A DNA stretch of 64,000 nt, from assembly GCF_004355225.1 (NCBI RefSeq), contig NZ_CP037933.1, positions 1,116,001-1,180,000 of the forward strand. The letters run 5' to 3'. The translations under genes were made by a program, and so were the position numbers. The stretch comes from Flavobacterium nackdongense (GTDB lineage: Bacteria; Bacteroidota; Bacteroidia; Flavobacteriales; Flavobacteriaceae). Numbering within the stretch: position 1 is the stretch's first letter; each line of letters opens with the position of its first letter. Positions 1 through 64,000 of the stretch are shown piece by piece. The notes under the pieces are model-generated. The model saw nothing but the letters and a program-made list of their open reading frames with translations, searched no databases and was not told the origin of the DNA.

Positions 1-1294
1 TGTTACTTTTTGGACTAGCTTTCAAAACCTCTTGACCTAGAATATTATAAACCGATACTCTTTGTATTTCACTGTTAGCTTCTATAGTCAAAGTGTTTTT
101 CACTGGATTAGGATACATTTTCACACTTGAAGTTTCAAATTTTGAAGTTCCTAAAGCCGTTCCTTTGTAAATATAAACATTGTCAAAATAAACAATACCC
201 AAATTAGAGGTAACAATAAACTGTGCGATATTATTTCTTGCTCCCACTGTCCAGGCTGATAAAGGCATGTCCAAAGAAATCCAAGTACCAGGATTAGGAT
301 TAGGTAAAGCAGGGTTGCTTCCATTAGTTGTAGAAAACTCAATAGCGTTTAATTCACCTGTATTATCTGCTTTAAAGTTTGAAAGCTTCAAATTATAACT
401 TTTATCCAAAGTTGCTGTAGAAGTCCAAATATCCATATGAAAACGTTCCATCGCGCTCAAATCTTTATGATTTGCCAGAGTACTAAAATCAACACCGATG
501 AAACCATCTCCAGCGTGATCCACTTTTTTGGTAGCATTACCAGCAATCATAACATCTTGAACAACTTTTCCGGTGGGTGCATACCAGATTGGAGCTGCAT
601 TCCAATTATCAATAGTAATATTAGCGTATGCATTGCTAAATATTGAAATTACGTCAGCGGCGTTTCTGTTAGGAGGAGTTGGAGCAGCAACAGTTGGGAC
701 TGGCTCAACAGGAGGAACACCAAGGGGTCCTTTAATATTATCTACATAAAAAGTTCTTGCGGGAGTAGTTACATTGGGAAAGAATGACGTTTCACCAGCT
801 TTCCAGTAGGCATGAATTACAAACGAATTATAAATACCATTTGCCATAGGCGCTTTGCCATCTAAAGCAGTATTAAAGGTAAAAGAAAGGGTTTGCCATT
901 GACCATTACCGTTATGAGTAACTTCTGCTGCTGCTTCAGGCGCACCAGAAACACCACCATTTACTTTTACCAAAAATGTAATTGGTGTAAATGAAAGTAC
1001 ATCCATAGTCATCGTTTTGGTTGTTGTCAAACCAACAGGAGATGTTAAATTTAAATTGATTCCTTGCCAAGGCTCAGGACTTGCACTTCCCACAATTTTT
1101 AGTACTTGTGACGTGTTAGTTAAAGTACCAGCTTCAACAACCGGAGCTGGCATATTGCCGAAAGGACCTCCATTTACGCCCCCACTTTCTCCAGTTTCAA
1201 ATCCTAACAAAAGATTTTGAGAGTATCCAAAGGACGCTGTCAATAGAACCACCAAAACTAAAATTGATTTCAATTTTAAAGTAATTTTTTTCAT
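1..1294 (-). CDS. Secreted T9SS cargo protein with beta-sandwich-like domains, partial
   Basis: This frame is open from an ATG at 1294 to the window edge, about 431 codons, so the C-terminus is missing. The first 24 residues are a signal peptide (basic start, hydrophobic core, ending near FGYSQ). Two regions of about 150 and 190 residues follow, joined by a Pro-rich linker (VPPVEPVPTVAAPTPP); they look like carbohydrate-binding beta-sandwiches, but no family could be named. The visible end begins a type A T9SS sorting domain: MYPNPVKNTLTIEA, then VYNILGQEV. The protein is therefore probably exported through the outer membrane by T9SS and either attached or released. A TACATTTG element (1321-1328, minus) resembles the Bacteroidetes -7 promoter box. 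The T9SS assignment is strong; the substrate is unknown. Confidence 0.85.
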   Translation of the reverse strand, partial: MKKITLKLKSILVLVVLLTASFGYSQNLLLGFETGESGGVNGGPFGNMPAPVVEAGTLTNTSQVLKIVGSASPEPWQGINLNLTSPVGLTTTKTMTMDVLSFTPITFLVKVNGGVSGAPEAAAEVTHNGNGQWQTLSFTFNTALDGKAPMANGIYNSFVIHAYWKAGETSFFPNVTTPARTFYVDNIKGPLGVPPVEPVPTVAAPTPPNRNAADVISIFSNAYANITIDNWNAAPIWYAPTGKVVQDVMIAGNATKKVDHAGDGFIGVDFSTLANHKDLSAMERFHMDIWTSTATLDKSYNLKLSNFKADNTGELNAIEFSTTNGSNPALPNPNPGTWISLDMPLSAWTVGARNNIAQFIVTSNLGIVYFDNVYIYKGTALGTSKFETSSVKMYPNPVKNTLTIEANSEIQRVSVYNILGQEVLKASPKSN

Positions 1295-1683
1295 AATAAA
1301 TAAATTTTTAAGTTAATATTCAAATGTAAGCAATCCTCATCTTATTGATATTTTGTTGAACTATACAAAAACTATACAAAACAAAAAAGGACGAAAACGT
1401 TTGAAATCATTACGTATATAGGTTTTAAGCTAAAAATTCTGTCAACATTTCAACTACTAAAAAAACTCATTGTTGTGGTAATGTTGTGTTACTATTATGT
1501 AAATGTTAATTATTTATCCTATTTAAATTTAGAAATTGACAAAAAAACAATACTAAAAAAACTGTTTTGACAGTTCATTAACAAAATACCTGATATTTTC
1601 CAAACTATTGATTAGTACCAATTCCTTTTTAGAACTTAGCTCTGGACGAGTGACAAATAGAAATTATAATTAAAAAATCATTA

Positions 1684-1885
1684 TTGTCCGATTAAAATTG
1701 CAATGAAACTAAAATCGCCAGTAAATATCGTCCCTATGGACATTAAAAGGCGAATGATTTGTTTTTTAACTACCAACATTTTACGCCTAACGGAGCGTAC
1801 CGCGTAGAGGTTAAATGTTGACAGCAAGAAGATTGCGAATAGTACATTTGTCCCTCAGAGAATACACGTGTATTTGATCGGACAA
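1684..1885. repeat. Possible MITE-like element with 13-bp terminal inverted repeats
   Basis: The left end TTGTCCGATTAAA (from 1684) matches the reverse complement of the right end TTTGATCGGACAA (to 1885) at 12 of 13 positions. The 202-bp interior has further small palindromes and no ORF. This fits a small non-autonomous element or intergenic repeat, but no second copy is in the window. Confidence 0.4.
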
Positions 1886-2106
1886 CGGTGCAAAAAAATA
1901 AAACCTTAAATTATTTAAAACCAATATCTTAAATTAACTGTTTGCTGTAAGGAGAAAGAAAACATAGAAAATGAGCATAACCAACGGTTTCAAAATTGGA
2001 ACTTCAGCGAAATTTTTAAAGGTTCAATTTGTTGTACCTCCCTTGTTTTAACTCCACCCCTACTAAAAAACTAATTATATACTCAAAAAATAAAAATATA
2101 ATCGTA

Positions 2107-2118
2107 ATATTGCAATAT
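2107..2118. promoter_or_regulatory. Probable ArsR operator
   Basis: ATATTGCAATAT is a perfect 12-bp palindrome in an AT-rich stretch, ending 12 bp before the chosen arsR ATG. ArsR-family repressors usually bind a palindrome over their own promoter, so autoregulation that is relieved by arsenite or antimonite is the likely role. Function is inferred from position and symmetry. Confidence 0.55.
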
Positions 2119-2130
2119 AAATATATAACG

Positions 2131-2463
2131 ATGGGAACAACTAAAACGGACGGTTTTACAGAAAAACAAAATGAACTCGCGATTCTTGCCAAAGCATTGG
2201 GACATCCTGCACGAATCGCCATTATAGAACACTTGCTCAAAGTGAATTCTTGTATTTGTGGTGAGATTGTCAACGAACTCCCTTTGGCGCAACCTACTAT
2301 TTCACAACACCTTAAAGAACTCAAAAATGCGGGATTAATCAAAGGAAATTTCGAAGGCGCTTCAATTTGCTATTGCATTGACGCAGGAGGTTTCGAAAAA
2401 ATAAAAGTTTTTTTTCAAGAGATTTCCAATCATTTGGAGAAAACTAAAAATCAATGTTGTTAA
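2131..2463 (+). CDS. arsR: ArsR/SmtB-family arsenical repressor
   Basis: A 110-residue winged-helix protein of normal ArsR length. The recognition helix region contains LPLAQPTISQHLKELKNAGL, and a Cys-x-Cys pair (Cys41, Cys43) lies in the alpha-3 position where arsenite or metal is sensed in this family (compare ELCVCD). Two further cysteines end the protein (Cys109, Cys110). The ATG at 2131 was preferred because the upstream extension would encode a low-complexity tail through the operator palindrome at 2107-2118. It leads an arsenic cluster: a DUF6428 gene, an arsC-like phosphatase and an ACR3 pump follow on the same strand after a 357-bp gap. It should repress them until As(III) or Sb(III) binds. 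Confidence 0.9.
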   Translation: MGTTKTDGFTEKQNELAILAKALGHPARIAIIEHLLKVNSCICGEIVNELPLAQPTISQHLKELKNAGLIKGNFEGASICYCIDAGGFEKIKVFFQEISNHLEKTKNQCC

Positions 2464-2820
2464 TTCGAATAACAGACCTAAAAGGTCTTTAAAACCGGTT
2501 TACCTTAACTCTATTAATATTAAAAAGTTTAAACCAAATAGAAAAATTGTTTGTTTTAAGTAGAAAGGCGCTTTGCTTATAAAAGATTTCATAGCTATGT
2601 GTAAATAAAATACCTATGAAAACCATTCTAAATTATATTTTTCAATAATCTATGTGGTTAAAAATAGTAATCGATCTCTAAGATTGTTAGTTCTGCTATA
2701 GAAAAACGCTAATTTAAATTTAAAACAAAATGAAATGAGCCAACCAAAATTATTGTCTAAACTTAGATGACGATCTAGGCAAATTACATTTGACCAATAA
2801 AAAACAATAAATAGATACAA
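2464..2820. other. Gap between arsR and the rest of the ars cluster
   Basis: A small hairpin (AGACCT-AAA-AGGTCT, 2474-2488, followed by TTT) comes directly after the arsR stop and could be a weak terminator. Further on, a tiny broken frame reads MSQPKLLSK from 2735, then continues after a frame change as LDDDLGKLHLTNKKQ up to a stop near 2809. It may be a gene remnant or chance. A separate promoter for 2821 is likely somewhere here but could not be pinned down. Confidence 0.45.
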
Positions 2821-3291
2821 ATGAAGCTATCACAAGTAAAAAACATCTTGAAATCGGTTGAAGCGGTAAACTTCATTTTGGCCGACGGAACTTCAGTGCC
2901 GGAACATTTTCACGTGACCGAAGTGGGTTTAATCACTAAAAACTTCATCGATTGTGGCGGAACCGTTCGCAAAGAAACCTTGGTCAACTTCCAATTGTGG
3001 GATGCCAATGATTTCGAACATCGTTTGAAACCTCAAAAATTATTGAACATCATCGAATTGTCTGAAACCGTTTTGGGCATCGAAGATTTCGAAATTGAAG
3101 TGGAATATCAGACACAAACCATCGGCAAATACGATTTGAATTTCAACGGAAACGATTTTGTTTTGCTGAACAAAAAAACGGCTTGTTTGGCCCAAGACCA
3201 ATGTGGCATTCCTACCGAAAAACAAAAAGTAAAATTATCAGATATTAAAATAGAACAAAGCTGCTGCACGCCTGGCGGAAGCTGTTGTTAA
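2821..3291 (+). CDS. DUF6428 family protein of arsenic operons
   Basis: A 156-residue soluble protein resembling DUF6428, a Bacteroidetes family that accompanies arsenic genes. Its biochemical role is not known. No signal peptide or membrane segment is visible. The C-terminal quarter is cysteine-rich: CLAQDQC, then the end SCCTPGGSCC. That suggests thiol binding of arsenite or delivery to the downstream enzymes, which is inference. It lies 26 bp before the arsC-like gene and is probably co-transcribed with it and the pump. Confidence 0.75.
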   Translation: MKLSQVKNILKSVEAVNFILADGTSVPEHFHVTEVGLITKNFIDCGGTVRKETLVNFQLWDANDFEHRLKPQKLLNIIELSETVLGIEDFEIEVEYQTQTIGKYDLNFNGNDFVLLNKKTACLAQDQCGIPTEKQKVKLSDIKIEQSCCTPGGSCC

Positions 3292-3317
3292 TTTTTAAAT
3301 AATAAAACCAATAGTAA

Positions 3318-3950
3318 ATGACCCCCACAAAAACCATCCTTTTTCCGGCAATTGAAAATGTAATCAAAACTTTAAACTTCGAAAGCATATCCGAAGAACG
3401 CAAAACAGTTTTACAACCACTTATAGATTATACTCAAAGAAAAGTCTACAACGGCAAAGAAATTAGACTGAACCTGATTTGTACACACAATTCTAGAAGA
3501 AGCCATTTGTCGCAGGTATGGGCACAAACAGCAGCCGCGCATTATGGTATCAAAAACGTGTATTGTTATTCTGGTGGAACTGAAGCCACTGCAATGTTTC
3601 CAATGGTAGCCAAAACATTGGAAAAACAAGGCTTTCAAATCGAAACGATAGCAGAAGGAAACAACCCTGTTTATGCCATAAAATATGCTACGAATGCACA
3701 TCCCGTTATTGGATTCTCTAAAACTTTTGACGACGATTTCAATCCACAAAGCGAGTTTGCAGCGATTCTAACCTGTTCCTCAGCCGATCAAGGTTGTCCG
3801 TTTATTGCCGGTGCCGAAGTGCGAATTCCCATCACTTTTGAAGACCCAAAAGCGTTCGACAACACACCTCAACAAGCCGAAAAATACGAAGAAAGAAGTG
3901 TGCAAATTGCCACCGAAATGTTTTATGTGTTCTCTAAAATCAAACAATAA
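3318..3950 (+). CDS. ArsC-like low-molecular-weight phosphatase (arsenate reductase type)
   Basis: A 210-residue protein of the low-molecular-weight protein tyrosine phosphatase fold used by thioredoxin-linked arsenate reductases. The P-loop Cys-x5-Arg is CTHNSRR (Cys55 to Arg61) after the LNLI strand. Further cysteines, including CSSADQGC near residues 155-162, could serve as resolving thiols. It would reduce As(V) to As(III) for export by the ACR3 pump encoded 2 bp downstream. It is longer than the classical 130-residue ArsC, as is common in Bacteroidetes, and is often annotated only as protein-tyrosine-phosphatase. Context favours the arsenate role. Confidence 0.8.
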
Positions 3951-3952
3951 TT

Positions 3953-5017
3953 ATGTCTGCAAATAATTGTGCCCCAGTGGTAGAAAGAAAAAAACTAGGT
4001 TTTCTTGACCGATTTTTGACGCTTTGGATTTTCTTAGCAATGGCATTAGGCGTTTTAATTGGCTATTTTATTCCTTCGACTGGTAATTATATCAACTCTT
4101 TTTCTACTGGAACCACTAATATCCCTTTGGCAATAGGCCTAATTTTAATGATGTATCCGCCATTAGCAAAAGTAAAATACGAGCAAATGAACGAAGTATT
4201 CAAAAACACTAAAGTTCTAGGAGCTTCCTTATTTTTAAACTGGATTGTTGGACCAATTTTAATGTTTTTCTTGGCATTATTATTATTAAATGGCTATCCT
4301 GAATATATGATTGGTGTAATCCTTATTGGATTAGCACGTTGCATTGCGATGGTTGTTGTTTGGAATGATTTAGCCGATGGAAATCGAGAATATGCAGCAG
4401 GATTAATCGCCTTGAATAGTATTTTTCAAGTATTATTTTATAGCGTTTATGCTTACGTTTTTATCACTATACTTCCACCCTATTTTGGTTACACCGGTTT
4501 TGAAGTCAATATCAGTATTGGACAAATCGCCGAAAGTGTTGGGATATATTTGGGAATACCTTTTGCCTTGGGAGTTATCAGTCGCTACTCCTTAATTGCA
4601 CTCAAAGGTTCGGAATGGTTTGAGACTAAATACGTTCCTGTTATTTCTCCAATAACCTTGATTTCATTATTGTTTACGATTGTTTTAATGTTCAGTTTAA
4701 AAGGAGAATTAATCGTTCAAATTCCTTTTGATGTTTTACGAATTGCACTACCGTTGGTAATTTATTTTGTAATAATGTTCGTGATAAGTTTCTTCATTGG
4801 GAAATATTTTGGCGCCGATTATTCAAAATCTACTGCCATTGCATTCACCGCTACAGGAAACAATTTCGAATTGGCGATAGCCGTTGCCATTGGGGTTTTC
4901 GGCATCAATAGCGGACAAGCTTTTGCGGGTGTTATTGGCCCATTGGTAGAAGTTCCCGCCTTGATAGCACTGGTCAATATGGCTTTTTGGTTTCGAAAAA
5001 AGTATTATTCGAAATAA
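3953..5017 (+). CDS. ACR3-family arsenite efflux transporter
   Basis: A 354-residue inner-membrane protein with about ten hydrophobic segments, the usual size for ACR3 (BASS superfamily). The conserved cysteine of TM4 is present in [19 protein letters not shown] (Cys130), and the conserved glutamate of a late helix is in [12 protein letters not shown] (Glu333); both are essential in characterised ACR3 proteins. It exports As(III) using the proton gradient and completes the operon, starting 2 bp after the arsC-like gene. Databases often call such genes arsB, but this is the ACR3 type and not the unrelated ArsB family. Confidence 0.92.
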
Positions 5018-5112
5018 TCCATATTTGAAAAACTATTCCAATACCTCATCTGGTTCTACTGGATTTTGTGTGAAAATCAAAACAATTAAAACTATAATCA
5101 CAACTATTTTTA

Positions 5113-5194
5113 AACCATTAAGCTGATTAAGAAAATTAAGGGCTGAAGTATGCTCATTGACACTAGCGAAGCAAACTTAATGTCTTTAATGGTT
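5113..5194. repeat. Inverted repeat between converging genes
   Basis: AACCATTAA (5113-5121) pairs with TTAATGGTT (5186-5194); the interior repeats ATTAAG words. It sits between the converging ends of the ACR3 gene and the Fe-S gene, so it may end transcription both ways, although no clear U-run follows. Confidence 0.4.
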
Positions 5195-5236
5195 CGAAAA
5201 AAAATAGAATGTTCACAACATTTCCAGTAGTACCAA

Positions 5237-5953
5237 TTACCTTGTCACTTCTTCTATCAAATAAAAGATAGATTTAAAATCGATGCCACTCATTCTTTCA
5301 AAACCTATTTCGCAAGTCCTGCTAGTTGAATAACCTTCTGTACAACTTTCAGGAATTTGAGCTTTTAAGTCTTTTAATCCGTGTTCGTTGAGTTCAGGAA
5401 CTAGGAATCCTCTATCACCTGCAAAACCACAACAATTACTATCAATCATTGTCACTTGATGCGCACAAAGTTGGGACAAAGCCAAAAGCTGGTCCATTTT
5501 TCCAATTTTTTTGACAGAACAAACCGGGAAAACCGCAACAGTATCTTTTTTATTTTTTACAGTCAAACGAGGCATCACATAATCCATCATAAATTCGATT
5601 GGATCCACGATTTTTAGGTTTTCCGAAAATTCTTCTTTTGAATGATAAAAACACGGACTCATATCATACAAAACGGGATATTTTCCGTTCTCCGACGCTT
5701 TCAATAGCGCTGTTTCCAGAGCGTTAGATTGCGAATGATTGGCTTTGGCAAAACCTTTACTAGAAAATGGCATTCCACAACACTGCGCATCCATTTCCTC
5801 GGGATAAATTATCGTAAAACCAGCTCGAACCAATAATTGATGGGTAAGTTCCGTCAATTGCAGATCATCTGCTGCTTGAAAACTATTTTTTCCCATACTT
5901 CTGTTGATACAAGAAGGGAAATACACTACTTTTAATTCGGAATTAGTATTCAT
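5237..5953 (-). CDS. CCG-domain Fe-S protein, C-terminal part of a split FAD/Fe-S oxidoreductase
   Basis: The 238 residues contain two cysteine-rich CCG motifs, DAQCCGMPF and DSNCCGFAGDRGF, as in GlpC/LldE/HdrB-type electron-transfer subunits. In many relatives the same segment is the C-terminal third of a single protein of about 940-970 residues, following an FAD-binding domain and a ferredoxin domain. Here those domains are in the gene at 6385-8487; together the two products add up to 938 residues. The start NTNSELKVVYFPSCINRSMG follows where the other product ends in PKGADKIKTL. The two chains probably form one complex, likely oxidising D-lactate or another 2-hydroxyacid. The substrate is not proven. 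Confidence 0.8.
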   Translation of the reverse strand: MNTNSELKVVYFPSCINRSMGKNSFQAADDLQLTELTHQLLVRAGFTIIYPEEMDAQCCGMPFSSKGFAKANHSQSNALETALLKASENGKYPVLYDMSPCFYHSKEEFSENLKIVDPIEFMMDYVMPRLTVKNKKDTVAVFPVCSVKKIGKMDQLLALSQLCAHQVTMIDSNCCGFAGDRGFLVPELNEHGLKDLKAQIPESCTEGYSTSRTCEIGFERMSGIDFKSIFYLIEEVTR

Positions 5954-6046
5954 TTTTAATGCTTTTGATTTGTCTTGTGGCTAAAAATTCAGTTGCGAAT
6001 TTTAAACCAGATACTTTTCACTTTTGAAACAAAATTATAAATAGTT

Positions 6047-6349
6047 TTAATTTGACCACTTATCTAACAAATCAACATAAAAATTTGTCATTTCACTAGA
6101 TTCTCCACTTTCTGTTAAACTGGCTACTTCAAGATTTATTAATAAATCAAATATTTCTTCTATTACTTCATCATCCAATTCAATTTTAAAAAAACTGGTT
6201 GTTAAATCATTTTTTCTATTATGATTTTCAGCTTTTGGTAATTCATTGTTATTTAGAATATCTAAAAGTTTATTTGAAATTTCTATTTTTTCAACTTTTG
6301 AAAGTTCATTTATTGTATTTATAATGGTAATATAATTAAGAGATTTCAT
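6047..6349 (-). CDS. Small unknown acidic protein inside the split oxidoreductase locus
   Basis: A 100-residue ORF, very AT-rich, acidic and helical in appearance (many Glu, Asp, Leu, Ile and Asn), with no signal peptide or recognised domain. It starts 35 bp after the stop of the FAD-binding gene and ends about 90 bp before the start of the CCG-domain gene, both on the same strand. Its base composition and its position between two halves of a normally continuous protein suggest an inserted gene. The start ATG at 6349 is the only reasonable one. Confidence 0.55.
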   Translation of the reverse strand: MKSLNYITIINTINELSKVEKIEISNKLLDILNNNELPKAENHNRKNDLTTSFFKIELDDEVIEEIFDLLINLEVASLTESGESSEMTNFYVDLLDKWSN

Positions 6350-6384
6350 TTTGAATTATTTTACAATTTTTTGGAAATACATAT

Positions 6385-8487
6385 TTACAGTGTCTTTATT
6401 TTATCGGCTCCTTTGGGCATTTCGGGAATCCATTTGGGTACTTTACCAAAACTAATAAAATGAATTCCATTCGATAATGTGGTCATAATTCGAGTTCCTA
6501 AAATAGAATGGAAAAAGGAAACCGCTTTCAATCCTACTCTCAAAACTGCGGTGGTTCCAGCCATAGAAGATCCAATATATTCTGCCACTTTTTTAGAACT
6601 GCCGTTCAGTTCGTTTGCCCTCCAAGTTTTTACAAATTTTCCCGTGTCGATATTCACGGGGCAAGCCAAGGCACAAAGTCCATCGGTGGCGCAGGTTTCA
6701 TCCAATTGATAGGTTACGTCTTTACGAATAGCGGCCAATCGGGTTGGATTCTCATTCGATTCTTCTAATCGGCTGATTTCTCTGGCAATCACGATGCGTT
6801 GCCGTGGCGATAAAGTCAAGCCTTCGGAAACACAATACGGTTCGCAAAAACCACATTCCATACATTTGTCAACGATGGCGTGGGATTCGGGCATTGGTTT
6901 TAAATTCTTGAGATGCGCTTTCGGATCAGGATTGATTAAAACATCGGGATTGATTTTATTATTCGGATCGAAAATAGTTTTGATGCGTTTCATAATTTCG
7001 TAGGCCGCAGTTCCCCATTCTTTCTCTACAAATGGGGCCATATTTCGACCTGTTCCGTGTTCTGCTTTTAGCGAACCATTGAAACGATCGACCACCAAAA
7101 TGGCTAATTCCGACATCAGTTTTTCGTACCGATCGACTTCGGTTTGGGTTGAAAAATCCTGGGAAAAAACGAAATGCAGATTTCCTTCTAAGGCGTGTCC
7201 GAATAAAACGGCATCGTGGTATTCGTATTTTTTGAATAAGTCTTTCAATGCCAAACAAGCCTCAGCCAATTGTGGCAATGGAAAAGCCACATCTTCAATG
7301 ATTACGGTTGTGCCATTTTTTCGAAGACCTCCGACTGTTGGCAACAGGCCTTTCCGAGCTTTCCAATTGAAATAATATTGTTTGGGATCAGACGTAAATT
7401 CATAATCGGTATAAGTCGGAATGGATTGTATTTGCAATCGAATCGCTTCTTGTTTTTGTTGTAAAACTTCCACAGTATTATCACGACATTCGACCAACAA
7501 AGCGCAAGCCGATTCGGGCAAGGTTTTAAAATAATCAGGAGCCGCAGGATCATTTTCCACCGAACGGATGGAGTCTCTATCCAATAATTCTACTGCTGCA
7601 ACCGGAGCAGATTTCAATAAAATCGTAGCATTGCAAGCGTCCTGAATCGTATTGAAAATGAGCAACGAACAGGATTTGAATTTTTCGTCAATCACCGTTT
7701 TGAAAGTCACATTCGAAATAAAGGCTAAAGTACCTTCGGAGCCGACCATCAGGTGTTTGATGATTTCAATTGGGTCTTCATAATCGACCAAGGCGTTGAT
7801 GCTGTACCCAGTAGTGTTTTTTATTTTGAATTTGTTTTTAATGAAATGATACAGCGATTCATCGTTTTTGATGGTATTTCTAAGACTTTCAATTTCTTGA
7901 ATTAAAGCCTTATGGCTGTTTTTGAAAGCCGCCACAGACTCAGCATCGGAAGTATCGAGCACCGTTCCATCGTTTAAAACTATTCGAATATCAGCTATGG
8001 TTTGATACGAGTTTTGAGCCGTACCGCAACACATTCCGCTGGCATTGTTCGCCACGATTCCGCCGATCATTGCTGCATTAATCGATGCAGGATCAGGTCC
8101 TATTTTCAATCCGTGAGGCGCCAAGAAAGTGTTCGCTCGCGAGCCAACAATTCCAGGTTCTAATTTAATTTTTTGATTGTTATCTAAAAGTTCAAAATTT
8201 TTCCAACCGTGTGTAGCGACCACCAAGACAGAATCCGTAATTGCCTGACCTGACAAACTGGTTCCTGCAGCGCGAAAAGTCAAAGCAATATTGAGCTTTT
8301 TGGCTTGTTTTATAATTTCGATTACTTCAGCTTCGTTATGCGCCAGAATGACAATTTCAGGAATCAATCTGTAAAAACTGGCATCGGTTCCGTATGCAAG
8401 AGTTTGCAAAGGATTGTCCAAGATTCGTTTTGGATCAATAAATTTCGATAAATTATCTTTTAACTTTTGATAAGACGGAGCTAGCAT
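6385..8487 (-). CDS. FAD-binding oxidase with ferredoxin domain (D-lactate dehydrogenase type), N-terminal part
   Basis: 700 residues. Residues about 35-215 are an FAD-binding type 4 (PCMH) domain with the typical FRAAGTSLSGQA and GGIVANNASGMCCGT segments; the FAD-linked oxidase C-terminal domain follows to about 520 (HALEGNLHF, GSLKAEHGTGRN). Cys clusters for 4Fe-4S centres are CMECGFCEPYC (542-552) and CATDGLCALACP (599-610). The family oxidises D-lactate, glycolate or D-2-hydroxyglutarate and passes electrons to quinone. The CCG domain usually found at the C-terminus is encoded separately at 5237-5953, with a 100-residue ORF in between. The split looks clean, with no frame remnant, so both halves may be functional. 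Confidence 0.85.
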   Translation of the reverse strand: MLAPSYQKLKDNLSKFIDPKRILDNPLQTLAYGTDASFYRLIPEIVILAHNEAEVIEIIKQAKKLNIALTFRAAGTSLSGQAITDSVLVVATHGWKNFELLDNNQKIKLEPGIVGSRANTFLAPHGLKIGPDPASINAAMIGGIVANNASGMCCGTAQNSYQTIADIRIVLNDGTVLDTSDAESVAAFKNSHKALIQEIESLRNTIKNDESLYHFIKNKFKIKNTTGYSINALVDYEDPIEIIKHLMVGSEGTLAFISNVTFKTVIDEKFKSCSLLIFNTIQDACNATILLKSAPVAAVELLDRDSIRSVENDPAAPDYFKTLPESACALLVECRDNTVEVLQQKQEAIRLQIQSIPTYTDYEFTSDPKQYYFNWKARKGLLPTVGGLRKNGTTVIIEDVAFPLPQLAEACLALKDLFKKYEYHDAVLFGHALEGNLHFVFSQDFSTQTEVDRYEKLMSELAILVVDRFNGSLKAEHGTGRNMAPFVEKEWGTAAYEIMKRIKTIFDPNNKINPDVLINPDPKAHLKNLKPMPESHAIVDKCMECGFCEPYCVSEGLTLSPRQRIVIAREISRLEESNENPTRLAAIRKDVTYQLDETCATDGLCALACPVNIDTGKFVKTWRANELNGSSKKVAEYIGSSMAGTTAVLRVGLKAVSFFHSILGTRIMTTLSNGIHFISFGKVPKWIPEMPKGADKIKTL

Positions 8488-8740
8488 CGCGATTGTATAT
8501 TATGTATTATTTGCCAAAGAAGTACATCATTAAAACTTCATTATGATTTAAAATAAGTCATAAGACAAGGATTTTTAGTTGTATCAGAAAGATTAGCATA
8601 GTGACTTTAAGCAAGCCCAATAATACAATATCGATACAGCAAGTTTGGGACAAAATAATTTCATTATGTTTTCTGACTCAAATTAATTTTTAAATTCAAT
8701 CCAAGTGAACTTCGATTAATAAATAGAGGATGAATTATTG

Positions 8741-9211
8741 CTATTTAGCGCAATCGACGGCTGAAAATTTATATTTCACGTTTTCAAAATCGATAGGAAC
8801 ACCTTTTTTAAAATAAGAAGTGCCTAAATAGGTCTCTATTGTACCATTTCCTAAAACAAGTTCGTTCCCCTTTCTTAAAAACGCCATCGGATTTTTGAAA
8901 ACGACTTTTTCATTGGTCCCTTGTATAAAACTATAATCCACAAATAGGGTATCGCCTTTATATTCACCAGCAATTTTACCTGTTTTTACAGGCATATCGA
9001 ACAATTTCATGTCCATATTCCCAGTCAATTTCCCGCTTTTCAAAGTGTTGATTTGAATGCTAACTGTGTCTTTTTCATAGATTGAAACATAGCACTGAAC
9101 GCTAACGGGTTTTTCCGCTACTGCCTGATCAGCGGCATTTTTTTGATTTCTGTTACAGCTTATAAAGCCTAAACAACACAAAAGTAAACAAGGAAGAATT
9201 CTATTTCTCAT
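8741..9211 (-). CDS. Lipoprotein of unknown function
   Basis: A 156-residue protein with a lipoprotein signal: a hydrophobic start and lipobox LGFISC with the lipidated cysteine at about residue 19. The mature part is beta-rich, with alternating GKLTGNMDM, GKIAGEYKGD and GNGTIETYLG segments, and ends in DCAK. No family was recognised. It is probably anchored in the cell envelope. The flanking gaps of 250 and 180 bp suggest that it is transcribed alone. Confidence 0.7.
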   Translation of the reverse strand: MRNRILPCLLLCCLGFISCNRNQKNAADQAVAEKPVSVQCYVSIYEKDTVSIQINTLKSGKLTGNMDMKLFDMPVKTGKIAGEYKGDTLFVDYSFIQGTNEKVVFKNPMAFLRKGNELVLGNGTIETYLGTSYFKKGVPIDFENVKYKFSAVDCAK

Positions 9212-9342
9212 TGCAGATTAAATTAAATTAGTAATTTCTGAAATTATCAGGGTAAATATAAAAAAATAGAGGCAAAAACGACCCAGTCGGTCACGAAATT
9301 TTCAACCTCAAAGAAGATTTTTAACAACAAAATAATCAAAAT

Positions 9343-9377
9343 AAAAAAAGGAGCCATTTAGAAATGGAAATGACTCC
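9343..9377 (-). terminator. Terminator of the cytochrome c gene
   Basis: Read on the minus strand, GGAGTCATTT and AAATGGCTCC (one G-U pair) form a 10-bp stem followed by seven T residues, 18 bp after the stop codon. This is a textbook intrinsic terminator. Confidence 0.85.
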
Positions 9378-9394
9378 TAATTGGTATTAAAAAA

Positions 9395-9799
9395 TTATTT
9401 TTTATTATTTAGCGCTCTAATATAATTGACCAATTGCCAACGTTGATCTTCGGTTAGCAATTCATCATAAGACGACATCGGCGGTTTTCCCACGGTAATT
9501 TTCCAGAAAATTTCACCATCGGTTTCATTTGGAATGTCTTTTAAAGCCAAAAAATTAGCTGGTTTATTATCCATACTTAAGGCCGCTTCTCCATTCCCTT
9601 TTCCTGTAAGACCGTGGCATAAAACACACATTTGTTCGTATATGATTTTTCCCTCTGCAGTCGCTTTGCTATTTCCAGCAAATGGATTTTTTAAACCCTT
9701 AGTATATTCGGGAACTGCCCAACTTTTTTGAGCAACAATAGTAGGACTTCCGAAAAACAGTAATACGATAGCTCCTAAAAACAAATAATTACTTTTCAT
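9395..9799 (-). CDS. Small periplasmic c-type cytochrome
   Basis: 134 residues with an N-terminal signal peptide (cleavage near IVAQ, residue 24). One haem-binding motif CVLCH (Cys58, Cys61, His62) is present, with a probable axial methionine in GKPPMSS (Met108) and the C-terminal helix DQRWQLVNYIRAL typical of class I cytochromes. It would carry electrons in the periplasm; the partner is unknown, though a cytochrome bd oxidase is encoded further along the window. It has its own terminator just downstream and is probably monocistronic. Confidence 0.88.
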   Translation of the reverse strand: MKSNYLFLGAIVLLFFGSPTIVAQKSWAVPEYTKGLKNPFAGNSKATAEGKIIYEQMCVLCHGLTGKGNGEAALSMDNKPANFLALKDIPNETDGEIFWKITVGKPPMSSYDELLTEDQRWQLVNYIRALNNKK

Positions 9800-10014
9800 T
9801 GTTTCAAAGTTTAAAATTTACATAGTAAAGATACTACAGTTTTTTCAAAAAATTACTATAATTATCACGAAATTTTTAAAAAAATGCGGATATATAACAA
9901 TTACTTGAATAAATGAATTCTCAATGATTACTGACAAAGGATCTAGTGGTCAATTTCATTCCGTATTAATGTTCCGTAGCGTGCTTAACAGTTATAAAAT
10001 AGTTAGTTTTAAAC

Positions 10015-10051
10015 ACAAAAAAACCGCAAAAGTAGACAACTGATGCGGTTT
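10015..10051 (-). terminator. Terminator of the gapN-like gene
   Basis: On the minus strand, AAACCGCA and TGCGGTTT form an 8-bp stem followed by a run of seven T residues. It lies 20 bp after the stop codon of the aldehyde dehydrogenase gene. Confidence 0.85.
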
Positions 10052-10070
10052 GGATTAGGTGGGTTAAACG

Positions 10071-11651
10071 CTATAAAATATAATCGGTATTGATAAAATT
10101 AGACTCTTTGCTATTGAGTAAATCTTGCAAGATTTCATTGTTGTACTGATTGTCTTTTGAAGCCACAAAAGTCCTGATTGAAAAAGAACGCAATGCATCG
10201 TGAATACTCAAGGTTCCCACTGCTGAATCTTTTCGACCGGTAAACGGAAATACATCGGGCCCTCTTTGGCACGAACTATTCAAATTGACTCTCGATACTA
10301 AATTGACCAAGGTATCGATAAGCGGTGCAATGGTTTTGATATTTTGGCCGAACAAACTTACTTGTTGACCATATTGTGATTCCGCCATATCATTGAGTGG
10401 TTCTTGAATGTTTTTGAATGCAATAATAGGTACGACAGGGCCAAATTGCTCCTCTTGGTATACTCTCATTTCTTTATTGATTGGATATAAAACGGCGGGA
10501 AATATAAAATTCTGTGAACGATCTCCCCCTTTATTGTTTAGCACTTTTGCTCCCTTTGATTTTGCATCGTCAATCAATTCCTGAATATAATCAGGTTTAT
10601 CCGTTTCAGGCAATGGAGTTAGAAAAACCGAAGGATCCCAAGGATTTCCATAAATTAACTCATCTACTTTTGCAGCAAATCGCTTATTGAATTCATCGAC
10701 TATAGATTCGTGTACATACAAAATTTTCAATGCTGTACAGCGCTGTCCGTTAAAGGATAAGGAACCCGCAACACATTCCTGAATGGCCAGATCTAAATTG
10801 GCATCAGGCAAAATTATGGCTGGGTTTTTGGCTTCTAATCCTAAAATCAAACGCAATCTATTTTTATTCGGATGTAAATCTTGCAAAGCAATAGCTGATT
10901 TACTGTTGCCTATCAATGCCAAAATCGAAATTTTTCCAGATTTCATAATCGGCGAAGCGACTTCACGACCACGTCCGAAAAGAATATTAATTACCCCTTT
11001 TGGAAAACTGCTTCGAAACGCTTCTAATAAAGGAGAAATCAATAATACCCCATATTTGGCAGGTTTAAAAATAACCGGATTCCCCATAATCAAAGCGGGA
11101 ATCAATAAAGTAAAGGTTTCATTCAAAGGATAATTGTAAGGACCTAAACACAAAACAACCCCTAATGGACCTCTACGAACCATCGCATTTATCCCTTGTA
11201 CTTTTGAGAAATGAGCACTTCGACTGTTCAACTCTTTGTAACTTTCGATAGTATCATAGATGTATTCGACCGTTCTGTCAAATTCTTTTTCGGAATCGCC
11301 CAATGTTTTTCCAATTTCCCACATCAAAAGTTTTACAACTTCAGTTCGCTGGGCTTTCATTTGGAAAACAAAATTCTCCATACATTTGATGCGATCCACG
11401 ACCTTCATTGTCGGCCATAAACCTTGACCATTGTTATAGGCTGAGGTGGCAGCGTCGACAGCTTCTATCGCTTCCTTTTCGCCCATAAAAGGGATTGTAC
11501 CCAAAAAAGTGGGTTCGTAATCCGCTGTTGATGATATGGTGGAATACACTGAAGTGCTTTTTCCAGTCCATTTGACTAAATCTCCGTTTACTAAATAAGT
11601 ATCTTGCACTAAAGGCGCATTAATTTGGTATTCCTGTGGAATTATATTCAT
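10071..11651 (-). CDS. gapN: NADP-dependent glyceraldehyde-3-phosphate dehydrogenase type aldehyde dehydrogenase
   Basis: A 526-residue aldehyde dehydrogenase superfamily enzyme. The catalytic cysteine is Cys305 in [10 protein letters not shown], the oxyanion asparagine is Asn173 in GPYNYPLNE, and the general base corresponds to Glu273 in [16 protein letters not shown] is characteristic of non-phosphorylating GapN, which oxidises glyceraldehyde 3-phosphate to 3-phosphoglycerate and makes NADPH. Substrate specificity cannot be proven from motifs, so another aldehyde is possible. The rhodanese gene ends 51 bp upstream and the two may be co-transcribed. A phosphorylating GAPDH is encoded separately at 24950. 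Confidence 0.75.
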
Positions 11652-11702
11652 TATTTATATGTGTAGAATTAATTATAGAAAAAAGCTGTAATACCTCCTT
11701 CT

Positions 11703-12014
11703 TTATGGAGAAACGATTTCGCCATCCCAGCCCAAAATTCCTCCTAACAAATTAAAAGCGTGATCAAAACCAAGGCTTTCCATTACTTCGCAAGCCTTCG
11801 CACTCCTCGCTCCCGAACGGCAGTATACATAATAATTTTTGGATTTGTCTAAGGCTTCAATTTTTTCAATAAACCCCTGCCCCTCATAAATATCGATGTT
11901 GATGGCATTTGAAATGATCCCTTCATTGCATTCATTTTCTGTTCTAACGTCTAAAATAACGGCGTTCGTATCGGCTTCATATTGTGAAACCCAATCTTCT
12001 TGTGTTAAGTCCAT
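11703..12014 (-). CDS. Single-domain rhodanese-like protein
   Basis: A 103-residue single rhodanese domain. The active-site loop is CRSGAR with Cys65 as the sulfur acceptor, after the strand YYVYC. The substrate-side LDVRTENE and the C-terminal LLGGILGWDG are typical of GlpE/PspE-like sulfurtransferases. There is no signal peptide, so it is cytoplasmic. It is encoded upstream of the gapN-like gene on the same strand. The physiological sulfur donor and acceptor are unknown. Confidence 0.88.
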   Translation of the reverse strand: MDLTQEDWVSQYEADTNAVILDVRTENECNEGIISNAINIDIYEGQGFIEKIEALDKSKNYYVYCRSGARSAKACEVMESLGFDHAFNLLGGILGWDGEIVSP

Positions 12015-12160
12015 AGTATCTTTTTTTTGTAAAAATAGGAAGTTTTATTTTAAAAAATAGAATGACAATCTTGATAATACGCTAAACATTCAAAGAAAAC
12101 GTTATCGTAAATTTAGAAATTTAACTTTTGAATATAATTTAACAAAAAATTAATATCTCG

Positions 12161-12174
12161 TTTGTATATACAAA
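12161..12174. promoter_or_regulatory. MarR operator 1
   Basis: TTTGTA-TA-TACAAA is a perfect palindrome. It covers the predicted -33 element (TTG at 12162-12164) of the downstream MarR gene. Confidence 0.7.
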
Positions 12175-12194
12175 TAAAAATAGTAATACATTTG
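12162..12194 (+). promoter_or_regulatory. Promoter of the marR-nitroreductase-yceI operon
   Basis: TTG (12162-12164) and TACATTTG (12187-12194) are separated by 22 bp, which fits the Bacteroidetes housekeeping consensus TTG-N17-23-TAnnTTTG. Both boxes are overlapped by the operator palindromes, so the repressor should exclude RNA polymerase. Confidence 0.65.
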
Positions 12195-12204
12195 TACCTA
12201 CAAA
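12191..12204. promoter_or_regulatory. MarR operator 2
   Basis: TTTGTA-CC-TACAAA repeats both arms of operator 1 exactly, starting 30 bp later (about three helical turns). It overlaps the -7 box. A further half-like TATACAAA lies next to the start codon. Confidence 0.7.
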
Positions 12205-12220
12205 TTACATATATACAAAT

Positions 12221-12682
12221 ATGAAAATTGAAGACGAAATAAAAAGTACAGTGCCTTTAGACAATTCCAAAAAAGTAATTTTAAATATCCTTTACACACA
12301 AAATGTGGTAACCGACAAATTAAATGAAATTTTGAAGCCTTACGATTTATCAGCTGAACAATATAATGTATTGCGAATATTAAGAGGTCAAAAAGGTTGT
12401 CCGGCGAATATGTGCTCTATTCAGGAGCGAATGTTAGCCAAAACGAGCAACACCACCCGATTGGTAGATAAATTATTATTGAAAGAGCTGGTCACAAGAG
12501 AGGTGTGTAGCGAAAATCGACGAAAAATTGAAGTGCTAATTACTACCAAGGGCCTAGAACTTTTATCTGAATTAGACCCAAAAATAAAGGAACACGAGCA
12601 TTCATTTGCCAAAAACTTAAATAGAGAAGAGTTAGAAATTCTCAACGACTTATTAGAAAAATATAGAAATCATTACAATTAA
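12221..12682 (+). CDS. MarR-family transcriptional regulator
   Basis: 153 residues with the MarR winged-helix core: LSAEQYNVLRILRGQKG, then the recognition helix around RMLAKTSNTTRLVDKL and the wing EVCSENRRKIEVLIT. It carries cysteines in GCPANMCS that could sense redox state, which is inference. The gene is autoregulated in all likelihood because two identical inverted repeats cover its promoter. A nitroreductase-like gene (13 bp on) and a YceI gene follow on the same strand, suggesting control of a redox or quinone-stress operon. Confidence 0.9.
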   Translation: MKIEDEIKSTVPLDNSKKVILNILYTQNVVTDKLNEILKPYDLSAEQYNVLRILRGQKGCPANMCSIQERMLAKTSNTTRLVDKLLLKELVTREVCSENRRKIEVLITTKGLELLSELDPKIKEHEHSFAKNLNREELEILNDLLEKYRNHYN

Positions 12683-12695
12683 TTTCAAATACACT

Positions 12696-13328
12696 ATGAA
12701 CACTTTTTTAGACCATCAAAACTGGAGATACGCGACAAAAAAATTCGATTCCTCCAAAAAAATTTCAAATCAAGATTTTGAGCTTTTATTGGAAGCGATT
12801 CGTTTGAGTTCCTCCTCTTACGGTTTACAACCCTATAAAATTCTTATCATTGAAAATCAAGATTTGAGAGCCAAAATTCAGCAAGCTGCTTGGGGACAGT
12901 CGCAAGTTGTAGACGCTTCTCATCTTCTAATTTTTGCCAATCAAACGGATATTAGTGATGCTCAAATCGATGAATTCTTCGAAAACACAAGCAAAACTAG
13001 AGGAATCGAAATAGAATCACTTGCAGGATATCAAGGTTTTATGAAAAGTAAAATCAATGAATTATCTGCTGATGCAAAAAACATTTGGAACTCCAAACAA
13101 ACCTATTTGGCCTTAGCCAATTTAATGAATGCTGCGGCCGAACTAAAAATTGATGTGACACCGATGGAAGGTTTTTCACCTGCCGACGTCAATGAAATAT
13201 TAGGACTAAAAGAACTAGGACTAAACGCATCACTACTAGCGCCTATCGGGTATCGCCACAGCGAAGATGCAACTCAACACTATAAAAAAGTCAGAAAATC
13301 AAAAGAAGAATTATTCATCACAATTTAA
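12696..13328 (+). CDS. NAD(P)H-dependent nitroreductase-family oxidoreductase
   Basis: A 210-residue flavoprotein of the NfsB/FRase I type. Typical segments are WRYATKKFDSSKKI (N-terminal FMN contact), LSSSSYGLQPYKILII, and the C-terminal MEGFSPADVNEILGL followed by APIGYRH. The family uses FMN and NAD(P)H to reduce quinones, nitroaromatics or related electrophiles. It sits 13 bp after the MarR gene and 28 bp before the YceI gene, so the three form an operon that is probably derepressed by an electrophile. Confidence 0.87.
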   Translation: MNTFLDHQNWRYATKKFDSSKKISNQDFELLLEAIRLSSSSYGLQPYKILIIENQDLRAKIQQAAWGQSQVVDASHLLIFANQTDISDAQIDEFFENTSKTRGIEIESLAGYQGFMKSKINELSADAKNIWNSKQTYLALANLMNAAAELKIDVTPMEGFSPADVNEILGLKELGLNASLLAPIGYRHSEDATQHYKKVRKSKEELFITI

Positions 13329-13356
13329 TTATAAACCTAAAAACAAATTTAACATT

Positions 13357-13923
13357 ATGAAAAATTTAAAATCAATTGCATTAGCATTAGTAGTAGTTTT
13401 ATCTACAGCGGCAGGAACTGCTCAAACCAAAAAAATTGATGTGTCTAAAAGTAGCATCGAATGGTTAGGAAAAAAAGTAACAGGACAACACAACGGAACC
13501 GTAAATTTCAAAGAGGGAGCAGTGGTTTTGAAAGGAAACAAACTTAGCGGTGGTAACTTTACTGTGGATATGGCAAGCCTAACAGCTACTGACCTATCTG
13601 GAGAATACCAAGGAAAATTGAATGGTCACTTGAAAGCAGATGACTTTTTTGGAACCGCTAAATTCCCAACAGCTACGCTAGTTTTCAAAAAAATCGGAAC
13701 AAAATCTGCCAATGTTTATACTGTAACTGCAGATTTAACCATCAAAGGAATCACTAAGCCAGTAACTTTTGATATGACAGTTACAGGAAATTCTGCTACA
13801 ACAAAATTTATGGTAGATCGTACAAAATACGATATCAAATACAACTCTAAATCTTTCTTCGAAAGCATTGGTGACAAAGCTATCTATGATGATTTCGAAT
13901 TAAATGTAAAACTTGTATTCTAA
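13357..13923 (+). CDS. YceI-family periplasmic lipid-binding protein
   Basis: 188 residues from the ATG at 13357. A longer frame from 13267 overlaps the preceding gene and adds no signal peptide, while the chosen start gives one (cleavage near GTAQ, residue 24). The mature protein matches the YceI beta-barrel: the start SSIEWLGKKVTGQHNGTV, the central GNFTVDMASLTATDL and the end YDDFELNVKLVF. The family binds isoprenoid chains in a lipocalin-like barrel. It is the last gene of the MarR operon and is followed by a strong terminator. Confidence 0.9.
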   Translation: MKNLKSIALALVVVLSTAAGTAQTKKIDVSKSSIEWLGKKVTGQHNGTVNFKEGAVVLKGNKLSGGNFTVDMASLTATDLSGEYQGKLNGHLKADDFFGTAKFPTATLVFKKIGTKSANVYTVTADLTIKGITKPVTFDMTVTGNSATTKFMVDRTKYDIKYNSKSFFESIGDKAIYDDFELNVKLVF

Positions 13924-13946
13924 ATAGATACTGTGTTCATTACTCG

Positions 13947-13985
13947 CAAACCCCGGCAATAAAATTGTTGGGGTTTGTTATTTAA
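13947..13985 (+). terminator. Terminator of the marR-yceI operon
   Basis: CAAACCCC (13947-13954) pairs with GGGGTTTG (13970-13977), with additional pairing of CAAT and ATTG inside; a T-rich stretch follows. It insulates the trp operon from the preceding genes. Confidence 0.8.
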
Positions 13986-14021
13986 CAAAATCAACAAAAA
14001 AAGTAATTTTATTTTTTTCTA

Positions 14022-14052
14022 TTTGGATAATCAAATTTGATTTATATATTTG
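14022..14052 (+). promoter_or_regulatory. trp operon promoter
   Basis: TTTG (14022-14025) and TATATTTG (14045-14052) have a 19-bp spacer and match the Bacteroidetes sigma-A consensus closely. Transcription should start a few bases upstream of the leader ATG at 14067, giving a very short 5' end. Confidence 0.75.
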
Positions 14053-14066
14053 TGCAAGAAAATATT

Positions 14067-14117
14067 ATGAAAACAATTACAAACAATACTTGGTGGTGGA
14101 ATAATTTACGTCAATAG
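14067..14117 (+). CDS. trpL: trp operon leader peptide with three Trp codons
   Basis: The 16-codon ORF encodes MKTITNNTWWWNNLRQ and stops at TAG (14115-14117). Three consecutive TGG codons (14091-14099) are very unlikely by chance and lie 15 nt after the -7 box plus a short leader. It is followed by mutually exclusive RNA structures, an antiterminator pairing 14117-14123 with 14168-14174 and a terminator at 14157-14187. This is the layout of a transcription attenuator in which ribosomes stalled for charged tRNA-Trp allow transcription to continue into trpE. Confidence 0.9.
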   Translation: MKTITNNTWWWNNLRQ

Positions 14118-14174
14118 TCGTGAACAAAGCTCCCATAGTATAAACTATAAATACAAAAGGCTTGTCATCACGAC
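14117..14174 (+). promoter_or_regulatory. trp attenuator antiterminator pairing
   Basis: GTCGTGA (14117-14123), which begins at the last base of the leader stop codon, is exactly complementary to TCACGAC (14168-14174). The latter includes the terminator loop and the start of its 3' arm. A ribosome paused at the TGG codons leaves GTCGTGA free to pair and break the terminator; a ribosome at the stop codon covers it and lets the terminator form. Confidence 0.75.
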
Positions 14175-14187
14175 AAGCCTTTTTTTT
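14157..14187 (+). terminator. trp attenuator terminator
   Basis: AAGGCTTGTC (14157-14166) and GACAAGCCTT (14172-14181) form a perfect 10-bp stem with loop ATCAC, followed by a T run to 14187. It ends 47 bp before the trpE ATG. Confidence 0.9.
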
Positions 14188-14234
14188 GATTTATAAATTG
14201 AAATTTTTAGTCATCTGCCTATCAAATAATAAAA

Positions 14235-15635
14235 ATGAAACTATTTAAACTGCAAACCAAATACAAACAAATACTCGCTGACACGATTACACCGGTAAGC
14301 GTTTATTTCAAAATTCGGGATCGATTTCCGAATAGCTTACTTTTAGAAAGTAGCGATTATCACGGTAACGACAATAGCTTCTCGTACATCTGCTGTAATC
14401 CTATTGCATCAATCAAAATCGAAAACGAAACGATCTACAAAATCTTTCCTGACCAAACTACCGAAACCATCTTGATCGACTCCAAAACAGATATTCCGGA
14501 AGTCATTCAGGAATTTTCTGCACAGTTCCAATCGAAAAAAAATGATTTCAAATTCATCAATAACGGATTGTTTGGCTACATTTCATATGATGCCGTTCGT
14601 TATTTCGAAAAAGTGACGATCTCCAAAAAAGACGAACAAACCACTATTCCGGATGTCTTTTATGCCGTGTATCAAAACATCATTGCCATCAATCACTTCA
14701 AAAATGAAGCGTACATTTTCTGTCATAGTTTAGATGGGAAAAATAATATTTCGGAAATCGAACAATTATTACAATCTCGAAATATTGCATCCTACAAATT
14801 TAGCCGTGATGGCGAAGGTAGTTCTAATTTGACCGATGAAGAATTCAAACACAATGTTGCCTTAGCTAAAAAGCATTGCCAACGAGGCGATGTGTTTCAA
14901 TTGGTTTTATCCCGACGATTTACCCAAGGCTTCAAAGGGGATGAATTCAATGTGTACCGCGCCTTGCGGAGCATCAACCCCTCGCCTTACCTATTCTTTT
15001 TTGATTATGGTGATTTCAAAATATTTGGTTCTTCACCCGAAGCACAGATTATTGTCAAAAACCGAAAAGCCGAAATCCACCCTATTGCCGGTACGTTCAG
15101 AAGGACTGGCGACGATGAAAAAGATGCTGTTTTGGCCAAAAAATTATCGGAAGACCAAAAAGAAAATAGCGAACACGTGATGTTAGTCGATTTGGCTCGA
15201 AATGATCTGAGTCGTCACGGACACGGTGTTCAGGTAGAAAAATACAGAGAAATTCAGTTCTTCTCGCACGTGATTCATTTGGTTTCGAAAGTAACAGGGC
15301 AATTACACGAAAAAGCTACCGCTATGCAAGTCGTGGCCGATACTTTCCCAGCGGGGACTTTGAGTGGAGCGCCTAAACACAGAGCAATGCAATTGATCGA
15401 AGACTACGAAAAAACCAATCGTAATTTCTATGGAGGCGCCATCGGTTTTATGGATTTTGAAGGCAACTTCAATCACGCGATTATGATTCGAACCTTCTTG
15501 AGCAAAAACCACCAATTGCATTCGCAAGCGGGTGCTGGAATCGTAGCAAGTTCCGATGAAGAAAGCGAAATGCAGGAAGTGTACAATAAATTATTAGCGC
15601 TGAACAAAGCGTTAGACTTAGCGGAGAAAATATAA
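14235..15635 (+). CDS. trpE: Anthranilate synthase component I
   Basis: 466 residues. TrpE converts chorismate and ammonia (from TrpG) to anthranilate. Chorismate-binding motifs are present: HPIAGTFRRTGDDEKD, ENSEHVMLVDLARNDLSR, PAGTLSGAPKHRAM and YGGAIGFMDFEGNFNHAI. The N-terminal LLESSDYHGNDNS corresponds to the LLES tryptophan-feedback site, so allosteric inhibition by tryptophan is likely. It is the first structural gene after the attenuator. A palindromic repeat begins at the last base of its stop codon and separates it from trpG by 64 bp. Confidence 0.95.
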   Translation: MKLFKLQTKYKQILADTITPVSVYFKIRDRFPNSLLLESSDYHGNDNSFSYICCNPIASIKIENETIYKIFPDQTTETILIDSKTDIPEVIQEFSAQFQSKKNDFKFINNGLFGYISYDAVRYFEKVTISKKDEQTTIPDVFYAVYQNIIAINHFKNEAYIFCHSLDGKNNISEIEQLLQSRNIASYKFSRDGEGSSNLTDEEFKHNVALAKKHCQRGDVFQLVLSRRFTQGFKGDEFNVYRALRSINPSPYLFFFDYGDFKIFGSSPEAQIIVKNRKAEIHPIAGTFRRTGDDEKDAVLAKKLSEDQKENSEHVMLVDLARNDLSRHGHGVQVEKYREIQFFSHVIHLVSKVTGQLHEKATAMQVVADTFPAGTLSGAPKHRAMQLIEDYEKTNRNFYGGAIGFMDFEGNFNHAIMIRTFLSKNHQLHSQAGAGIVASSDEESEMQEVYNKLLALNKALDLAEKI

Positions 15636-15756
15636 GCCCCTTAACCCCCAAAGGGGGAACATTGGAAGGCTTAATTTACAACTTTAAAAAAAAAATAAAA
15701 TGAATAACAACAATACATCCGCAACAACAACTCCCCCTTCGGGGGCGGGGGGGGCT
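15635..15756. repeat. C/G-rich inverted repeat pair at the trpE-trpG junction
   Basis: The left copy (15635-15660) reads AGCCCCTTAACCCCC then AAAGGGGGAAC. The right copy (15729-15756), in reverse complement, gives AGCCCCCCCCGCCCCC then GAAGGGGGAGTT. Each copy has its own C5/G5 hairpin. The right copy lies inside the annotated trpG frame and encodes residues 10-19. The pair resembles REP-like intergenic repeats. Confidence 0.7.
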
Positions 15757-16314
15757 ATTTTAGTCATAGACAATTACGATAGCTTCACTTACAACTTGGT
15801 GCATTATCTAGAAGATTTGAATTGCGAAGTTACCGTTTACCGAAACGATGAATTCGATATCGACGAAATCTCGCATTTCGACAAAATATTGCTTTCGCCA
15901 GGACCGGGAATTCCTGATGAAGCCGGTTTATTGAAAGCTGTGATTGCCAAATATGCTTCAACCAAAAGTATTCTTGGTGTTTGCCTCGGACAGCAAGCTA
16001 TCGGAGAAGTTTTTGGCGGAACCTTGTCGAATTTAGATAAAGTCTATCACGGGGTTTCATCTATGGTAAAAACTTCGGTAGATGATGAACTTTTATTCGA
16101 AGGTTTAGGAACCGAATTCGAAGTAGGTCGATACCATTCGTGGGTGGTTGATGCCAATTTGCCTGATGTTCTTGAAGCCACCTCATTCGACGAAAATGGA
16201 CAAGTAATGTCGTTGCGTCACAAAACATTTGATGTGCGTGGCGTTCAGTTTCACCCAGAAAGCGTTTTAACACCAAACGGGAAGAAAATTTTAGAAAACT
16301 GGCTGAAGAATTAG
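15700..16314 (+). CDS. trpG: Anthranilate synthase component II (glutamine amidotransferase)
   Basis: 204 residues of class I glutamine amidotransferase. It supplies ammonia from glutamine to TrpE. The catalytic triad is Cys95 (GVCLGQQA) with His185 and Glu187 (VQFHPES). The family body starts at ILVIDNYDSFTYN, about residue 20. The preceding residues (MNNNNTSATTTPPSGAGGA) are unusual: the last half is translated from an inserted C/G-rich repeat at 15729-15756, and the first half is Asn/Thr-rich. No other ATG, GTG or TTG in this frame is better placed, so the start at 15700 is kept. The extension is probably disordered and tolerated. Confidence 0.92.
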   Translation: MNNNNTSATTTPPSGAGGAILVIDNYDSFTYNLVHYLEDLNCEVTVYRNDEFDIDEISHFDKILLSPGPGIPDEAGLLKAVIAKYASTKSILGVCLGQQAIGEVFGGTLSNLDKVYHGVSSMVKTSVDDELLFEGLGTEFEVGRYHSWVVDANLPDVLEATSFDENGQVMSLRHKTFDVRGVQFHPESVLTPNGKKILENWLKN

Positions 16315-16430
16315 TGTTCTATTTTCTGTTAGTAGTAATCAGTACCCTTTTGACAATAAAAAAAACGGATTTGAACGTGCTGGAAATACAGAATCTATGT
16401 GGATTTATTCCGGAAACGAACATTGAATAC

Positions 16431-16459
16431 GTAGAGACGTTGCATTGCAACGTCTCTAC
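16431..16459. repeat. Palindromic repeat of the GTAGAGACGTTGCA family, copy 1
   Basis: GTAGAGACGTTGCA-T-TGCAACGTCTCTAC is a perfect inverted repeat with 14-bp arms and a one-base centre. It lies in the 164-bp gap between trpG and trpD, 19 bp before the trpD ATG. Related copies are at 18948-18966 and 19044-19070. Confidence 0.9.
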
Positions 16460-16478
16460 AGCACCAAAAACAATAAAA

Positions 16479-17471
16479 ATGAAAACAATATTAAACAGAC
16501 TTATCAACCACGAAATGCTTTCGAAAGAAGAAGCCAAAAGCGTTTTGTTCAACATTTCCAAAGGAAGTTATAATCCCAGTCAAATTGCTTCATTTTTGAC
16601 TGTTTATATGATGCGAAGCATCAGTATCGAGGAATTAGCCGGCTTTCGCGAAGCCTTGCAAGAATTGTGTATTAAAGTCGATTTATCCGATTATAATACC
16701 ATCGATTTATGCGGAACTGGTGGTGACGGTAAGGACACTTTCAACATCTCGACTTTGGCTGCTTTTGTCGCTGCAGGAGCGGGAATTAAAGTGGCAAAAC
16801 ACGGAAACTATGGCGTTTCATCCATTTCTGGTTCGAGTAATGTATTGGAAAAAGTAGGGGTAAAATTCAGCAATGACAGTGATTTTTTGAAAAAATGTAT
16901 CGACCAAGCTGGAATTTGTATTTTGCACGCCCCTCTATTTCATCCTGCAATGAAAAACGTAGGCCCTATTCGAAAAGAATTAGGAATAAGAACGTTTTTT
17001 AATATGTTGGGGCCAATGATCAATCCCTCTTTTCCTAAAAACCAATTGGTCGGCGTTTACAACCTAGAATTGGCTAGAAAATATGCGTATTTATACCAAA
17101 ACACGGACATCAATTACACCATTTTACATTCATTAGAAGGTTATGATGAAATCTCTTTGACCTGTCCAACCAAAACGATTACAAAAAGTATGGAAGGCAT
17201 TTTGAAGCCAGAAGATTTTGGCGTTCGCCAATTGTCACAAAACGAAATCGAAGGCGGAAAAACCATCGACGAATCGGCGGCAATGTTTATGAATATCATT
17301 TCAGGAATCGGTAGTGAAGCTCAAAATAATGTAGTTTGTGCCAATGCGGGAATGGCCATTGCGACGGTCACCAAATGCAGTCCGCTGGAAGGTTTTACAA
17401 TTGCCAAAGAAAGTTTAGTTACTAAAAAAGGATTGGCAGCTTTAAAAAAATTACAAGAATTAAGTAAATAA
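16479..17471 (+). CDS. trpD: Anthranilate phosphoribosyltransferase
   Basis: 330 residues from the ATG at 16479 (MKTILNRLINHEMLSKEEAK), the normal family length and N-terminus. An upstream extension to 16314 is open but reads through a palindromic repeat and was rejected. TrpD transfers the phosphoribosyl group of PRPP to anthranilate. The PRPP and Mg-binding region LCGTGGDGKDTFNIST, KHGNYGVSS and LGPMINPSFPKNQLVGVY are all present. It is the third enzyme gene of the trp operon. Confidence 0.94.
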   Translation: MKTILNRLINHEMLSKEEAKSVLFNISKGSYNPSQIASFLTVYMMRSISIEELAGFREALQELCIKVDLSDYNTIDLCGTGGDGKDTFNISTLAAFVAAGAGIKVAKHGNYGVSSISGSSNVLEKVGVKFSNDSDFLKKCIDQAGICILHAPLFHPAMKNVGPIRKELGIRTFFNMLGPMINPSFPKNQLVGVYNLELARKYAYLYQNTDINYTILHSLEGYDEISLTCPTKTITKSMEGILKPEDFGVRQLSQNEIEGGKTIDESAAMFMNIISGIGSEAQNNVVCANAGMAIATVTKCSPLEGFTIAKESLVTKKGLAALKKLQELSK

Positions 17472-17481
17472 AATAGTTTCA

Positions 17482-17532
17482 AGTTTAAGGTTTAAAGTTG
17501 ATGGAATATTGAGCAACTTTAAACTTTAAACT
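17482..17532. repeat. AGTTTAAAG-type inverted repeat at the trpD-trpC junction
   Basis: AGTTTAAGGTTTAAAGTTG (17482-17500) pairs with CAACTTTAAACTTTAAACT (17514-17532) with one mismatch. A close relative sits between folD and ffh at 44028-44076, so this is a dispersed family. Confidence 0.75.
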
Positions 17533-17562
17533 TTAAACAAAGAAAACATTAAACAAATACTA

Positions 17563-18345
17563 ATGAATATATTAGACAGAATCATCATTGACAAAAGGCG
17601 AGAAGTCATTCTTAAGAAATCCATCATTCCCGTTTCGCAATTGGAAGCTTCGGTTTTTTTTGAGAAAAACGCCCTTTCTTTGAGCGAAAATTTGCGACAC
17701 AGCCCATCGGGAATCATCGCCGAACACAAACGTCGTTCACCTTCGAAAGCTGAAATTAATTATAGTTTCACCGTGGAAGAAGTGGTAAAAGGTTATGAAA
17801 ATGCGGGCGCTTGTGGGATTTCAGTCTTAACGGACGGAAAATACTTTGGTGGTTCATTAGACGATTTACTATTGGCCAGAGCTTCAGTGAACATTCCGTT
17901 ATTGCGAAAAGAATTCATTGTAGATGAATACCAAATCCTCGAAGCTAAAGCCCACGGAGCCGATTTAATTTTGCTGATTGCTGCCGTTTTGACTCGTGAA
18001 GAAATCAAAAGTTTATCCGAATTTGCCAAAGGTTTAGGTCTGGAAGTTTTATTGGAAGTGCATAATTTAGAAGAATTAGAGAAATCGATAATGCCTAGCT
18101 TAGATATGATTGGCGTGAACAACAGAAACCTAAAAACTTTCGAAGTCAGCTTGGATTTCAGTAAAAAATTGGCAGACCATATTCCAAATGATTTCGTAAA
18201 AGTTTCCGAAAGCGGTATTTCGTCCATCGAAGCCATCAACGAGCTAAAACCTTTTGGTTATAAAGGTTTCTTGATTGGAGAAAACTTTATGAAAACCGAC
18301 AATGCCGGCGAAGCTGCAATGGAATTTATTTCAAAATTAATTTAA
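17563..18345 (+). CDS. trpC: Indole-3-glycerol-phosphate synthase
   Basis: 260 residues of a (beta/alpha)8 barrel. TrpC closes the indole ring from CdRP. Diagnostic segments are IIAEHKRRSPSKAEIN (substrate phosphate and catalytic Lys), LRKEFIVDEYQILEAKAHGAD (catalytic Lys), LEVHNLEE, GVNNRNLKTFEV and SESGI. It is a stand-alone TrpC, not fused to TrpF, which is encoded 91 bp downstream. The gaps on both sides are filled by inverted repeats of different families. Confidence 0.95.
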   Translation: MNILDRIIIDKRREVILKKSIIPVSQLEASVFFEKNALSLSENLRHSPSGIIAEHKRRSPSKAEINYSFTVEEVVKGYENAGACGISVLTDGKYFGGSLDDLLLARASVNIPLLRKEFIVDEYQILEAKAHGADLILLIAAVLTREEIKSLSEFAKGLGLEVLLEVHNLEELEKSIMPSLDMIGVNNRNLKTFEVSLDFSKKLADHIPNDFVKVSESGISSIEAINELKPFGYKGFLIGENFMKTDNAGEAAMEFISKLI

Positions 18346-18436
18346 ACACAAAGAACACGGAGGAAGCACGAAGCACACAAAGCTTTGTGAACTTTTCGCC
18401 TTCTTTGCGAACTTTGTGGTTAAAAAACAGTAAACT
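18346..18436. repeat. CACAAAG-rich repeat at the trpC-trpF junction
   Basis: The 91-bp gap is made of words such as ACACAAAGAACACGG, CACAAAGCTTTGTG and TTCTTTGCGAACTTTGTGG, forming an imperfect inverted repeat with an AAAGCTTT centre. A similar kind of sequence fills 61626-61695. Confidence 0.6.
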
Positions 18437-19081
18437 ATGAAACTCAAAATCTGCGGAATGAAATATCCCGAAAATATCCTCGAAATAGGCGCGCTCCTAC
18501 CCGATTATATGGGCTTTATATTCTGGGAGAAATCGGCTAGATATTTTGATGGTGCAATGCCTGATTTACCAAAATCAATCAAGAAAGTCGGGGTTTTTGT
18601 GAATGCTTCTTTGGATGAAATTTTAGATAAAATTCAAAAATACGATTTGCAAGCAGTTCAATTACACGGACAAGAATCGGTTGAATTTTGCAAAAACTTA
18701 AAAAAAAATATACCAAACCTGACAGATATCATAAAAGTTTTTTCAATTTTAGATACCTTTGACTTTGCAGAATTAAAACCCTTCGAAAAGGTGTGTGATT
18801 TTTTCCTTTTTGACACCAAGGGAAAATTGCCCGGAGGCAACGGAACCGCCTTCGATTGGAAGGTTTTGGAAAATTATCCGTCAACCAAACCGTTTTTTCT
18901 GAGTGGAGGAATTGGAATAGAAGAAATAAAAAAATTGGTAGAGATGATGCAATCCGACGTCTCTACAAAAAAATTACCCATTCACGCCATCGATGTGAAC
19001 AGTAAATTTGAAATAGAACCCGGATTAAAAAATATACAATTATGTAGAGACGTTGCAATGCAACGTCTCCAAAATAAATAA
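18437..19081 (+). CDS. trpF: Phosphoribosylanthranilate isomerase carrying repeat-derived peptides
   Basis: 214 residues. TrpF performs the Amadori rearrangement of phosphoribosylanthranilate to CdRP. The start KICGMK holds the catalytic cysteine (Cys6), and the catalytic aspartate is in [11 protein letters not shown] (Asp126); SGGI binds phosphate. Two parts are unusual. Residues 171-177 (MQSDVST) are translated from a half copy of the GTAGAGACG palindrome, and the end [10 protein letters not shown] (203-212) from a full copy that nearly fills the space before trpB. The core motif [15 protein letters not shown] lies between them intact, so the enzyme may still work. Confidence 0.93.
18948..18966 (-). 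repeat. Half copy of the GTAGAGACG palindrome inside trpF, copy 2
   Basis: Read on the minus strand it begins GTAGAGACGTCGGATTGCA, matching one arm of the family with an altered centre. It is in frame within trpF and encodes residues 171-177. Confidence 0.7.
19044..19070. repeat. GTAGAGACGTTGCA palindrome at the end of trpF, copy 3
   Basis: GTAGAGACGTTGCA-A-TGCAACGTCTCC repeats the 16431-16459 element except for the last bases. It supplies the last residues of TrpF and lies 18 bp before the trpB ATG. Confidence 0.85.
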
Positions 19082-19088
19082 AAAAAAT

Positions 19089-20270
19089 ATGTCATACAAC
19101 GTTAACGAAAAAGGTTATTACGGAGAATTTGGTGGAGCATTCATACCTGAAATGTTGTATCCCAATGTAGAGGAACTACGCCAAAACTATTTAAAAATTA
19201 CAGCAGAACCTGAATTCCAGGCAGAATTTGATGCCTTGCTCAAGGATTATGTAGGTCGCCCGACTCCGCTGTATTTTGCGGAACGACTGTCTAAAAAATA
19301 CAATACTAAAATCTACCTCAAAAGAGAAGATTTATGCCATACTGGTGCTCATAAAGTAAACAATACAATTGGGCAAATTTTATTGGCCAAACGATTGGGC
19401 AAAACCAGAATCATAGCCGAAACTGGCGCAGGTCAACATGGTGTTGCCACAGCAACGGTTTGTGCTTTGATGGGTTTGCAATGTATCGTGTACATGGGAG
19501 AAATCGACATCAAACGTCAAGCTCCAAATGTGGCTCGAATGAAAATGTTGGGAGCCGAGGTTCGTCCGGCACTTTCAGGTTCACGAACGCTAAAAGATGC
19601 TACCAACGAAGCCATTCGCGATTGGATCAACAATCCCGTGGACACTTATTATATCATCGGCTCGGTGGTTGGCCCGCATCCTTATCCTGATATGGTGGCG
19701 CGTTTTCAGAGTGTCATTTCCAAAGAAACAAAAATACAATTGCTAGAAAAAGAAGGACGAGAAAATCCTGATCACGTCATAGCCTGCGTTGGTGGCGGAA
19801 GCAATGCTGCGGGTGCTTTTTACCATTATTTAGATAATCCTGAGGTCAATATTATTGCTGTTGAAGCAGCGGGTTTGGGTGTAGATTCGGGCGAAAGTGC
19901 AGCCACTTCTGCTTTGGGCAAAATAGGTGTCATTCACGGTAGTAAAACCTTGCTGATGCAATCAGCTGACGGTCAAATTACCGAACCCTACTCCATTTCA
20001 GCCGGATTAGATTACCCTGGAGTGGGACCTATGCACGCCAATTTATTCGCTTCAGGTCGAGCAGAATTCATCTCGATTACCGATGAACAAGCCATGCAAT
20101 TTGGATTAGAACTTTCACAACTCGAAGGGATCATTCCAGCGATAGAAAGTGCCCACGCCTTTGCGGTTTTAGAACAAAAAAAATTCAAACCTTCAGACCT
20201 CGTCATTATCAATTTATCGGGACGTGGTGACAAAGATTTGAACACCTATATTGATTATTTCAAATTATAA
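19089..20270 (+). CDS. trpB: Tryptophan synthase beta chain
   Basis: 393 residues from the ATG at 19089 ([20 protein letters not shown]). A TTG start at 19053 inside the palindrome was rejected because the family begins at this ATG. TrpB condenses indole with serine using PLP. The PLP lysine is in HTGAHKVNN, the phosphate loop is [12 protein letters not shown], and EDLCHTGAH and [11 protein letters not shown] are typical of the TrpB1 type that pairs with TrpA. TrpA is encoded 440 bp downstream, after an inserted AIG2-like gene. Confidence 0.96.
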
Positions 20271-20294
20271 TTGACTTTAATAGAACAGTAGAAT

Positions 20295-20627
20295 ATGATA
20301 AAATTATTCACCTACGGCAGCTTGCAACACGATGATGTGCAAGAAAATCTTTTCGGTAGAGTTTTACACGGCACTCCCGAAAGAATCATTGGATATGAAT
20401 TGAAAAGAATCCAAATCGAAGAAGAATTTGGAATTGTCCATTATCCGGTCATTGTAGAAACCGAAAACCCAGCCGATTTCATTGATGGAATGGTCTATAA
20501 CGTAACAGAAAAAGAACTTCATCAAGCCGATTTGTACGAAGGAATGCATTACAAAAGAGTTGAAGTACACTTGAACTCCAACCAAAAAGCCTGGGCTTAT
20601 AGCGCTGCCGATTTAACTCACTTTTAA
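20295..20627 (+). CDS. Gamma-glutamylcyclotransferase (AIG2)-family protein
   Basis: A 110-residue protein with the family signature FTYGSLQHDDVQ at the N-terminus (the YGSL substrate loop) and the catalytic acid region LHQADLYEG. Members cleave gamma-glutamyl amines or peptides to 5-oxoproline; the substrate here is unknown. It lies between trpB (24 bp) and trpA (83 bp) on the same strand and so is almost certainly co-transcribed with the trp operon, although it has no known role in tryptophan synthesis. Confidence 0.85.
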   Translation: MIKLFTYGSLQHDDVQENLFGRVLHGTPERIIGYELKRIQIEEEFGIVHYPVIVETENPADFIDGMVYNVTEKELHQADLYEGMHYKRVEVHLNSNQKAWAYSAADLTHF

Positions 20628-20710
20628 ATAAAACATCAAATCTGAAAATGATTTTTCGAGATTTGACAACTTTTAAAAAGTGGTCAAATCTAATTTGTAA
20701 AAACATATAA

Positions 20711-21472
20711 ATGAACAGAATCAATCAAAAATTACAAGCAAATACCAAAATACTTTCTATCTATTTTTCAGCTGGATATCCGAATTTAAACGATACAGTA
20801 CAAATTATACAAGACCTTGAAGCAAAAGGTGTCGATATGATCGAAATCGGTTTGCCATTCAGTGATCCGTTGGCCGATGGTCCCACCATTCAAGAGAGTT
20901 CCACCCAAGCTTTATACAACGGAATGACCACCCAAGTTTTGTTTGACCAACTCAAAGACATCCGAAAAAAAGTTTCCATTCCATTGGTGATTATGGGGTA
21001 TTTTAATCCGATGCTGCAATATGGAGTGGAAAATTTCTGCCAGAAATGTGCCGAAATTGGCATCGATGGCCTAATCATTCCAGACCTTCCTGTTGACGTG
21101 TATGCTGACGAATACAAAGCCACTTTCGAGCAATACGGACTCAAAAACATCTTCCTGATTACACCTCAAACTTCGGACGAGCGCATTCGTTTTATCGACA
21201 GCGTATCGGACGGATTTATTTATATGGTAAGTTCGGCTAGTGTTACGGGTTCCCAATCTGGTTTTGGAAGTACACAAGAAAATTATTTCAAACGCATCGC
21301 CGATATGAACCTGAAAAATCCTCAGATAATCGGTTTTGGAATTAGTAATAAGGAAACCTTCAATCAAGCCACGCAATTTGCCAAAGGCGCAATTATAGGA
21401 AGTGCTTTCATTACAAATTTGACTGAGAATGGAGTTGAAAGTATTGGGGAATTTGTAAAAGCGATTCGATAG
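20711..21472 (+). CDS. trpA: Tryptophan synthase alpha chain
   Basis: 253 residues of a TIM barrel that cleaves indole-3-glycerol phosphate to indole and passes it to TrpB. The catalytic glutamate and aspartate are in MIEIGLPFSDPLADGPTIQ, and the phosphate loops are in YMVSSASVTGSQ and GFGISNKE. It is the last gene of the trp operon and is followed by a strong terminator. Confidence 0.96.
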   Translation: MNRINQKLQANTKILSIYFSAGYPNLNDTVQIIQDLEAKGVDMIEIGLPFSDPLADGPTIQESSTQALYNGMTTQVLFDQLKDIRKKVSIPLVIMGYFNPMLQYGVENFCQKCAEIGIDGLIIPDLPVDVYADEYKATFEQYGLKNIFLITPQTSDERIRFIDSVSDGFIYMVSSASVTGSQSGFGSTQENYFKRIADMNLKNPQIIGFGISNKETFNQATQFAKGAIIGSAFITNLTENGVESIGEFVKAIR

Positions 21473-21499
21473 AAAAAATGTAAATTGATATAGATCAAG

Positions 21500-21535
21500 A
21501 CGGCGTTTAAGGTAATTTAGACGCCGTTTTTTTTT
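21500..21535 (+). terminator. Terminator of the trp operon
   Basis: ACGGCGT (21500-21506) and ACGCCGT (21521-21527) form the stem, with extra TTTAA/TTTA pairing possible inside, followed by nine T residues. It is 28 bp after the trpA stop. Confidence 0.9.
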
Positions 21536-21746
21536 GATTTAAAAATTACTAAGTTTTTAATAACTATAAGATTATTTTTATATATTTGAAGAACAAAATG
21601 CGAAACAAATTTCCTTTAATGTAGCCGATTTTGGTTATATACACCAAGGTTTATTTTCAATAAGGAAGTTAGTGGCAATACAACGTCATAAACGTGTTTT
21701 AAATAATAAGTATAATTACATTTTTACTATATCATAAAACTAAATT

Positions 21747-22412
21747 ATGAAAACTTACAAACCTAAATTTAATCAGCGTTTTATTATTGTTCTATTTTCT
21801 TTGTTTTTTTTATCTTGTAATGATTCTCCTTCGGACACAATTGCTGTGAGAAATGCCAGATTTAAGGCGACAGCAAGTCACCTTTATTTACACGACATAA
21901 TTAATTTTGAAGCAGCTGACACTTTAGGAAAAACTAATTATCATTGGGATTTTGGTGACGGAACAAAATTAATAAGCGGATACAAAACGACACATAGATT
22001 TGACATACCGGGAACTCATTACGTAAAACTTGAAATCAATGGCCTAGTTACTTCACAAAAAGTTATAGTTTACCCTGGTAATGTAAGCTATCAAATAAAA
22101 AACGAAAGCTCCCGTGAACTAGATATTCTTTCGTATGTAGACAACATGCATAATGGAACTTCATTTAGGAAGGAACTAAATTCTAAAAATATTTCTGACA
22201 CTCTTTATGCTAAAACAGAAGTTTATGGAGCTAATGCCACTTTTTTGTTGGGAACGTCAATTTTTATCCAAAATCAAGAATATACCAGGTATAATATGAA
22301 TTGGATTAAAAACAGTAAGCACAGCATATTATCAATATCAGATACTACTAAAATTATTAAAAGAGTTGGTGCTGACTTAAGAGGTGCTGTTGAATTAAAA
22401 AGTGTTTATTAA
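21747..22412 (+). CDS. PKD-domain lipoprotein
   Basis: A 221-residue protein with a lipoprotein signal (FSLFFLSC, Cys24). Residues about 35-110 form a PKD domain with its signature YHWDFGDGT. The C-terminal half is unrecognised. It is probably surface-exposed, since Bacteroidetes export many PKD lipoproteins to bind sugars or proteins. A TATATTTG box at 21581-21588 could be the -7 element, giving a long leader. No obvious partner is encoded next to it. Confidence 0.8.
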   Translation: MKTYKPKFNQRFIIVLFSLFFLSCNDSPSDTIAVRNARFKATASHLYLHDIINFEAADTLGKTNYHWDFGDGTKLISGYKTTHRFDIPGTHYVKLEINGLVTSQKVIVYPGNVSYQIKNESSRELDILSYVDNMHNGTSFRKELNSKNISDTLYAKTEVYGANATFLLGTSIFIQNQEYTRYNMNWIKNSKHSILSISDTTKIIKRVGADLRGAVELKSVY

Positions 22413-22441
22413 TTTTCTTAAAAAAGTTAAGTAGGTACAAT

Positions 22442-22520
22442 CCCCCGCTAGCGCGAGCTTCTAGCTCGTGAACACCAACAAAAGCTAAATGGGCACGAGC
22501 GTGACGCTCGCGCCAGCAAT
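22442..22520 (+). repeat. REP-like 79-bp palindromic element, copy 1
   Basis: The element starts CCCCCGCTAGCGCGAGC and ends GACGCTCGCGCCAGCAAT. Each end has its own hairpin (GAGCTTCTAGCTC; GAGCGTGACGCTC), and the two ends are mutual inverted repeats (19 of 24 bases). An identical copy in the same orientation is at 23121-23199. This double-hairpin form is typical of REP elements moved by RAYT transposases; none is encoded here. Confidence 0.85.
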
Positions 22521-22526
22521 GAAAAT

Positions 22527-23105
22527 ATGAAAAAAATACTATACGTTGTAATCTTATTGTTTTCAATTGGAAATATATTTTGTCAAACAGAAAATCTTAA
22601 TCAAGGTAAATATAAATTTGCAAAAAGAGTTTTTGAAAAAGAGTATTTAAAAACTGCTTACGAAAAGTTTGACGGGAAAATCATAATTGTAAATGATTTT
22701 ACAATTAAATATGACGAAAAAACATTAAATATTCCGAATTTAAAGGAAGAATATAAACTGATTTTCACCAAAGGCATTTTTTATCCAAACATTGTTATGG
22801 GCAATGAAATTACTGAAATTAAAACAAAAGCTGAAATCGATAAAATGACCAAAGACGAAAAAATATTTTATAATATGACCCGAACTGATTCACTTGCTAT
22901 TGGTGCTTTTGATGAATTGCCTTTACTAAATCCAAATTTTAAAACTAAACGATTTCTAATTTGGATTTTTAGAAATGGAGAAATGAATCCAACGGAATGG
23001 TATTTTGAATTACAAAATGCAAATGCCACTAAAGAAACAGAACTGAAAGAATTTATAAAAAAAGCAAAATTAACATTCTGTAAAAGTGGTACAATAATCA
23101 TATAG
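22527..23105 (+). CDS. Unknown exported protein between two REP-like repeats
   Basis: 192 residues with a signal peptide (hydrophobic stretch ending SIGNIFCQ). The mature part is Lys- and Phe-rich and contains FLIWIFRNGEMNPTEWYFEL near the C-terminus; no family was recognised. The start codon is 6 bp after a 79-bp REP-like element, and an identical direct copy begins 15 bp after the stop. The gene may therefore have arrived as a repeat-bounded unit, and its transcription may start from within or ahead of the first repeat. Confidence 0.7.
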   Translation: MKKILYVVILLFSIGNIFCQTENLNQGKYKFAKRVFEKEYLKTAYEKFDGKIIIVNDFTIKYDEKTLNIPNLKEEYKLIFTKGIFYPNIVMGNEITEIKTKAEIDKMTKDEKIFYNMTRTDSLAIGAFDELPLLNPNFKTKRFLIWIFRNGEMNPTEWYFELQNANATKETELKEFIKKAKLTFCKSGTIII

Positions 23106-23120
23106 ACGAACGGCGAACAG

Positions 23121-23199
23121 CCCCCGCTAGCGCGAGCTTCTAGCTCGTGAACACCAACAAAAGCTAAATGGGCACGAGCGTGACGCTCGCGCCAGCAAT
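23121..23199 (+). repeat. REP-like 79-bp palindromic element, copy 2
   Basis: It matches the element at 22442-22520 base for base and has the same orientation; the two bracket a single gene. A diverged third relative is at 62891-62970. Confidence 0.85.
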
Positions 23200-23209
23200 A
23201 ATATATACA

Positions 23210-23232
23210 AAGAGGCCTAAAAAAAGCCTCTT
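23210..23232 (-). terminator. Weak terminator of the DUF4494 gene
   Basis: On the minus strand, AAGAGGC and GCCTCTT form a 7-bp stem with a T-rich loop, followed by a short T-rich stretch. It lies 24 bp after the stop codon. Confidence 0.5.
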
Positions 23233-23255
23233 CATAATTTCGATAGCATAAAAAA

Positions 23256-23813
23256 TCAATAACTTTCCGCCACCACCTCGGGATCAAATTCCATTGCGTC
23301 ATCCATTTCTACCGCATTATTTTCAGTTTTGGAAGCTTTGAGTGCATTAAACTTTTCCATTTGCTCCAATTCGTCTTCATCGCCAGAGAAATAAGGAAAA
23401 ACATCCATAATCGGAGATTCAGAAATAGCAGGAATAGTATAGTCGCCCATTGTTCCTTTCATTACTTCAATAGTGTTGTCGTAAGCTTCTTTTACATCGT
23501 TGGCTTGGACCAATACATACATATTCGTCTTGCGCTCTTTGCCGCTTTCTTCGTCATAAGCCATTAATGAAACTCTGGATTTAAACCAGCGATCGGCATT
23601 TTCGAAAGGATGAATTTCGGCATAATTCGCTACTTTGATGTTCGTGATTTTAAATTCTTCACTAACGTAAGCCTTCATTTCTTCGTTGATTCTGGATTCC
23701 GCTTCGGTATAGGATAAGGCATCTACCAAATACGGTTCGGTTGTAACCTTTTGTGCTCCAATATCATCTGTTTTTCTGTATTTTACTTTGCATTCGTACC
23801 ACATTCCACTCAT
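23256..23813 (-). CDS. DUF4494 domain protein
   Basis: A 185-residue cytoplasmic protein of the Bacteroidetes-specific DUF4494 family, recognised by the start MWYECKVKYRK, then EPYLVDALSYTEAESRI and the central DRWFKSRVSLMAYDEESGKE. The C-terminal 50 residues are acidic and poorly ordered. The function is unknown. It may start at either of two nearby Met codons (residues 1 and 4). It is divergent from lipA. Confidence 0.85.
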   Translation of the reverse strand: MSGMWYECKVKYRKTDDIGAQKVTTEPYLVDALSYTEAESRINEEMKAYVSEEFKITNIKVANYAEIHPFENADRWFKSRVSLMAYDEESGKERKTNMYVLVQANDVKEAYDNTIEVMKGTMGDYTIPAISESPIMDVFPYFSGDEDELEQMEKFNALKASKTENNAVEMDDAMEFDPEVVAESY

Positions 23814-23850
23814 AATTTATTTTTTTTAAGGATGCCAAAGATAGAAGAAA

Positions 23851-23985
23851 GATTTTAGATTTTAGACTTCGGATTTTAGATTATAAAACAATATATTGGC
23901 AACTTTAGATTTAAAAAAAAGCAAAATAAATCCCTTAGTATTTATTCCAACAAAATCTAAAATCTAAAATCCGAAATCTAAAATC
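23851..23985. repeat. GATTTTAGATT-type inverted repeat between DUF4494 and lipA
   Basis: GATTTTAGATTTTAGACTTC (from 23851) recurs inverted as AATCTAAAATCTAAAATCCG (to 23985). The word GATTTTAGA resembles the heptamer of the tandem array at 57281-57484. The lipA -7 box TATCTTTG (23994-24001) follows at once. Confidence 0.65.
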
Positions 23986-24020
23986 ACTTTGCTTATCTTT
24001 GCCCTTTCAAAAAATTTTTT

Positions 24021-24890
24021 ATGGAAACTGTTTTAGAAAATGCATTACCTACGGGAAAGCCAAAATGGTTGAGAGTGAAACTCCCTATTGGTCAAAAATA
24101 TACAGAACTTCGTGGCTTGGTTGACAAATACAGCCTGAACACTATTTGCACCTCGGGAAGTTGCCCGAATATGGGCGAATGCTGGGGCGAAGGAACAGCA
24201 ACTTTTATGATTTTGGGAAATATTTGTACGCGTTCTTGTGGATTTTGCGGCGTAAAAACCGGACGACCAGAAACTGTGGATTGGGATGAGCCGGAAAAAG
24301 TAGCACGTTCCATCAAAATAATGAACATCAAACACGCCGTAATCACAAGCGTGGATAGAGATGATTTGAAAGATGGCGGTTCGATAATTTGGATTGAAAC
24401 GGTAAAAGCCATTCGCAGAATGAACCCAAACACCACTTTAGAAACATTAATCCCCGATTTTCAAGGTATTGAAAGAAATATCGACAGAATCGTCGAAGCC
24501 AATCCAGAAGTAGTTTCACACAACGTGGAAACCGTTCGAAGATTGACTCGTGAAGTCCGCATTCAAGCCAAATACGACCGAAGCTTGGAAGTGTTGAAAT
24601 ACTTGAAAGAAAAAGGAATCAACAGAACCAAATCGGGAATTATGTTAGGTCTTGGCGAATTGGAAGAAGAAGTTTTCCAAACGATGCGCGATTTACGCAA
24701 TGCCAATGTGGATATTGTAACCATTGGACAATACTTACAGCCAAGCAAAAAACATTTGCCGGTAAAAGAATTCATAACACCGGAGCAATTTGCCAAATAT
24801 GAAGCCTTCGGACTGGAATTAGGATTCCGTCACGTAGAAAGTGGTCCGTTAGTTCGTTCTTCTTATAAAGCGCAAAAACATATTCTTTAA
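24021..24890 (+). CDS. lipA: Lipoyl synthase
   Basis: 289 residues of a radical SAM enzyme that inserts two sulfur atoms into octanoyl chains on 2-oxoacid dehydrogenases. Both 4Fe-4S clusters are visible: the auxiliary one in [12 protein letters not shown] (Cys43, 48, 54) and the radical SAM motif CTRSCGFC (Cys69, 73, 76). The C-terminal [10 protein letters not shown] carries the serine that binds the auxiliary cluster. The TATCTTTG box ends 19 bp before the ATG. Confidence 0.96.
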
Positions 24891-24896
24891 AATGTT

Positions 24897-24941
24897 TAAT
24901 CGGTTAATTGTTTAACCGTTTAATCGATTAACCAATTAACC
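24897..24941. repeat. GGTTAATTG inverted repeat between lipA and gap
   Basis: GGTTAATTG (24902-24910) pairs with CAATTAACC (24933-24941); the interior repeats TTTAATCGATTAACC words. It may act as a weak hairpin in the lipA-gap junction. Confidence 0.55.
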
Positions 24942-24949
24942 ATACAACT

Positions 24950-25942
24950 TTGAAAACAAGAATTGCTATAAACGGTTTTGGAAGAATTGGGCGAAATTTA
25001 TTTCGTTTGCTACTGAACCATCCCTCCATCGAAGTGGTCGCGATTAATGACATCGCCGATACCAAAACGATGGCGCATTTGATTAAATACGACAGCATCC
25101 ACGGGGTTTTGCCTTTCGAAGTTTCGTTTGATGAAAAGGGAATAATCGTTGACGGAAAACACTTCTTGTTTTTCCACGAGAAAAGCATTTCGAACCTCGA
25201 TTGGAAATCTGCCAACATTGATGTTGTGGTGGAGAGTACGGGGAAATACAGCACTTTCGACGAAATCAATGCTCACATATTGGCTGGAGCCAAAAAAGTA
25301 ATTCTCTCCGCTCCTTCCGAAGTTGAAGAAATAAAAACGGTGGTTTTGGGTGTCAACGAAAAAATTCTGGACGGAACCGAAACCATTATTTCGAACGCCA
25401 GTTGCACCACCAACAACGCTGCGCCGATGATCAAAATCATCAACGAATTGTGCGGAATTGAACAAGCCTACATCACCACCATTCACTCTTATACCACTGA
25501 CCAAAGTTTACACGACCAACCGCACAAAGATTTGCGTCGCGCTCGTGGAGCAAGTCAATCCATCGTTCCAACGACAACCGGTGCAGCTAAAGCATTGACC
25601 AAGATTTTTCCAGAATTTGAAGGTAAAATCGGAGGTTGCGGAATTCGTGTTCCTGTGCCTGATGGTTCATTGACCGATATTACTTTCAATGTAAAACGTG
25701 CTGTGACCATCGAGGAAATCAATGCCGCTTTTAAATTGGCTTCCGAAAAAAATTTAAAAGGAATCTTGGCCTATACGGAAGATCCGATTGTTTCTGTGGA
25801 TATTATTGGCAATAGAAATTCCTGTTTGTTTGATGCTCAACTCACATCAGTAATTGACAAAATGGTAAAAGTCGTGGGCTGGTATGACAATGAAATTGGT
25901 TATTCATCAAGAATTATAGATTTAATTATTTTAACAAATTAA
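24950..25942 (+). CDS. gap: Glyceraldehyde-3-phosphate dehydrogenase (phosphorylating)
   Basis: 330 residues. The NAD-binding start is KTRIAINGFGRIGRN and the catalytic cysteine is Cys152 in SNASCTTNNAAPM. The substrate-phosphate loop is HSYTTDQSLHDQ and the C-terminal contact WYDNEIGYS is present. The start codon must be TTG at 24950: the next in-frame ATG (residue 41) would remove the GFGRIG nucleotide-binding loop. It makes 1,3-bisphosphoglycerate from glyceraldehyde 3-phosphate. A gapN-like gene is elsewhere in the window, so two routes may coexist. It could be translated at a reduced rate because of the TTG start. Confidence 0.93.
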   Translation: MKTRIAINGFGRIGRNLFRLLLNHPSIEVVAINDIADTKTMAHLIKYDSIHGVLPFEVSFDEKGIIVDGKHFLFFHEKSISNLDWKSANIDVVVESTGKYSTFDEINAHILAGAKKVILSAPSEVEEIKTVVLGVNEKILDGTETIISNASCTTNNAAPMIKIINELCGIEQAYITTIHSYTTDQSLHDQPHKDLRRARGASQSIVPTTTGAAKALTKIFPEFEGKIGGCGIRVPVPDGSLTDITFNVKRAVTIEEINAAFKLASEKNLKGILAYTEDPIVSVDIIGNRNSCLFDAQLTSVIDKMVKVVGWYDNEIGYSSRIIDLIILTN

Positions 25943-25993
25943 AAATATTTCAATACCTTTATCTTTCTTTTAATAAGAAAATCATATCAACTA

Positions 25994-28168
25994 ATGAAAT
26001 CATTTGCATTAATTGCATTATTAATCACTACAATATCCTTTTCTCAAAAGCAAAAGCCCAATGAGAGAATTGATAGTATTGGCTATTACAGCGATTTGCG
26101 CAAATCAGCCATTAAAGCCAATAAATACAAAGACGCCCTTTTGTATACTCAAAAATCCATACATTTTTCAAAAGACAATAACAATACGGCAGCACTCGCG
26201 AATGAAACCTATCAGTTGGGAAAACTGTATTATGAGGTCAAAAAATATGACGATGCGATCAAATCATTCAATAATAGCCTCAGTTATTTTAAAACCTTAT
26301 CTCCCTCAAATACCTATGCCTTAACGTACTATTATCTTGGTAGGTGTTATATGCATAAAAGAAGTTTCAACAATGCTGAAATTTCATTTACAAAAGCGCA
26401 ACAATTATTCGATTTCCTAAAGATTCCGGACAGTGCGGAAGTTTTGAGCGTGCAAAAGGGCATCATTTACAAATCAAAAAATAAATTCGAATTAGCCTCG
26501 GCTACTTTTGGCGAAATAATTGTAAAACCAGATAATCCGCTGATTTTAGATAGCAAAGCCGAAGCATTATACCAAATCGGGACTATTGAAATGGCGCAAA
26601 ATAGGAATATTTTGGCTTTAAATTATTTCAAAAAAGCCCTGGAATTGAATTCCAAAGACACCAATTTGGAACAAAAATCAACCATATTGATGGCCTTGAG
26701 TACGGTCTATGAAAATATGTTGGATAAAAATAGCGCCTACACTTATTTGAAACAACACACCAATTTAGAAGAAAGTATTGCCATATCCGACAACGAAAAA
26801 TTAGGAGTCGATGACTATGAAAGTTTCAAAGAATCGGAACGTTTGAAAGAGTTAGAACAGATTACTGAAAAAAACAAGCAACAAGAAAAAGCCAGTAAAT
26901 TTTCGAAACTGATCAGCATCCTGGCCATAGCACTGATTTCGATTTTATCGTTACTAAGTTTGTCTTTGTACAAGAATAATATCATCCGAACACAATCGAA
27001 TAAATTATTAGAAGAAAAAAACAAAGAGTTGATTATTGCTAAGGAAAAAGTAGAAAAAGCATCCAATGCCCGATCAGAATTTTTATCGACAGTAAGTCAC
27101 GAACTTCGAACTCCTTTGAACGCCATCAATGGAATCACGCACTTATTGCTGGAAGAAAAACCAAAAAAATCGCAATTACATTATTTAGAATCGTTGAAAT
27201 TTTCGGGCAATTACCTCACTAAATTTATCAACGATATTTTAGAAATAAATAAAATTGATTTCAACAAAATTCAGATCGACAACATCAACTTCAACCTCAA
27301 GCAATTATTAGTGAATATGCAAAGTTCACTTAAGGAATTGGCTGTAGAAAACCAAAATGAATTTAGCTTTACCATCGATCCCGATATTCCGAATTATCTT
27401 ATTGGCGACACCACAAAACTATCTCAAATTTTATTGAACCTAATCAATAATGCCTTGAAGTTTACCAAAAATGGAGCGGTAATGGTTACGGTACAATTGC
27501 AATCATTGGTTGGGGAAAAGGCGCAAATCTATTTTGAAGTTAAGGATAACGGGATTGGTATTCCGGAAGATAAACTAGAAGCGGTATTCGATAGTTTTTC
27601 GCAAGGTTCGATTGATATCAACCGCAAATATGGGGGAACAGGTTTAGGATTGACCATTGTTAAAAAATTAGTGACCTTATTGGGAGGAGAAATAAGCCTT
27701 AAAAGTCAAGTAAAAGAAGGTTCTACATTTTCATTTGAAATACCCTTCAAAATAGGAAAAAAACCGAAAGAAAACAGTTCAAAAACTTCAGAAATAGATA
27801 CAAATACCTTTATTAACAAGAAAATTTTAGTGGTCGAGGATAATAAAATCAACCAGATGATCACCAAGAAAATGCTTGCTAATAAAGGAATAGAATGTGA
27901 ACTAATCGACAATGGAGAAGAATCAATAAAAAAGTGTGAAAACTATAAATTTGATTTGATCTTGATGGACGTTCATTTGCCAGGAATAAACGGTACGATA
28001 GCTACGCAACACATTAGAAAATTCGACACCATAACACCAATCATTGCACTAACGGCCATTTCATTGAATGAAAATAGAGAAATGCTATTGTCGTTTGGGA
28101 TGAACGATGTGATTACCAAACCATTTGTCCCTGAAGATTTTTATGGCGTTATTTCGAAATATATTTAA
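25994..28168 (+). CDS. Hybrid sensor histidine kinase with TPR repeats and receiver domain
   Basis: 724 residues. A signal peptide (1-17) precedes a periplasmic TPR region (about 40-255). A membrane segment lies at about 306-326, then a coiled coil. The HisKA domain has the phospho-acceptor His369 in FLSTVSHELRTPLNAI, and the ATPase domain has NLINNALKF, DNGIGIPED and GGTGLGLTIV. The C-terminal receiver (from about 607) has Asp616, phosphorylated Asp659 in LILMDVHLPG and Lys709 in ITKP. No output DNA-binding domain or separate regulator is adjacent, so phosphate is probably passed to an unlinked partner. The signal sensed by the TPR domain is unknown. Confidence 0.93.
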   Translation: MKSFALIALLITTISFSQKQKPNERIDSIGYYSDLRKSAIKANKYKDALLYTQKSIHFSKDNNNTAALANETYQLGKLYYEVKKYDDAIKSFNNSLSYFKTLSPSNTYALTYYYLGRCYMHKRSFNNAEISFTKAQQLFDFLKIPDSAEVLSVQKGIIYKSKNKFELASATFGEIIVKPDNPLILDSKAEALYQIGTIEMAQNRNILALNYFKKALELNSKDTNLEQKSTILMALSTVYENMLDKNSAYTYLKQHTNLEESIAISDNEKLGVDDYESFKESERLKELEQITEKNKQQEKASKFSKLISILAIALISILSLLSLSLYKNNIIRTQSNKLLEEKNKELIIAKEKVEKASNARSEFLSTVSHELRTPLNAINGITHLLLEEKPKKSQLHYLESLKFSGNYLTKFINDILEINKIDFNKIQIDNINFNLKQLLVNMQSSLKELAVENQNEFSFTIDPDIPNYLIGDTTKLSQILLNLINNALKFTKNGAVMVTVQLQSLVGEKAQIYFEVKDNGIGIPEDKLEAVFDSFSQGSIDINRKYGGTGLGLTIVKKLVTLLGGEISLKSQVKEGSTFSFEIPFKIGKKPKENSSKTSEIDTNTFINKKILVVEDNKINQMITKKMLANKGIECELIDNGEESIKKCENYKFDLILMDVHLPGINGTIATQHIRKFDTITPIIALTAISLNENREMLLSFGMNDVITKPFVPEDFYGVISKYI

Positions 28169-28174
28169 GAAATT

Positions 28175-28987
28175 CTAATACTTAAGAATCAATTCCTTAA
28201 TCAAAATTCTCACATTAGGTTCCGCTTTTTTGGCAGCTTCAAGTACTTCATCGTGCGAAACTGTTTCGATACTTTCCTCATTGCCCATATCGGTAATTAC
28301 CGACAGACCAAAGCATTCCATATCCATATGCCGGGCCACAATCACCTCAGGAACAGTAGACATTCCAACACAATCAGCACCAAGAATTTTGACCATTTTG
28401 TATTCGGCTAGCGTTTCGAATGTTGGCCCCTGAAGCCCAAGATAAATACCGTCTTGAACCGTTATTTTAAGTTTTTTAGCCAACGCTTTGGCAACAGAAA
28501 TCATATTATTTGAAAAGGGTTCACTCATATTCAAAAAACGAGGGCCAAAACGTTCGTCATTTTTACCTCGCAAAGGATGTTCCGGCATCATATTGATTTG
28601 ATCTTTCAAAATGACAATAGATCCCACCTCATAATTTGGATTTACCCCACCGGAAGCATTCGAAACCACTAATTTTTCGACTCCTAAATATTTCATTACA
28701 CGCACGGGAAAAGTAACCTCTTTCATGGAATAGCCTTCATAAAAATGAAAACGGCCTTGCATAGCAACGACTTTTTTAGTTCCAATTGTACCAAACACCA
28801 GAGCACCTTTGTGTCCCTGAACCGTCGAAACAGGAAAATTCGGAATTTCGTGATAGGGTAAAGTATGTTCTATTTGAATATCCTCTGTAAAACTACCCAA
28901 ACCTGAACCTAAGATGATACCATATTCTGGAGTGAAATTGGTTTTTTCTTTTATAAAACTAACGGTTTCTTGTACTTGCTCCCACAT
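28175..28987 (-). CDS. Purine nucleoside phosphorylase
   Basis: 270 residues of the trimeric PNP type (inosine/guanosine specific). Markers are GIILGSGLGSFTEDI near the N-terminus, GRFHFYEGYSM, SNASGGVNP, GLQGPTFETLAEYKM and GADCVGMSTVPE. It splits inosine and guanosine to base plus ribose 1-phosphate for salvage. It converges with the hybrid kinase gene with only 6 bp between stop codons and no evident terminator between them. Confidence 0.93.
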   Translation of the reverse strand: MWEQVQETVSFIKEKTNFTPEYGIILGSGLGSFTEDIQIEHTLPYHEIPNFPVSTVQGHKGALVFGTIGTKKVVAMQGRFHFYEGYSMKEVTFPVRVMKYLGVEKLVVSNASGGVNPNYEVGSIVILKDQINMMPEHPLRGKNDERFGPRFLNMSEPFSNNMISVAKALAKKLKITVQDGIYLGLQGPTFETLAEYKMVKILGADCVGMSTVPEVIVARHMDMECFGLSVITDMGNEESIETVSHDEVLEAAKKAEPNVRILIKELILKY

Positions 28988-29102
28988 AATTCAAAGTGTA
29001 TTTTCTAATTTATAACTGTACAAAGATGCAAAAAACGGTTTAAGTTTGGCCGATTATTCAGAAAGTAATTTATCAACATTGATGACCAACGCACTCCAGT
29101 TT

Positions 29103-31511
29103 TTACCAAATAATTTCCAGCTTCTTGCCTTTTTTCAAACGGACAGCCTTATTTTTATTTCCAGAAATCAGAGTTGTTTCGCCTCCATTTTTTGAAAAAA
29201 TCGTCACTTTTTTTAGACTTTTGTCGTTCCATTCCAATGCAATTTCAAATCCACCTCGGGCACAAATTCCTCTTACAGAACCGCTTTCCCAAGCATCTGG
29301 CAAGGCTGGGAGCAAACGAATTTCATTTTCATTGGACTGAACCAACATTTCAGCAACGGCAGCGGCTCCACCAAAATTCCCGTCAATTTGAAACGGCGGA
29401 TGCGCATCGAATAAGTTGGGATACGTCCCTCCTCCTTGTCTGGGTTTCTCCGTTTTCTTCCCGTCAGGATCAACATAACGAAGCAATTCACGATACATTT
29501 TATAGGAACGATTGCCGTCCCAAAGTCGTGCCCAGAGATTGATTCGCCATCCTTTGGACCAACCTGTGGTTTCATCACCTTTTATTTCCAAAGTTTGTCG
29601 GCAAGCATTGGCCAATTCAGGAGTTTTCAATGGCGAAATATGATTTCCGGGAAACAAACCGAATAACTGTGATTGATGACGATGCTTGGGGTCTTTATCC
29701 TCCCAATCGAAATACCATTCTTGCAAATTTCCCTTTTTTCCAATTTGGTACGGATGTAATTTGGATAGTGCCGTTTCGAGTTTTACTCTAAATTCGGAAT
29801 CCACATTCAACTCTTTAGAAGCTTTGATAGTTTTGTCGAAACATTCTCTAATCATTGCCAAATCGGCTGTTCCGCCATACAGCGTTGCTCCTACAAAACC
29901 ATCGGGAGTTAGGTATTGATTTTCCGGCGAGGTCGATGGCGAGGTGATTAAAATGCCATTTTTATCTTCAACCAACCATTTCAAGCAAAATTGAGAAGCG
30001 CCTTTCATCATTTCGTACCCCTCATTTTTAAGATAATTTTTATCTTGGGTAAATACATAATGTTCCCAAATATGGGTACTCAACCAGGCTCCAGCCATAT
30101 TCCAACACGCCCACATCGGTTCTTCTTTTCCAAATTGCCCAACAGGATTGGTCATCGCCCAAATATCCGAATTATGAGCAGCAGCCCAACCTTCATCAAC
30201 TCCGTAAAAAGTCTTAGCAGTGACTTTTCCGGTTACCGAAAGGTTTTTGATGAAACTCAAAAGTGGTAAGTGCATTTCAGAAAGATTGGTATTTTCGGCT
30301 AGCCAATAATTTTCTTCCAAATTGATATTCATCGTATAATTACTGCTCCAAGGTGCATGCAGGTGCGGATTCCAAAGTCCTTGCAAGTTGGCCGGAACAC
30401 CCAAAGTTCTGGAGCTACTGATCAGCAAATATCGTCCAAAATTGAAATATAAAACTTCCAGATTCTTGTCTTCAATTCCTTCGGAATAACGCAACAAACG
30501 TTCATCGGTTGGCAAATTAGGAGCGGTGGTTTTTCCTAAATTTAAGGTAACTCGATTGTAAAATTTTTGATAATCGGAAATATGGTTTTGTTTTAATTTA
30601 TCGAATGATTTTGAAAAGGCTTTGTTCAAATTATCTAATGCAATAGATTTGTCATTCAATCCCTCGGTAGCAGGATTTTTGTCGAAACCATTAAAACTGG
30701 TGGCAATTGAAACATATATTAAAGCTTCGGTTCCGTTTTTCAATTCCAAACTAGAACTAGAACTTGTGAGTGTTCCATCCACATTTTTGATTTTTATCAA
30801 ACTCGTAAATCGTGTTCCTCGTTCTTTTTCCAAAAGAAAAGTTGGCACAACTTCGTAACCGGCGTTTTCGTGAATGGGCGCCACGCCATTCATTGAAAGC
30901 AAATTGTTTTTGATTTGGGTTTCAAATTTCAATAAACTGCTGGAATTAATATCGAAATTCAAGGCTCCTTTTTGACTACTGCACAGCCGAATAATCATCA
31001 TTTTATCCGGTGCCGAAACAAAATATTCCCGAGTAAATTTTACGCCATCTATTTCATAACTCACTCTTGAAATAGCGTTGGAAATATCCAGTTCTCTATA
31101 ATAATTGCTGGCTTTTCCGGTGTGATGGTTGTTTATTTCCAATGTTCCCAATGGCGAATACGACTCGGAGTTTTTGCCTTGAATTTTTTTATTCAATTCT
31201 TCTGCGAGTTTATAATTTTCATTTTTCAATGCTTCACGAACAGCTGGCAAATTCTTGTATGCCTCGGGGTTCATCGTCGTATTTACAGGTTCTCCCGACC
31301 AAAGTGTGATGTCATTCAAATAAATTTTATCGGAATTGACCCCTCCAAAAACGGTTGCACCTTGTTTTCCATTGCCTAATACTAAACTTTCTTCAAAGAA
31401 ATTTGCTGGTTGTTTGTACCATAAAATATGGGCGGACTGAGCGGTAACTTTGCCATAAAAAAATAAAAAAGACAGTATAAAAAGAAGTTTTTGTATGTGA
31501 TTTGTTTGCAT
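29103..31511 (-). CDS. GH95 alpha-L-fucosidase-type glycoside hydrolase
   Basis: 802 residues with a signal peptide (cleavage near VTAQ, residue 25). Family 95 markers are LGNGKQGATVFGG and DITLWSGEP in the N-terminal beta domain. In the barrel are NINLEENYW (equivalent of the catalytic asparagines), TSPSTSPENQY with the general-acid glutamate, and PPFQIDGNFGG with the catalytic aspartate. GH95 enzymes invert alpha-1,2-fucosyl (or alpha-L-galactosyl) linkages, in host glycans or plant xyloglucan. No T9SS sorting domain is present, so a periplasmic location is likely. It is not within a SusC/D locus here. Confidence 0.9.
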   Translation of the reverse strand: MQTNHIQKLLFILSFLFFYGKVTAQSAHILWYKQPANFFEESLVLGNGKQGATVFGGVNSDKIYLNDITLWSGEPVNTTMNPEAYKNLPAVREALKNENYKLAEELNKKIQGKNSESYSPLGTLEINNHHTGKASNYYRELDISNAISRVSYEIDGVKFTREYFVSAPDKMMIIRLCSSQKGALNFDINSSSLLKFETQIKNNLLSMNGVAPIHENAGYEVVPTFLLEKERGTRFTSLIKIKNVDGTLTSSSSSLELKNGTEALIYVSIATSFNGFDKNPATEGLNDKSIALDNLNKAFSKSFDKLKQNHISDYQKFYNRVTLNLGKTTAPNLPTDERLLRYSEGIEDKNLEVLYFNFGRYLLISSSRTLGVPANLQGLWNPHLHAPWSSNYTMNINLEENYWLAENTNLSEMHLPLLSFIKNLSVTGKVTAKTFYGVDEGWAAAHNSDIWAMTNPVGQFGKEEPMWACWNMAGAWLSTHIWEHYVFTQDKNYLKNEGYEMMKGASQFCLKWLVEDKNGILITSPSTSPENQYLTPDGFVGATLYGGTADLAMIRECFDKTIKASKELNVDSEFRVKLETALSKLHPYQIGKKGNLQEWYFDWEDKDPKHRHQSQLFGLFPGNHISPLKTPELANACRQTLEIKGDETTGWSKGWRINLWARLWDGNRSYKMYRELLRYVDPDGKKTEKPRQGGGTYPNLFDAHPPFQIDGNFGGAAAVAEMLVQSNENEIRLLPALPDAWESGSVRGICARGGFEIALEWNDKSLKKVTIFSKNGGETTLISGNKNKAVRLKKGKKLEIIW

Positions 31512-31642
31512 CTAAAATTAAATTTGTCATGAAAATATATGTATTCCTCTGAATGAAAATATTATAGACTGCTTACCATTTCCTGCTGCCCAATTGTATC
31601 AATTTGACCCTGTTATTTACGAAAAACTAAGCCAGAAAGGAT

Positions 31643-32674
31643 TTAATTTTGAGGTTTAATTGGCATTGATTCGATAAAATTTATAATACGCTTATCGAAA
31701 TTTTCACTTGCTGAAATAAAGGAACTTCTAATAGGCAAATAATACAATTGTTTATTCAATAATTTGCCTTTCAACCGTACATAATCTTTTTCGGTAGTAA
31801 TAATAATCTTGTTTTGTGCTTTGTTTCTAATTGCCAACAAATCATTTTCGGTAAAATGATGATGATCAGGAAAAACTAATTTCTCATCATTTGTATTCTC
31901 TAAATATTTGAAAAATGGTTCTGGTTTTGCAATTCCAGCCAAAAGTAATTTATCCACATTCTTGATTTCGCTCACTTTTATCGATTTATCTTCTGAATAA
32001 ACGGAATCGTCATAATCGATATAGGAAAAATATAACTGTTGATTGGAATCCAATTGCAATTTAGCTTCAATTTTATTTTGTTCTTCAAGCGAAAGATTCG
32101 CAGGACATTTAGTAACAATAACCACATTAGCTCTTTTTGCTCCGCTCCTACTTTCTCGCAAATTTCCTGTTGGTAACATAAAATCGTCCGAATACAAATC
32201 TCCATAAGAAGTCAACAAAATATAAAAACCAGCTCTCACTTTACGGTGCTGAAAAGCATCGTCTAGCAAGATAATATCGGGTCTAGCTGATGGAGAAAGC
32301 AATTGTTCAATACCGTTTTTTCTATCTGCATCAACTGCTACCTGAATATTTTTGAATTTTGAATAATACTGAAAAGGTTCGTCGCCAAGGATTTTAGCAT
32401 TCGAACTGGAGTCAGCCAAAATGAAGCCTTTGGACTGCCTTTTATAGCCGCGACTTAATGTGGCTATTTTGTATTTTGGCGAAAGCAATCGAATTAAATA
32501 TTCGATTTGAGGGGTTTTTCCAGTGCCACCAACGCTGAGATTTCCAACGGCAATTACGGGAACATCAAAAGAATAGGATTTAAGAATGCCTTTGTCGAAA
32601 AGAAAATTCCGAATACTGGTAATGAATCCATATAAAATGGCAAAAGGAAAGAGTATTTTTCGAACTAAATTCAT
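31643..32674 (-). CDS. lpxK: Tetraacyldisaccharide 4'-kinase
   Basis: 343 residues from the ATG at 32674 (MNLVRKILFPFAIL). A longer frame to 32767 was rejected because it would overlap the divergent gene. LpxK phosphorylates the lipid A disaccharide at the 4' position at the inner membrane. The Walker A loop is GNLSVGGTGKTP (residues 44-55), preceded by a hydrophobic N-terminal segment that anchors the enzyme. The Walker B-like DIILLDDAFQHR is also present. It is divergent from the Nif3-like gene, with a TAACTTTG promoter box at 32728-32735 facing that gene. Confidence 0.92.
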   Translation of the reverse strand: MNLVRKILFPFAILYGFITSIRNFLFDKGILKSYSFDVPVIAVGNLSVGGTGKTPQIEYLIRLLSPKYKIATLSRGYKRQSKGFILADSSSNAKILGDEPFQYYSKFKNIQVAVDADRKNGIEQLLSPSARPDIILLDDAFQHRKVRAGFYILLTSYGDLYSDDFMLPTGNLRESRSGAKRANVVIVTKCPANLSLEEQNKIEAKLQLDSNQQLYFSYIDYDDSVYSEDKSIKVSEIKNVDKLLLAGIAKPEPFFKYLENTNDEKLVFPDHHHFTENDLLAIRNKAQNKIIITTEKDYVRLKGKLLNKQLYYLPIRSSFISASENFDKRIINFIESMPIKPQN

Positions 32675-32750
32675 AATACGAAAGTATACTATTTTATCAT
32701 TATAAAAAAGTTGAACTTTTAATTCGTTAACTTTGTTTTTCGAAATAAAA

Positions 32751-33851
32751 ATGAAAATGAAAATCAAAGAAATAAATTCTGTACTCGAAGAAATGGCGCC
32801 ACTTGCCTATGCCGAAGATTTTGATAATGTAGGCTTATTGGTTGGAAATAAAGACTCGGAAGCCACAGGAGTTTTGGTTTGCCACGATGCTTTAGAAAGT
32901 GTGATTGACGAAGCTATTGCCAAAAACTGCAATTTGGTAGTTTGTTTTCATCCCATTCTATTTTCAGGTTTGAAAAAAATTACTGGCAAGAATTATGTAG
33001 AACGTTCCCTCATCAAAGCTATTAAAAACGACATCGCTATTTACGCCGTTCACACCGCTTTGGACAATCATCAAGAAGGAGTGAACAAAATATTTTGTGA
33101 TGCTTTGGGTTTAACCAACACAAAAATCCTTATTCCGAAGTCGAATTTTATTCGAAAATTAGTGACATACACCATTCCAGAAAATGCCGACAAACTCCGA
33201 AACGCCTTGTTTGACGTTGGTGCAGGAAACATTGGCAACTACGAAAATTGTAGTTTCAATTCGAAAGGCATTGGCACTTATATGGGTAATGAGCACAGCA
33301 ATCCCGAATTTGGAGAACGTTTTGAATTTATGGAAAGTGATGAAATTAAAATCGAACTGACTTTCGAAAAACATTTGGAAAACAAAATTCTGAAAGCCCT
33401 ATTCAAAAATCACGTTTACGAAGAAGTAGCGTATGAAATTTATGAATTGCAGAACAAAAATCAAAATATTGGCTTGGGAATGATTGGAGAATTGCAAGAT
33501 CCAATGGAGGAAAATGATTTTCTACACTTTGTAAAAGACAAAATGCAAGCAAATGGCATTCGACATAGTGCGTTTTTAGGCAAACCTATAAAAAAAGTGG
33601 CCGTCTTGGGAGGTTCTGGAAGTTTTGCCATTAAAAATGCTATTCAGGCGGGAGCCGATGCTTTTTTGACCGCCGATTTGAAATATCACCAATTTTATGA
33701 AGCCGAAAATCAATTAATTTTGGCCGATATTGGTCATTTTGAGAGCGAACGCTATACAAAAAATTATATTGTTGATTTTCTTCGGAAAAAAATCCTTAAT
33801 TTTGCAATCGTTTTATCAGAAGAAAATACAAATCCAGTTAAGTACTTATAG
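32751..33851 (+). CDS. Nif3-like dinuclear metal centre protein
   Basis: 366 residues from the ATG at 32751 (or MKIKEI two codons on). It belongs to the Nif3/GTP cyclohydrolase I type 2 family, with metal ligands in CFHPILFSGLKK, YAVHTALDNHQEGVN and the C-terminal DIGHFESE. In this family an internal domain (about residues 130-235) interrupts the metal-binding halves. Function is uncertain: proposed roles include metal handling and nucleotide hydrolysis. It starts a pair with the coiled-coil gene 10 bp downstream, a conserved Bacteroidetes neighbourhood. Confidence 0.88.
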   Translation: MKMKIKEINSVLEEMAPLAYAEDFDNVGLLVGNKDSEATGVLVCHDALESVIDEAIAKNCNLVVCFHPILFSGLKKITGKNYVERSLIKAIKNDIAIYAVHTALDNHQEGVNKIFCDALGLTNTKILIPKSNFIRKLVTYTIPENADKLRNALFDVGAGNIGNYENCSFNSKGIGTYMGNEHSNPEFGERFEFMESDEIKIELTFEKHLENKILKALFKNHVYEEVAYEIYELQNKNQNIGLGMIGELQDPMEENDFLHFVKDKMQANGIRHSAFLGKPIKKVAVLGGSGSFAIKNAIQAGADAFLTADLKYHQFYEAENQLILADIGHFESERYTKNYIVDFLRKKILNFAIVLSEENTNPVKYL

Positions 33852-33861
33852 ACAATAGAAT

Positions 33862-34641
33862 ATGGCGACTACAAAAGAATTGAATGTTGAAGACAAATTA
33901 AGAGCAATTTACGATTTACAATTGATTGACTCTCGAATTGACGAAATTAGAAACGTGAGAGGTGAATTGCCTCTTGAAGTAGAAGATTTAGAAGATGAAG
34001 TTGCAGGATTAAGCACACGTTCAGAGAAATTGAAAAAAGATCTTGAAACTATTGAAGACCTTATCAAGGTAAAGAAAAACTCCATTGATGAGCACAAAGA
34101 AGCCATCAAAAGATATACAAAACAACAAGAAACGGTTCGTAACAATAGAGAATTCAACTCTTTGACAAAAGAAGTAGAATTTCAAGAATTAGAAATTCAA
34201 TTGGCCGAGAAGCAAATCAAAGAAATGAAAGCTTCAATCGAACACAAAAAAGAAATCATCGCACAATCGAAAGAGCGTTTAGAGCTCAAATCGAACCATT
34301 TGAAACATAAAAAATCGGAATTGGAAGATATTATGTCTGAAACAGAGAAAGAAGAAACTTTCTTGTCTGACAAATCATCCGAATATAGAGCTTCTATTGA
34401 ACCAAGACTTTTGGCTGCTTACGACCGCATCCGTTTCAGTGTTCGCAATGGATTGGCAGTTGTTTCTATCGAAAGAGGTGCATCTGCAGGATCATTTTTC
34501 ACCATTCCACCGCAAACTCAAGTGGAGATTGCTGCAAGAAAAAAAATCATCACCGACGAGCACTCAGGAAGAATATTGGTTGACAGTGTTTTGGCACAAG
34601 AAGAGAAAGAAAAAATGGAGCAACTTTTTGCTAAATTCTAA
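33862..34641 (+). CDS. Coiled-coil protein with a cysteine-free zinc-ribbon-like tail
   Basis: 259 residues, mostly a long antiparallel coiled coil (about 10-180), with LQLIDSRIDEIRNVRGELP at the start. The C-terminal region SIERGASAGSFFTIPPQTQ and ITDEHSGRILV aligns with the C4 zinc ribbon of the CT398-like family, but all cysteines have been replaced and the whole protein contains none. It therefore cannot bind zinc in the usual way. The function is unknown; it follows the Nif3-like gene by 10 bp and is probably co-transcribed. Two tandem terminators follow. Confidence 0.85.
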   Translation: MATTKELNVEDKLRAIYDLQLIDSRIDEIRNVRGELPLEVEDLEDEVAGLSTRSEKLKKDLETIEDLIKVKKNSIDEHKEAIKRYTKQQETVRNNREFNSLTKEVEFQELEIQLAEKQIKEMKASIEHKKEIIAQSKERLELKSNHLKHKKSELEDIMSETEKEETFLSDKSSEYRASIEPRLLAAYDRIRFSVRNGLAVVSIERGASAGSFFTIPPQTQVEIAARKKIITDEHSGRILVDSVLAQEEKEKMEQLFAKF

Positions 34642-34650
34642 ATTAGTTAA

Positions 34651-34678
34651 GTCCCGATTTGCATCGGGACTTTTTTTT
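34651..34678 (+). terminator. Terminator after the Nif3/coiled-coil pair, first of two
   Basis: GTCCCGAT (34651-34658) and ATCGGGAC (34663-34670) form a perfect 8-bp stem, then eight T residues. Confidence 0.92.
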
Positions 34679-34687
34679 ACTATATTT

Positions 34688-34713
34688 AGTCCGCTTTGCG
34701 GGCTTTTTTTTTA
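34688..34713 (+). terminator. Second tandem terminator
   Basis: AGTCCGC and GCGGGCT (one G-U pair) form a stem around TTT, followed by nine T residues. It lies 20 bp before the hydrolase ATG, so the hydrolase transcript must start within this short gap or rely on read-through. Confidence 0.75.
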
Positions 34714-34733
34714 CCGTTTTGAATCTGATATTT

Positions 34734-35582
34734 ATGAAAAAAACATTCTACTTTTTGCTAACTAAATCCATTGGGGGCTATATCAACTTCTTGGGGCTGG
34801 TTGCACCTAAAAAAGCAACGCAAATGGCTCACGGTTATTTCAGTCAACCACGGAAAGGAAAATTGAGCCTTGATGCTCTACCAAAAACATTGCAGGCTGC
34901 AGAATCGGAAACGATAATTCATAATTATGACATCATCCAAACCTACATTTGGAAAGGCAATGACACCGTCGTGTTACTTATTCACGGTTGGGAAAGCAAT
35001 TCCTCAAGATGGAAAAAAATGTTACCGCATTTGAAAAAATCAGGTTGTACAATAGTAGCCATCGACGGACCTGCTCAAGGCTTATCTAGCGGAAAAGAAT
35101 TAACCATCATAAAGTACGCAGAATTTATTGATATAGTTTCCAAAAAATACCAACCACATTATCTCATTGGTCATTCAATGGGTGGAAAAACGAGTTTGTA
35201 TTACCAGTATAAATATCAAAATCCAACCATTAAAAAAATAGTAACTCTTGGCGCACCGAGTGACTTTAAAATTATATTGAAGAATTTTACCTCCTTACTT
35301 AGCCTAAATAACAAGGTTAAAAAGTCGTTAGAAAAAAAATATACTGAATTTTTGAATACCCATTTGGATCAAATTTCTTCTCAAGAATTTGCTTCAAAAA
35401 TTGCTGTCAAAGGACTAATTGTTCACGATATAGAAGACAAAATTGTTCTATTTGAAGAAGGAAAAAAAATAGCAAAATCTTGGAAAGATGTCGAATTTAT
35501 CGAAACCAAAGGGCTGGGACACAAACTGCACGATGATGATTTGTATAAAAAAGTGTATGAATTTTTGTTTGAAAGGGAATAG
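34734..35582 (+). CDS. Alpha/beta hydrolase
   Basis: 282 residues from the ATG at 34734; a longer TTG-started frame runs back through the terminators and was rejected. The oxyanion region is LLIHGWESNS, and the nucleophile elbow GHSMGG has the catalytic serine. The remaining triad members are probably Asp in HDIEDKIV and His in LGHKLHDDD. The N-terminal segment is hydrophobic but lacks a clear cleavage site. Substrate unknown, probably an ester or acyl chain. Confidence 0.85.
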   Translation: MKKTFYFLLTKSIGGYINFLGLVAPKKATQMAHGYFSQPRKGKLSLDALPKTLQAAESETIIHNYDIIQTYIWKGNDTVVLLIHGWESNSSRWKKMLPHLKKSGCTIVAIDGPAQGLSSGKELTIIKYAEFIDIVSKKYQPHYLIGHSMGGKTSLYYQYKYQNPTIKKIVTLGAPSDFKIILKNFTSLLSLNNKVKKSLEKKYTEFLNTHLDQISSQEFASKIAVKGLIVHDIEDKIVLFEEGKKIAKSWKDVEFIETKGLGHKLHDDDLYKKVYEFLFERE

Positions 35583-35611
35583 CAACCACTCCAGATCGAG
35601 AAGGTGCTATA

Positions 35612-35845
35612 TTAACTTAAGTTTTCTAAAAGAAATTCTGGAGAAAAGTCAGCACCGTTTTCCCATTCTAATGTCCAAGAATTAAGTTTAAATCTTCGAA
35701 ATGTATCTAACTCTTTCAAAGGTTGAAAAATCTTTTTATCAAGATGCCCTTTGAAATCAACAATGCCTTTTTTATTATTGTTAAATTCAATCTCAATTTG
35801 ATAATCCCTCAAATAATTTGCTTTAGTAATCCAAACTAAACTCAT
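35612..35845 (-). CDS. DUF2442 protein
   Basis: A 77-residue protein of the DUF2442 type, with YQIEIEFNNNKKGIVDF and the closing LEWENGADFSPEFL. It lies 6 bp after the DUF4160 gene on the same strand. Such DUF4160/DUF2442 pairs are widespread in bacteria and often travel together. A toxin-antitoxin or nuclease-related role has been suspected but I can support only the pairing. Confidence 0.8.
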   Translation of the reverse strand: MSLVWITKANYLRDYQIEIEFNNNKKGIVDFKGHLDKKIFQPLKELDTFRRFKLNSWTLEWENGADFSPEFLLENLS

Positions 35846-35851
35846 AATAAA

Positions 35852-36109
35852 TTATTTTAAAGGCTCAATTTTATTAGGCAACTCACCATTTTGAGCCAAT
35901 TTCCAATTTTCTAATAATTCCTGTTTGTGCAAATCCATCCATTCAAACACTAACTTTAATGCTCTTTTCGGCATAAATCCTTCGACGATTTCATCATTTA
36001 TATTTATTACGGCTCTAAAATCACCATAAACTACGTGAAAATGTGGTGGATTATGATCATTAAAAAACATCTGAATAATTATTCCATAAAATCTGCAAAT
36101 TTCAGGCAT
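35852..36109 (-). CDS. DUF4160 protein
   Basis: An 85-residue protein of the DUF4160 type, recognised by the motif FFNDHNPPHFHV near residues 15-26, which has clustered His residues that could bind metal or nucleic acid. It is the upstream gene of the two-gene unit with DUF2442. It is divergent from rluF; a TATTTTTG box at 36221-36228 serves that gene. Confidence 0.83.
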   Translation of the reverse strand: MPEICRFYGIIIQMFFNDHNPPHFHVVYGDFRAVININDEIVEGFMPKRALKLVFEWMDLHKQELLENWKLAQNGELPNKIEPLK

Positions 36110-36232
36110 CCATTTTTATTTCAAATTTACATTATTTTTTTTACTTTTAAAAAAGTTCGTTCTAATTTTAGTCTTTATCAAAATTTCAAATTGGCTAGCC
36201 CAACCGCAAATTAAATTCCCTATTTTTGCCAT

Positions 36233-37045
36233 ATGGAAGAAAATCTAAAACGCCTCAATAAATTCATAGGAGAAACGGGCTATTGTTCGCGTCGTGAAGC
36301 CGATAAAATCATCGAAGAAGGTCGTGTCACCATTAATGGCGTTGTTCCCGAATTGGGAACCAAAGTTGGTCCGGACGACGAGGTGCGTATTGACGGCAAA
36401 TTAATTCGGGAAAAAAGAGAGAAACCCATCTATTTGGCTTTCAACAAACCTGTAGGCATTGAATGTACCACCAACTTGGAGGTTCGTAATAATATTGTAG
36501 ATTACATCAATTATCCCACACGGATTTTCCCTATTGGACGATTGGATAAAGCCAGTGAAGGTTTGATTTTTATGACCAATGATGGCGATATTGTTAACAA
36601 AATTCTTCGTGCCAGAAACAATCACGAAAAAGAATACACCGTAACCGTCAACAAACTGATAACAGACCGTTTTATCGAAAAAATGAGTAATGGCGTACCG
36701 ATTTTAGACACTGTTACCCGAAAATGTAAAGTAGAAAAAATCAGTTCTACTACTTTTAAAATCATATTAACACAAGGTTTAAACCGCCAAATTCGTAGAA
36801 TGTGCGAATATCTGGGTTATGAAGTTACGGCTTTGAAACGCATTAGAATTATCAACATTTCGCTTGATGTTCCTGTGGGAAGATTTCGAGATTTAACCGA
36901 TGCCGAAATCAAGGAACTCAACCAACTGATTGAACCTTCCAGCAAAACCGAAGAAGCAAGCTTACCTAAAACGGAAGCTCCAAAACGCAGAACAGAATTC
37001 ATCAAAAGAAATGATCCGAGGTTTAAGAAAAGAGGGGATTATTGA
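36233..37045 (+). CDS. rluF: 23S rRNA pseudouridine synthase, RluF type
   Basis: 270 residues. An N-terminal S4 RNA-binding domain (RLNKFIGETGYCSRREADK, to about 60) precedes the RsuA/RluB-type catalytic domain. The catalytic aspartate is in GRLDKASEGL and the C-terminal signature is GLNRQIRRMCEYLGYEV. The last 40 residues are basic and low-complexity (EAPKRRTEFIKRNDPRFKKR). RluF modifies U2604 of 23S rRNA; assignment within the RluB/E/F group is by overall similarity and length. Confidence 0.85.
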   Translation: MEENLKRLNKFIGETGYCSRREADKIIEEGRVTINGVVPELGTKVGPDDEVRIDGKLIREKREKPIYLAFNKPVGIECTTNLEVRNNIVDYINYPTRIFPIGRLDKASEGLIFMTNDGDIVNKILRARNNHEKEYTVTVNKLITDRFIEKMSNGVPILDTVTRKCKVEKISSTTFKIILTQGLNRQIRRMCEYLGYEVTALKRIRIINISLDVPVGRFRDLTDAEIKELNQLIEPSSKTEEASLPKTEAPKRRTEFIKRNDPRFKKRGDY

Positions 37046-37112
37046 AAAATGATCACTCAATAAAAAGCCCAAAACATATCTGTCTTGACCTATCTCCTAT
37101 TAAAAAACATAC

Positions 37113-39929
37113 TTATTTTAGCATCCTAAATTTTACTCTTGTACTATACCATAGGACGATTCCAAGTAATGAAATAAGAATCAAAAGGTTTGGTTCACTC
37201 ATTCGTTGCACTTCTTCCCCAAGGTCTAATGCTTTGTTGTTCGCTAAAACTTGTTCTTGTTTCTTTTTTAAAATTGCTTTTTGAGCTTCGTTTTCGACCA
37301 CCAAATAAGAAGTAACGGGCGTCATTACTTTTGAAATAAAACTATACTTTACCAAATTTAGCCATTCGTTATCTGAAATTTCAGGATGTAAGGATTGAGA
37401 ATACCATTTTCCTTGCATCATCAATCCTGATTGCCAATTTTTGGGTTTGATTTCATTGGTATCCAATTTAAAAATATCCTTTTTTAAAACAATACTTGCC
37501 TGATTATTATTGGGTAAATAAAAAGTCTGGTTACCCGTTTTATATTCCAAAACACTTTGATTAAAAGCTAATTTAGCACTATCCTTTATTTGCTCAACTG
37601 GATTTGACACCAAAGAATGTGGTTGAAGTTCTTCATTTTGGGTAAGATCAAAAAAGAAATCGCTCTCTGGAAACGCACATTTCAAGTCTGAAAAATCTTT
37701 GTCTAAAACAGCTTTTTGTAGGCTATCTGTAACCACAATCAAAACAGGATATGTCGCTTTTTGTGTTTTATAGGTTTTGAATAATGCCGTTCTTACTGCT
37801 CTGTCTAAGTAGAAGCCTCCTTCAAAAATTTGATTTTTATAGGTTTGCTTCCAATCCTTATTTAATGAAATCGTTTTTATATAACTGTTTACAAAAGATA
37901 TTTTTGCATTTTGAGCTAAATTCGGATTGCTTATTAAAGCTGCTTCAATTCTATTAATAAATTGTGGTGAATATTTTCTTTTAGCTTTAGAAACATCAAC
38001 TAAAAAATGAAAATAAGGCTTACGTTGAACCTTTTTTAATGACTGTTTTTGTTTGGATGACACATAAATTACGGCATCGCTTGTATTGTTCTCTTTAATA
38101 ATATTTTCTTCATTGTTTACGAGTTTTACAGTTTTATTATCAATTTTAAAAGTTATCGGTTCTTTATGTAAAATTTCGATTCCTGTTCTTCTAACTTCAT
38201 TTTTTGCAAACGGAAAAACTCTAAAGGCGACTTTATTAGCCGATTGATAATATAAAATACATGGATCTTTGTTTTCGTTTCTGATATTGGAGAAAACCCA
38301 CATTGCTGATTTTTTCTCTGCCAAAATCCCCATTTCTTTTTTCTTTCCAACAAACAAATAGTAATCGCTTATCCAAGCGCCTTCAGGCAAATCAATGGTT
38401 GTTGCATATTCTGAAAACCAAGTGTTTTCGCTAGTATTGGTGATTTCTAAATCAATCCAGCTTTTCCAAGCATTCTGTTTTTTGTCAAAAGTACTCTTCG
38501 ATGCAATATTTGTAATCTTTACGCTCTCATTTTGAATCCTATCCCGATTTATTTGAAATGAAGTTGTTCCAAAAAAAACATTTTCAATAGTGTTAATTTT
38601 TGCATCCGAAACCGTTAGATTATTTAAAACTAACCAATTGAAATAGGCCGACAAATATGGAGTTTGAGTACCAAAAATAAAATCTCCGTTTCGTTCTTTT
38701 TGTTTTTTGATCGTGTTGAGTGTTATTTGCAAAGAGCCTTTATCAATAGCATATGATTTTGAAAAGTTGGGGCTATACAAATAATTTAGTGCTTCGTCTA
38801 AAACAATTTTATCCTTGAGATAAGAAATACTTATCAAAAGTGGAAGTACTAAAAAACCCAAAAAAAATGTTGCCCAAATAGCTCTTTTAGAAAAACAACT
38901 TTTCAGAAAACTAAAATCTTTAGAGAGTTCATTGATATGTAGCACAAAAAGTAGCAGTGGCGTTAACATTAAAAAGCCTGAACCAATGGCAATTATTGCA
39001 ACTACAGAAATAGGCAAAAAAGGAAGAAAAACAAGAAAAAAATAGAAGGTATAGGCAAATGTTAGACTTCTTCCAAGGAAAAGAAATACTCTATACATTT
39101 TATTTTCAAGGTTTGGCAAACAAAGAAAAACACCATTGAAAAACGCTAAGATATAAAACCAATAATTAGTAAAGTTTCCAAAAATTCCCGAGTCAGTTGT
39201 TTCAAACTTATTGAATAGCAATCCGTTATTTACAGCTAAACCTATTAATGGAAGTACAATTGTAATGGGTATTTTCCACGCAAATTGGTATTGCTGCAAA
39301 ACGGTGGCTTTTTTGATTGCAAGTACATAAACAGCTCGAACAATAAAAAACAGAAAAGCCAGAGTACCAACTATAATAAGAATTAGTAAACTGTGAATTC
39401 CAAAAATACCACTATTTAGTCTCCAAAGTGGCAAAATAATTTGAGAAAATAAATACCCTGCTACAGGAATAATAAACGCAATCAAAAAATTCTTCCACGA
39501 TTGATGTTCTTTAGCGTCAGAAGTAAAATGATAAACCAATACAAATAATGAATACGCAAGTGTTGGCATCAAAAATGTACCAACATACACTATTATGTTT
39601 CCAGACATCATCCATTGCGGAATACTACTAGGAAATATTTCATCAATATGATAACCATATAAATAAAGGAATGGTATATAAAGCAACAAAGCCGCTACCC
39701 CATACCAAACGGAGACACTTTGTTTTTTAATGGTTAGATACAAAGCGTATCCAAAATTTAGGAGTTCTAAAATACCTAAAGTCAAGCCAAAAGTTTTCCA
39801 TAAATATAAATTTTCTTCATTTAATAAACTCTTTATAATATTGAATTCTCCAGCAAAAAGGAAAAATAACACAACAATTGGCAATGTGTTGATGATAAAA
39901 ATCCATTTGGGATTAAGTACGTTTTTCAT
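37113..39929 (-). CDS. MSEP-CTERM protein, exosortase target with VIT-like domain
   Basis: 938 residues. The N-terminal third has about ten hydrophobic segments. A central VIT-like region (STFDKKQNAWKSWIDLEITN, then IDLPEGAWISDYYLFVG) is followed by a von Willebrand A-like part with PYFHFLVDVSKAKRKY. The last 29 residues form a sorting signal: MSEP (from residue 910), a hydrophobic stretch NLLILISLLGIVLWYS, and a basic end RVKFRMLK. This is the MSEP variant of PEP-CTERM signals. Its ATG overlaps the last 17 bp of the exosortase gene, a translationally coupled pair, so it is almost certainly that enzyme's dedicated substrate. The physiological role is unknown. Confidence 0.88.
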   Translation of the reverse strand: MKNVLNPKWIFIINTLPIVVLFFLFAGEFNIIKSLLNEENLYLWKTFGLTLGILELLNFGYALYLTIKKQSVSVWYGVAALLLYIPFLYLYGYHIDEIFPSSIPQWMMSGNIIVYVGTFLMPTLAYSLFVLVYHFTSDAKEHQSWKNFLIAFIIPVAGYLFSQIILPLWRLNSGIFGIHSLLILIIVGTLAFLFFIVRAVYVLAIKKATVLQQYQFAWKIPITIVLPLIGLAVNNGLLFNKFETTDSGIFGNFTNYWFYILAFFNGVFLCLPNLENKMYRVFLFLGRSLTFAYTFYFFLVFLPFLPISVVAIIAIGSGFLMLTPLLLFVLHINELSKDFSFLKSCFSKRAIWATFFLGFLVLPLLISISYLKDKIVLDEALNYLYSPNFSKSYAIDKGSLQITLNTIKKQKERNGDFIFGTQTPYLSAYFNWLVLNNLTVSDAKINTIENVFFGTTSFQINRDRIQNESVKITNIASKSTFDKKQNAWKSWIDLEITNTSENTWFSEYATTIDLPEGAWISDYYLFVGKKKEMGILAEKKSAMWVFSNIRNENKDPCILYYQSANKVAFRVFPFAKNEVRRTGIEILHKEPITFKIDNKTVKLVNNEENIIKENNTSDAVIYVSSKQKQSLKKVQRKPYFHFLVDVSKAKRKYSPQFINRIEAALISNPNLAQNAKISFVNSYIKTISLNKDWKQTYKNQIFEGGFYLDRAVRTALFKTYKTQKATYPVLIVVTDSLQKAVLDKDFSDLKCAFPESDFFFDLTQNEELQPHSLVSNPVEQIKDSAKLAFNQSVLEYKTGNQTFYLPNNNQASIVLKKDIFKLDTNEIKPKNWQSGLMMQGKWYSQSLHPEISDNEWLNLVKYSFISKVMTPVTSYLVVENEAQKAILKKKQEQVLANNKALDLGEEVQRMSEPNLLILISLLGIVLWYSTRVKFRMLK

Positions 39930-40449
39930 AGTTAGTGTTGTTTTTAAAAAATCGTTCTAATAGGTAATAACCTAGAAGTAAAAAGGATAAATTGGTTATG
40001 ATTCCAATAGTTTCGTGAACTACTAATTGAGAGTTTTGGGGCAACAATTGATTTGTTTGATGCTGCAAAACAATGGAAGCAAATATTCTGAACACATTCA
40101 CAAAAATTGTCATTAGGTAAGCTGACACCAATGCTACCGGAATTATTAAGGCTTTATATAAAGAATTCCTAATATACTTTAAAGCCAAAATACAAATCAT
40201 AGAGAAGCATAAAAGCAAAAAATTGAAACCCGAACACGATTTTTCGATGATAACATTAAAGTTCTGATAATAAAACCCTTTATCAGCAAAATAAACCGAT
40301 TTCGAACTTGTCAATAATCCAACCAATTTGTCGGTTGGATTAAGTAAAAAAAATAAATCATTAGTGTTGGCAATTGTATAACCAAATTTCAATAAGATAA
40401 AAATCACTATTGCGACCAGATAATAAAATGTGTTTTTAATTGTTATCAT
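39913..40449 (-). CDS. xrtK: Exosortase K-type transpeptidase
   Basis: A 178-residue integral membrane protein with about six hydrophobic segments. The exosortase triad is present: Cys72 in EKSCSGFNFLL, Arg121 in VNVFRIF and His145 in VVHETIGI. Exosortases cut and re-link proteins that end in a PEP-CTERM-like signal. Because the neighbour encodes an MSEP-CTERM protein, the K subtype is favoured; the XrtN subtype, which also partners VIT proteins, is the main alternative. It overlaps the target gene by 17 bp and follows the DUF4153 gene by 48 bp. Confidence 0.85.
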   Translation of the reverse strand: MITIKNTFYYLVAIVIFILLKFGYTIANTNDLFFLLNPTDKLVGLLTSSKSVYFADKGFYYQNFNVIIEKSCSGFNFLLLCFSMICILALKYIRNSLYKALIIPVALVSAYLMTIFVNVFRIFASIVLQHQTNQLLPQNSQLVVHETIGIITNLSFLLLGYYLLERFFKNNTNYEKRT

Positions 40450-40497
40450 ATAAATATATTTTGATATTGTAATACGAAAATTTCTAAAAACTAAATA

Positions 40498-41886
40498 TTA
40501 CTTTTTTTTGCTTAGCAATTCATAATACAAAGCCTTGGACAGAAAACTATCATTTTGACGTTCAGATATTATTTCTTCCCTTGAAACCTCTGGATATTGT
40601 CCATCTAAATTCTTCAATTTAAAATAATCTCTCCGTGCTTCATCATTAAAATTTAAATCGCTCAAAAACGTAGGCTCTACTCCTTTGTTGACTGAAATAT
40701 TGTAATTTGTAACAAGATTTCCCCAATTGACATAACTGCACAAAAGAATCGTTCCGTAACAATACCAAACCATTTGGTTAAAAAGATAAGCGTTGGTTTT
40801 TTGCTTTGTAATTTTCAAAAAGGTGAAAACTAAACCAATAATCGCCAAAGTCAGAAACGCATAAACACCTAATCTTTTGTAAGTTAACCCAAAGAAAGAT
40901 ACATATTCAGAGTTTTTGATAATGGTACTAAGGATTAAAATTCCATTTAAGAAAATCCAAATTTTAGACGATCGTTTCAAGTTTTTGGCTTTTTCATCAA
41001 AATTAAAACCTCCTTTAAAATAGAACAGAATCACACCAACAGCCATAATAATCGAGAAAATCACAGCGTTTACTCTCTCGTGAGTGGCTGCACTCAACTT
41101 TGATTTTTCGACTACTTCAAAAAATTGTTCGTAATTATAGGTCACAATAAAAGCTAAAATCAAAGCATTCAGTAACACTAATGTGATTTCTCCACTTTTC
41201 CTTTCAAAATCAATATCTAGAAACGAAAAAGTTCGTTGATTTCGAATCGATTGTTTGTCTTTAAAATCATTATCCATCATCGAATTATAATCCGAAAAAG
41301 CTTCAGGAATCCAATAATTCCAAAAAGTGAAGGAAAGATAAAACCCCAACAATGCAATTAGAATGAGTTGAAAAAAATTCACATCCAAATAATAATCCGT
41401 AAACAGAGCCGAAAAATGGTCACTTCCAAAAGCATATATGATAAAAAACAAGCCGACAAAAACAGTTGGAATAATGAAATAAGCAATTAGTTTTTTAGCA
41501 AAATCATTCTTAATTTCTCGTTTGGGCAGCCATTGAGTAAACATCAACATTCGTCCTAAAGACGTAATTCCGTTTAAAAAAGCAATCGGAAAAACTTGAA
41601 TAATTTTCAAATTCGATTCTTGCGTTTTGAATTGCAAAAAAATAACAGATAGTGCCAACGCTAAAAACGATACAAAATCACCGTACCAAGCAAAAGCAAT
41701 ACAAGACAATATGGATGTGATCACTAAAACTAAATGGGATCGACTCGTAAATCGATCCTGAAAACAATAACAGATGATTCCGGTAAGAACCAATCCGAAA
41801 ATAGCCAGATTCACTCCTACTGACTCGTTGTAAAAAAGCAGTGTAAAAATCAAACTGCTCACTAAAATTAACTGATGTTTTTTCAT
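40498..41886 (-). CDS. DUF4153-type multi-spanning membrane protein
   Basis: 462 residues from the ATG at 41886 (MKKHQLILVSS); a start 11 codons upstream was rejected because it would place the operator palindrome inside the gene. About twelve hydrophobic segments are visible, with the DUF4153/DUF4173 feel of SFTFWNYWIPEAFSDYN. The C-terminal 60 residues are hydrophilic. The function is unknown. It is preceded by a CTTTG-N5-CAAAG site (41906-41922) and followed by the exosortase gene, and it may support the envelope-sorting module. Confidence 0.78.
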   Translation of the reverse strand: MKKHQLILVSSLIFTLLFYNESVGVNLAIFGLVLTGIICYCFQDRFTSRSHLVLVITSILSCIAFAWYGDFVSFLALALSVIFLQFKTQESNLKIIQVFPIAFLNGITSLGRMLMFTQWLPKREIKNDFAKKLIAYFIIPTVFVGLFFIIYAFGSDHFSALFTDYYLDVNFFQLILIALLGFYLSFTFWNYWIPEAFSDYNSMMDNDFKDKQSIRNQRTFSFLDIDFERKSGEITLVLLNALILAFIVTYNYEQFFEVVEKSKLSAATHERVNAVIFSIIMAVGVILFYFKGGFNFDEKAKNLKRSSKIWIFLNGILILSTIIKNSEYVSFFGLTYKRLGVYAFLTLAIIGLVFTFLKITKQKTNAYLFNQMVWYCYGTILLCSYVNWGNLVTNYNISVNKGVEPTFLSDLNFNDEARRDYFKLKNLDGQYPEVSREEIISERQNDSFLSKALYYELLSKKK

Positions 41887-41905
41887 AATTATAAATTTAA
41901 AAAGT

Positions 41906-41922
41906 ACTTTGTATTTCAAAGC
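41906..41922. promoter_or_regulatory. Putative operator upstream of the DUF4153 gene
   Basis: CTTTG-TATTT-CAAAG (41907-41921) is an inverted repeat preceded by AAAGTA. It matches the site at 42868-42884 over AAAGTACTTTGTA and CAAAG. It lies 20 bp before the ATG. Confidence 0.6.
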
Positions 41923-41940
41923 ACAGGGTTAAAAAAAAGG

Positions 41941-42234
41941 TTATTTAGTTTTGAATAATTTTTCCAGACTGTTCAAATGGGATATAAAAGAAGCCCTACC
42001 CAAATTGGTCACTCGATAGGAGGTTTTCGGTTTTTTGCCCACAAATTCTTTTTTAATTTCGATATATGCGGCTTTTTCTAGCGCCGCGGAATGACTTGCC
42101 AAATTGCCATCGGTGATATTCAACAGCGTTTTCATTTCGGTGAAATCCACCCAATCATTGACCATCAGAATAGACATAATACCTAATCGGACACGACTTT
42201 CGAAATCTTTATTTAATTTATCAATGATTCCCAT
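41941..42234 (-). CDS. Winged-helix transcriptional regulator (HTH_34 type)
   Basis: 97 residues of a compact winged helix, without a sensor domain. The start GIIDKLNKDFESRVRLGIMS, the recognition region TDGNLASHSAALEKAAYIEI and the basic wing KPKTSYRVTNLG identify the type. It follows the 204-residue membrane protein by 9 bp and precedes the DUF4153 gene by 54 bp. Because the same palindrome occurs in front of both the membrane protein gene and the DUF4153 gene, it probably represses or activates both. The membrane partner may be its signal input. Confidence 0.87.
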   Translation of the reverse strand: MGIIDKLNKDFESRVRLGIMSILMVNDWVDFTEMKTLLNITDGNLASHSAALEKAAYIEIKKEFVGKKPKTSYRVTNLGRASFISHLNSLEKLFKTK

Positions 42235-42243
42235 TCGAAGGAT

Positions 42244-42858
42244 TTATTTATATTTTTTGAATACTATTAATCCGTACAAAATATGTAAAACACCAAATCC
42301 TATGATCCAAAAAACCAAACCATATCCTAAAAAGAATAGCGAAACACAGCCTAAAGCTAGTTCGCAAAATCCTAAATATTTAATATCCGAAAAAGTATAT
42401 TTCTCAGCATTAATAAGGGCTAAACCATAAAATAACAAAGTCGCTGGAGCAATTAAAACATAGATTTGATGGTACAAAAGTGCTATACAAAATACACCTC
42501 CAACAACAAGAGGAATAGCCAAATTGACCAACATTTTTTTTGTAGCCGTAGTCCAAATCGGTAAGTTGTACTTTCTACTTTTTCGAATCGTAAAAAAGAT
42601 TCCGAACGTTAAAGCACTTACCAAAATAATCAAGGCGATAAAAACCAATTCAGCTACTAAATTTACTGAATAGAGTTTGTGCTCTCCATTAAAATAATCA
42701 AGTCCATTTGATTTTAAAAGCAGGTAAACATACAACCCGCCGATTAAAGCAGATAGCCCTGCAAATACTCCTGATAGTCCGCTCAATGATATAAATCGTG
42801 AAGACCGCTCCATCATAGAGCGAATATGGGATAAATCTTCTTGGTGTTTCTGATCCAT
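42244..42858 (-). CDS. Membrane protein partner of the winged-helix regulator
   Basis: 204 residues. A soluble start (MDQKHQEDLSHIRSMMERSS) precedes six hydrophobic segments (e.g. VFAGLSALIGGLYVYLLL). No catalytic motif is visible. It is the first gene of the exosortase-linked cluster and is 9 bp from the regulator gene. Operator-like DNA lies 9 bp before the ATG. Such membrane/HTH_34 gene pairs are recurrent in Flavobacteria, so a sensing or anti-regulator role is plausible but unproven. Confidence 0.72.
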   Translation of the reverse strand: MDQKHQEDLSHIRSMMERSSRFISLSGLSGVFAGLSALIGGLYVYLLLKSNGLDYFNGEHKLYSVNLVAELVFIALIILVSALTFGIFFTIRKSRKYNLPIWTTATKKMLVNLAIPLVVGGVFCIALLYHQIYVLIAPATLLFYGLALINAEKYTFSDIKYLGFCELALGCVSLFFLGYGLVFWIIGFGVLHILYGLIVFKKYK

Positions 42859-42867
42859 AATTAAAGT

Positions 42868-42884
42868 ACTTTGTAATGCAAAGT
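42868..42884. promoter_or_regulatory. Putative operator of the winged-helix regulator operon
   Basis: ACTTTG-TAATG-CAAAGT is a perfect 6-5-6 inverted repeat, 9 bp upstream of the 42858 ATG. It shares 13 leading bases with the 41906-41922 site. Confidence 0.65.
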
Positions 42885-42986
42885 TAAATTATATTTTGAA
42901 TTAGCAAACTAATAATTAAAAAAAATGATGGAAAAAATTTCAAAACCAATTAAACTTTAAAAAAACACAAATCCAATTACTCCAAT

Positions 42987-43048
42987 TGTCACGCTGAAAG
43001 CGTCTCAACATTCGAGAGCAACCTTATCGAGACGCTTCCAGCGTGACA
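42987..43048. repeat. Long palindrome upstream of the exosortase cluster
   Basis: TGTCACGCTGAAAGCGTCTC pairs with GAGACGCTTCCAGCGTGACA (20-bp arms, one mismatch) around a 22-nt loop. It lies between the folD 3' end and the 42858 gene. It is more GC-rich than its surroundings and looks like a dispersed palindromic repeat. Confidence 0.85.
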
Positions 43049-43074
43049 AATAGCACGAGTACCTATTCGATTAA

Positions 43075-43105
43075 AACAACAAAGCCTATTCGGTTGAATA
43101 GGCTT
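43075..43105 (-). terminator. Terminator of folD
   Basis: On the minus strand AAGCCTATTC and GAATAGGCTT form a 10-bp stem with loop AACC, followed by the T-rich TTGTTGTTTT. It is 27 bp after the folD stop. Confidence 0.75.
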
Positions 43106-43131
43106 GTTTATTGGTTTAAAGTGAAAATAAT

Positions 43132-44013
43132 TTAATTTCCACTTCTTATTTTTCGCGCTAATAATGTATTTTTCAACAACATAGCAATCGTCATTGGCCC
43201 TACTCCACCCGGAACAGGTGTAATGAATGAGGACTTTTTGCTAACCTCAGCAAAATCAACATCACCAGTGATGACATATCCTTTTGGGTGCGAAGCGTCT
43301 TCCACTCTAGTGATTCCCACGTCGATTACTACAACGCCATCTTTTACCATATCCGCTTTCAAATAATTGGGAACTCCAAGAGCAGTAATAATAATATCGG
43401 CGTTTTTGGTGTATTCTTCAATATTTTTAGTTCTGCTATGAGTCAACGTTACTGTTGAATCTCCTGGATAGCCTTTGCGGCTCATCAAAATACTCATTGG
43501 TCGGCCTACAATGTGGCTACGTCCAATAACTACGGTATGTTTTCCTGAGGTTTCTACTTTGTAACGTTCCAATAATTCCATTATTCCATAAGGAGTGGCT
43601 GGTAAAAAAGTCTCCATTTCCAAAGCCATTTTTCCAAAATTGGCAGGATGAAACCCATCAACATCTTTATCGGGATCAATTGCCATCAGGATTTTTTGTT
43701 CATCAATATGTTTTGGCAAAGGCAACTGAACGATATATCCATCTAAATCATCATCTTCGTTGAGCTCTTTAATTTTTTCCAACAGTTCAGTTTCAGTAAT
43801 AGTTTCTGGTAAAGCAACCAAAGTCGATTCGAAACCAATTTGCTGACAAGATCTTACCTTACTCCCTACATAAGTCAAACTAGCTCCATTTGTACCCACA
43901 ATAACTGCTGCTAAATGTGGTACTTTTTGACCGTCGGCTTTCATTCTTTGTACTTCGGCAGCGATCTCGTTTTTGATATCTTCAGATGTTTTTTTTCCGT
44001 CTAATATTTGCAT
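43132..44013 (-). CDS. folD: Methylenetetrahydrofolate dehydrogenase/cyclohydrolase
   Basis: 293 residues of the bifunctional enzyme that interconverts 5,10-methylene- and 10-formyl-tetrahydrofolate. The catalytic YVGSK ([14 protein letters not shown]) and the signature PLPKHID with PDKDVDGF are present, as are the NADP-binding [13 protein letters not shown] and the C-terminal [13 protein letters not shown]. It follows ffh on the same strand, with a repeat-filled gap of 75 bp. Confidence 0.96.
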
Positions 44014-44027
44014 TTCAAAAAAGTTTA

Positions 44028-44076
44028 AAGTTTGAAGTTTAAAGTTTCAGGTTCAACAACTTTAAACCTTAAACTT
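44028..44076. repeat. AGTTTAAAG-type inverted repeat between ffh and folD
   Basis: AAGTTTGAAGTTTAAAGTTT (from 44028) pairs with AACTTTAAACCTTAAACTT (to 44076). It belongs to the same family as the trpD-trpC junction repeat at 17482-17532. Confidence 0.7.
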
Positions 44077-44088
44077 AAAACAAGTTTT

Positions 44089-45444
44089 TTATCTCATTCC
44101 AGGCATTCCGGGCATTCCTTTCATATTTCCCATCATTTTCATCATATTTTTTCCGCCAGGTCCTTGCATCATCTTCATCATTTTGCTCATTTGTTCGAAT
44201 TGTTTCATCAACTGATTCACTTGTTCGACTTTCGTACCTGAACCTTTAGCAATTCTCGCTTTTCTCTTCACATCAATTATGGCTGGTTTCGATCTTTCTT
44301 TTGGTGTCATCGAATGTATTATGGCTTCAATATGCTTGAAAGCATCGTCTTCTATTTGCACATCTTTCATCGCTTTTGACGCTCCGGGAATCATCCCTAC
44401 TAAGTCTTTCATATTCCCCATTTTCTTCACTTGCTGAATTTGGGAAAGAAAATCATCGAAACCAAATTCATTTTTGGCGATTTTCTTTTGAATTTTTCTA
44501 GCTTCTTCCTCGTCGTAATGTTCTTGAGCTTTTTCTACCAAAGACACCACATCTCCCATTCCGAGGATTCTCTCGGCCATACGTTCTGGATAGAACACAT
44601 CGATAGCATCCATTTTTTCGCCAGTTCCTACAAATTTGATAGGCTTATTGACTACCGTTTTAATCGAAATAGCAGCACCACCTCGAGTATCACCATCTAA
44701 TTTGGTTAAAATAACACCATCAAAATTCAAAATATCATTGAAGGCTTTAGCTGTATTTACAGCATCTTGCCCCGTCATCGAATCGACTACAAACAAGGTT
44801 TCTTGCGGTTGAATGGCTTTGTGAACATTAGAAATTTCGGTCATCATTGCCTCATCTACAGCCAAACGACCGGCAGTATCTATAATTACGACATTCAAAC
44901 CTTGATGCTTTGCAAAACTAATCGCGTTTTGGGCAATTATCACAGGATTGGTATTGTCTGGCTCTGAATAAACATCGACTCCTATTGCCTCTCCAACTAC
45001 ATGCAATTGTTTGATGGCCGCAGGACGATAAATATCACAAGCTACCAAAAGTGGCTTTTTGTTTTTCTTGGTTTTAAGATAATTGGCTAATTTACCAGAA
45101 AAAGTAGTTTTACCAGAACCTTGCAAACCTGACATCAAAATAACAGTTGGATTTCCAGAAAGATTGATTCCAGCCACATCACCCCCCATCAATTCGGTTA
45201 GCTCATCTTTAACTAATTTCACTAATAATTGTCCCGGTTGAAGTGTAGTCAACACGTTTTGACCAATCGCTTTTTCTTTTACTTTAGTGGTAAAATCTTT
45301 GGCAATTTTAAAGTTAACATCGGCATCTAATAATGCACGACGCACTTCTTTTAGGGTTTCGGCAACGTTTACTTCGGTTATTTTTCCGTGACCTTTAAGG
45401 ATGTGAAAGGCTTTGTCTAATTTATCGCTTAAATTATCGAACAT
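44089..45444 (-). CDS. ffh: Signal recognition particle protein Ffh
   Basis: 451 residues. The N-terminal helical domain (NLSDKLDKAFHILKG) and the GTPase domain have GLQGSGKTTFSGKLA (G1), DTAGRLAVDE (G3) and TKLDGDTRGGA (G4). The C-terminal M domain is Met-rich (KMMKMMQGPGGKNMMKMMG) and binds 4.5S RNA and signal sequences. It targets membrane proteins to SecYEG with FtsY. Its promoter at 45471-45501 is close to consensus. Confidence 0.97.
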   Translation of the reverse strand: MFDNLSDKLDKAFHILKGHGKITEVNVAETLKEVRRALLDADVNFKIAKDFTTKVKEKAIGQNVLTTLQPGQLLVKLVKDELTELMGGDVAGINLSGNPTVILMSGLQGSGKTTFSGKLANYLKTKKNKKPLLVACDIYRPAAIKQLHVVGEAIGVDVYSEPDNTNPVIIAQNAISFAKHQGLNVVIIDTAGRLAVDEAMMTEISNVHKAIQPQETLFVVDSMTGQDAVNTAKAFNDILNFDGVILTKLDGDTRGGAAISIKTVVNKPIKFVGTGEKMDAIDVFYPERMAERILGMGDVVSLVEKAQEHYDEEEARKIQKKIAKNEFGFDDFLSQIQQVKKMGNMKDLVGMIPGASKAMKDVQIEDDAFKHIEAIIHSMTPKERSKPAIIDVKRKARIAKGSGTKVEQVNQLMKQFEQMSKMMKMMQGPGGKNMMKMMGNMKGMPGMPGMR

Positions 45445-45470
45445 AATGGTAAATATCTTTTATTGAGGTG

Positions 45471-45501
45471 CAAATATAAGCTAAAGTTGTAAAGTCTCAA
45501 A
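45471..45501 (-). promoter_or_regulatory. Promoter of ffh
   Basis: Read on the minus strand, TTTG (45501-45498) and TATATTTG (45478-45471) are separated by 19 bp, the same geometry as the trp promoter. The -7 box ends 26 bp before the ATG. Confidence 0.7.
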
Positions 45502-45534
45502 GTCACATACTTGTAAAATTCAGATAATATTCAA

Positions 45535-45560
45535 TAAAAAAACCAGCCGAAATGACTGGT
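45535..45560 (-). terminator. Terminator of the 45585 lipoprotein gene
   Basis: On the minus strand ACCAG and CTGGT form a short stem followed by seven T residues, 25 bp after the stop codon. Confidence 0.65.
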
Positions 45561-45584
45561 CTTCTAAGCTGCCCAATTAAAAAA

Positions 45585-46046
45585 TTAATTCTTTTCAAAT
45601 GTGATATAATCCGTACCTCCGCTGCCTCCGCTAACGTGAACCAACTTAATTTTTGTATCTGTTCGTTCGAGAATATTCCAATCGTCGGTAAGTTCTGCAA
45701 AATTTGAAGGAGAACTAAAGGCAATATTGAAATCCAAATCACTACTGGGACTATCGTCACCACTATTATCAGTAGTAACAGACCAAGTGCCTAAATAGGT
45801 GTTTGCGCCATTTGTAGCTGTTAAAACACTATTGGAACCAAATGTAAAATTATAACCGGTAAAATTTGAAGTTTCATTGACTCCCGAATCTTCATAAAAA
45901 GTGATTCTCCAAGTTCCCTTATTTACAGTATTTACAACTGGTGTAGGGTCAACACTAGTACTTGATGAACTATCATTACTACAAGAAAAAAATAAATTTA
46001 GCATTATAGCAATTACCACGACCTGTAAAACATTATTTTTTTTCAT
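45585..46046 (-). CDS. Lipoprotein of unknown function
   Basis: A 153-residue protein with a lipobox (LNLFFSC, Cys22) and a Ser-rich linker. The rest is beta-rich with GTWRITFYEDSG, TYLGTWSVTTD and a closing DYITFEKN, resembling small lipocalin-like or META-like folds without clear family evidence. A Gly/Ser-rich segment (SGGSGGT) precedes the end. It is transcribed alone, convergent with nothing, and divergent from the DUF2271 gene. Confidence 0.72.
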   Translation of the reverse strand: MKKNNVLQVVVIAIMLNLFFSCSNDSSSSTSVDPTPVVNTVNKGTWRITFYEDSGVNETSNFTGYNFTFGSNSVLTATNGANTYLGTWSVTTDNSGDDSPSSDLDFNIAFSSPSNFAELTDDWNILERTDTKIKLVHVSGGSGGTDYITFEKN

Positions 46047-46330
46047 TTATATTTTTTTAAGTTTCATATTGATAACGTTTTAAAAATAAAAATAGTATTT
46101 ATTCACTTTCAAAAATTTATTTTTAAGAGAAAAACGAATGGACTTGGAATTTTAAGAAGCCGACTTCAAATCCAAATAAAACAAAACTCAAGCGATAAAA
46201 AACGTGTGAATAGCAATACTTAAGATTTGATTAATATGACATTTATCATAATTTAACTTTCAGACAATCAATAACTTTGAAAATAGTTAAGCCCCAAAAA
46301 AATAATTATAAACTTAAAAAAAAACGCATT

Positions 46331-47185
46331 ATGAAAACAAAAGTAATTTCTTTTGCCATTTTTGCTGTAGTGCTATTCGTGACAGCAAACCTTTCAGCTC
46401 AAACTGCTGGAACAATGACCTTTAATTTTACAACTGTTCAACAAGGTACAAAAACAAAACAGGTAAATGCAGTGTGGATTGAAAATGCTAGCGGCACATT
46501 TATAAAAACGAACTTGCTTTACATTGGAGACAGCACAAGTGACCATTTGCCTCAATTTAGTCTTAAATCTGGCGCTAATGGAACTGCTACAAATGGCAAT
46601 GGGGCAGTTCAAGATGCTTCAACAGGTAATACAATAAATGCCATTACTGGAGCTACACGCACATCAAGTACTGCTCCTTTAGCTTGGGGTCCTTATTCAG
46701 TTTCTTGGGATGGCAAAACGGGTGCTGCAACTCCAGTTTTAGTGACAGATGGTAGTTATAAAGTATGGGTAGAAATGGCTTGGAATGATAATCCCGACTT
46801 GCACGATTTTATCAATACTGGCTATTCTTTTACCAAAGGAGCTTCAATAACAACTACTAATCCTAGCAATATTGGACCATTAACATCAATAACACTTACT
46901 TGGACCCCATCAGCTTTGAGTCTTGACAGCGTTTACAAAACAAAAATAGCTATCTATCCTAACCCAAGTAATGGAATAATAAATGTGCAGTACAATGATA
47001 TTCCTGTGAGCAAAATAGATGTTGTAAATGTTCTGGGGCAAGTAGTAAAATCAATAAAACTAGACGCATCTTCATCAGAAACTACAGAAAGTATTGATTT
47101 GTCTGGGAATGCAAACGGACTATACATTATTAATGTTTCAACAAATGAAACTTCCTCAAGCTATAAAGTCCTTTTAGATAAATAA
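46331..47185 (+). CDS. DUF2271 protein with type A T9SS sorting domain
   Basis: 284 residues from the ATG at 46331; an earlier start adds a basic tail ahead of the signal peptide and was rejected. After the signal peptide (end near NLSAQ) lies a DUF2271 domain: VNAVWIENASGTFIKT, WDGKTGAATP, and SYKVWVEMAWNDN. The last 75 residues are a type A sorting domain (IAIYPNPSNGIINV, NVLGQVVKS, GLYIINVST). It converges with an apbE gene; DUF2271 proteins commonly occur beside ApbE flavin transferases. A TAACTTTG box is at 46272-46279. Confidence 0.88.
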   Translation: MKTKVISFAIFAVVLFVTANLSAQTAGTMTFNFTTVQQGTKTKQVNAVWIENASGTFIKTNLLYIGDSTSDHLPQFSLKSGANGTATNGNGAVQDASTGNTINAITGATRTSSTAPLAWGPYSVSWDGKTGAATPVLVTDGSYKVWVEMAWNDNPDLHDFINTGYSFTKGASITTTNPSNIGPLTSITLTWTPSALSLDSVYKTKIAIYPNPSNGIINVQYNDIPVSKIDVVNVLGQVVKSIKLDASSSETTESIDLSGNANGLYIINVSTNETSSSYKVLLDK

Positions 47186-47206
47186 TATTTTTTTTTGAAA
47201 AAAGGG

Positions 47207-47243
47207 AAAAAAGCATTGGTCATTTTTGATTGATGCTTTTTTT
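47207..47243. terminator. Bidirectional terminator between DUF2271 and apbE genes
   Basis: AAAAGCAT and ATGCTTTT form a stem with A and T runs on either side, 22 bp after the DUF2271 stop. It could end both converging transcripts. Confidence 0.65.
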
Positions 47244-48250
47244 TATTCTTTAACGTCGGAAATGATTGCCTTCATATTTGGAGTTTCGTAAACCTGATAA
47301 TTTCCTGAATCATCCGAATAAATCAAATAAGCTTGCAATTCGGGATGTTTCATCAAAAAAACTTTCGCTTTTTCAAGTCCAAGAACCAAAACTCCTGTTG
47401 CATAGGCATCAGATATTATACATTTTTTGGCAAAAATTGAAACGCTCAATAAATTGTTTTTAGTGGGATATCCCGTTTTTGGGTCAATATGATGAGCATA
47501 TTTTACCCCATCTTCAATAATGAATCTGCGATAGTTTCCTGAGGTGGCAATGGCCATATTTTCTAATTTAGCAATGGCTTTAAGTGGATTTACTGATTCT
47601 TTATTGTCGATAGGTTTTTCGATACCAATTTTCCAATTACTTCCATCTGTATTTCGGCCCTTGGCATACACTTCCCCTCCTATTTCTACAATGTACGCTG
47701 CTATTCCTTTAGAATTTAAAAAATCAGAAACCACATCTACAGAATATCCTTGGGCAAATGCATTAAAATCCAAAGCTACTCTTGGGTCTTTCTTGATGAC
47801 TTGATTTCCTTTCAATTCAATTAATTGAAAACCAACGAAATTAAGTATGCTGTCAATTTCGGTTTTTTCTAACTTTTGTTTCGTACCGGGTCCAAAACCG
47901 TAAGCATTTACAAGTGGATAAACGGTGGGATCAAAAGCTCCATTAGTATTTTTCCAAACTTCCTTGGCCTTGTTAAAACACGCTTTAAAATATTGGTCAA
48001 CAATTACATTTTTATCATTAGAATTGATTCTAGAAATGATAGAATTGGGGACATAAGTGGAAACAGACAAATCAAAATTTTTAAGAATCTTTTCAATTTC
48101 TGGCTGAAAATTTCTGTTTTTTGCATCAAAATACGTGATATGATAGGTTGTTCCTTGAGCATTCCCCTCAACTTTTATGGGTGAGGATTGACCATAAATA
48201 GATGCTGTAATTAGCACTATAAATCCAAAACAAAACCAAATCTTTCCCAT
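47243..48250 (-). CDS. apbE: FAD:protein FMN transferase
   Basis: 335 residues of ApbE, which attaches FMN covalently to Thr/Ser of target proteins. A signal peptide (end near SIYGQ) places it outside the cytoplasm. Markers are GNAQGTTYHITYFD, the DFNAFAQGYSVDVVSDFL region, IVEIGGEVYAKG, and KYAHHIDPKTGYPT with the Mg-binding segment CIISDAYATGVLVLG. It follows cydB by 59 bp on the same strand and converges with the DUF2271 gene. Its flavinylation target is not in the window. Confidence 0.93.
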   Translation of the reverse strand: MGKIWFCFGFIVLITASIYGQSSPIKVEGNAQGTTYHITYFDAKNRNFQPEIEKILKNFDLSVSTYVPNSIISRINSNDKNVIVDQYFKACFNKAKEVWKNTNGAFDPTVYPLVNAYGFGPGTKQKLEKTEIDSILNFVGFQLIELKGNQVIKKDPRVALDFNAFAQGYSVDVVSDFLNSKGIAAYIVEIGGEVYAKGRNTDGSNWKIGIEKPIDNKESVNPLKAIAKLENMAIATSGNYRRFIIEDGVKYAHHIDPKTGYPTKNNLLSVSIFAKKCIISDAYATGVLVLGLEKAKVFLMKHPELQAYLIYSDDSGNYQVYETPNMKAIISDVKE

Positions 48251-48309
48251 AATTTCTATAGAATTAGAATATGTACATTATTTTTTTTGACAAAAAAATA
48301 CTAACTCCA

Positions 48310-49347
48310 CTAATAACTTGATTCATCTAATTGTACTTTCCCATTGAAAGTCTTGTATAAAAATAGAAAATAAAAAGCAAGTAATGGCGCACCAATCAAG
48401 ACTATAGTGAGCATAATTCCCAAAGATTTCTGAGAGGAAGCAGCATTATAAATGGTAATACTGTACTGAGGATCAATAGTCGAAATTAATAAAGTGGGAT
48501 ACAACTGAAAGGCAACTAGCATCAACAGAAATGCCATGGTTAATGATGAAAACACTAAAGCTTGAAAATATTTCTTTTTGGAAACCAATCGAGGCACATT
48601 AGCAACCGCTAAAAAAGATAAAACAGGCAAAATAAAAAACAACGGATTTTCCTTAAATTTATCAGTAACTCCAGGGATAAAAATTAAAGTATACAACGAA
48701 GTAATCGAAAAACAGGTGATGAAGAATATCATTCCCTTTTTTAATAAAAATGTCAATCTGGCGTGCAATCTTCCCTCGGTTTTTAGCAATAAAAAAATAC
48801 CGCCTTGCGTCATAAAAATAGACAAAGTGGTGCATCCAATCATTAGAGCATACGGGCTTAAAAAGGAAAAAAATATGCCTCCGTGGTAACTATAGTTTGC
48901 CCCTATTTCAAAACCTTGGATGACATTTCCTAACACCACACCCAACAAAAAAGCAATTGAGATATTCGAAACGGAATAAATTATATCCCAAGTTTTACGC
49001 CACCACAACATTTTTTCGGCACTTCTGAATTTGATTGCAGAAGATCGTAAAACCAACATCATCAAAAACAACATAAATGGAATATACATTGCCGATAACA
49101 TAGTGGCATACATCACTGGGAAACCCGCAAATAATGCTCCTCCACCAATGATTAGCCAAACTTGATTGGCATCCCAAATGGGGCCAATCGCATTGATAGC
49201 AATCCGTCGGCTCTCGTCTTTTCTAAAAAATAAATGCCAAGCTCCTGCTCCATAATCAAATCCTTCTAAAATAGCATAACCAGAAAACAATAATCCAACG
49301 ACTAAATACCAGAGTGTAGGGTAATCTATTCCTAAAAAAGTTTCCAT
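48310..49347 (-). CDS. cydB: Cytochrome bd ubiquinol oxidase subunit II
   Basis: 345 residues with about eight to nine membrane helices. The start is typical of CydB (IDYPTLWYLVVGLLFSGYAILEGFDYG), including the conserved GFD motif, followed by NAIGPIWDANQVWLI. It pairs with CydA, encoded 11 bp upstream, in the oxygen reductase with high O2 affinity. No small CydX gene was found downstream. Confidence 0.95.
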   Translation of the reverse strand: METFLGIDYPTLWYLVVGLLFSGYAILEGFDYGAGAWHLFFRKDESRRIAINAIGPIWDANQVWLIIGGGALFAGFPVMYATMLSAMYIPFMLFLMMLVLRSSAIKFRSAEKMLWWRKTWDIIYSVSNISIAFLLGVVLGNVIQGFEIGANYSYHGGIFFSFLSPYALMIGCTTLSIFMTQGGIFLLLKTEGRLHARLTFLLKKGMIFFITCFSITSLYTLIFIPGVTDKFKENPLFFILPVLSFLAVANVPRLVSKKKYFQALVFSSLTMAFLLMLVAFQLYPTLLISTIDPQYSITIYNAASSQKSLGIMLTIVLIGAPLLAFYFLFLYKTFNGKVQLDESSY

Positions 49348-49358
49348 AATCAGTAGTA

Positions 49359-50708
49359 TTAAATAGTTGCTAATTGATCTTGAACTTCGTCATCGTAGGG
49401 CCCGTGCTTAATTTTTTTATTTAAAGAATACAAAAACAGGGCAAACAAAAGGGAATAAACGACTAAAAATAAAATCAAAGAAAACAAAATCTGATTGGCA
49501 GAGACTTCTTGAGAAAATCCCTTGCTAGTTCTGAGATGTCCGTAAACTATCCAAGGCTGACGACCCATTTCTGCTGCAAACCAGCCCGCTTGATTGGCAA
49601 TTTGGGGCAATAAAACGGAAAACGAAAAGATCCACATAAGCCATTTGGTGTCAAACAATTTCCCTCGCCACCACAAAAAACAAGAGTAAGATGTGAGTGC
49701 AATCAAAAACATTCCAATCGAAATCATAATGTGATAAAATTGAAATACAGCATTTACCTGACCCGGTCTATCTTCTTCAGGAAAGGCATTCAATCCGGTA
49801 ATGGGCTTATTGAAATCTTGATAAACCAAAAAGGACAAGCCTCCAGGGACAGCTATTCCAGTTACTTCTTGTGTTTTATTGTTCACCCAACCCGCAAGGT
49901 ATAAATCTGCTGGAGCTGATTTGGCATAATGACCTTCCATAGCCGCCAACTTGGCCGGTTGATGTACTGCAACGCCATCGGCAGAACTATGCCCAGAAAG
50001 TAATTGGCTAAATGAAACTATGGTGGCTACGACCAAGGCAATTTTGAATGCTTTTTTTGAAATTTCTAAAAATATCCCTTTACGAATATAATACGCATGA
50101 ACACTTAAAACCATAAAGGCACCAGCCAAAAAAGCTCCTTGCCAAACATGAATTACGCGGTCTACACTTGAAGGATTAAAAACCATAGCCCAAAAATCGG
50201 TTACTTCGGCCCGTGCCATCAATCCCTCTCCGACGATATGGTAACCTGCAGGTGTTTGTTGCCAACTGTTGGCCACTACAATCCATACCGCTGAAAACAT
50301 CGAGCCTAAAAAAACTCCTATAGTCGAAATAAAATGGACTTTGGGAGAAACTCTATTCCAACCAAAAATTAATATCCCCAGAAAAGTACTTTCTAAACCA
50401 AACGCGAATAAGCCTTCGGCGGCTAATGCACTTCCAAAAATATCGCCGACGTATCGGGAGTAAACTGCCCAATTGGTACCAAACTCAAACTCCATAATGA
50501 TACCCGTGGCCACTCCAATACCGAAGGTTATAGCGAAAATCTTTAACCAAAACTTAGTTAAAACTTCATATTGTTTTAAACCGGTTTTCAGGTATAATCC
50601 TTCCATTATCACCATAATCAACCCAATTCCGATGCTCAACGGCGGATAGATGTAATGGAAAGCGATAGTGAATGCAAACTGAATTCGTGCTACTATTTCT
50701 ACGTTCAT
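49359..50708 (-). CDS. cydA: Cytochrome bd ubiquinol oxidase subunit I
   Basis: 449 residues, the compact type with a short quinol loop. The haem ligand region FAFTIAFHYIYPPLSIG near the N-terminus, the quinol-binding GRQPWIVYGHLRT and the multi-helix pattern define the family. The product oxidises quinol and, with CydB, reduces oxygen at haems b558, b595 and d without proton pumping. It suggests growth at low oxygen. Confidence 0.95.
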   Translation of the reverse strand: MNVEIVARIQFAFTIAFHYIYPPLSIGIGLIMVIMEGLYLKTGLKQYEVLTKFWLKIFAITFGIGVATGIIMEFEFGTNWAVYSRYVGDIFGSALAAEGLFAFGLESTFLGILIFGWNRVSPKVHFISTIGVFLGSMFSAVWIVVANSWQQTPAGYHIVGEGLMARAEVTDFWAMVFNPSSVDRVIHVWQGAFLAGAFMVLSVHAYYIRKGIFLEISKKAFKIALVVATIVSFSQLLSGHSSADGVAVHQPAKLAAMEGHYAKSAPADLYLAGWVNNKTQEVTGIAVPGGLSFLVYQDFNKPITGLNAFPEEDRPGQVNAVFQFYHIMISIGMFLIALTSYSCFLWWRGKLFDTKWLMWIFSFSVLLPQIANQAGWFAAEMGRQPWIVYGHLRTSKGFSQEVSANQILFSLILFLVVYSLLFALFLYSLNKKIKHGPYDDEVQDQLATI

Positions 50709-50922
50709 TATGCGTATTAAATTTGTTTGAAAAGAATCATCGTCAACAATAGCTTAGAAGCACTACCGCAGCAATACATAATTGTCGACACAATCATAAA
50801 AAAGTAAAATTACCACATTAAAACGCAAGTTTTAGGCGCATTAAGAGTAATTTAGTACTTGTTTATTCCTTACGGTATTGAAAAATGAATAAAGAATTTA
50901 ACGATTGATTCTACTAGCCGTT

Positions 50923-52701
50923 TTACATTCTTTCTGGAACAGCTATTCCTAATAATTGAAAGGCTAAAGCAATGGTATCGGCGACTTTTTTCGAAAGTTG
51001 TACTCGGAATATTTTTTTATCTAAATCTTCCTCTCCCAATATGGAAACAGCTTGATAAAACGAATTGTATTCGCGAACCAAATCATAAGTATAATTGGCA
51101 ATCAAAGCAGGACTGTGATTTTGTGCCGCATTCTGAATCACTTCTGGAAATAATTCGAGTTGTTTCACTAATTCTTTTTCCTTTTCGTGTAATATTTTTA
51201 TCGTACTCGGTGCCGTAAAATCAAATTGGGCTTTACGTATAATCGACTGGATTCTGGCGTAAGTGTATTGAATAAAAGAGCCTGTATTTCCTGCAAAATC
51301 AACGGATTCAGCGGGGTCGAAAAGGATTCGTTTTTTAGGATCGACTTTCAAAATGTAATATTTCAAAGCTCCCAATCCAATAGTTTTATACAATTTGACT
51401 TTCTCCTCGGCAGAATACCCATCCAATTTCCCTAAATCCTCTGCAATTTTCTGAGCCGTATCGGTCATTTCTTGCATCAAATCATCAGCATCGACCACGG
51501 TTCCTTCTCTTGATTTCATTTTTCCAGAAGGCAAATCTACCATCCCATAGGATAAATGATAAAGATTTTCAGACCAATCGAAGCCTAGCTTTTTCAATAT
51601 TAGAAACAATACTTTGAAATGGTAATCTTGCTCATTACCCACAGTGTAAACCATTCCACCTACATCCGGAAAATCCTTCACACGCTGAATGGCCGTTCCT
51701 ATATCCTGTGTCATATAAACGGCTGTACCGTCTGAACGCAACACGATTTTTCTATCTAAACCTTCATCGGTCAAGTCAATCCAAACCGAACCATCGGGAT
51801 CTTTTTCGAAAATGCCTTTTTCTAAACCAATTTGCACTACGTCTTTTCCTAACAAATAGGTATTGCTTTCGTAGTAATATTGATCAAAATCGACTCCCAA
51901 ATTTTTATAAGTTGTAGCAAAACCAGCATAAACCCACTGATTCATCATCTTCCAAAGTGACATAACTTCTTCATCACCTGCCTCCCATTTCAAAAGCATT
52001 TCTTGCGCTTCTAAGATAATTGGCGCTTGTTTTTTGGCTTCCTCTTCGGTTTTCCCTTCAGCCATTAATTGATTGATTTCTTCCTTATACGCTTTATCAA
52101 AAGCTACATAATAATTCCCAACTAGTTTATCTCCTTTCAAACCTGTCGATTCTGGAGTTTCGCTGTTGCCAAATTTTTTCCAAGCCAACATCGACTTACA
52201 AATATGAATGCCTCGATCGTTGATGATTTGTGTTTTGTACACTTTTTTGCCCGAAGCTTTGATGATTTCGGCAACGGAATAGCCTAAAAGATTGTTACGA
52301 ACGTGCCCTAAATGTAAGGGTTTATTGGTATTTGGCGAAGAATATTCAACCATAATCGCTTTATCTTCTGGACTTGGAGTAACAAAACCAAATTTTTCGT
52401 CTTTTCGAATTTCATTGAAAAAATTCAGGTAATATTCGTCAGAGATTACAATATTCAAAAAGCCTGAAACCACATTAAAACGGGATACTTCAGAAACATT
52501 TTCGACCAAATAATTACCAATTTTATTGCCTAATTCAACTGGATTACTTTTTACTAATTTCAATAAAGGAAAGATCACCATCGTGATATCACCTTCAAAT
52601 TCCTTGCGTGTGGACTGAAATTCAATTTTATCGATTGTGACGTTAAATAATGTAAAAACTGCTTTTTCTATTGAGGACGTTAGAATCTGTGATAGGCTCA
52701 T
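50923..52701 (-). CDS. argS: Arginine--tRNA ligase
   Basis: 592 residues of a class I synthetase. The HIGH-type motif is PLHLGHVRNN after EYSSPNTNK, the KMSKS position is taken by GKMKSREGTV, and the C-terminal anticodon-binding domain ends in FQLLGIAVPERM, as in most ArgRS. The N-terminal Add1 domain covers about residues 1-110. A TATATTTG box (minus, 52723-52730) lies 22 bp upstream. Confidence 0.96.
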   Translation of the reverse strand: MSLSQILTSSIEKAVFTLFNVTIDKIEFQSTRKEFEGDITMVIFPLLKLVKSNPVELGNKIGNYLVENVSEVSRFNVVSGFLNIVISDEYYLNFFNEIRKDEKFGFVTPSPEDKAIMVEYSSPNTNKPLHLGHVRNNLLGYSVAEIIKASGKKVYKTQIINDRGIHICKSMLAWKKFGNSETPESTGLKGDKLVGNYYVAFDKAYKEEINQLMAEGKTEEEAKKQAPIILEAQEMLLKWEAGDEEVMSLWKMMNQWVYAGFATTYKNLGVDFDQYYYESNTYLLGKDVVQIGLEKGIFEKDPDGSVWIDLTDEGLDRKIVLRSDGTAVYMTQDIGTAIQRVKDFPDVGGMVYTVGNEQDYHFKVLFLILKKLGFDWSENLYHLSYGMVDLPSGKMKSREGTVVDADDLMQEMTDTAQKIAEDLGKLDGYSAEEKVKLYKTIGLGALKYYILKVDPKKRILFDPAESVDFAGNTGSFIQYTYARIQSIIRKAQFDFTAPSTIKILHEKEKELVKQLELFPEVIQNAAQNHSPALIANYTYDLVREYNSFYQAVSILGEEDLDKKIFRVQLSKKVADTIALAFQLLGIAVPERM

Positions 52702-52928
52702 TTTAATCTGATTTTAAGGCTGCAAATATATGGATTTTCGTCGGATTTTGCGGCTAGTTTTTTCTGAAATAAATTAAGTTAAATTCCGTTATAGAGCCTA
52801 AGAACCTTCTAATAAGATCATTGATTTTGTTGCAGAAACATACTAAAATCAACTATTTTGTGTCTTTTATCGAAGAAATTATTTTTTATATCGATAATAT
52901 TATATTTTTACCCAAAATGCAAAGCCCT

Positions 52929-55900
52929 ATGAAAAATAGCCTTCTAGTCATCATTTCACTATTTTGGATAGGATGTTTTTCTCAAACTATTACAGTGGAT
53001 ACTGGCACTTATACCGTGCCTCAATTGGTTACAGATGTCTTGGTTAATAAATCGTGTGTCTCCGTTAGCAACATTAGCTGGAGAACAGGAACTAATTTTG
53101 GATCTTCGAATGGCATTGGCTATTTTGAAAACACTAATCCATCATTTCCTCTATCGAGTGGTGTGATTTTGAGCACAGGAAATGTTTCCAACGCAATAGG
53201 TCCAAATACAACCGATCTTAATGACGGAATTGCAACTTGGCCAGGCGATACCGATTTAGAAGCGACCCTATTGGCAGCGGGAATTAGCGTGAATTCGACA
53301 AACGCTAGCGTGCTGGAATTTGATTTTGTGCCGTTGTCTTCAAATTTTGACTTTCGATTTTTATTTGCTTCAGAAGAATATGGCAATTTTCAATGTAAGT
53401 TTTCTGATGCTTTTACCTTTTTGCTGACCAATACTGCAACTGGAGTGACTACAAATCTTGCTGTAGTCCCCGGCACATCGACCCCGATTTCGGTTACAAC
53501 CATTCGCGATTTTATCTACAACTCCTCTTGTCCTTCCGTAAATCCGGGCTATTTTGGAGCTTTCAATGGTGGTTCTGATGCGGCTGGTTCCGCAACAAAT
53601 TTTAACGGACAGACGGTAGTAATGAGTGCCTCTTCAACCAGTTTAATTCCCAATACAAACTATCACATCAAATTGGTAATTGCTGACAGACAAGACAGTC
53701 AATCGGATTCTGCCATATTTTTAGGTGCCAATAGCTTCAATGTTGGGCAGGATGTTTTAGGTCCAGATTTGACAATTGCAGGAAATACAGCGATTTGCTA
53801 TAATGGTTCACATACACTGATCTCAGGACTGGATCCAACCATTTTTTCATTTGCTTGGACTTTGAATGGAAATCCCATAGGCGGAAATACTCCTGACTTA
53901 GTGGTAAACCAACCGGGAACTTACGGACTTACGTACACTGTAATTGCCACCTCCTGCCCCGTCACTACAGACTTTATCAATGTTGAATTTTATCCCCAAA
54001 TTATAACTCCAGCACCATTAAATTTACTCAAATGTAATGCTGGACCGGCAAGTTATACCTATGATTTAGCCATCAATACGCCCATACTTGGTATTCCTGG
54101 TACAAAAGTAAGCTATCATACTTCAATAGGAAATGCAACATTAAATATCATTCCACTTCCAACAGTTTTGACGCTACCTTCTCCTACATTGCCATTCACG
54201 ATTTGGGCGCGAATCGAGGACAGCAATTCGGGATGTTTTATTACAAAATCATTTCAATTGGGACTTACTCCGCCGCCCATTGCTAATCCAGTTGGAGACA
54301 TTACTTTGTGCGAGACAACTCCCGGAACCAATACGGCTAATTTTAATATTGCTGCACAAACACCCCCTATTTTAGGAGGCCAATCACCAACAATTTATGA
54401 TGTTTCCTATTACGCAAATGCTGGAGACGCAAATGCTGGTCTCAATCCAATCAATGTTTCTAGTCCATTTAATTCTGGCAATACAACCCTTTACGCTAGG
54501 ATCCAAACGACGACCGACCCGAATTGTTTCAGTACAACTAATTTTAAACTTGTTGTCATTCCGAGACCTGTTTTAGATCAAAGAATAAATCAATTTGTTT
54601 GCGGAAGTTATACACTACCGCCATTAGTCAACCCAGGGAATTACTATTCAGGTCCAAACCAAGGCCTTCCTGTCTTGAATGCTGGAGATATTATCACAAC
54701 AGATAAAATCATTTATTTGTACAACACAACATCAACCACGCCCAGTTGCCCTGTCGAAAGCAGTTTTAATGTCAAAATAGTTAGTCCGTTAGAGGCCGAT
54801 CCGATCGATACTATTACCTGTGATCAATATACTTTGCCTTTCACTGCATTTGGTCTTCGCTATTTTACATTGCCGGGAGGACCTAGTGGTGGAGGGACCG
54901 AATTCCCTAGCGGCACAACCATAACCACAGTAGGAACAACTACCGTTTACACCTATTTTTCATCTACCGATATTGCTAATCCTTGTATTTTAGAGGGTCA
55001 ATTTAACATCACTATTGACAAAACGCCTGTAATTGCTCCAATTGCCAATGTTTTTGAATGTACATCCTATAGTTTACCACCATTGGCTGTCGGGGATTAT
55101 TACACTTATGATCCTAGTACTGGAATTTATACTCCTGCTGTTTCACCAATAACCACGACAACGACACTCTATGTTTTTGCTGCAAACAATTTATGTAGAA
55201 CGGCAGATACTGTATTTACGGTTTATATAGGCAGTTTCGGTTTTACTGATATTATCGAATGTGTGTCCTATAATTTAGCTCCCGCTCCCGTTGGCGAATA
55301 TCGTGATGCTCCAAATGGCGGAGGAAACCTGGTACCGCCGGGGCTAATTTCGAAAACCATACAAATATTTACCTATGTACCCGGAGCAACCTGCACAACC
55401 GATTCCTTCAACATTACTATCAATGCACCATTTCTGACCACACCAACCAATGTGAATGCTTGCGATAGTTTTCTATTACCAACTCAAGCTGAAGGCGGGA
55501 CTTATTATACCTTGGCCGGAGGTCCATCAACCCCTGGAAATGTGCAATTAATTCCGAATAGTACTCTGATCACGACGCAAACTATATTTATTTATAAACC
55601 ATCAACAACGGTGGCAGGTTGCTATAATGAAAAAGCTTGGACCATTACTGTCAACAAAAAACCTAAAATCGATTCGCGAGCCAATGTAGACCAATGCAAT
55701 TCGTATGTTTTAAGTCCGCTGAAAAACGGTGCTTATTTTGATGACCCGAATGGAGTAAATCCAATTGCAGCAGGAACCGTCATTAGCAAAAACAATAGAA
55801 TTTATATTTATGCCGCCAACACAATCGACCCAAGTTGTTATAATGAAAACTTTTTTGATATTTCAATAAATGGAGTTGAAGCTGATCCAATTCCAACACA

Positions 55901-57176
55901 ATTAGACTATTGTGACAGCTTTACTTTTCCGCCATTACCAACGCCAAATAATTTTTATTACGATGCTCCTGGAGGGCCACTGGGAGGAGGAAATATTATT
56001 GCTCCGGGAACAACAGTAACGGCAGCAACGGTTTTGCCAATGTATTATATTTATTATGAAACTGGCGACCGACTGAATTGCAGTGACGAAAATCCATTCA
56101 CTATCACCATCACGCCAAGACCAGTTGCAAATCCTGTAAATCCGATAGAATCCTGTGATACTTTTGGCGCAAACGACGGAATTTTGCAGTACGATTTGAC
56201 TAGTTTAGCTATCCGAAACCAAGTCTTGAACGGGCAAACTCCAGACGCGAATTTTACTTTAACTTTTTATACTTCTTTGGCTGATGCCAATGATATCAGC
56301 GCGAGTCCCATTGCAAATCCTGCGACTTATCAAAATGACACTGCTTTTTCGGACAGCGTTTGGATTCGAGTAGCCAACAATACTTCGGCAGTGGCGTGTT
56401 TTGATGTAGTGGAACTACGATTAATCGTAAATCTCTTTCCTGAACCGCAATTGCTTCCTGAATATTTTATTTGTGAAGATTACCAGACGGGCACTCTATT
56501 AAATTCCATCACTTTAGATGCTGGTATCTCAGGACCAAACTATTTGTTCGAATGGACCCTAAACGGAAGTCCATACGCGAACAACAGCCCAACTATTACA
56601 ACAACTCAAGTTGGTGATTATGAAGTAAAAGCAACCAATATAGCAACTTTATGTTCCAGAACCGCCTCGGCAAAAGTAATTAAATACGCCCCTTATTTAG
56701 AACTAACCTACAGCGATGCATTTGATTACCCGACTTTTATAACAGTAAACGTATTGGGAGCTGGTTCCGGGAATTATGAATACCAATTGGATGCCCTTCC
56801 GTTTCAAGACAGCAATACCTTCAATAATGTGCTGCCGGGCGAACACACGCTTACCGTTAGAGACAAAAATGGCCATTGTGATCCAGCACCACTAAAAGCT
56901 ACCATTATCAATTATCCGAAATTCTTTACACCAAATGGCGATGGGTACAACGAAACCTGGAATATCAAACATTTAGTTTTAAGCAATCCAACTGCGCCAA
57001 TATATATTTTTGATCGATATGGAAAATTGCTAAAGGAAATACGTCCATCAAGCGATGGCTGGAACGGAATGTTCAACGGACAGCTTCTTCCTTCGGACGA
57101 TTATTGGTTTACCGTGGAATATGATGAAAAAGGAAGTTCAAAGGTTTTCAAGTCGCATTTTAGTTTGAAAAGATAA
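52929..57176 (+). CDS. Giant T9SS cargo with choice-of-anchor L domain and type B sorting domain
   Basis: 1415 residues from the ATG at 52929, which begins the signal peptide KNSLLVIISLFWIGCFSQ; frames from 52821 or 52917 add unlikely residues. Residues about 20-270 are a choice-of-anchor L-type domain (SSGVILSTGNVSNAIGP, FLFASEEYGNFQCKFSDAF). An Ig-like stretch follows, then seven repeated modules of 60-75 residues (about 555-1060) opening with C-x2-(Y/F). The end (FFTPNGDGYNETWNI, DRYGKLLKEI, GWNGMFNGQLLPSDDYWF) is a gliding motility-associated type B sorting domain. It is probably a surface adhesin. Confidence 0.93.
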   Translation: MKNSLLVIISLFWIGCFSQTITVDTGTYTVPQLVTDVLVNKSCVSVSNISWRTGTNFGSSNGIGYFENTNPSFPLSSGVILSTGNVSNAIGPNTTDLNDGIATWPGDTDLEATLLAAGISVNSTNASVLEFDFVPLSSNFDFRFLFASEEYGNFQCKFSDAFTFLLTNTATGVTTNLAVVPGTSTPISVTTIRDFIYNSSCPSVNPGYFGAFNGGSDAAGSATNFNGQTVVMSASSTSLIPNTNYHIKLVIADRQDSQSDSAIFLGANSFNVGQDVLGPDLTIAGNTAICYNGSHTLISGLDPTIFSFAWTLNGNPIGGNTPDLVVNQPGTYGLTYTVIATSCPVTTDFINVEFYPQIITPAPLNLLKCNAGPASYTYDLAINTPILGIPGTKVSYHTSIGNATLNIIPLPTVLTLPSPTLPFTIWARIEDSNSGCFITKSFQLGLTPPPIANPVGDITLCETTPGTNTANFNIAAQTPPILGGQSPTIYDVSYYANAGDANAGLNPINVSSPFNSGNTTLYARIQTTTDPNCFSTTNFKLVVIPRPVLDQRINQFVCGSYTLPPLVNPGNYYSGPNQGLPVLNAGDIITTDKIIYLYNTTSTTPSCPVESSFNVKIVSPLEADPIDTITCDQYTLPFTAFGLRYFTLPGGPSGGGTEFPSGTTITTVGTTTVYTYFSSTDIANPCILEGQFNITIDKTPVIAPIANVFECTSYSLPPLAVGDYYTYDPSTGIYTPAVSPITTTTTLYVFAANNLCRTADTVFTVYIGSFGFTDIIECVSYNLAPAPVGEYRDAPNGGGNLVPPGLISKTIQIFTYVPGATCTTDSFNITINAPFLTTPTNVNACDSFLLPTQAEGGTYYTLAGGPSTPGNVQLIPNSTLITTQTIFIYKPSTTVAGCYNEKAWTITVNKKPKIDSRANVDQCNSYVLSPLKNGAYFDDPNGVNPIAAGTVISKNNRIYIYAANTIDPSCYNENFFDISINGVEADPIPTQLDYCDSFTFPPLPTPNNFYYDAPGGPLGGGNIIAPGTTVTAATVLPMYYIYYETGDRLNCSDENPFTITITPRPVANPVNPIESCDTFGANDGILQYDLTSLAIRNQVLNGQTPDANFTLTFYTSLADANDISASPIANPATYQNDTAFSDSVWIRVANNTSAVACFDVVELRLIVNLFPEPQLLPEYFICEDYQTGTLLNSITLDAGISGPNYLFEWTLNGSPYANNSPTITTTQVGDYEVKATNIATLCSRTASAKVIKYAPYLELTYSDAFDYPTFITVNVLGAGSGNYEYQLDALPFQDSNTFNNVLPGEHTLTVRDKNGHCDPAPLKATIINYPKFFTPNGDGYNETWNIKHLVLSNPTAPIYIFDRYGKLLKEIRPSSDGWNGMFNGQLLPSDDYWFTVEYDEKGSSKVFKSHFSLKR

Positions 57177-57181
57177 AAAAA

Positions 57182-57209
57182 GGTAGCAGGTAGCAGGTAG
57201 CAGGTAGCA
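57182..57209 (+). repeat. Four tandem copies of GGTAGCA
   Basis: A 7-bp unit repeated four times exactly, 5 bp after the stop codon region of the giant protein gene and before its terminator. Confidence 0.95.
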
Positions 57210-57215
57210 AAAAAA

Positions 57216-57257
57216 AACGAAAACGTCTAGTAAAATCAAGAGGTTTTCGTTTTTTTT
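57216..57257 (+). terminator. Terminator of the giant T9SS cargo gene
   Basis: AACGAAAAC (57216-57224) and GTTTTCGTT (57243-57251) form a 9-bp stem, followed by a T run to 57257. Confidence 0.85.
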
Positions 57258-57280
57258 ATACATTGCTGTTTAACATTCTT

Positions 57281-57484
57281 AATCTGAAATCTGAAATCTG
57301 AAATCTGAAATCTGAAATCTGAAATCTGAAATCTGAAATCTGAAATCTGAAATCTGAAATCTGAAATCTGAAATCTGAAATCTGAAATCTGAAATCTGAA
57401 ATCTGAAATCTGAAATCTGAAATCTGAAATCTGAAATCTGAAATCTGAAATCTGAAATCTGAAATCTGAAATCTGAAATCTAAT
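57281..57484. repeat. Tandem heptamer array, about 28 copies of TGAAATC
   Basis: The unit TGAAATC (GATTTCA on the other strand) is repeated without a visible change for about 200 bp. The array stops 1 bp before the TAG of fabH, which is encoded on the minus strand, so it forms the 3' flank of that gene. A related AT-rich word (GATTTTAGA) occurs at 23851-23985. Copy number is probably variable. It is not a CRISPR because it has no spacers. Confidence 0.95.
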
Positions 57485-58492
57485 CTACCACCTTATAATC
57501 ACACTTCCCCAGGTAAATCCACTTCCAAAAGCAGCCAAAACTACTAAGTCGCCTGATTTGATTTTGCCTTGTTCCCAAGCTTCGGTCAAAGCAATCGGAA
57601 TCGAAGCCGCGGTCGTATTGCCGTATTTTTGAATATTATTGAAAACTTGATCATCTTCTAACCTAAATTTCTTTTGGATAAATTGAGCAATTCGCAAATT
57701 GGCTTGATGCGGAATCAACATATTGATATCCGACACCTGTAAATTATTAGCTTCCAGTCCTTCGTTGATTACTTCAGCAAATCTCGAAACTGCATTTTTG
57801 AATACAAATTGTCCGTTCATATACGGGAAATAACTCTCGTCATCGGGATCATTTTCGTTTAAAATATCCGTAATCCAACGACCTCCCATTCCCGGGGCTT
57901 TCACATACAATTCTTCGGCGTGCTGCCCTTCCGAATGCAAATGGGTGGACAAAATTCCTTTGGTTACATCCTCTTCCCTTGTCATCACAGCGGCTCCTGC
58001 TCCATCGCCAAAAATCACGGAAACGCCGCGACCACGATCGGTCATATCCAATCCGGTGGATTGCAATTCGGAACCAATAACAAGGATGTTTTTATACATT
58101 CCGGTTTTAATGTATTGGTCAGCAATAGAAACGGCATATACAAAACCAGAACATTGATTTCTAATATCCAATGCGCCAATTGTATTTAAACCCAAATCCC
58201 TTTGGACCAAAACTCCAGGACCAGGAAAATAATAATCTGGACTCAAAGTGGCGAAAATGACAAAATCGATATCTTGTAAAGCAACGCCTGAACGTTCGAT
58301 AGCAACTCTCGCTGCCTTGACCCCCATTGTGGTAGTGGTTTCCGTTCCCGGAAGAATATGTCTTCGTTCTTGAATTCCTGTTCGTTCCTGAATCCACTCA
58401 TCATTAGTGTCCATTATTTTAGACAAATCGTCGTTCGTCACTATATTTTCAGGGACATAATATCCTAAACCCGCTATTTTTGAATGATACAT
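57485..58492 (-). CDS. fabH: 3-oxoacyl-ACP synthase III
   Basis: 335 residues from the ATG at 58492 (MYHSKIAGLGYYVPEN); the longer frame to 58582 was rejected. KASIII condenses acyl-CoA with malonyl-ACP to start fatty acid chains. The triad is Cys114 (RNQCSGFVYA), His262 (HQANLRI) and Asn292 (YGNTTAAS). In place of the usual AACSGF it has NQCSGF, a sub-family pattern seen in Bacteroidetes that carry a second KASIII-like enzyme. The heptamer array abuts its stop codon. Confidence 0.92.
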   Translation of the reverse strand: MYHSKIAGLGYYVPENIVTNDDLSKIMDTNDEWIQERTGIQERRHILPGTETTTTMGVKAARVAIERSGVALQDIDFVIFATLSPDYYFPGPGVLVQRDLGLNTIGALDIRNQCSGFVYAVSIADQYIKTGMYKNILVIGSELQSTGLDMTDRGRGVSVIFGDGAGAAVMTREEDVTKGILSTHLHSEGQHAEELYVKAPGMGGRWITDILNENDPDDESYFPYMNGQFVFKNAVSRFAEVINEGLEANNLQVSDINMLIPHQANLRIAQFIQKKFRLEDDQVFNNIQKYGNTTAASIPIALTEAWEQGKIKSGDLVVLAAFGSGFTWGSVIIRW

Positions 58493-58694
58493 ATCTTGTT
58501 GTTTTACTAAAATGGTACACACATTTCTAAGAATACTCGAAAATCTAGCACAATGTAACAATAATTTTGAAAGTGTCACCATTTTTTTTGATTTTTCAAA
58601 AATTCACACCATTACAATGATTTTGACATTGGCTTTTAAAAAACATTCACCGAATAAGCTTACTTTTGGCTTAATGCTTCTAATTCAATATCTA

Positions 58695-59648
58695 ATGAAA
58701 CAGTTCGTTTTTGTTTTCATCTTAATTCACACTATCAGTTATAGCCAGATTCAAGGCTGCACAGATTCTCTTGCCAAAAATTATAACAGTCAAGCCACCA
58801 TAAATGACGGTAGTTGCTTGTATGATTCTATTAAAATAAAACCAATAACCACAGTGCAACTTAGCGATTCTTTGGTTGAAACCTCCGGACTCATTGCGTT
58901 CGATAATTTATTTTGGACACACAATGACGATACCGATACTGCCATTTATGGTTTGAATTCCAATGGTAAAATTCAAAAGAAAGTCCATCTTGAAAATATA
59001 AAAAATAACGATTGGGAGTCTATTTCACAGGACAATTCATACCTCTATATTGGCGATTTCGGGAATAATTCGAGAGGCAATCGCACGGACTTACACATTC
59101 TGAGAATCGAAAAAAAATCTTTTTTAGCCCATAAACCCGTCATTGATACCCTCTCTTTTTCGTATTCGAATCAAATTGATTTTAGCCCCAAAAAAGGAAA
59201 CACGACCGATTTTGATTGCGAAGCCTTTGTCGTAACCCAAGACAGTATCTACTTATTTACCAAACAATGGACTCAAAATGAAACCAGCATTTACGCCTTG
59301 CCAAAGTCAGCAGGCAAACACATTGCGCAACTAAAAGAAACCATAAACGTCAAAGGATTGGTCACCGATGCAAGCCTTTTGAGTTCCCGAAATGCCATCG
59401 TACTTTGCGGCTACACCCGAAATGGAAAACCCTTTCTATACCTTTTATACGACTACCAAAATAATCATTTTTCGAGTGGTAACAAGCGAAGAATTGACCT
59501 CGGATTACCTTTTCATCAAATTGAAGCAATTGCCACTTTCGACGAAAAAACGTTTTATATCACCAATGAATCCTTCATAAAAAAACCAATAATTAATAAT
59601 CGACAACAATGGCACTCGCTGGATTTGAGTCCTTTTCTTACTCCTTAA
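58695..59648 (+). CDS. Exported protein with a GC-NYN-DGSC motif and propeller-like domain
   Basis: 317 residues from the ATG at 58695 (MKQFVFVFILIHTISYSQIQ, a signal peptide); a longer frame to 58512 has no signal peptide at its start. The mature start GCTDSLAKNYNSQATINDGSC is a short Cys-bounded repeat of Bacteroidetes surface proteins, often calcium-binding in flavour. The rest (about 40-315) has repeated beta-strand motifs such as SYLYIGDFGNNSRGNR, consistent with a beta-propeller. There is no sorting domain at the end. Function unknown. Confidence 0.75.
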   Translation: MKQFVFVFILIHTISYSQIQGCTDSLAKNYNSQATINDGSCLYDSIKIKPITTVQLSDSLVETSGLIAFDNLFWTHNDDTDTAIYGLNSNGKIQKKVHLENIKNNDWESISQDNSYLYIGDFGNNSRGNRTDLHILRIEKKSFLAHKPVIDTLSFSYSNQIDFSPKKGNTTDFDCEAFVVTQDSIYLFTKQWTQNETSIYALPKSAGKHIAQLKETINVKGLVTDASLLSSRNAIVLCGYTRNGKPFLYLLYDYQNNHFSSGNKRRIDLGLPFHQIEAIATFDEKTFYITNESFIKKPIINNRQQWHSLDLSPFLTP

Positions 59649-59736
59649 ATTGACACACTAAGCTGCCCGCGTTCCATTTGAATATAGCCTAGAAACTTCC
59701 GTTATAAAAACCTATTTTTGCAAAAAAATTAGCCTT

Positions 59737-61611
59737 GTGAATTACTTATCAGTCGAAAACATTTCAAAATCTTTTGGAGAGCGCACGCTTTTTAAAGACA
59801 TTTCCTTCGGAATCAACAAAGACCAAAAAATTGCTTTTATAGCCAAAAACGGTTCGGGAAAAACTACCATTATGAACATCATCAATGGTTTTGATGAACC
59901 CGACACGGGACAAGTCGTGCTGCGCAAAAGCATCAGAATGGCTTTTTTATCTCAAGACAATAAATTACAAGATGAATTAACGATTGAAGAAAGTATTTTC
60001 GCTTCGGATAACGAAAGTTTAAAAGTAATTGAAGCCTACGAAAAAGCATTAGAAAATCCTGAAGACGAAGAAGCCTACCAAAAAGCTTTCGACGGAATGG
60101 ACCAACACAACGCTTGGGATTTCGAAACCCAATTCAAGCAAATTTTGTTCAAATTGAAGTTGGAAGATTTCAAACTGAAGGTAAAAAATCTTTCGGGTGG
60201 ACAGAAAAAACGTTTGTCATTGGCCATTATTTTGATCAATCGTCCTGATTTGTTAATTCTGGATGAACCTACGAATCACTTGGATTTGGAGATGATCGAA
60301 TGGTTGGAAAGTTATTTTGCCAAAGAAAATATCACCTTGTTTATGGTGACGCACGACCGTTTCTTTTTGGAACGCGTTTGCAACGAAATCATCGAATTAG
60401 ACAACGGAAAAATATACCAATACAAAGGAAATTACTCGTACTATTTAGAAAAAAAAGAAGAGCGAATCGCTTCCGAAAATTCGAGTGTGGACAAAGCCCA
60501 AAACCTGTTCGTCAAAGAATTGGAATGGATGCGTCGCCAACCCAAAGCACGTACTTGCAAAAGCAAATCGCGTCAGGATGATTTTTATGTGATTAAGGAA
60601 AAAGCACAAAGTCGCCGTCGGGAGAATAAAGTGGAACTCGAAATCAATATGGAACGAATGGGAAGCAAGATCATCGAGCTTCATAAAATTTCCAAAAAAT
60701 TCAAGGATCACGTGATTTTGGATAATTTCAGTTTTGATTTTCAACGTGGGGAACGCATTGGAATTATTGGAAAAAATGGAACTGGAAAATCGACTTTCCT
60801 GAATTTATTGACCGGAACCATTCCTTTAGATTCTGGAAAAGTGGTCGTAGGCGAAACCATCAAAATTGGCTATTACACCCAAAGCGGCATCAACCCAAAA
60901 CCGGGACAACGCGTAATTGATGTCATCAAAGAATACGGGGAATTCATTCCGTTGACCAAAGGCAGATTGATTTCGGCTTCGCAATTGTTGGAGCGTTTTC
61001 TATTTGATTCCAAAAAACAATACGATTATGTCGAAAAATTGAGCGGTGGCGAGCTGAAACGACTGTATTTGTGTACGGTTTTAATCCAAAATCCGAACTT
61101 CCTAATTCTCGATGAGCCTACGAATGATTTAGATATTGTAACCTTAAATGTCTTAGAAAGTTTCCTTTTGGATTATCCTGGATGTTTGCTGGTAGTGTCG
61201 CACGACCGTTATTTTATGGACAAAATCGTGGATCAATTATTTGTTTTTAGAGGCCAAGGCGAAATTGAAACATTCCCCGGAAATTATTCCGATTTTAGAG
61301 CTTATGAAGACAGCGCCGATGTAGCCCAAAAAGAGATTGCTTCGAACCTCGCAATGACAGCAAAGAAAGACTGGAAACAAAACAATCCAACCGGAAATTT
61401 GACCTTCAACGAGCAAAAAGAATTTCAAAAAATCGAGAGAGAAATCAAGGATTTGGAAATCGAAAAAACCAAAATCGAGCAACTATTTTCGGAAGGAAAA
61501 GTAGCCGATGCCGACATCGAGAAAAAAGCCAAAGAACTGGAAAACCTCATTCATAAAATCGATGCAAAAGAGGAACGCTGGTTTGAATTGAGTGCGAAGA
61601 TGGAAGGTTAA
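59737..61611 (+). CDS. ABC-F ATPase of the Uup type
   Basis: 624 residues with two ABC domains on one chain and no membrane segments. First domain: AKNGSGKTTIMN, LSGGQKKRLSLA and LLILDEPTNHLDL. Second domain: GKNGTGKSTFLNL, LSGGELKRLYL and LILDEPTNDLDI. The C-terminal 65 residues form a Lys/Glu-rich coiled coil, as in Uup. ABC-F proteins act on stalled or antibiotic-bound ribosomes. The start codon is GTG at 59737; a TATTTTTG box at 59713-59720 lies just upstream. Confidence 0.92.
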   Translation: MNYLSVENISKSFGERTLFKDISFGINKDQKIAFIAKNGSGKTTIMNIINGFDEPDTGQVVLRKSIRMAFLSQDNKLQDELTIEESIFASDNESLKVIEAYEKALENPEDEEAYQKAFDGMDQHNAWDFETQFKQILFKLKLEDFKLKVKNLSGGQKKRLSLAIILINRPDLLILDEPTNHLDLEMIEWLESYFAKENITLFMVTHDRFFLERVCNEIIELDNGKIYQYKGNYSYYLEKKEERIASENSSVDKAQNLFVKELEWMRRQPKARTCKSKSRQDDFYVIKEKAQSRRRENKVELEINMERMGSKIIELHKISKKFKDHVILDNFSFDFQRGERIGIIGKNGTGKSTFLNLLTGTIPLDSGKVVVGETIKIGYYTQSGINPKPGQRVIDVIKEYGEFIPLTKGRLISASQLLERFLFDSKKQYDYVEKLSGGELKRLYLCTVLIQNPNFLILDEPTNDLDIVTLNVLESFLLDYPGCLLVVSHDRYFMDKIVDQLFVFRGQGEIETFPGNYSDFRAYEDSADVAQKEIASNLAMTAKKDWKQNNPTGNLTFNEQKEFQKIEREIKDLEIEKTKIEQLFSEGKVADADIEKKAKELENLIHKIDAKEERWFELSAKMEG

Positions 61612-61625
61612 TAGCGTTAATTTCA

Positions 61626-61695
61626 CGAAGATTCACAAAAGAAAACACAAAGTATCACGAAGTTTTTTTAACCTTTTAATCATTGTGAATCTTCG
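61626..61695. repeat. CGAAGATTCACAA inverted repeat
   Basis: CGAAGATTCACAA (61626-61638) pairs perfectly with TTGTGAATCTTCG (61683-61695). The style resembles the CACAAAG-rich sequence at 18346-18436. Confidence 0.75.
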
Positions 61696-61731
61696 AGAGC
61701 CTTTGCAAAACTTTGTATAATAAAAATAATG

Positions 61732-61779
61732 AACCCCAACAATGTAAGTGTTAAGCTAAAATTGTTGGGGTTGTTTTAT
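61732..61779 (+). terminator. Terminator after the ABC-F gene
   Basis: AACCCCAACAAT (61732-61743) and ATTGTTGGGGTT (61761-61772) form a perfect 12-bp stem followed by GTTTTAT. It stands about 120 bp after the ABC-F stop. Confidence 0.7.
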
Positions 61780-61835
61780 ATATAGAATCCTTTTAATAAT
61801 TTGTAAGAAAAAAATATTATATTTGAATACTAATA

Positions 61836-61902
61836 AAGTCTGATTGCAGTCAGACTTATCCACCCGAATTTGGAGTGATAGGTCTGGTTTTGGCAGACCT
61901 AT
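61836..61902. repeat. Two consecutive hairpins
   Basis: AAGTCTGA pairs with TCAGACTT (61836-61857), and ATAGGTCTG pairs with CAGACCTAT (61878-61902). Both stems contain the word GTCTG, so they may share an origin. They come just before the DUF4304 unit. Confidence 0.6.
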
Positions 61903-61908
61903 ATACAA

Positions 61909-61923
61909 GTTACCTGCAAGCGT
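61909..61923. repeat. Left inverted repeat of the DUF4304 unit
   Basis: GTTACCTGC-AA-GCGT matches the reverse complement of 62774-62788 (GTTACCTGC-TG-GCGT) at 13 of 15 bases. The two bracket the single gene 61981-62763. Confidence 0.65.
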
Positions 61924-61980
61924 AGCGAACGACACAGAATGACAGAAATAAATAGACAAATTGAAATTATTAAGTGAACA

Positions 61981-62763
61981 ATGGGATTGTTTTCAAAATT
62001 ATTTGGCATTAAACCAGCTCAAAAAACAGCAACAGAAAATAAATTTCCGACTGACAACTCAACTATGGAAACTGTGGACTTGAAAAATCATTTTGACCAA
62101 ATTTGCAAAGGGACAATCATTCCTTTCTTCAAAGAAAACGGTTTTAAGAAAAAAGCACTTCATTTTGCTCGACAAACAAATGATGTTACTCAATGTTTCA
62201 ATGTTCAAAAAAGTCAATGGAATTCATACAATGACAGTGTAACTTTTACATTCAACTTTGGCTTCTACAATTCAGACATTACTTCAATTATTACGGACAA
62301 AGAAGTTCACAACGAATTTCCAAAAACATATGACTGTTTTATTCAAAACCGACTTGGAACATTTTCTCACAACCGAGACCATTGGTATACAATTTCAAGA
62401 AATATTGACCCATCTAAAACTGCCGAGCAAATAAAGACTGACCTTGAAACGTATTTAAAACCAATTTTCGAAAATTACACTTCACTTGAAAAGCTAAAAA
62501 AATTTATAGATAAAGACGAGAAGTATATTAGTCCGACACTTTCGCCATATTACTTAATTGCATTTTATATGTTAACTGACCAGAAAGAAAAAGGGCGAAA
62601 AACAATACTTGAATATTATGAAAATGCCTTAAAACCACAGACTGTTACAGAAACAATTGTTTTGCCCGATGGTACAAGAAAAGAAAAAGTAACTTCACAT
62701 ATTAACCAATATTACATAGACGGTATTAAAAAACTTGCTGACAGATATGAAGTTAAATTATAA
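61981..62763 (+). CDS. DUF4304 domain protein in a cassette-like unit
   Basis: 260 residues, soluble. The DUF4304 signature runs from about residue 30: NHFDQICKGTIIPFFKENGF, then NVQKSQWNSYNDSVTFTFNFG. The start MGLFSKLFGI is short and amphipathic. The family is scattered in accessory regions and of unknown function. The gene lies between inverted 15-bp repeats at 61909-61923 and 62774-62788, suggesting that it moves as a unit. Confidence 0.78.
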   Translation: MGLFSKLFGIKPAQKTATENKFPTDNSTMETVDLKNHFDQICKGTIIPFFKENGFKKKALHFARQTNDVTQCFNVQKSQWNSYNDSVTFTFNFGFYNSDITSIITDKEVHNEFPKTYDCFIQNRLGTFSHNRDHWYTISRNIDPSKTAEQIKTDLETYLKPIFENYTSLEKLKKFIDKDEKYISPTLSPYYLIAFYMLTDQKEKGRKTILEYYENALKPQTVTETIVLPDGTRKEKVTSHINQYYIDGIKKLADRYEVKL

Positions 62764-62773
62764 ACAGACAATA

Positions 62774-62788
62774 ACGCCAGCAGGTAAC
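62774..62788. repeat. Right inverted repeat of the DUF4304 unit
   Basis: ACGC-CA-GCAGGTAAC, the reverse partner of 61909-61923, begins 11 bp after the DUF4304 stop. Confidence 0.65.
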
Positions 62789-62890
62789 ATCGGTTTGGCA
62801 ATATGGCGGCTGAAGTGCTTCTATGAAACATTTGTGCAAGGTTCAACAACAGTAATTCTATTGACCTTTTGTGCTGAAAATCCGCCACAT

Positions 62891-62970
62891 CCCCCGCTAG
62901 TGCGAGCATATTGCTCGTACCTAATCCAATTTTCCATTCCATAACAAGCGTCACGCTTGTGACCACAAAC
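62891..62970 (+). repeat. REP-like element, diverged copy 3
   Basis: It begins CCCCCGCTAGTGCGAGC like the 22442 and 23121 copies and carries two hairpins (GAGCATATTGCTC; ACAAGCGTCACGCTTGT), but the sequences between differ. Confidence 0.6.
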
Positions 62971-63230
62971 AAAATGTAACTTTCGAACTAAAATTAATCC
63001 AAACAATTGCCTCTTTAAAGAAAAAAAACTACTTATGATACTATCAAATGATACTATCAATAAATACCCCCAACTGTTACAAAATCGAGGCTTGTGCCAA
63101 AAAAAATGCGGCCCAATAAAATAACTATTTAGTCCTATAGTTCGATCTGAAATACTACTGAGGCTTTCAATAAATGAATTCCAATTGCAAAGAAATCTTC
63201 CTATATTTGTCGCAAAAAAAATAAATTACA

Positions 63231-63689
63231 ATGAAACACATTTTATCCGCATTATTAGCCTTAACTCTTTTTATTTCTTGTACAAAAGACAATAATCCGA
63301 CAGTAGATTATACGGCCAAAAACGAGCAAGAAATCAAAGATTATATTGCTAAAAACAATTTAACAGCCCAAAGGAGCGCATCAGGTTTGTATTACGTAAT
63401 CAAAAATCTTGGAACCGGAACACAACCTACAGCAAGTTCGAATGTAACCGTAGCCTACAAAGGCTATTTCACCAACGGAACAGTATTCGATAAAAGTCCT
63501 GATGCAGGTATTTCATTTGGACTACAGCAAGTAATCAAAGGCTGGACAGAAGGAATTCCTTATTTCAAAACTGGCGGCGATGGTATACTTTTAGTTCCAT
63601 CACATCTTGGATACGGAAGTTATAATTACCAAGGTATTCCCGGAGGCTCAGTACTTATTTTTGACGTGAAATTAATTTCAGTGAATTAA
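63231..63689 (+). CDS. FKBP-type peptidyl-prolyl isomerase lipoprotein
   Basis: 152 residues with a lipobox (LTLFISC, Cys17). The C-terminal 95 residues are a complete FKBP domain: VTVAYKGYFTNGTVFDKS, FGLQQVIKGWTEGIPYFKTG, LVPSHLGYG and the closing GGSVLIFDVKLIS. The N-terminal QEIKDYIAKNNL helix joins the anchor to the domain. It probably helps fold exported or outer membrane proteins. It is related in layout to the gliding lipoprotein GldI but lacks its context. Confidence 0.9.
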   Translation: MKHILSALLALTLFISCTKDNNPTVDYTAKNEQEIKDYIAKNNLTAQRSASGLYYVIKNLGTGTQPTASSNVTVAYKGYFTNGTVFDKSPDAGISFGLQQVIKGWTEGIPYFKTGGDGILLVPSHLGYGSYNYQGIPGGSVLIFDVKLISVN

Positions 63690-63734
63690 AAACTAAGAAG
63701 TTTATATTTTTTCAAGAAGAAACTAAAAAACATA

Positions 63735-63772
63735 AACCACAGTAGAATTGACTTTCTATTGTGGTTTTTTTT
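63735..63772 (+). terminator. Terminator of the FKBP gene
   Basis: AACCACA and TGTGGTT form a stem extended by TAGAA/TTCTA pairing inside, followed by eight T residues. Confidence 0.85.
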
Positions 63773-64000
63773 GATTTAATTTTTCAATCAATTAACCTTA
63801 AAAAAAGAATTCTTTTACCTTAAAATTATTCAAATAGAATATATTTTTAGTAGTTTTATGCCTTAAAACAATTGGATTGCCGAATTCAACGAAAATAATT
63901 TGCATTTAACTTGAAGCTTCACATCAATACTAAAACTATTTTTGAAGCAAAACCAATTTGCCTATTCCTTCTATTCCTCTGTTCGTGGCAATTTACCTTT
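63773..64000. other. End of window, no gene visible
   Basis: AT-rich sequence with no ORF of useful length and no recognisable RNA or repeat. The adjoining gene must start beyond the window. Confidence 0.6.

Follow-up and report, generated by a model that had tools for sequence, protein, structure and literature searches.

A Bacteroid-trp leader resembling a ribosome-mediated attenuator precedes the trp operon of Flavobacterium nackdongense

The stretch of DNA analyzed here (the window; 64,000 nt of Flavobacterium nackdongense contig NZ_CP037933.1) carries a tryptophan biosynthesis operon on its forward strand, preceded by a short leader region with a peptide-coding ORF, a terminator, and sequences able to pair with it. 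The predicted first regulated gene, trpE, has trpE_most as its best NCBIfam match, although the score of 443.4 bits lies under the curated cut-off of 517.7. Between trpB and trpA, a 110-aa ORF (20295 to 20627) displayed no NCBIfam match at E ≤ 1e-10. The features of the region are as follows, all on the + strand:

14045..14052, +, TATATTTG, fitting the TAnnTTTG −7 box (sequence; consensus from PMC9723704)
14047..14166, +, match to the whole model (1–131) of Rfam RF01692 Bacteroid-trp, scoring 67.5 bits where the gathering score is 49
14067..14117, +, leader ORF MKTITNNTWWWNNLRQ, 16 codons, ATG at 14067 and stop TAG at 14115–14117 (sequence)
14091..14099, +, three Trp codons, TGG TGG TGG (sequence)
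14105..14110, +, strand 1 of a competing (1:2) hairpin, partner 14119–14124 (fold, comparison of loci)
14117..14123, +, antiterminator 5' strand GTCGTGA (sequence, shuffles, fold; spacing kept across loci)
14127..14131, +, AAGCT, second part of the antiterminator, partner GGCTT at 14159–14163 in the terminator 5' arm (minimum-energy fold of 14113–14176)
14155..14187, +, intrinsic terminator, stem 14155–14166/14172–14183 and T-run 14180–14187 (sequence, fold, alignment)
14168..14174, +, antiterminator 3' strand TCACGAC, comprising the terminator loop and the first 3 nt of the 3' arm (sequence, shuffles)
14235..15635, +, trpE (NCBIfam, E = 1.1e-132)
15700..21472, +, trpG, trpD, trpC, trpF, trpB, the 110-aa ORF, and trpA (ORF list, NCBIfam matches)

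Inspection of the letters bore out three elements that a first-pass annotation of this DNA had described, namely a leader ORF with a Trp-Trp-Trp run, a terminator, and a 7-nt antiterminator pairing. The terminator stem comprises 12 bp closed by the loop ATCAC, and its T-run begins within the 3' arm, at 14180. GTCGTGA, which starts on the last base of the leader stop codon, is the exact complement of TCACGAC; of 5000 shuffles of the stop-codon segment, 13 yielded an equally good match to the loop and 3' arm of the terminator. The fold of 14022–14240 gave z = −2.33. Taken alone the terminator is weak evidence, being one of 16 terminator-like sites in 10 kb where shuffled sequence gives 8.6 (sd 3.6).

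Upstream of the ORF, the position of TATATTTG and the reported −12 to −5 placement of the TAnnTTTG box (PMC9723704) imply a transcription start near 14057, about 10 nt ahead of the leader ATG, and hence a predicted 5' UTR of about 10 nt. A TAnnTTTG sequence was present upstream in 127 of the 141 related loci introduced below, as a raw count.

The region corresponds to a catalogued RNA family. The RF01692 match (E = 1.1e-7 in a 2 kb search, Rfam 15) is the only one above the cut-off in the whole 4.2-Mb genome; it covers the whole model and holds a Trp leader. As the family description 'upstream of tryptophan biosynthesis genes' leads one to expect, trpE follows at 14235 with the remaining operon behind it, and the Bacteroidota host agrees with the TAnnTTTG box and with the finding of RF01692 in other genomes of the genus and of the family. 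The model itself stops inside the terminator 5' arm, leaving the terminator and antiterminator partly beyond it. The motif was published by Weinberg et al. 2010 (PMC2864571), whose Table 1 lists it as probably RNA, probably cis-regulatory, and not a riboswitch. Rochat et al. 2019 (PMC6414381) named Bacteroid-trp upstream of the F. psychrophilum trp operon and drew a comparison with the E. coli trp leader, although the available text of that paper does not give the competing-stem anatomy, and a transcriptome paper on the same species (PMC9723704) speaks of strong clues to leader-peptide attenuation ahead of amino-acid operons. Bacteroidetes are absent from the main text of Naville and Gautheret 2010 (PMC2965389). 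A literature search at the level of titles, opening lines of abstracts, and selected passages found no paper giving a terminator/antiterminator anatomy of Bacteroid-trp. Given the Rfam match and the three reports (PMC2864571, PMC6414381, PMC9723704), the window adds one more genome to those with a known element: the leader is a member of an RNA family that entered the catalogue in 2010, is ordinary for these bacteria, and is not a new kind of regulator. Nothing marks it as a separate kind, its one difference being a stop codon two codons earlier than in most relatives.

To compare the leader with its relatives, 146 loci (L001–L146) were drawn from the Rfam-model matches, mostly the best scoring and a part of all matches. 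L002, a reverse-strand match below the cut-off, was excluded, and 141 of the remaining 145 contained both a Trp-Trp leader and a terminator; by rule, L108, L126, and L141 lacked the former and L084 the latter. Counts refer to loci rather than genomes, a few genomes having contributed two. For alignment A1, 79 of these loci were retained after near-duplicates, distant members, and the greater part of the CFRN-type class had been set aside, and the pair statistics from it apply to those 79 rows. E. coli MG1655 (L147) served as the reference. Because the loci were selected by the RF01692 model, conservation within that model is to some degree a product of the selection, which does not apply to the loop, 3' arm, and T-run of the terminator, as these fall outside it. 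Conservation in relatives, the check that the first-pass annotation had itself put forward, was found for the Trp run, the antiterminator strand, and the terminator alike. As to the covarying stems that it had also called for, the signal was clear in the terminator and suggestive in the 1:2 hairpin; the antiterminator, which hardly varies in the 79 aligned rows, showed none.

The Trp run, a tandem-codon leader in every case, counts three codons in 137 of the 141 loci and two in the other 4. The hexamer TCGTGA is found in 124 loci (17 lack it), and in all 124 it begins 17 to 19 nt after the Trp run (17 nt in 1, 18 in 107, 19 in 16). Its start relative to the first base of the stop codon, in contrast, varies widely in the same loci, lying up to 29 nt ahead of that base and up to 11 nt behind it; in 90 of them the stop is the TGA inside the hexamer. 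The window offset of +3, with a peptide two codons shorter, recurs only in L098 (2 of 124 loci). Across these sequences the constant feature is thus the distance from the Trp codons to the strand and not the stop codon, as expected if a ribosome stalled at the Trp codons sets the switch. An antiterminator strand starting on the stop codon is thus a feature of the window, yet it does not describe a design shared by the family.

Pairing between this strand and the terminator is widespread. The best strand-terminator run reached at least 6 pairs in 133 of the 141 loci (mean score 16.8 vs 10.0 for shuffled strands), and the exact complement TCACGA lies within the terminator hairpin of 118 of the 124 loci with the hexamer. 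Among the 79 aligned rows, 93.7% of cells are paired in the 7-bp antiterminator helix and 86.7% in both antiterminator helices together, vs 22.5–43.1% when slid. The second helix (14127–14131/14159–14163) is only partly conserved, with 77.0% of cells paired and its middle pair broken in 52 of the 79 rows. Covariation of the antiterminator did not beat column-keeping shuffles, 48 of 500 of which reached its score, since the helix hardly varies; the pair counts were uninformative. The pairing register does shift: a T before and an A after TCGTGA go with a T in the loop (32 loci, 4 exceptions), while a G before it goes with a loop A (67 loci, 3 exceptions), 7 loci being of other kinds, and only 2 changes of register fall on the TrpE tree. 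By comparison, 97.9% of cells are paired in the terminator, where three pairs changed on both sides in the aligned rows, a clear signal of covariation at the sequence level.

Fifteen diverged loci extend this picture unevenly. With altered letters on both sides, L145 forms an 11-bp pairing (0 of 300 shuffles as good), L127 one of 9 bp (15 of 300), and L062 one of 8 bp (27 of 300), while L066 and L138 pair over 7 bp (14 and 10 of 300, respectively). In six others (L128, L129, L133, L136, L140, and L144) the pairing was at chance level, with 76–236 of 300 shuffles as good. As a separate observation, L131, L132, L135, and L137, all from one other family within the class, resemble E. coli in that the strand behind the stop codon forms 8 bp with the 5' arm of the terminator instead of with the loop and 3' arm; 7–18 of 300 shuffles were as good.

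Before the terminator 3' arm is complete, the lowest-energy antiterminator computed for 14113–14176 has two helices and −15.0 kcal/mol. With the strand free, the finished terminator reaches −19.0 kcal/mol vs −15.0 kcal/mol with the 7-bp antiterminator enforced. Since the terminator is the more stable, the switch would have to be kinetic, with the antiterminator forming first. The terminator and mutually exclusive antiterminator that characterize trpL-type attenuators are thus present at the level of sequence and computed fold.

A further hairpin could compete for the same strand. In the window, 14105–14110 can pair with 14119–14124 at −4.4 kcal/mol, and in 131 of the 141 loci at least 4 bases of the strand pair upstream, vs 72.9 expected when the sequence between the Trp codons and the strand is shuffled (mean energy −4.45 vs −1.73). 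A recount over the 124 loci with TCGTGA, CFRN-type class included, found 77.3% of cells paired in the 1:2 geometry vs 20.6–53.1% when slid by 1–4 nt; the 16 CFRN-type loci misfit this geometry, at 31.2% of cells. In A1, 35 rows have U-A as the outermost pair of this hairpin and 34 have C-G. The observed covariation score of 0.199 was reached by 0 of 500 shuffles, whereas a slide by −3 did reach it (0.241, with 62.7 vs 80.2% of cells paired). An independent-pairs test on the TrpE tree counted 4 supported changes of the outer pair (7 over all branches), too few for a verdict (p 0.25–0.5); on average, 2.5 of these were accompanied by a matching change of the partner, and none by an opposite one. 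Stability was not in excess of whole-segment shuffles (mean z −0.1). The Rfam consensus draws a hairpin over the same region, with several non-standard pairs for the window sequence. On these comparisons a competing hairpin is likely in most members, and its covariation is suggestive.

Together, the elements point to a ribosome-mediated transcription attenuator of the trp operon belonging to the Bacteroid-trp family, an assignment that we regard as very probable on sequence grounds. The ribosome-dependent character proposed in the first-pass annotation gains support from the comparison of loci, in which leader, spacing, strand, and terminator are all conserved. From these elements, their conservation and spacing, and the computed folds, we infer a start site, ribosome coverage, kinetics, and a tryptophan response of the following kind. 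Transcription would begin about 10 nt ahead of the leader ATG, and a ribosome would translate the 16-codon leader. A ribosome covers about 12 nt past the first base of the A-site codon; with a Trp codon in the A site it should therefore reach about 14103–14109 and leave 14117–14131 free, and with TAG in the A site it should reach about 14127 and cover 14117–14123. When charged tRNA-Trp is scarce, the ribosome would stall at the Trp codons and the free strand would capture 14168–14174, where the terminator loop passes into the 3' arm, and in the window also part of the 5' arm (14159–14163), letting the polymerase continue into trpE. When tryptophan is plentiful, a ribosome at the stop would cover the strand, the terminator would form, and transcription would stop before trpE; this block by a ribosome at the stop, already suggested in the first-pass annotation, should hold in most layouts. 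If no translation takes place, the 1:2 hairpin would hide the strand and the terminator would likewise form.

The same parts could be arranged in a specially compact attenuator, as a stronger version of the first-pass annotation had it, in which the antiterminator starts on the stop codon and no separate pause hairpin is needed. GTCGTGA in the window does begin on the last base of TAG, and the 1:2 hairpin is modest. However, the lengths equal or exceed those of E. coli: from ATG to T-run the window measures 113 nt and MG1655 107, from stop to T-run both measure 65, and from the Trp codons to the first paired antiterminator base the distances are 17 and 14 nt. Only the gap from the first base of the stop to the first paired antiterminator base is shorter (2 nt vs 5, 3 nt nearer in the window), which does not sustain the description 'more compact than E. 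coli'. The variable stop, with the window layout in so few loci, and the presence and partial conservation of the hairpin also run against this design, which we consider highly unlikely and rejected. What the window shares with E. coli trpL is a tandem-Trp leader, a competing antiterminator, an intrinsic terminator, and the stop-to-T-run distance. It differs in having three Trp codons instead of two and, according to the fold, in the target of its main antiterminator helix, which is the loop of the terminator with the first part of the 3' arm in the window and the 5' arm in E. coli.

Two other accounts were considered. A T-box or a tryptophan-binding riboswitch could govern the terminator, and a structured leader before a biosynthetic operon fits such control in general; but it would not account for the Trp codons or for the constant spacing between them and the strand, Table 1 of Weinberg et al. 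(PMC2864571) places the motif among those that are not switches, and neither T-box nor riboswitch families appear among the 8 Rfam matches at E up to 1 in 13000–15000. On these points this account was rejected as extremely unlikely. A merely constitutive terminator behind a chance short ORF before trpE draws on the many terminator-like sites that AT-rich sequence yields, yet relatives throughout the family keep the leader, its spacing, and the complementary strand, and the region falls within a curated RNA family; the conserved parts and the RF01692 match led us to reject it as extremely unlikely as well.

Matches to RF01692 are common among close relatives. Of 199 genomes sampled from the genus, 129 hold one at E ≤ 0.01 and 126 one above the cut-off; the corresponding figures are 231 and 184 of 299 at family level, and 47 and 38 of 395 at phylum level. 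The three draws overlap in genomes, and the search filters lose weak matches. Among 26 genus genomes searched, TrpF was present in 19 of 19 with the element and in 3 of 7 without, which indicates that absence of the element often accompanies a missing pathway. TrpE homology lies downstream in 131 of 141 loci, some of the other 10 stretches being too short to judge. In loci outside the taxonomic family, trpB or trpD comes first in place of trpE: inspection of translated starts placed trpB behind the element in L062, L066, L127, and L144, and trpD in L131, L135, and L136, with trpE about 1.2 kb further, behind trpB, in L062 and L066. By sequence, the element appears to head different trp gene orders. 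As far as sequence can tell, the comparison confirms across many genomes a translated Trp leader ahead of tryptophan genes in these bacteria. In one genome (G170) the element is duplicated, with the copies in the same orientation and separated by about 3.9 kb; L139 precedes trpE, and L005 has no TrpE homology in the following 1.48 kb.

A broader reading, which we hold tentatively and at somewhat less than an even chance, takes Bacteroid-trp as a late-deciding variant of the trp attenuator. Its antiterminator strand would be kept 18 nt (17–19) behind the Trp codons irrespective of where the stop codon lies. Because this strand would pair with the terminator loop and the beginning of the 3' arm in place of the 5' arm, the choice would fall with the polymerase nearly at the release point. 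Bacteroidia ribosomes are reported not to recognise Shine-Dalgarno sequences (PMC9976891), and with a 5' UTR of about 10 nt and no such pairing, a ribosome would have to load at once and trail the polymerase closely. If this late-deciding reading is true, the element would testify to transcription-translation coupling occurring naturally in Bacteroidota. Ribosome-read attenuation as such depends on a ribosome that follows the polymerase closely, so that, with the reported lack of Shine-Dalgarno recognition in Bacteroidia, the element could be a handy natural reporter of coupling in this phylum.

Within the operon, a 29-nt palindromic repeat, GTAGAGACGTTGCAATGCAACGTCTCTAC, and its variants occur at 16431–16459, 18938–18966, and 19044–19072 of the window; allowing up to 2 mismatches, the whole genome contains 19 copies, where the control gave 0. 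A literature search with the letters of the motif found no paper. One copy lies inside trpF, and as 21 of 21 aligned relatives are gapped there by 3 to 10 residues, it looks like an in-frame insertion into this enzyme gene; another copy overlaps the trpF end. A very G+C-rich inverted repeat (15733–15754; 9 pairs, 7 of them G-C) occupies the first codons of the trpG ORF in AT-rich surroundings.
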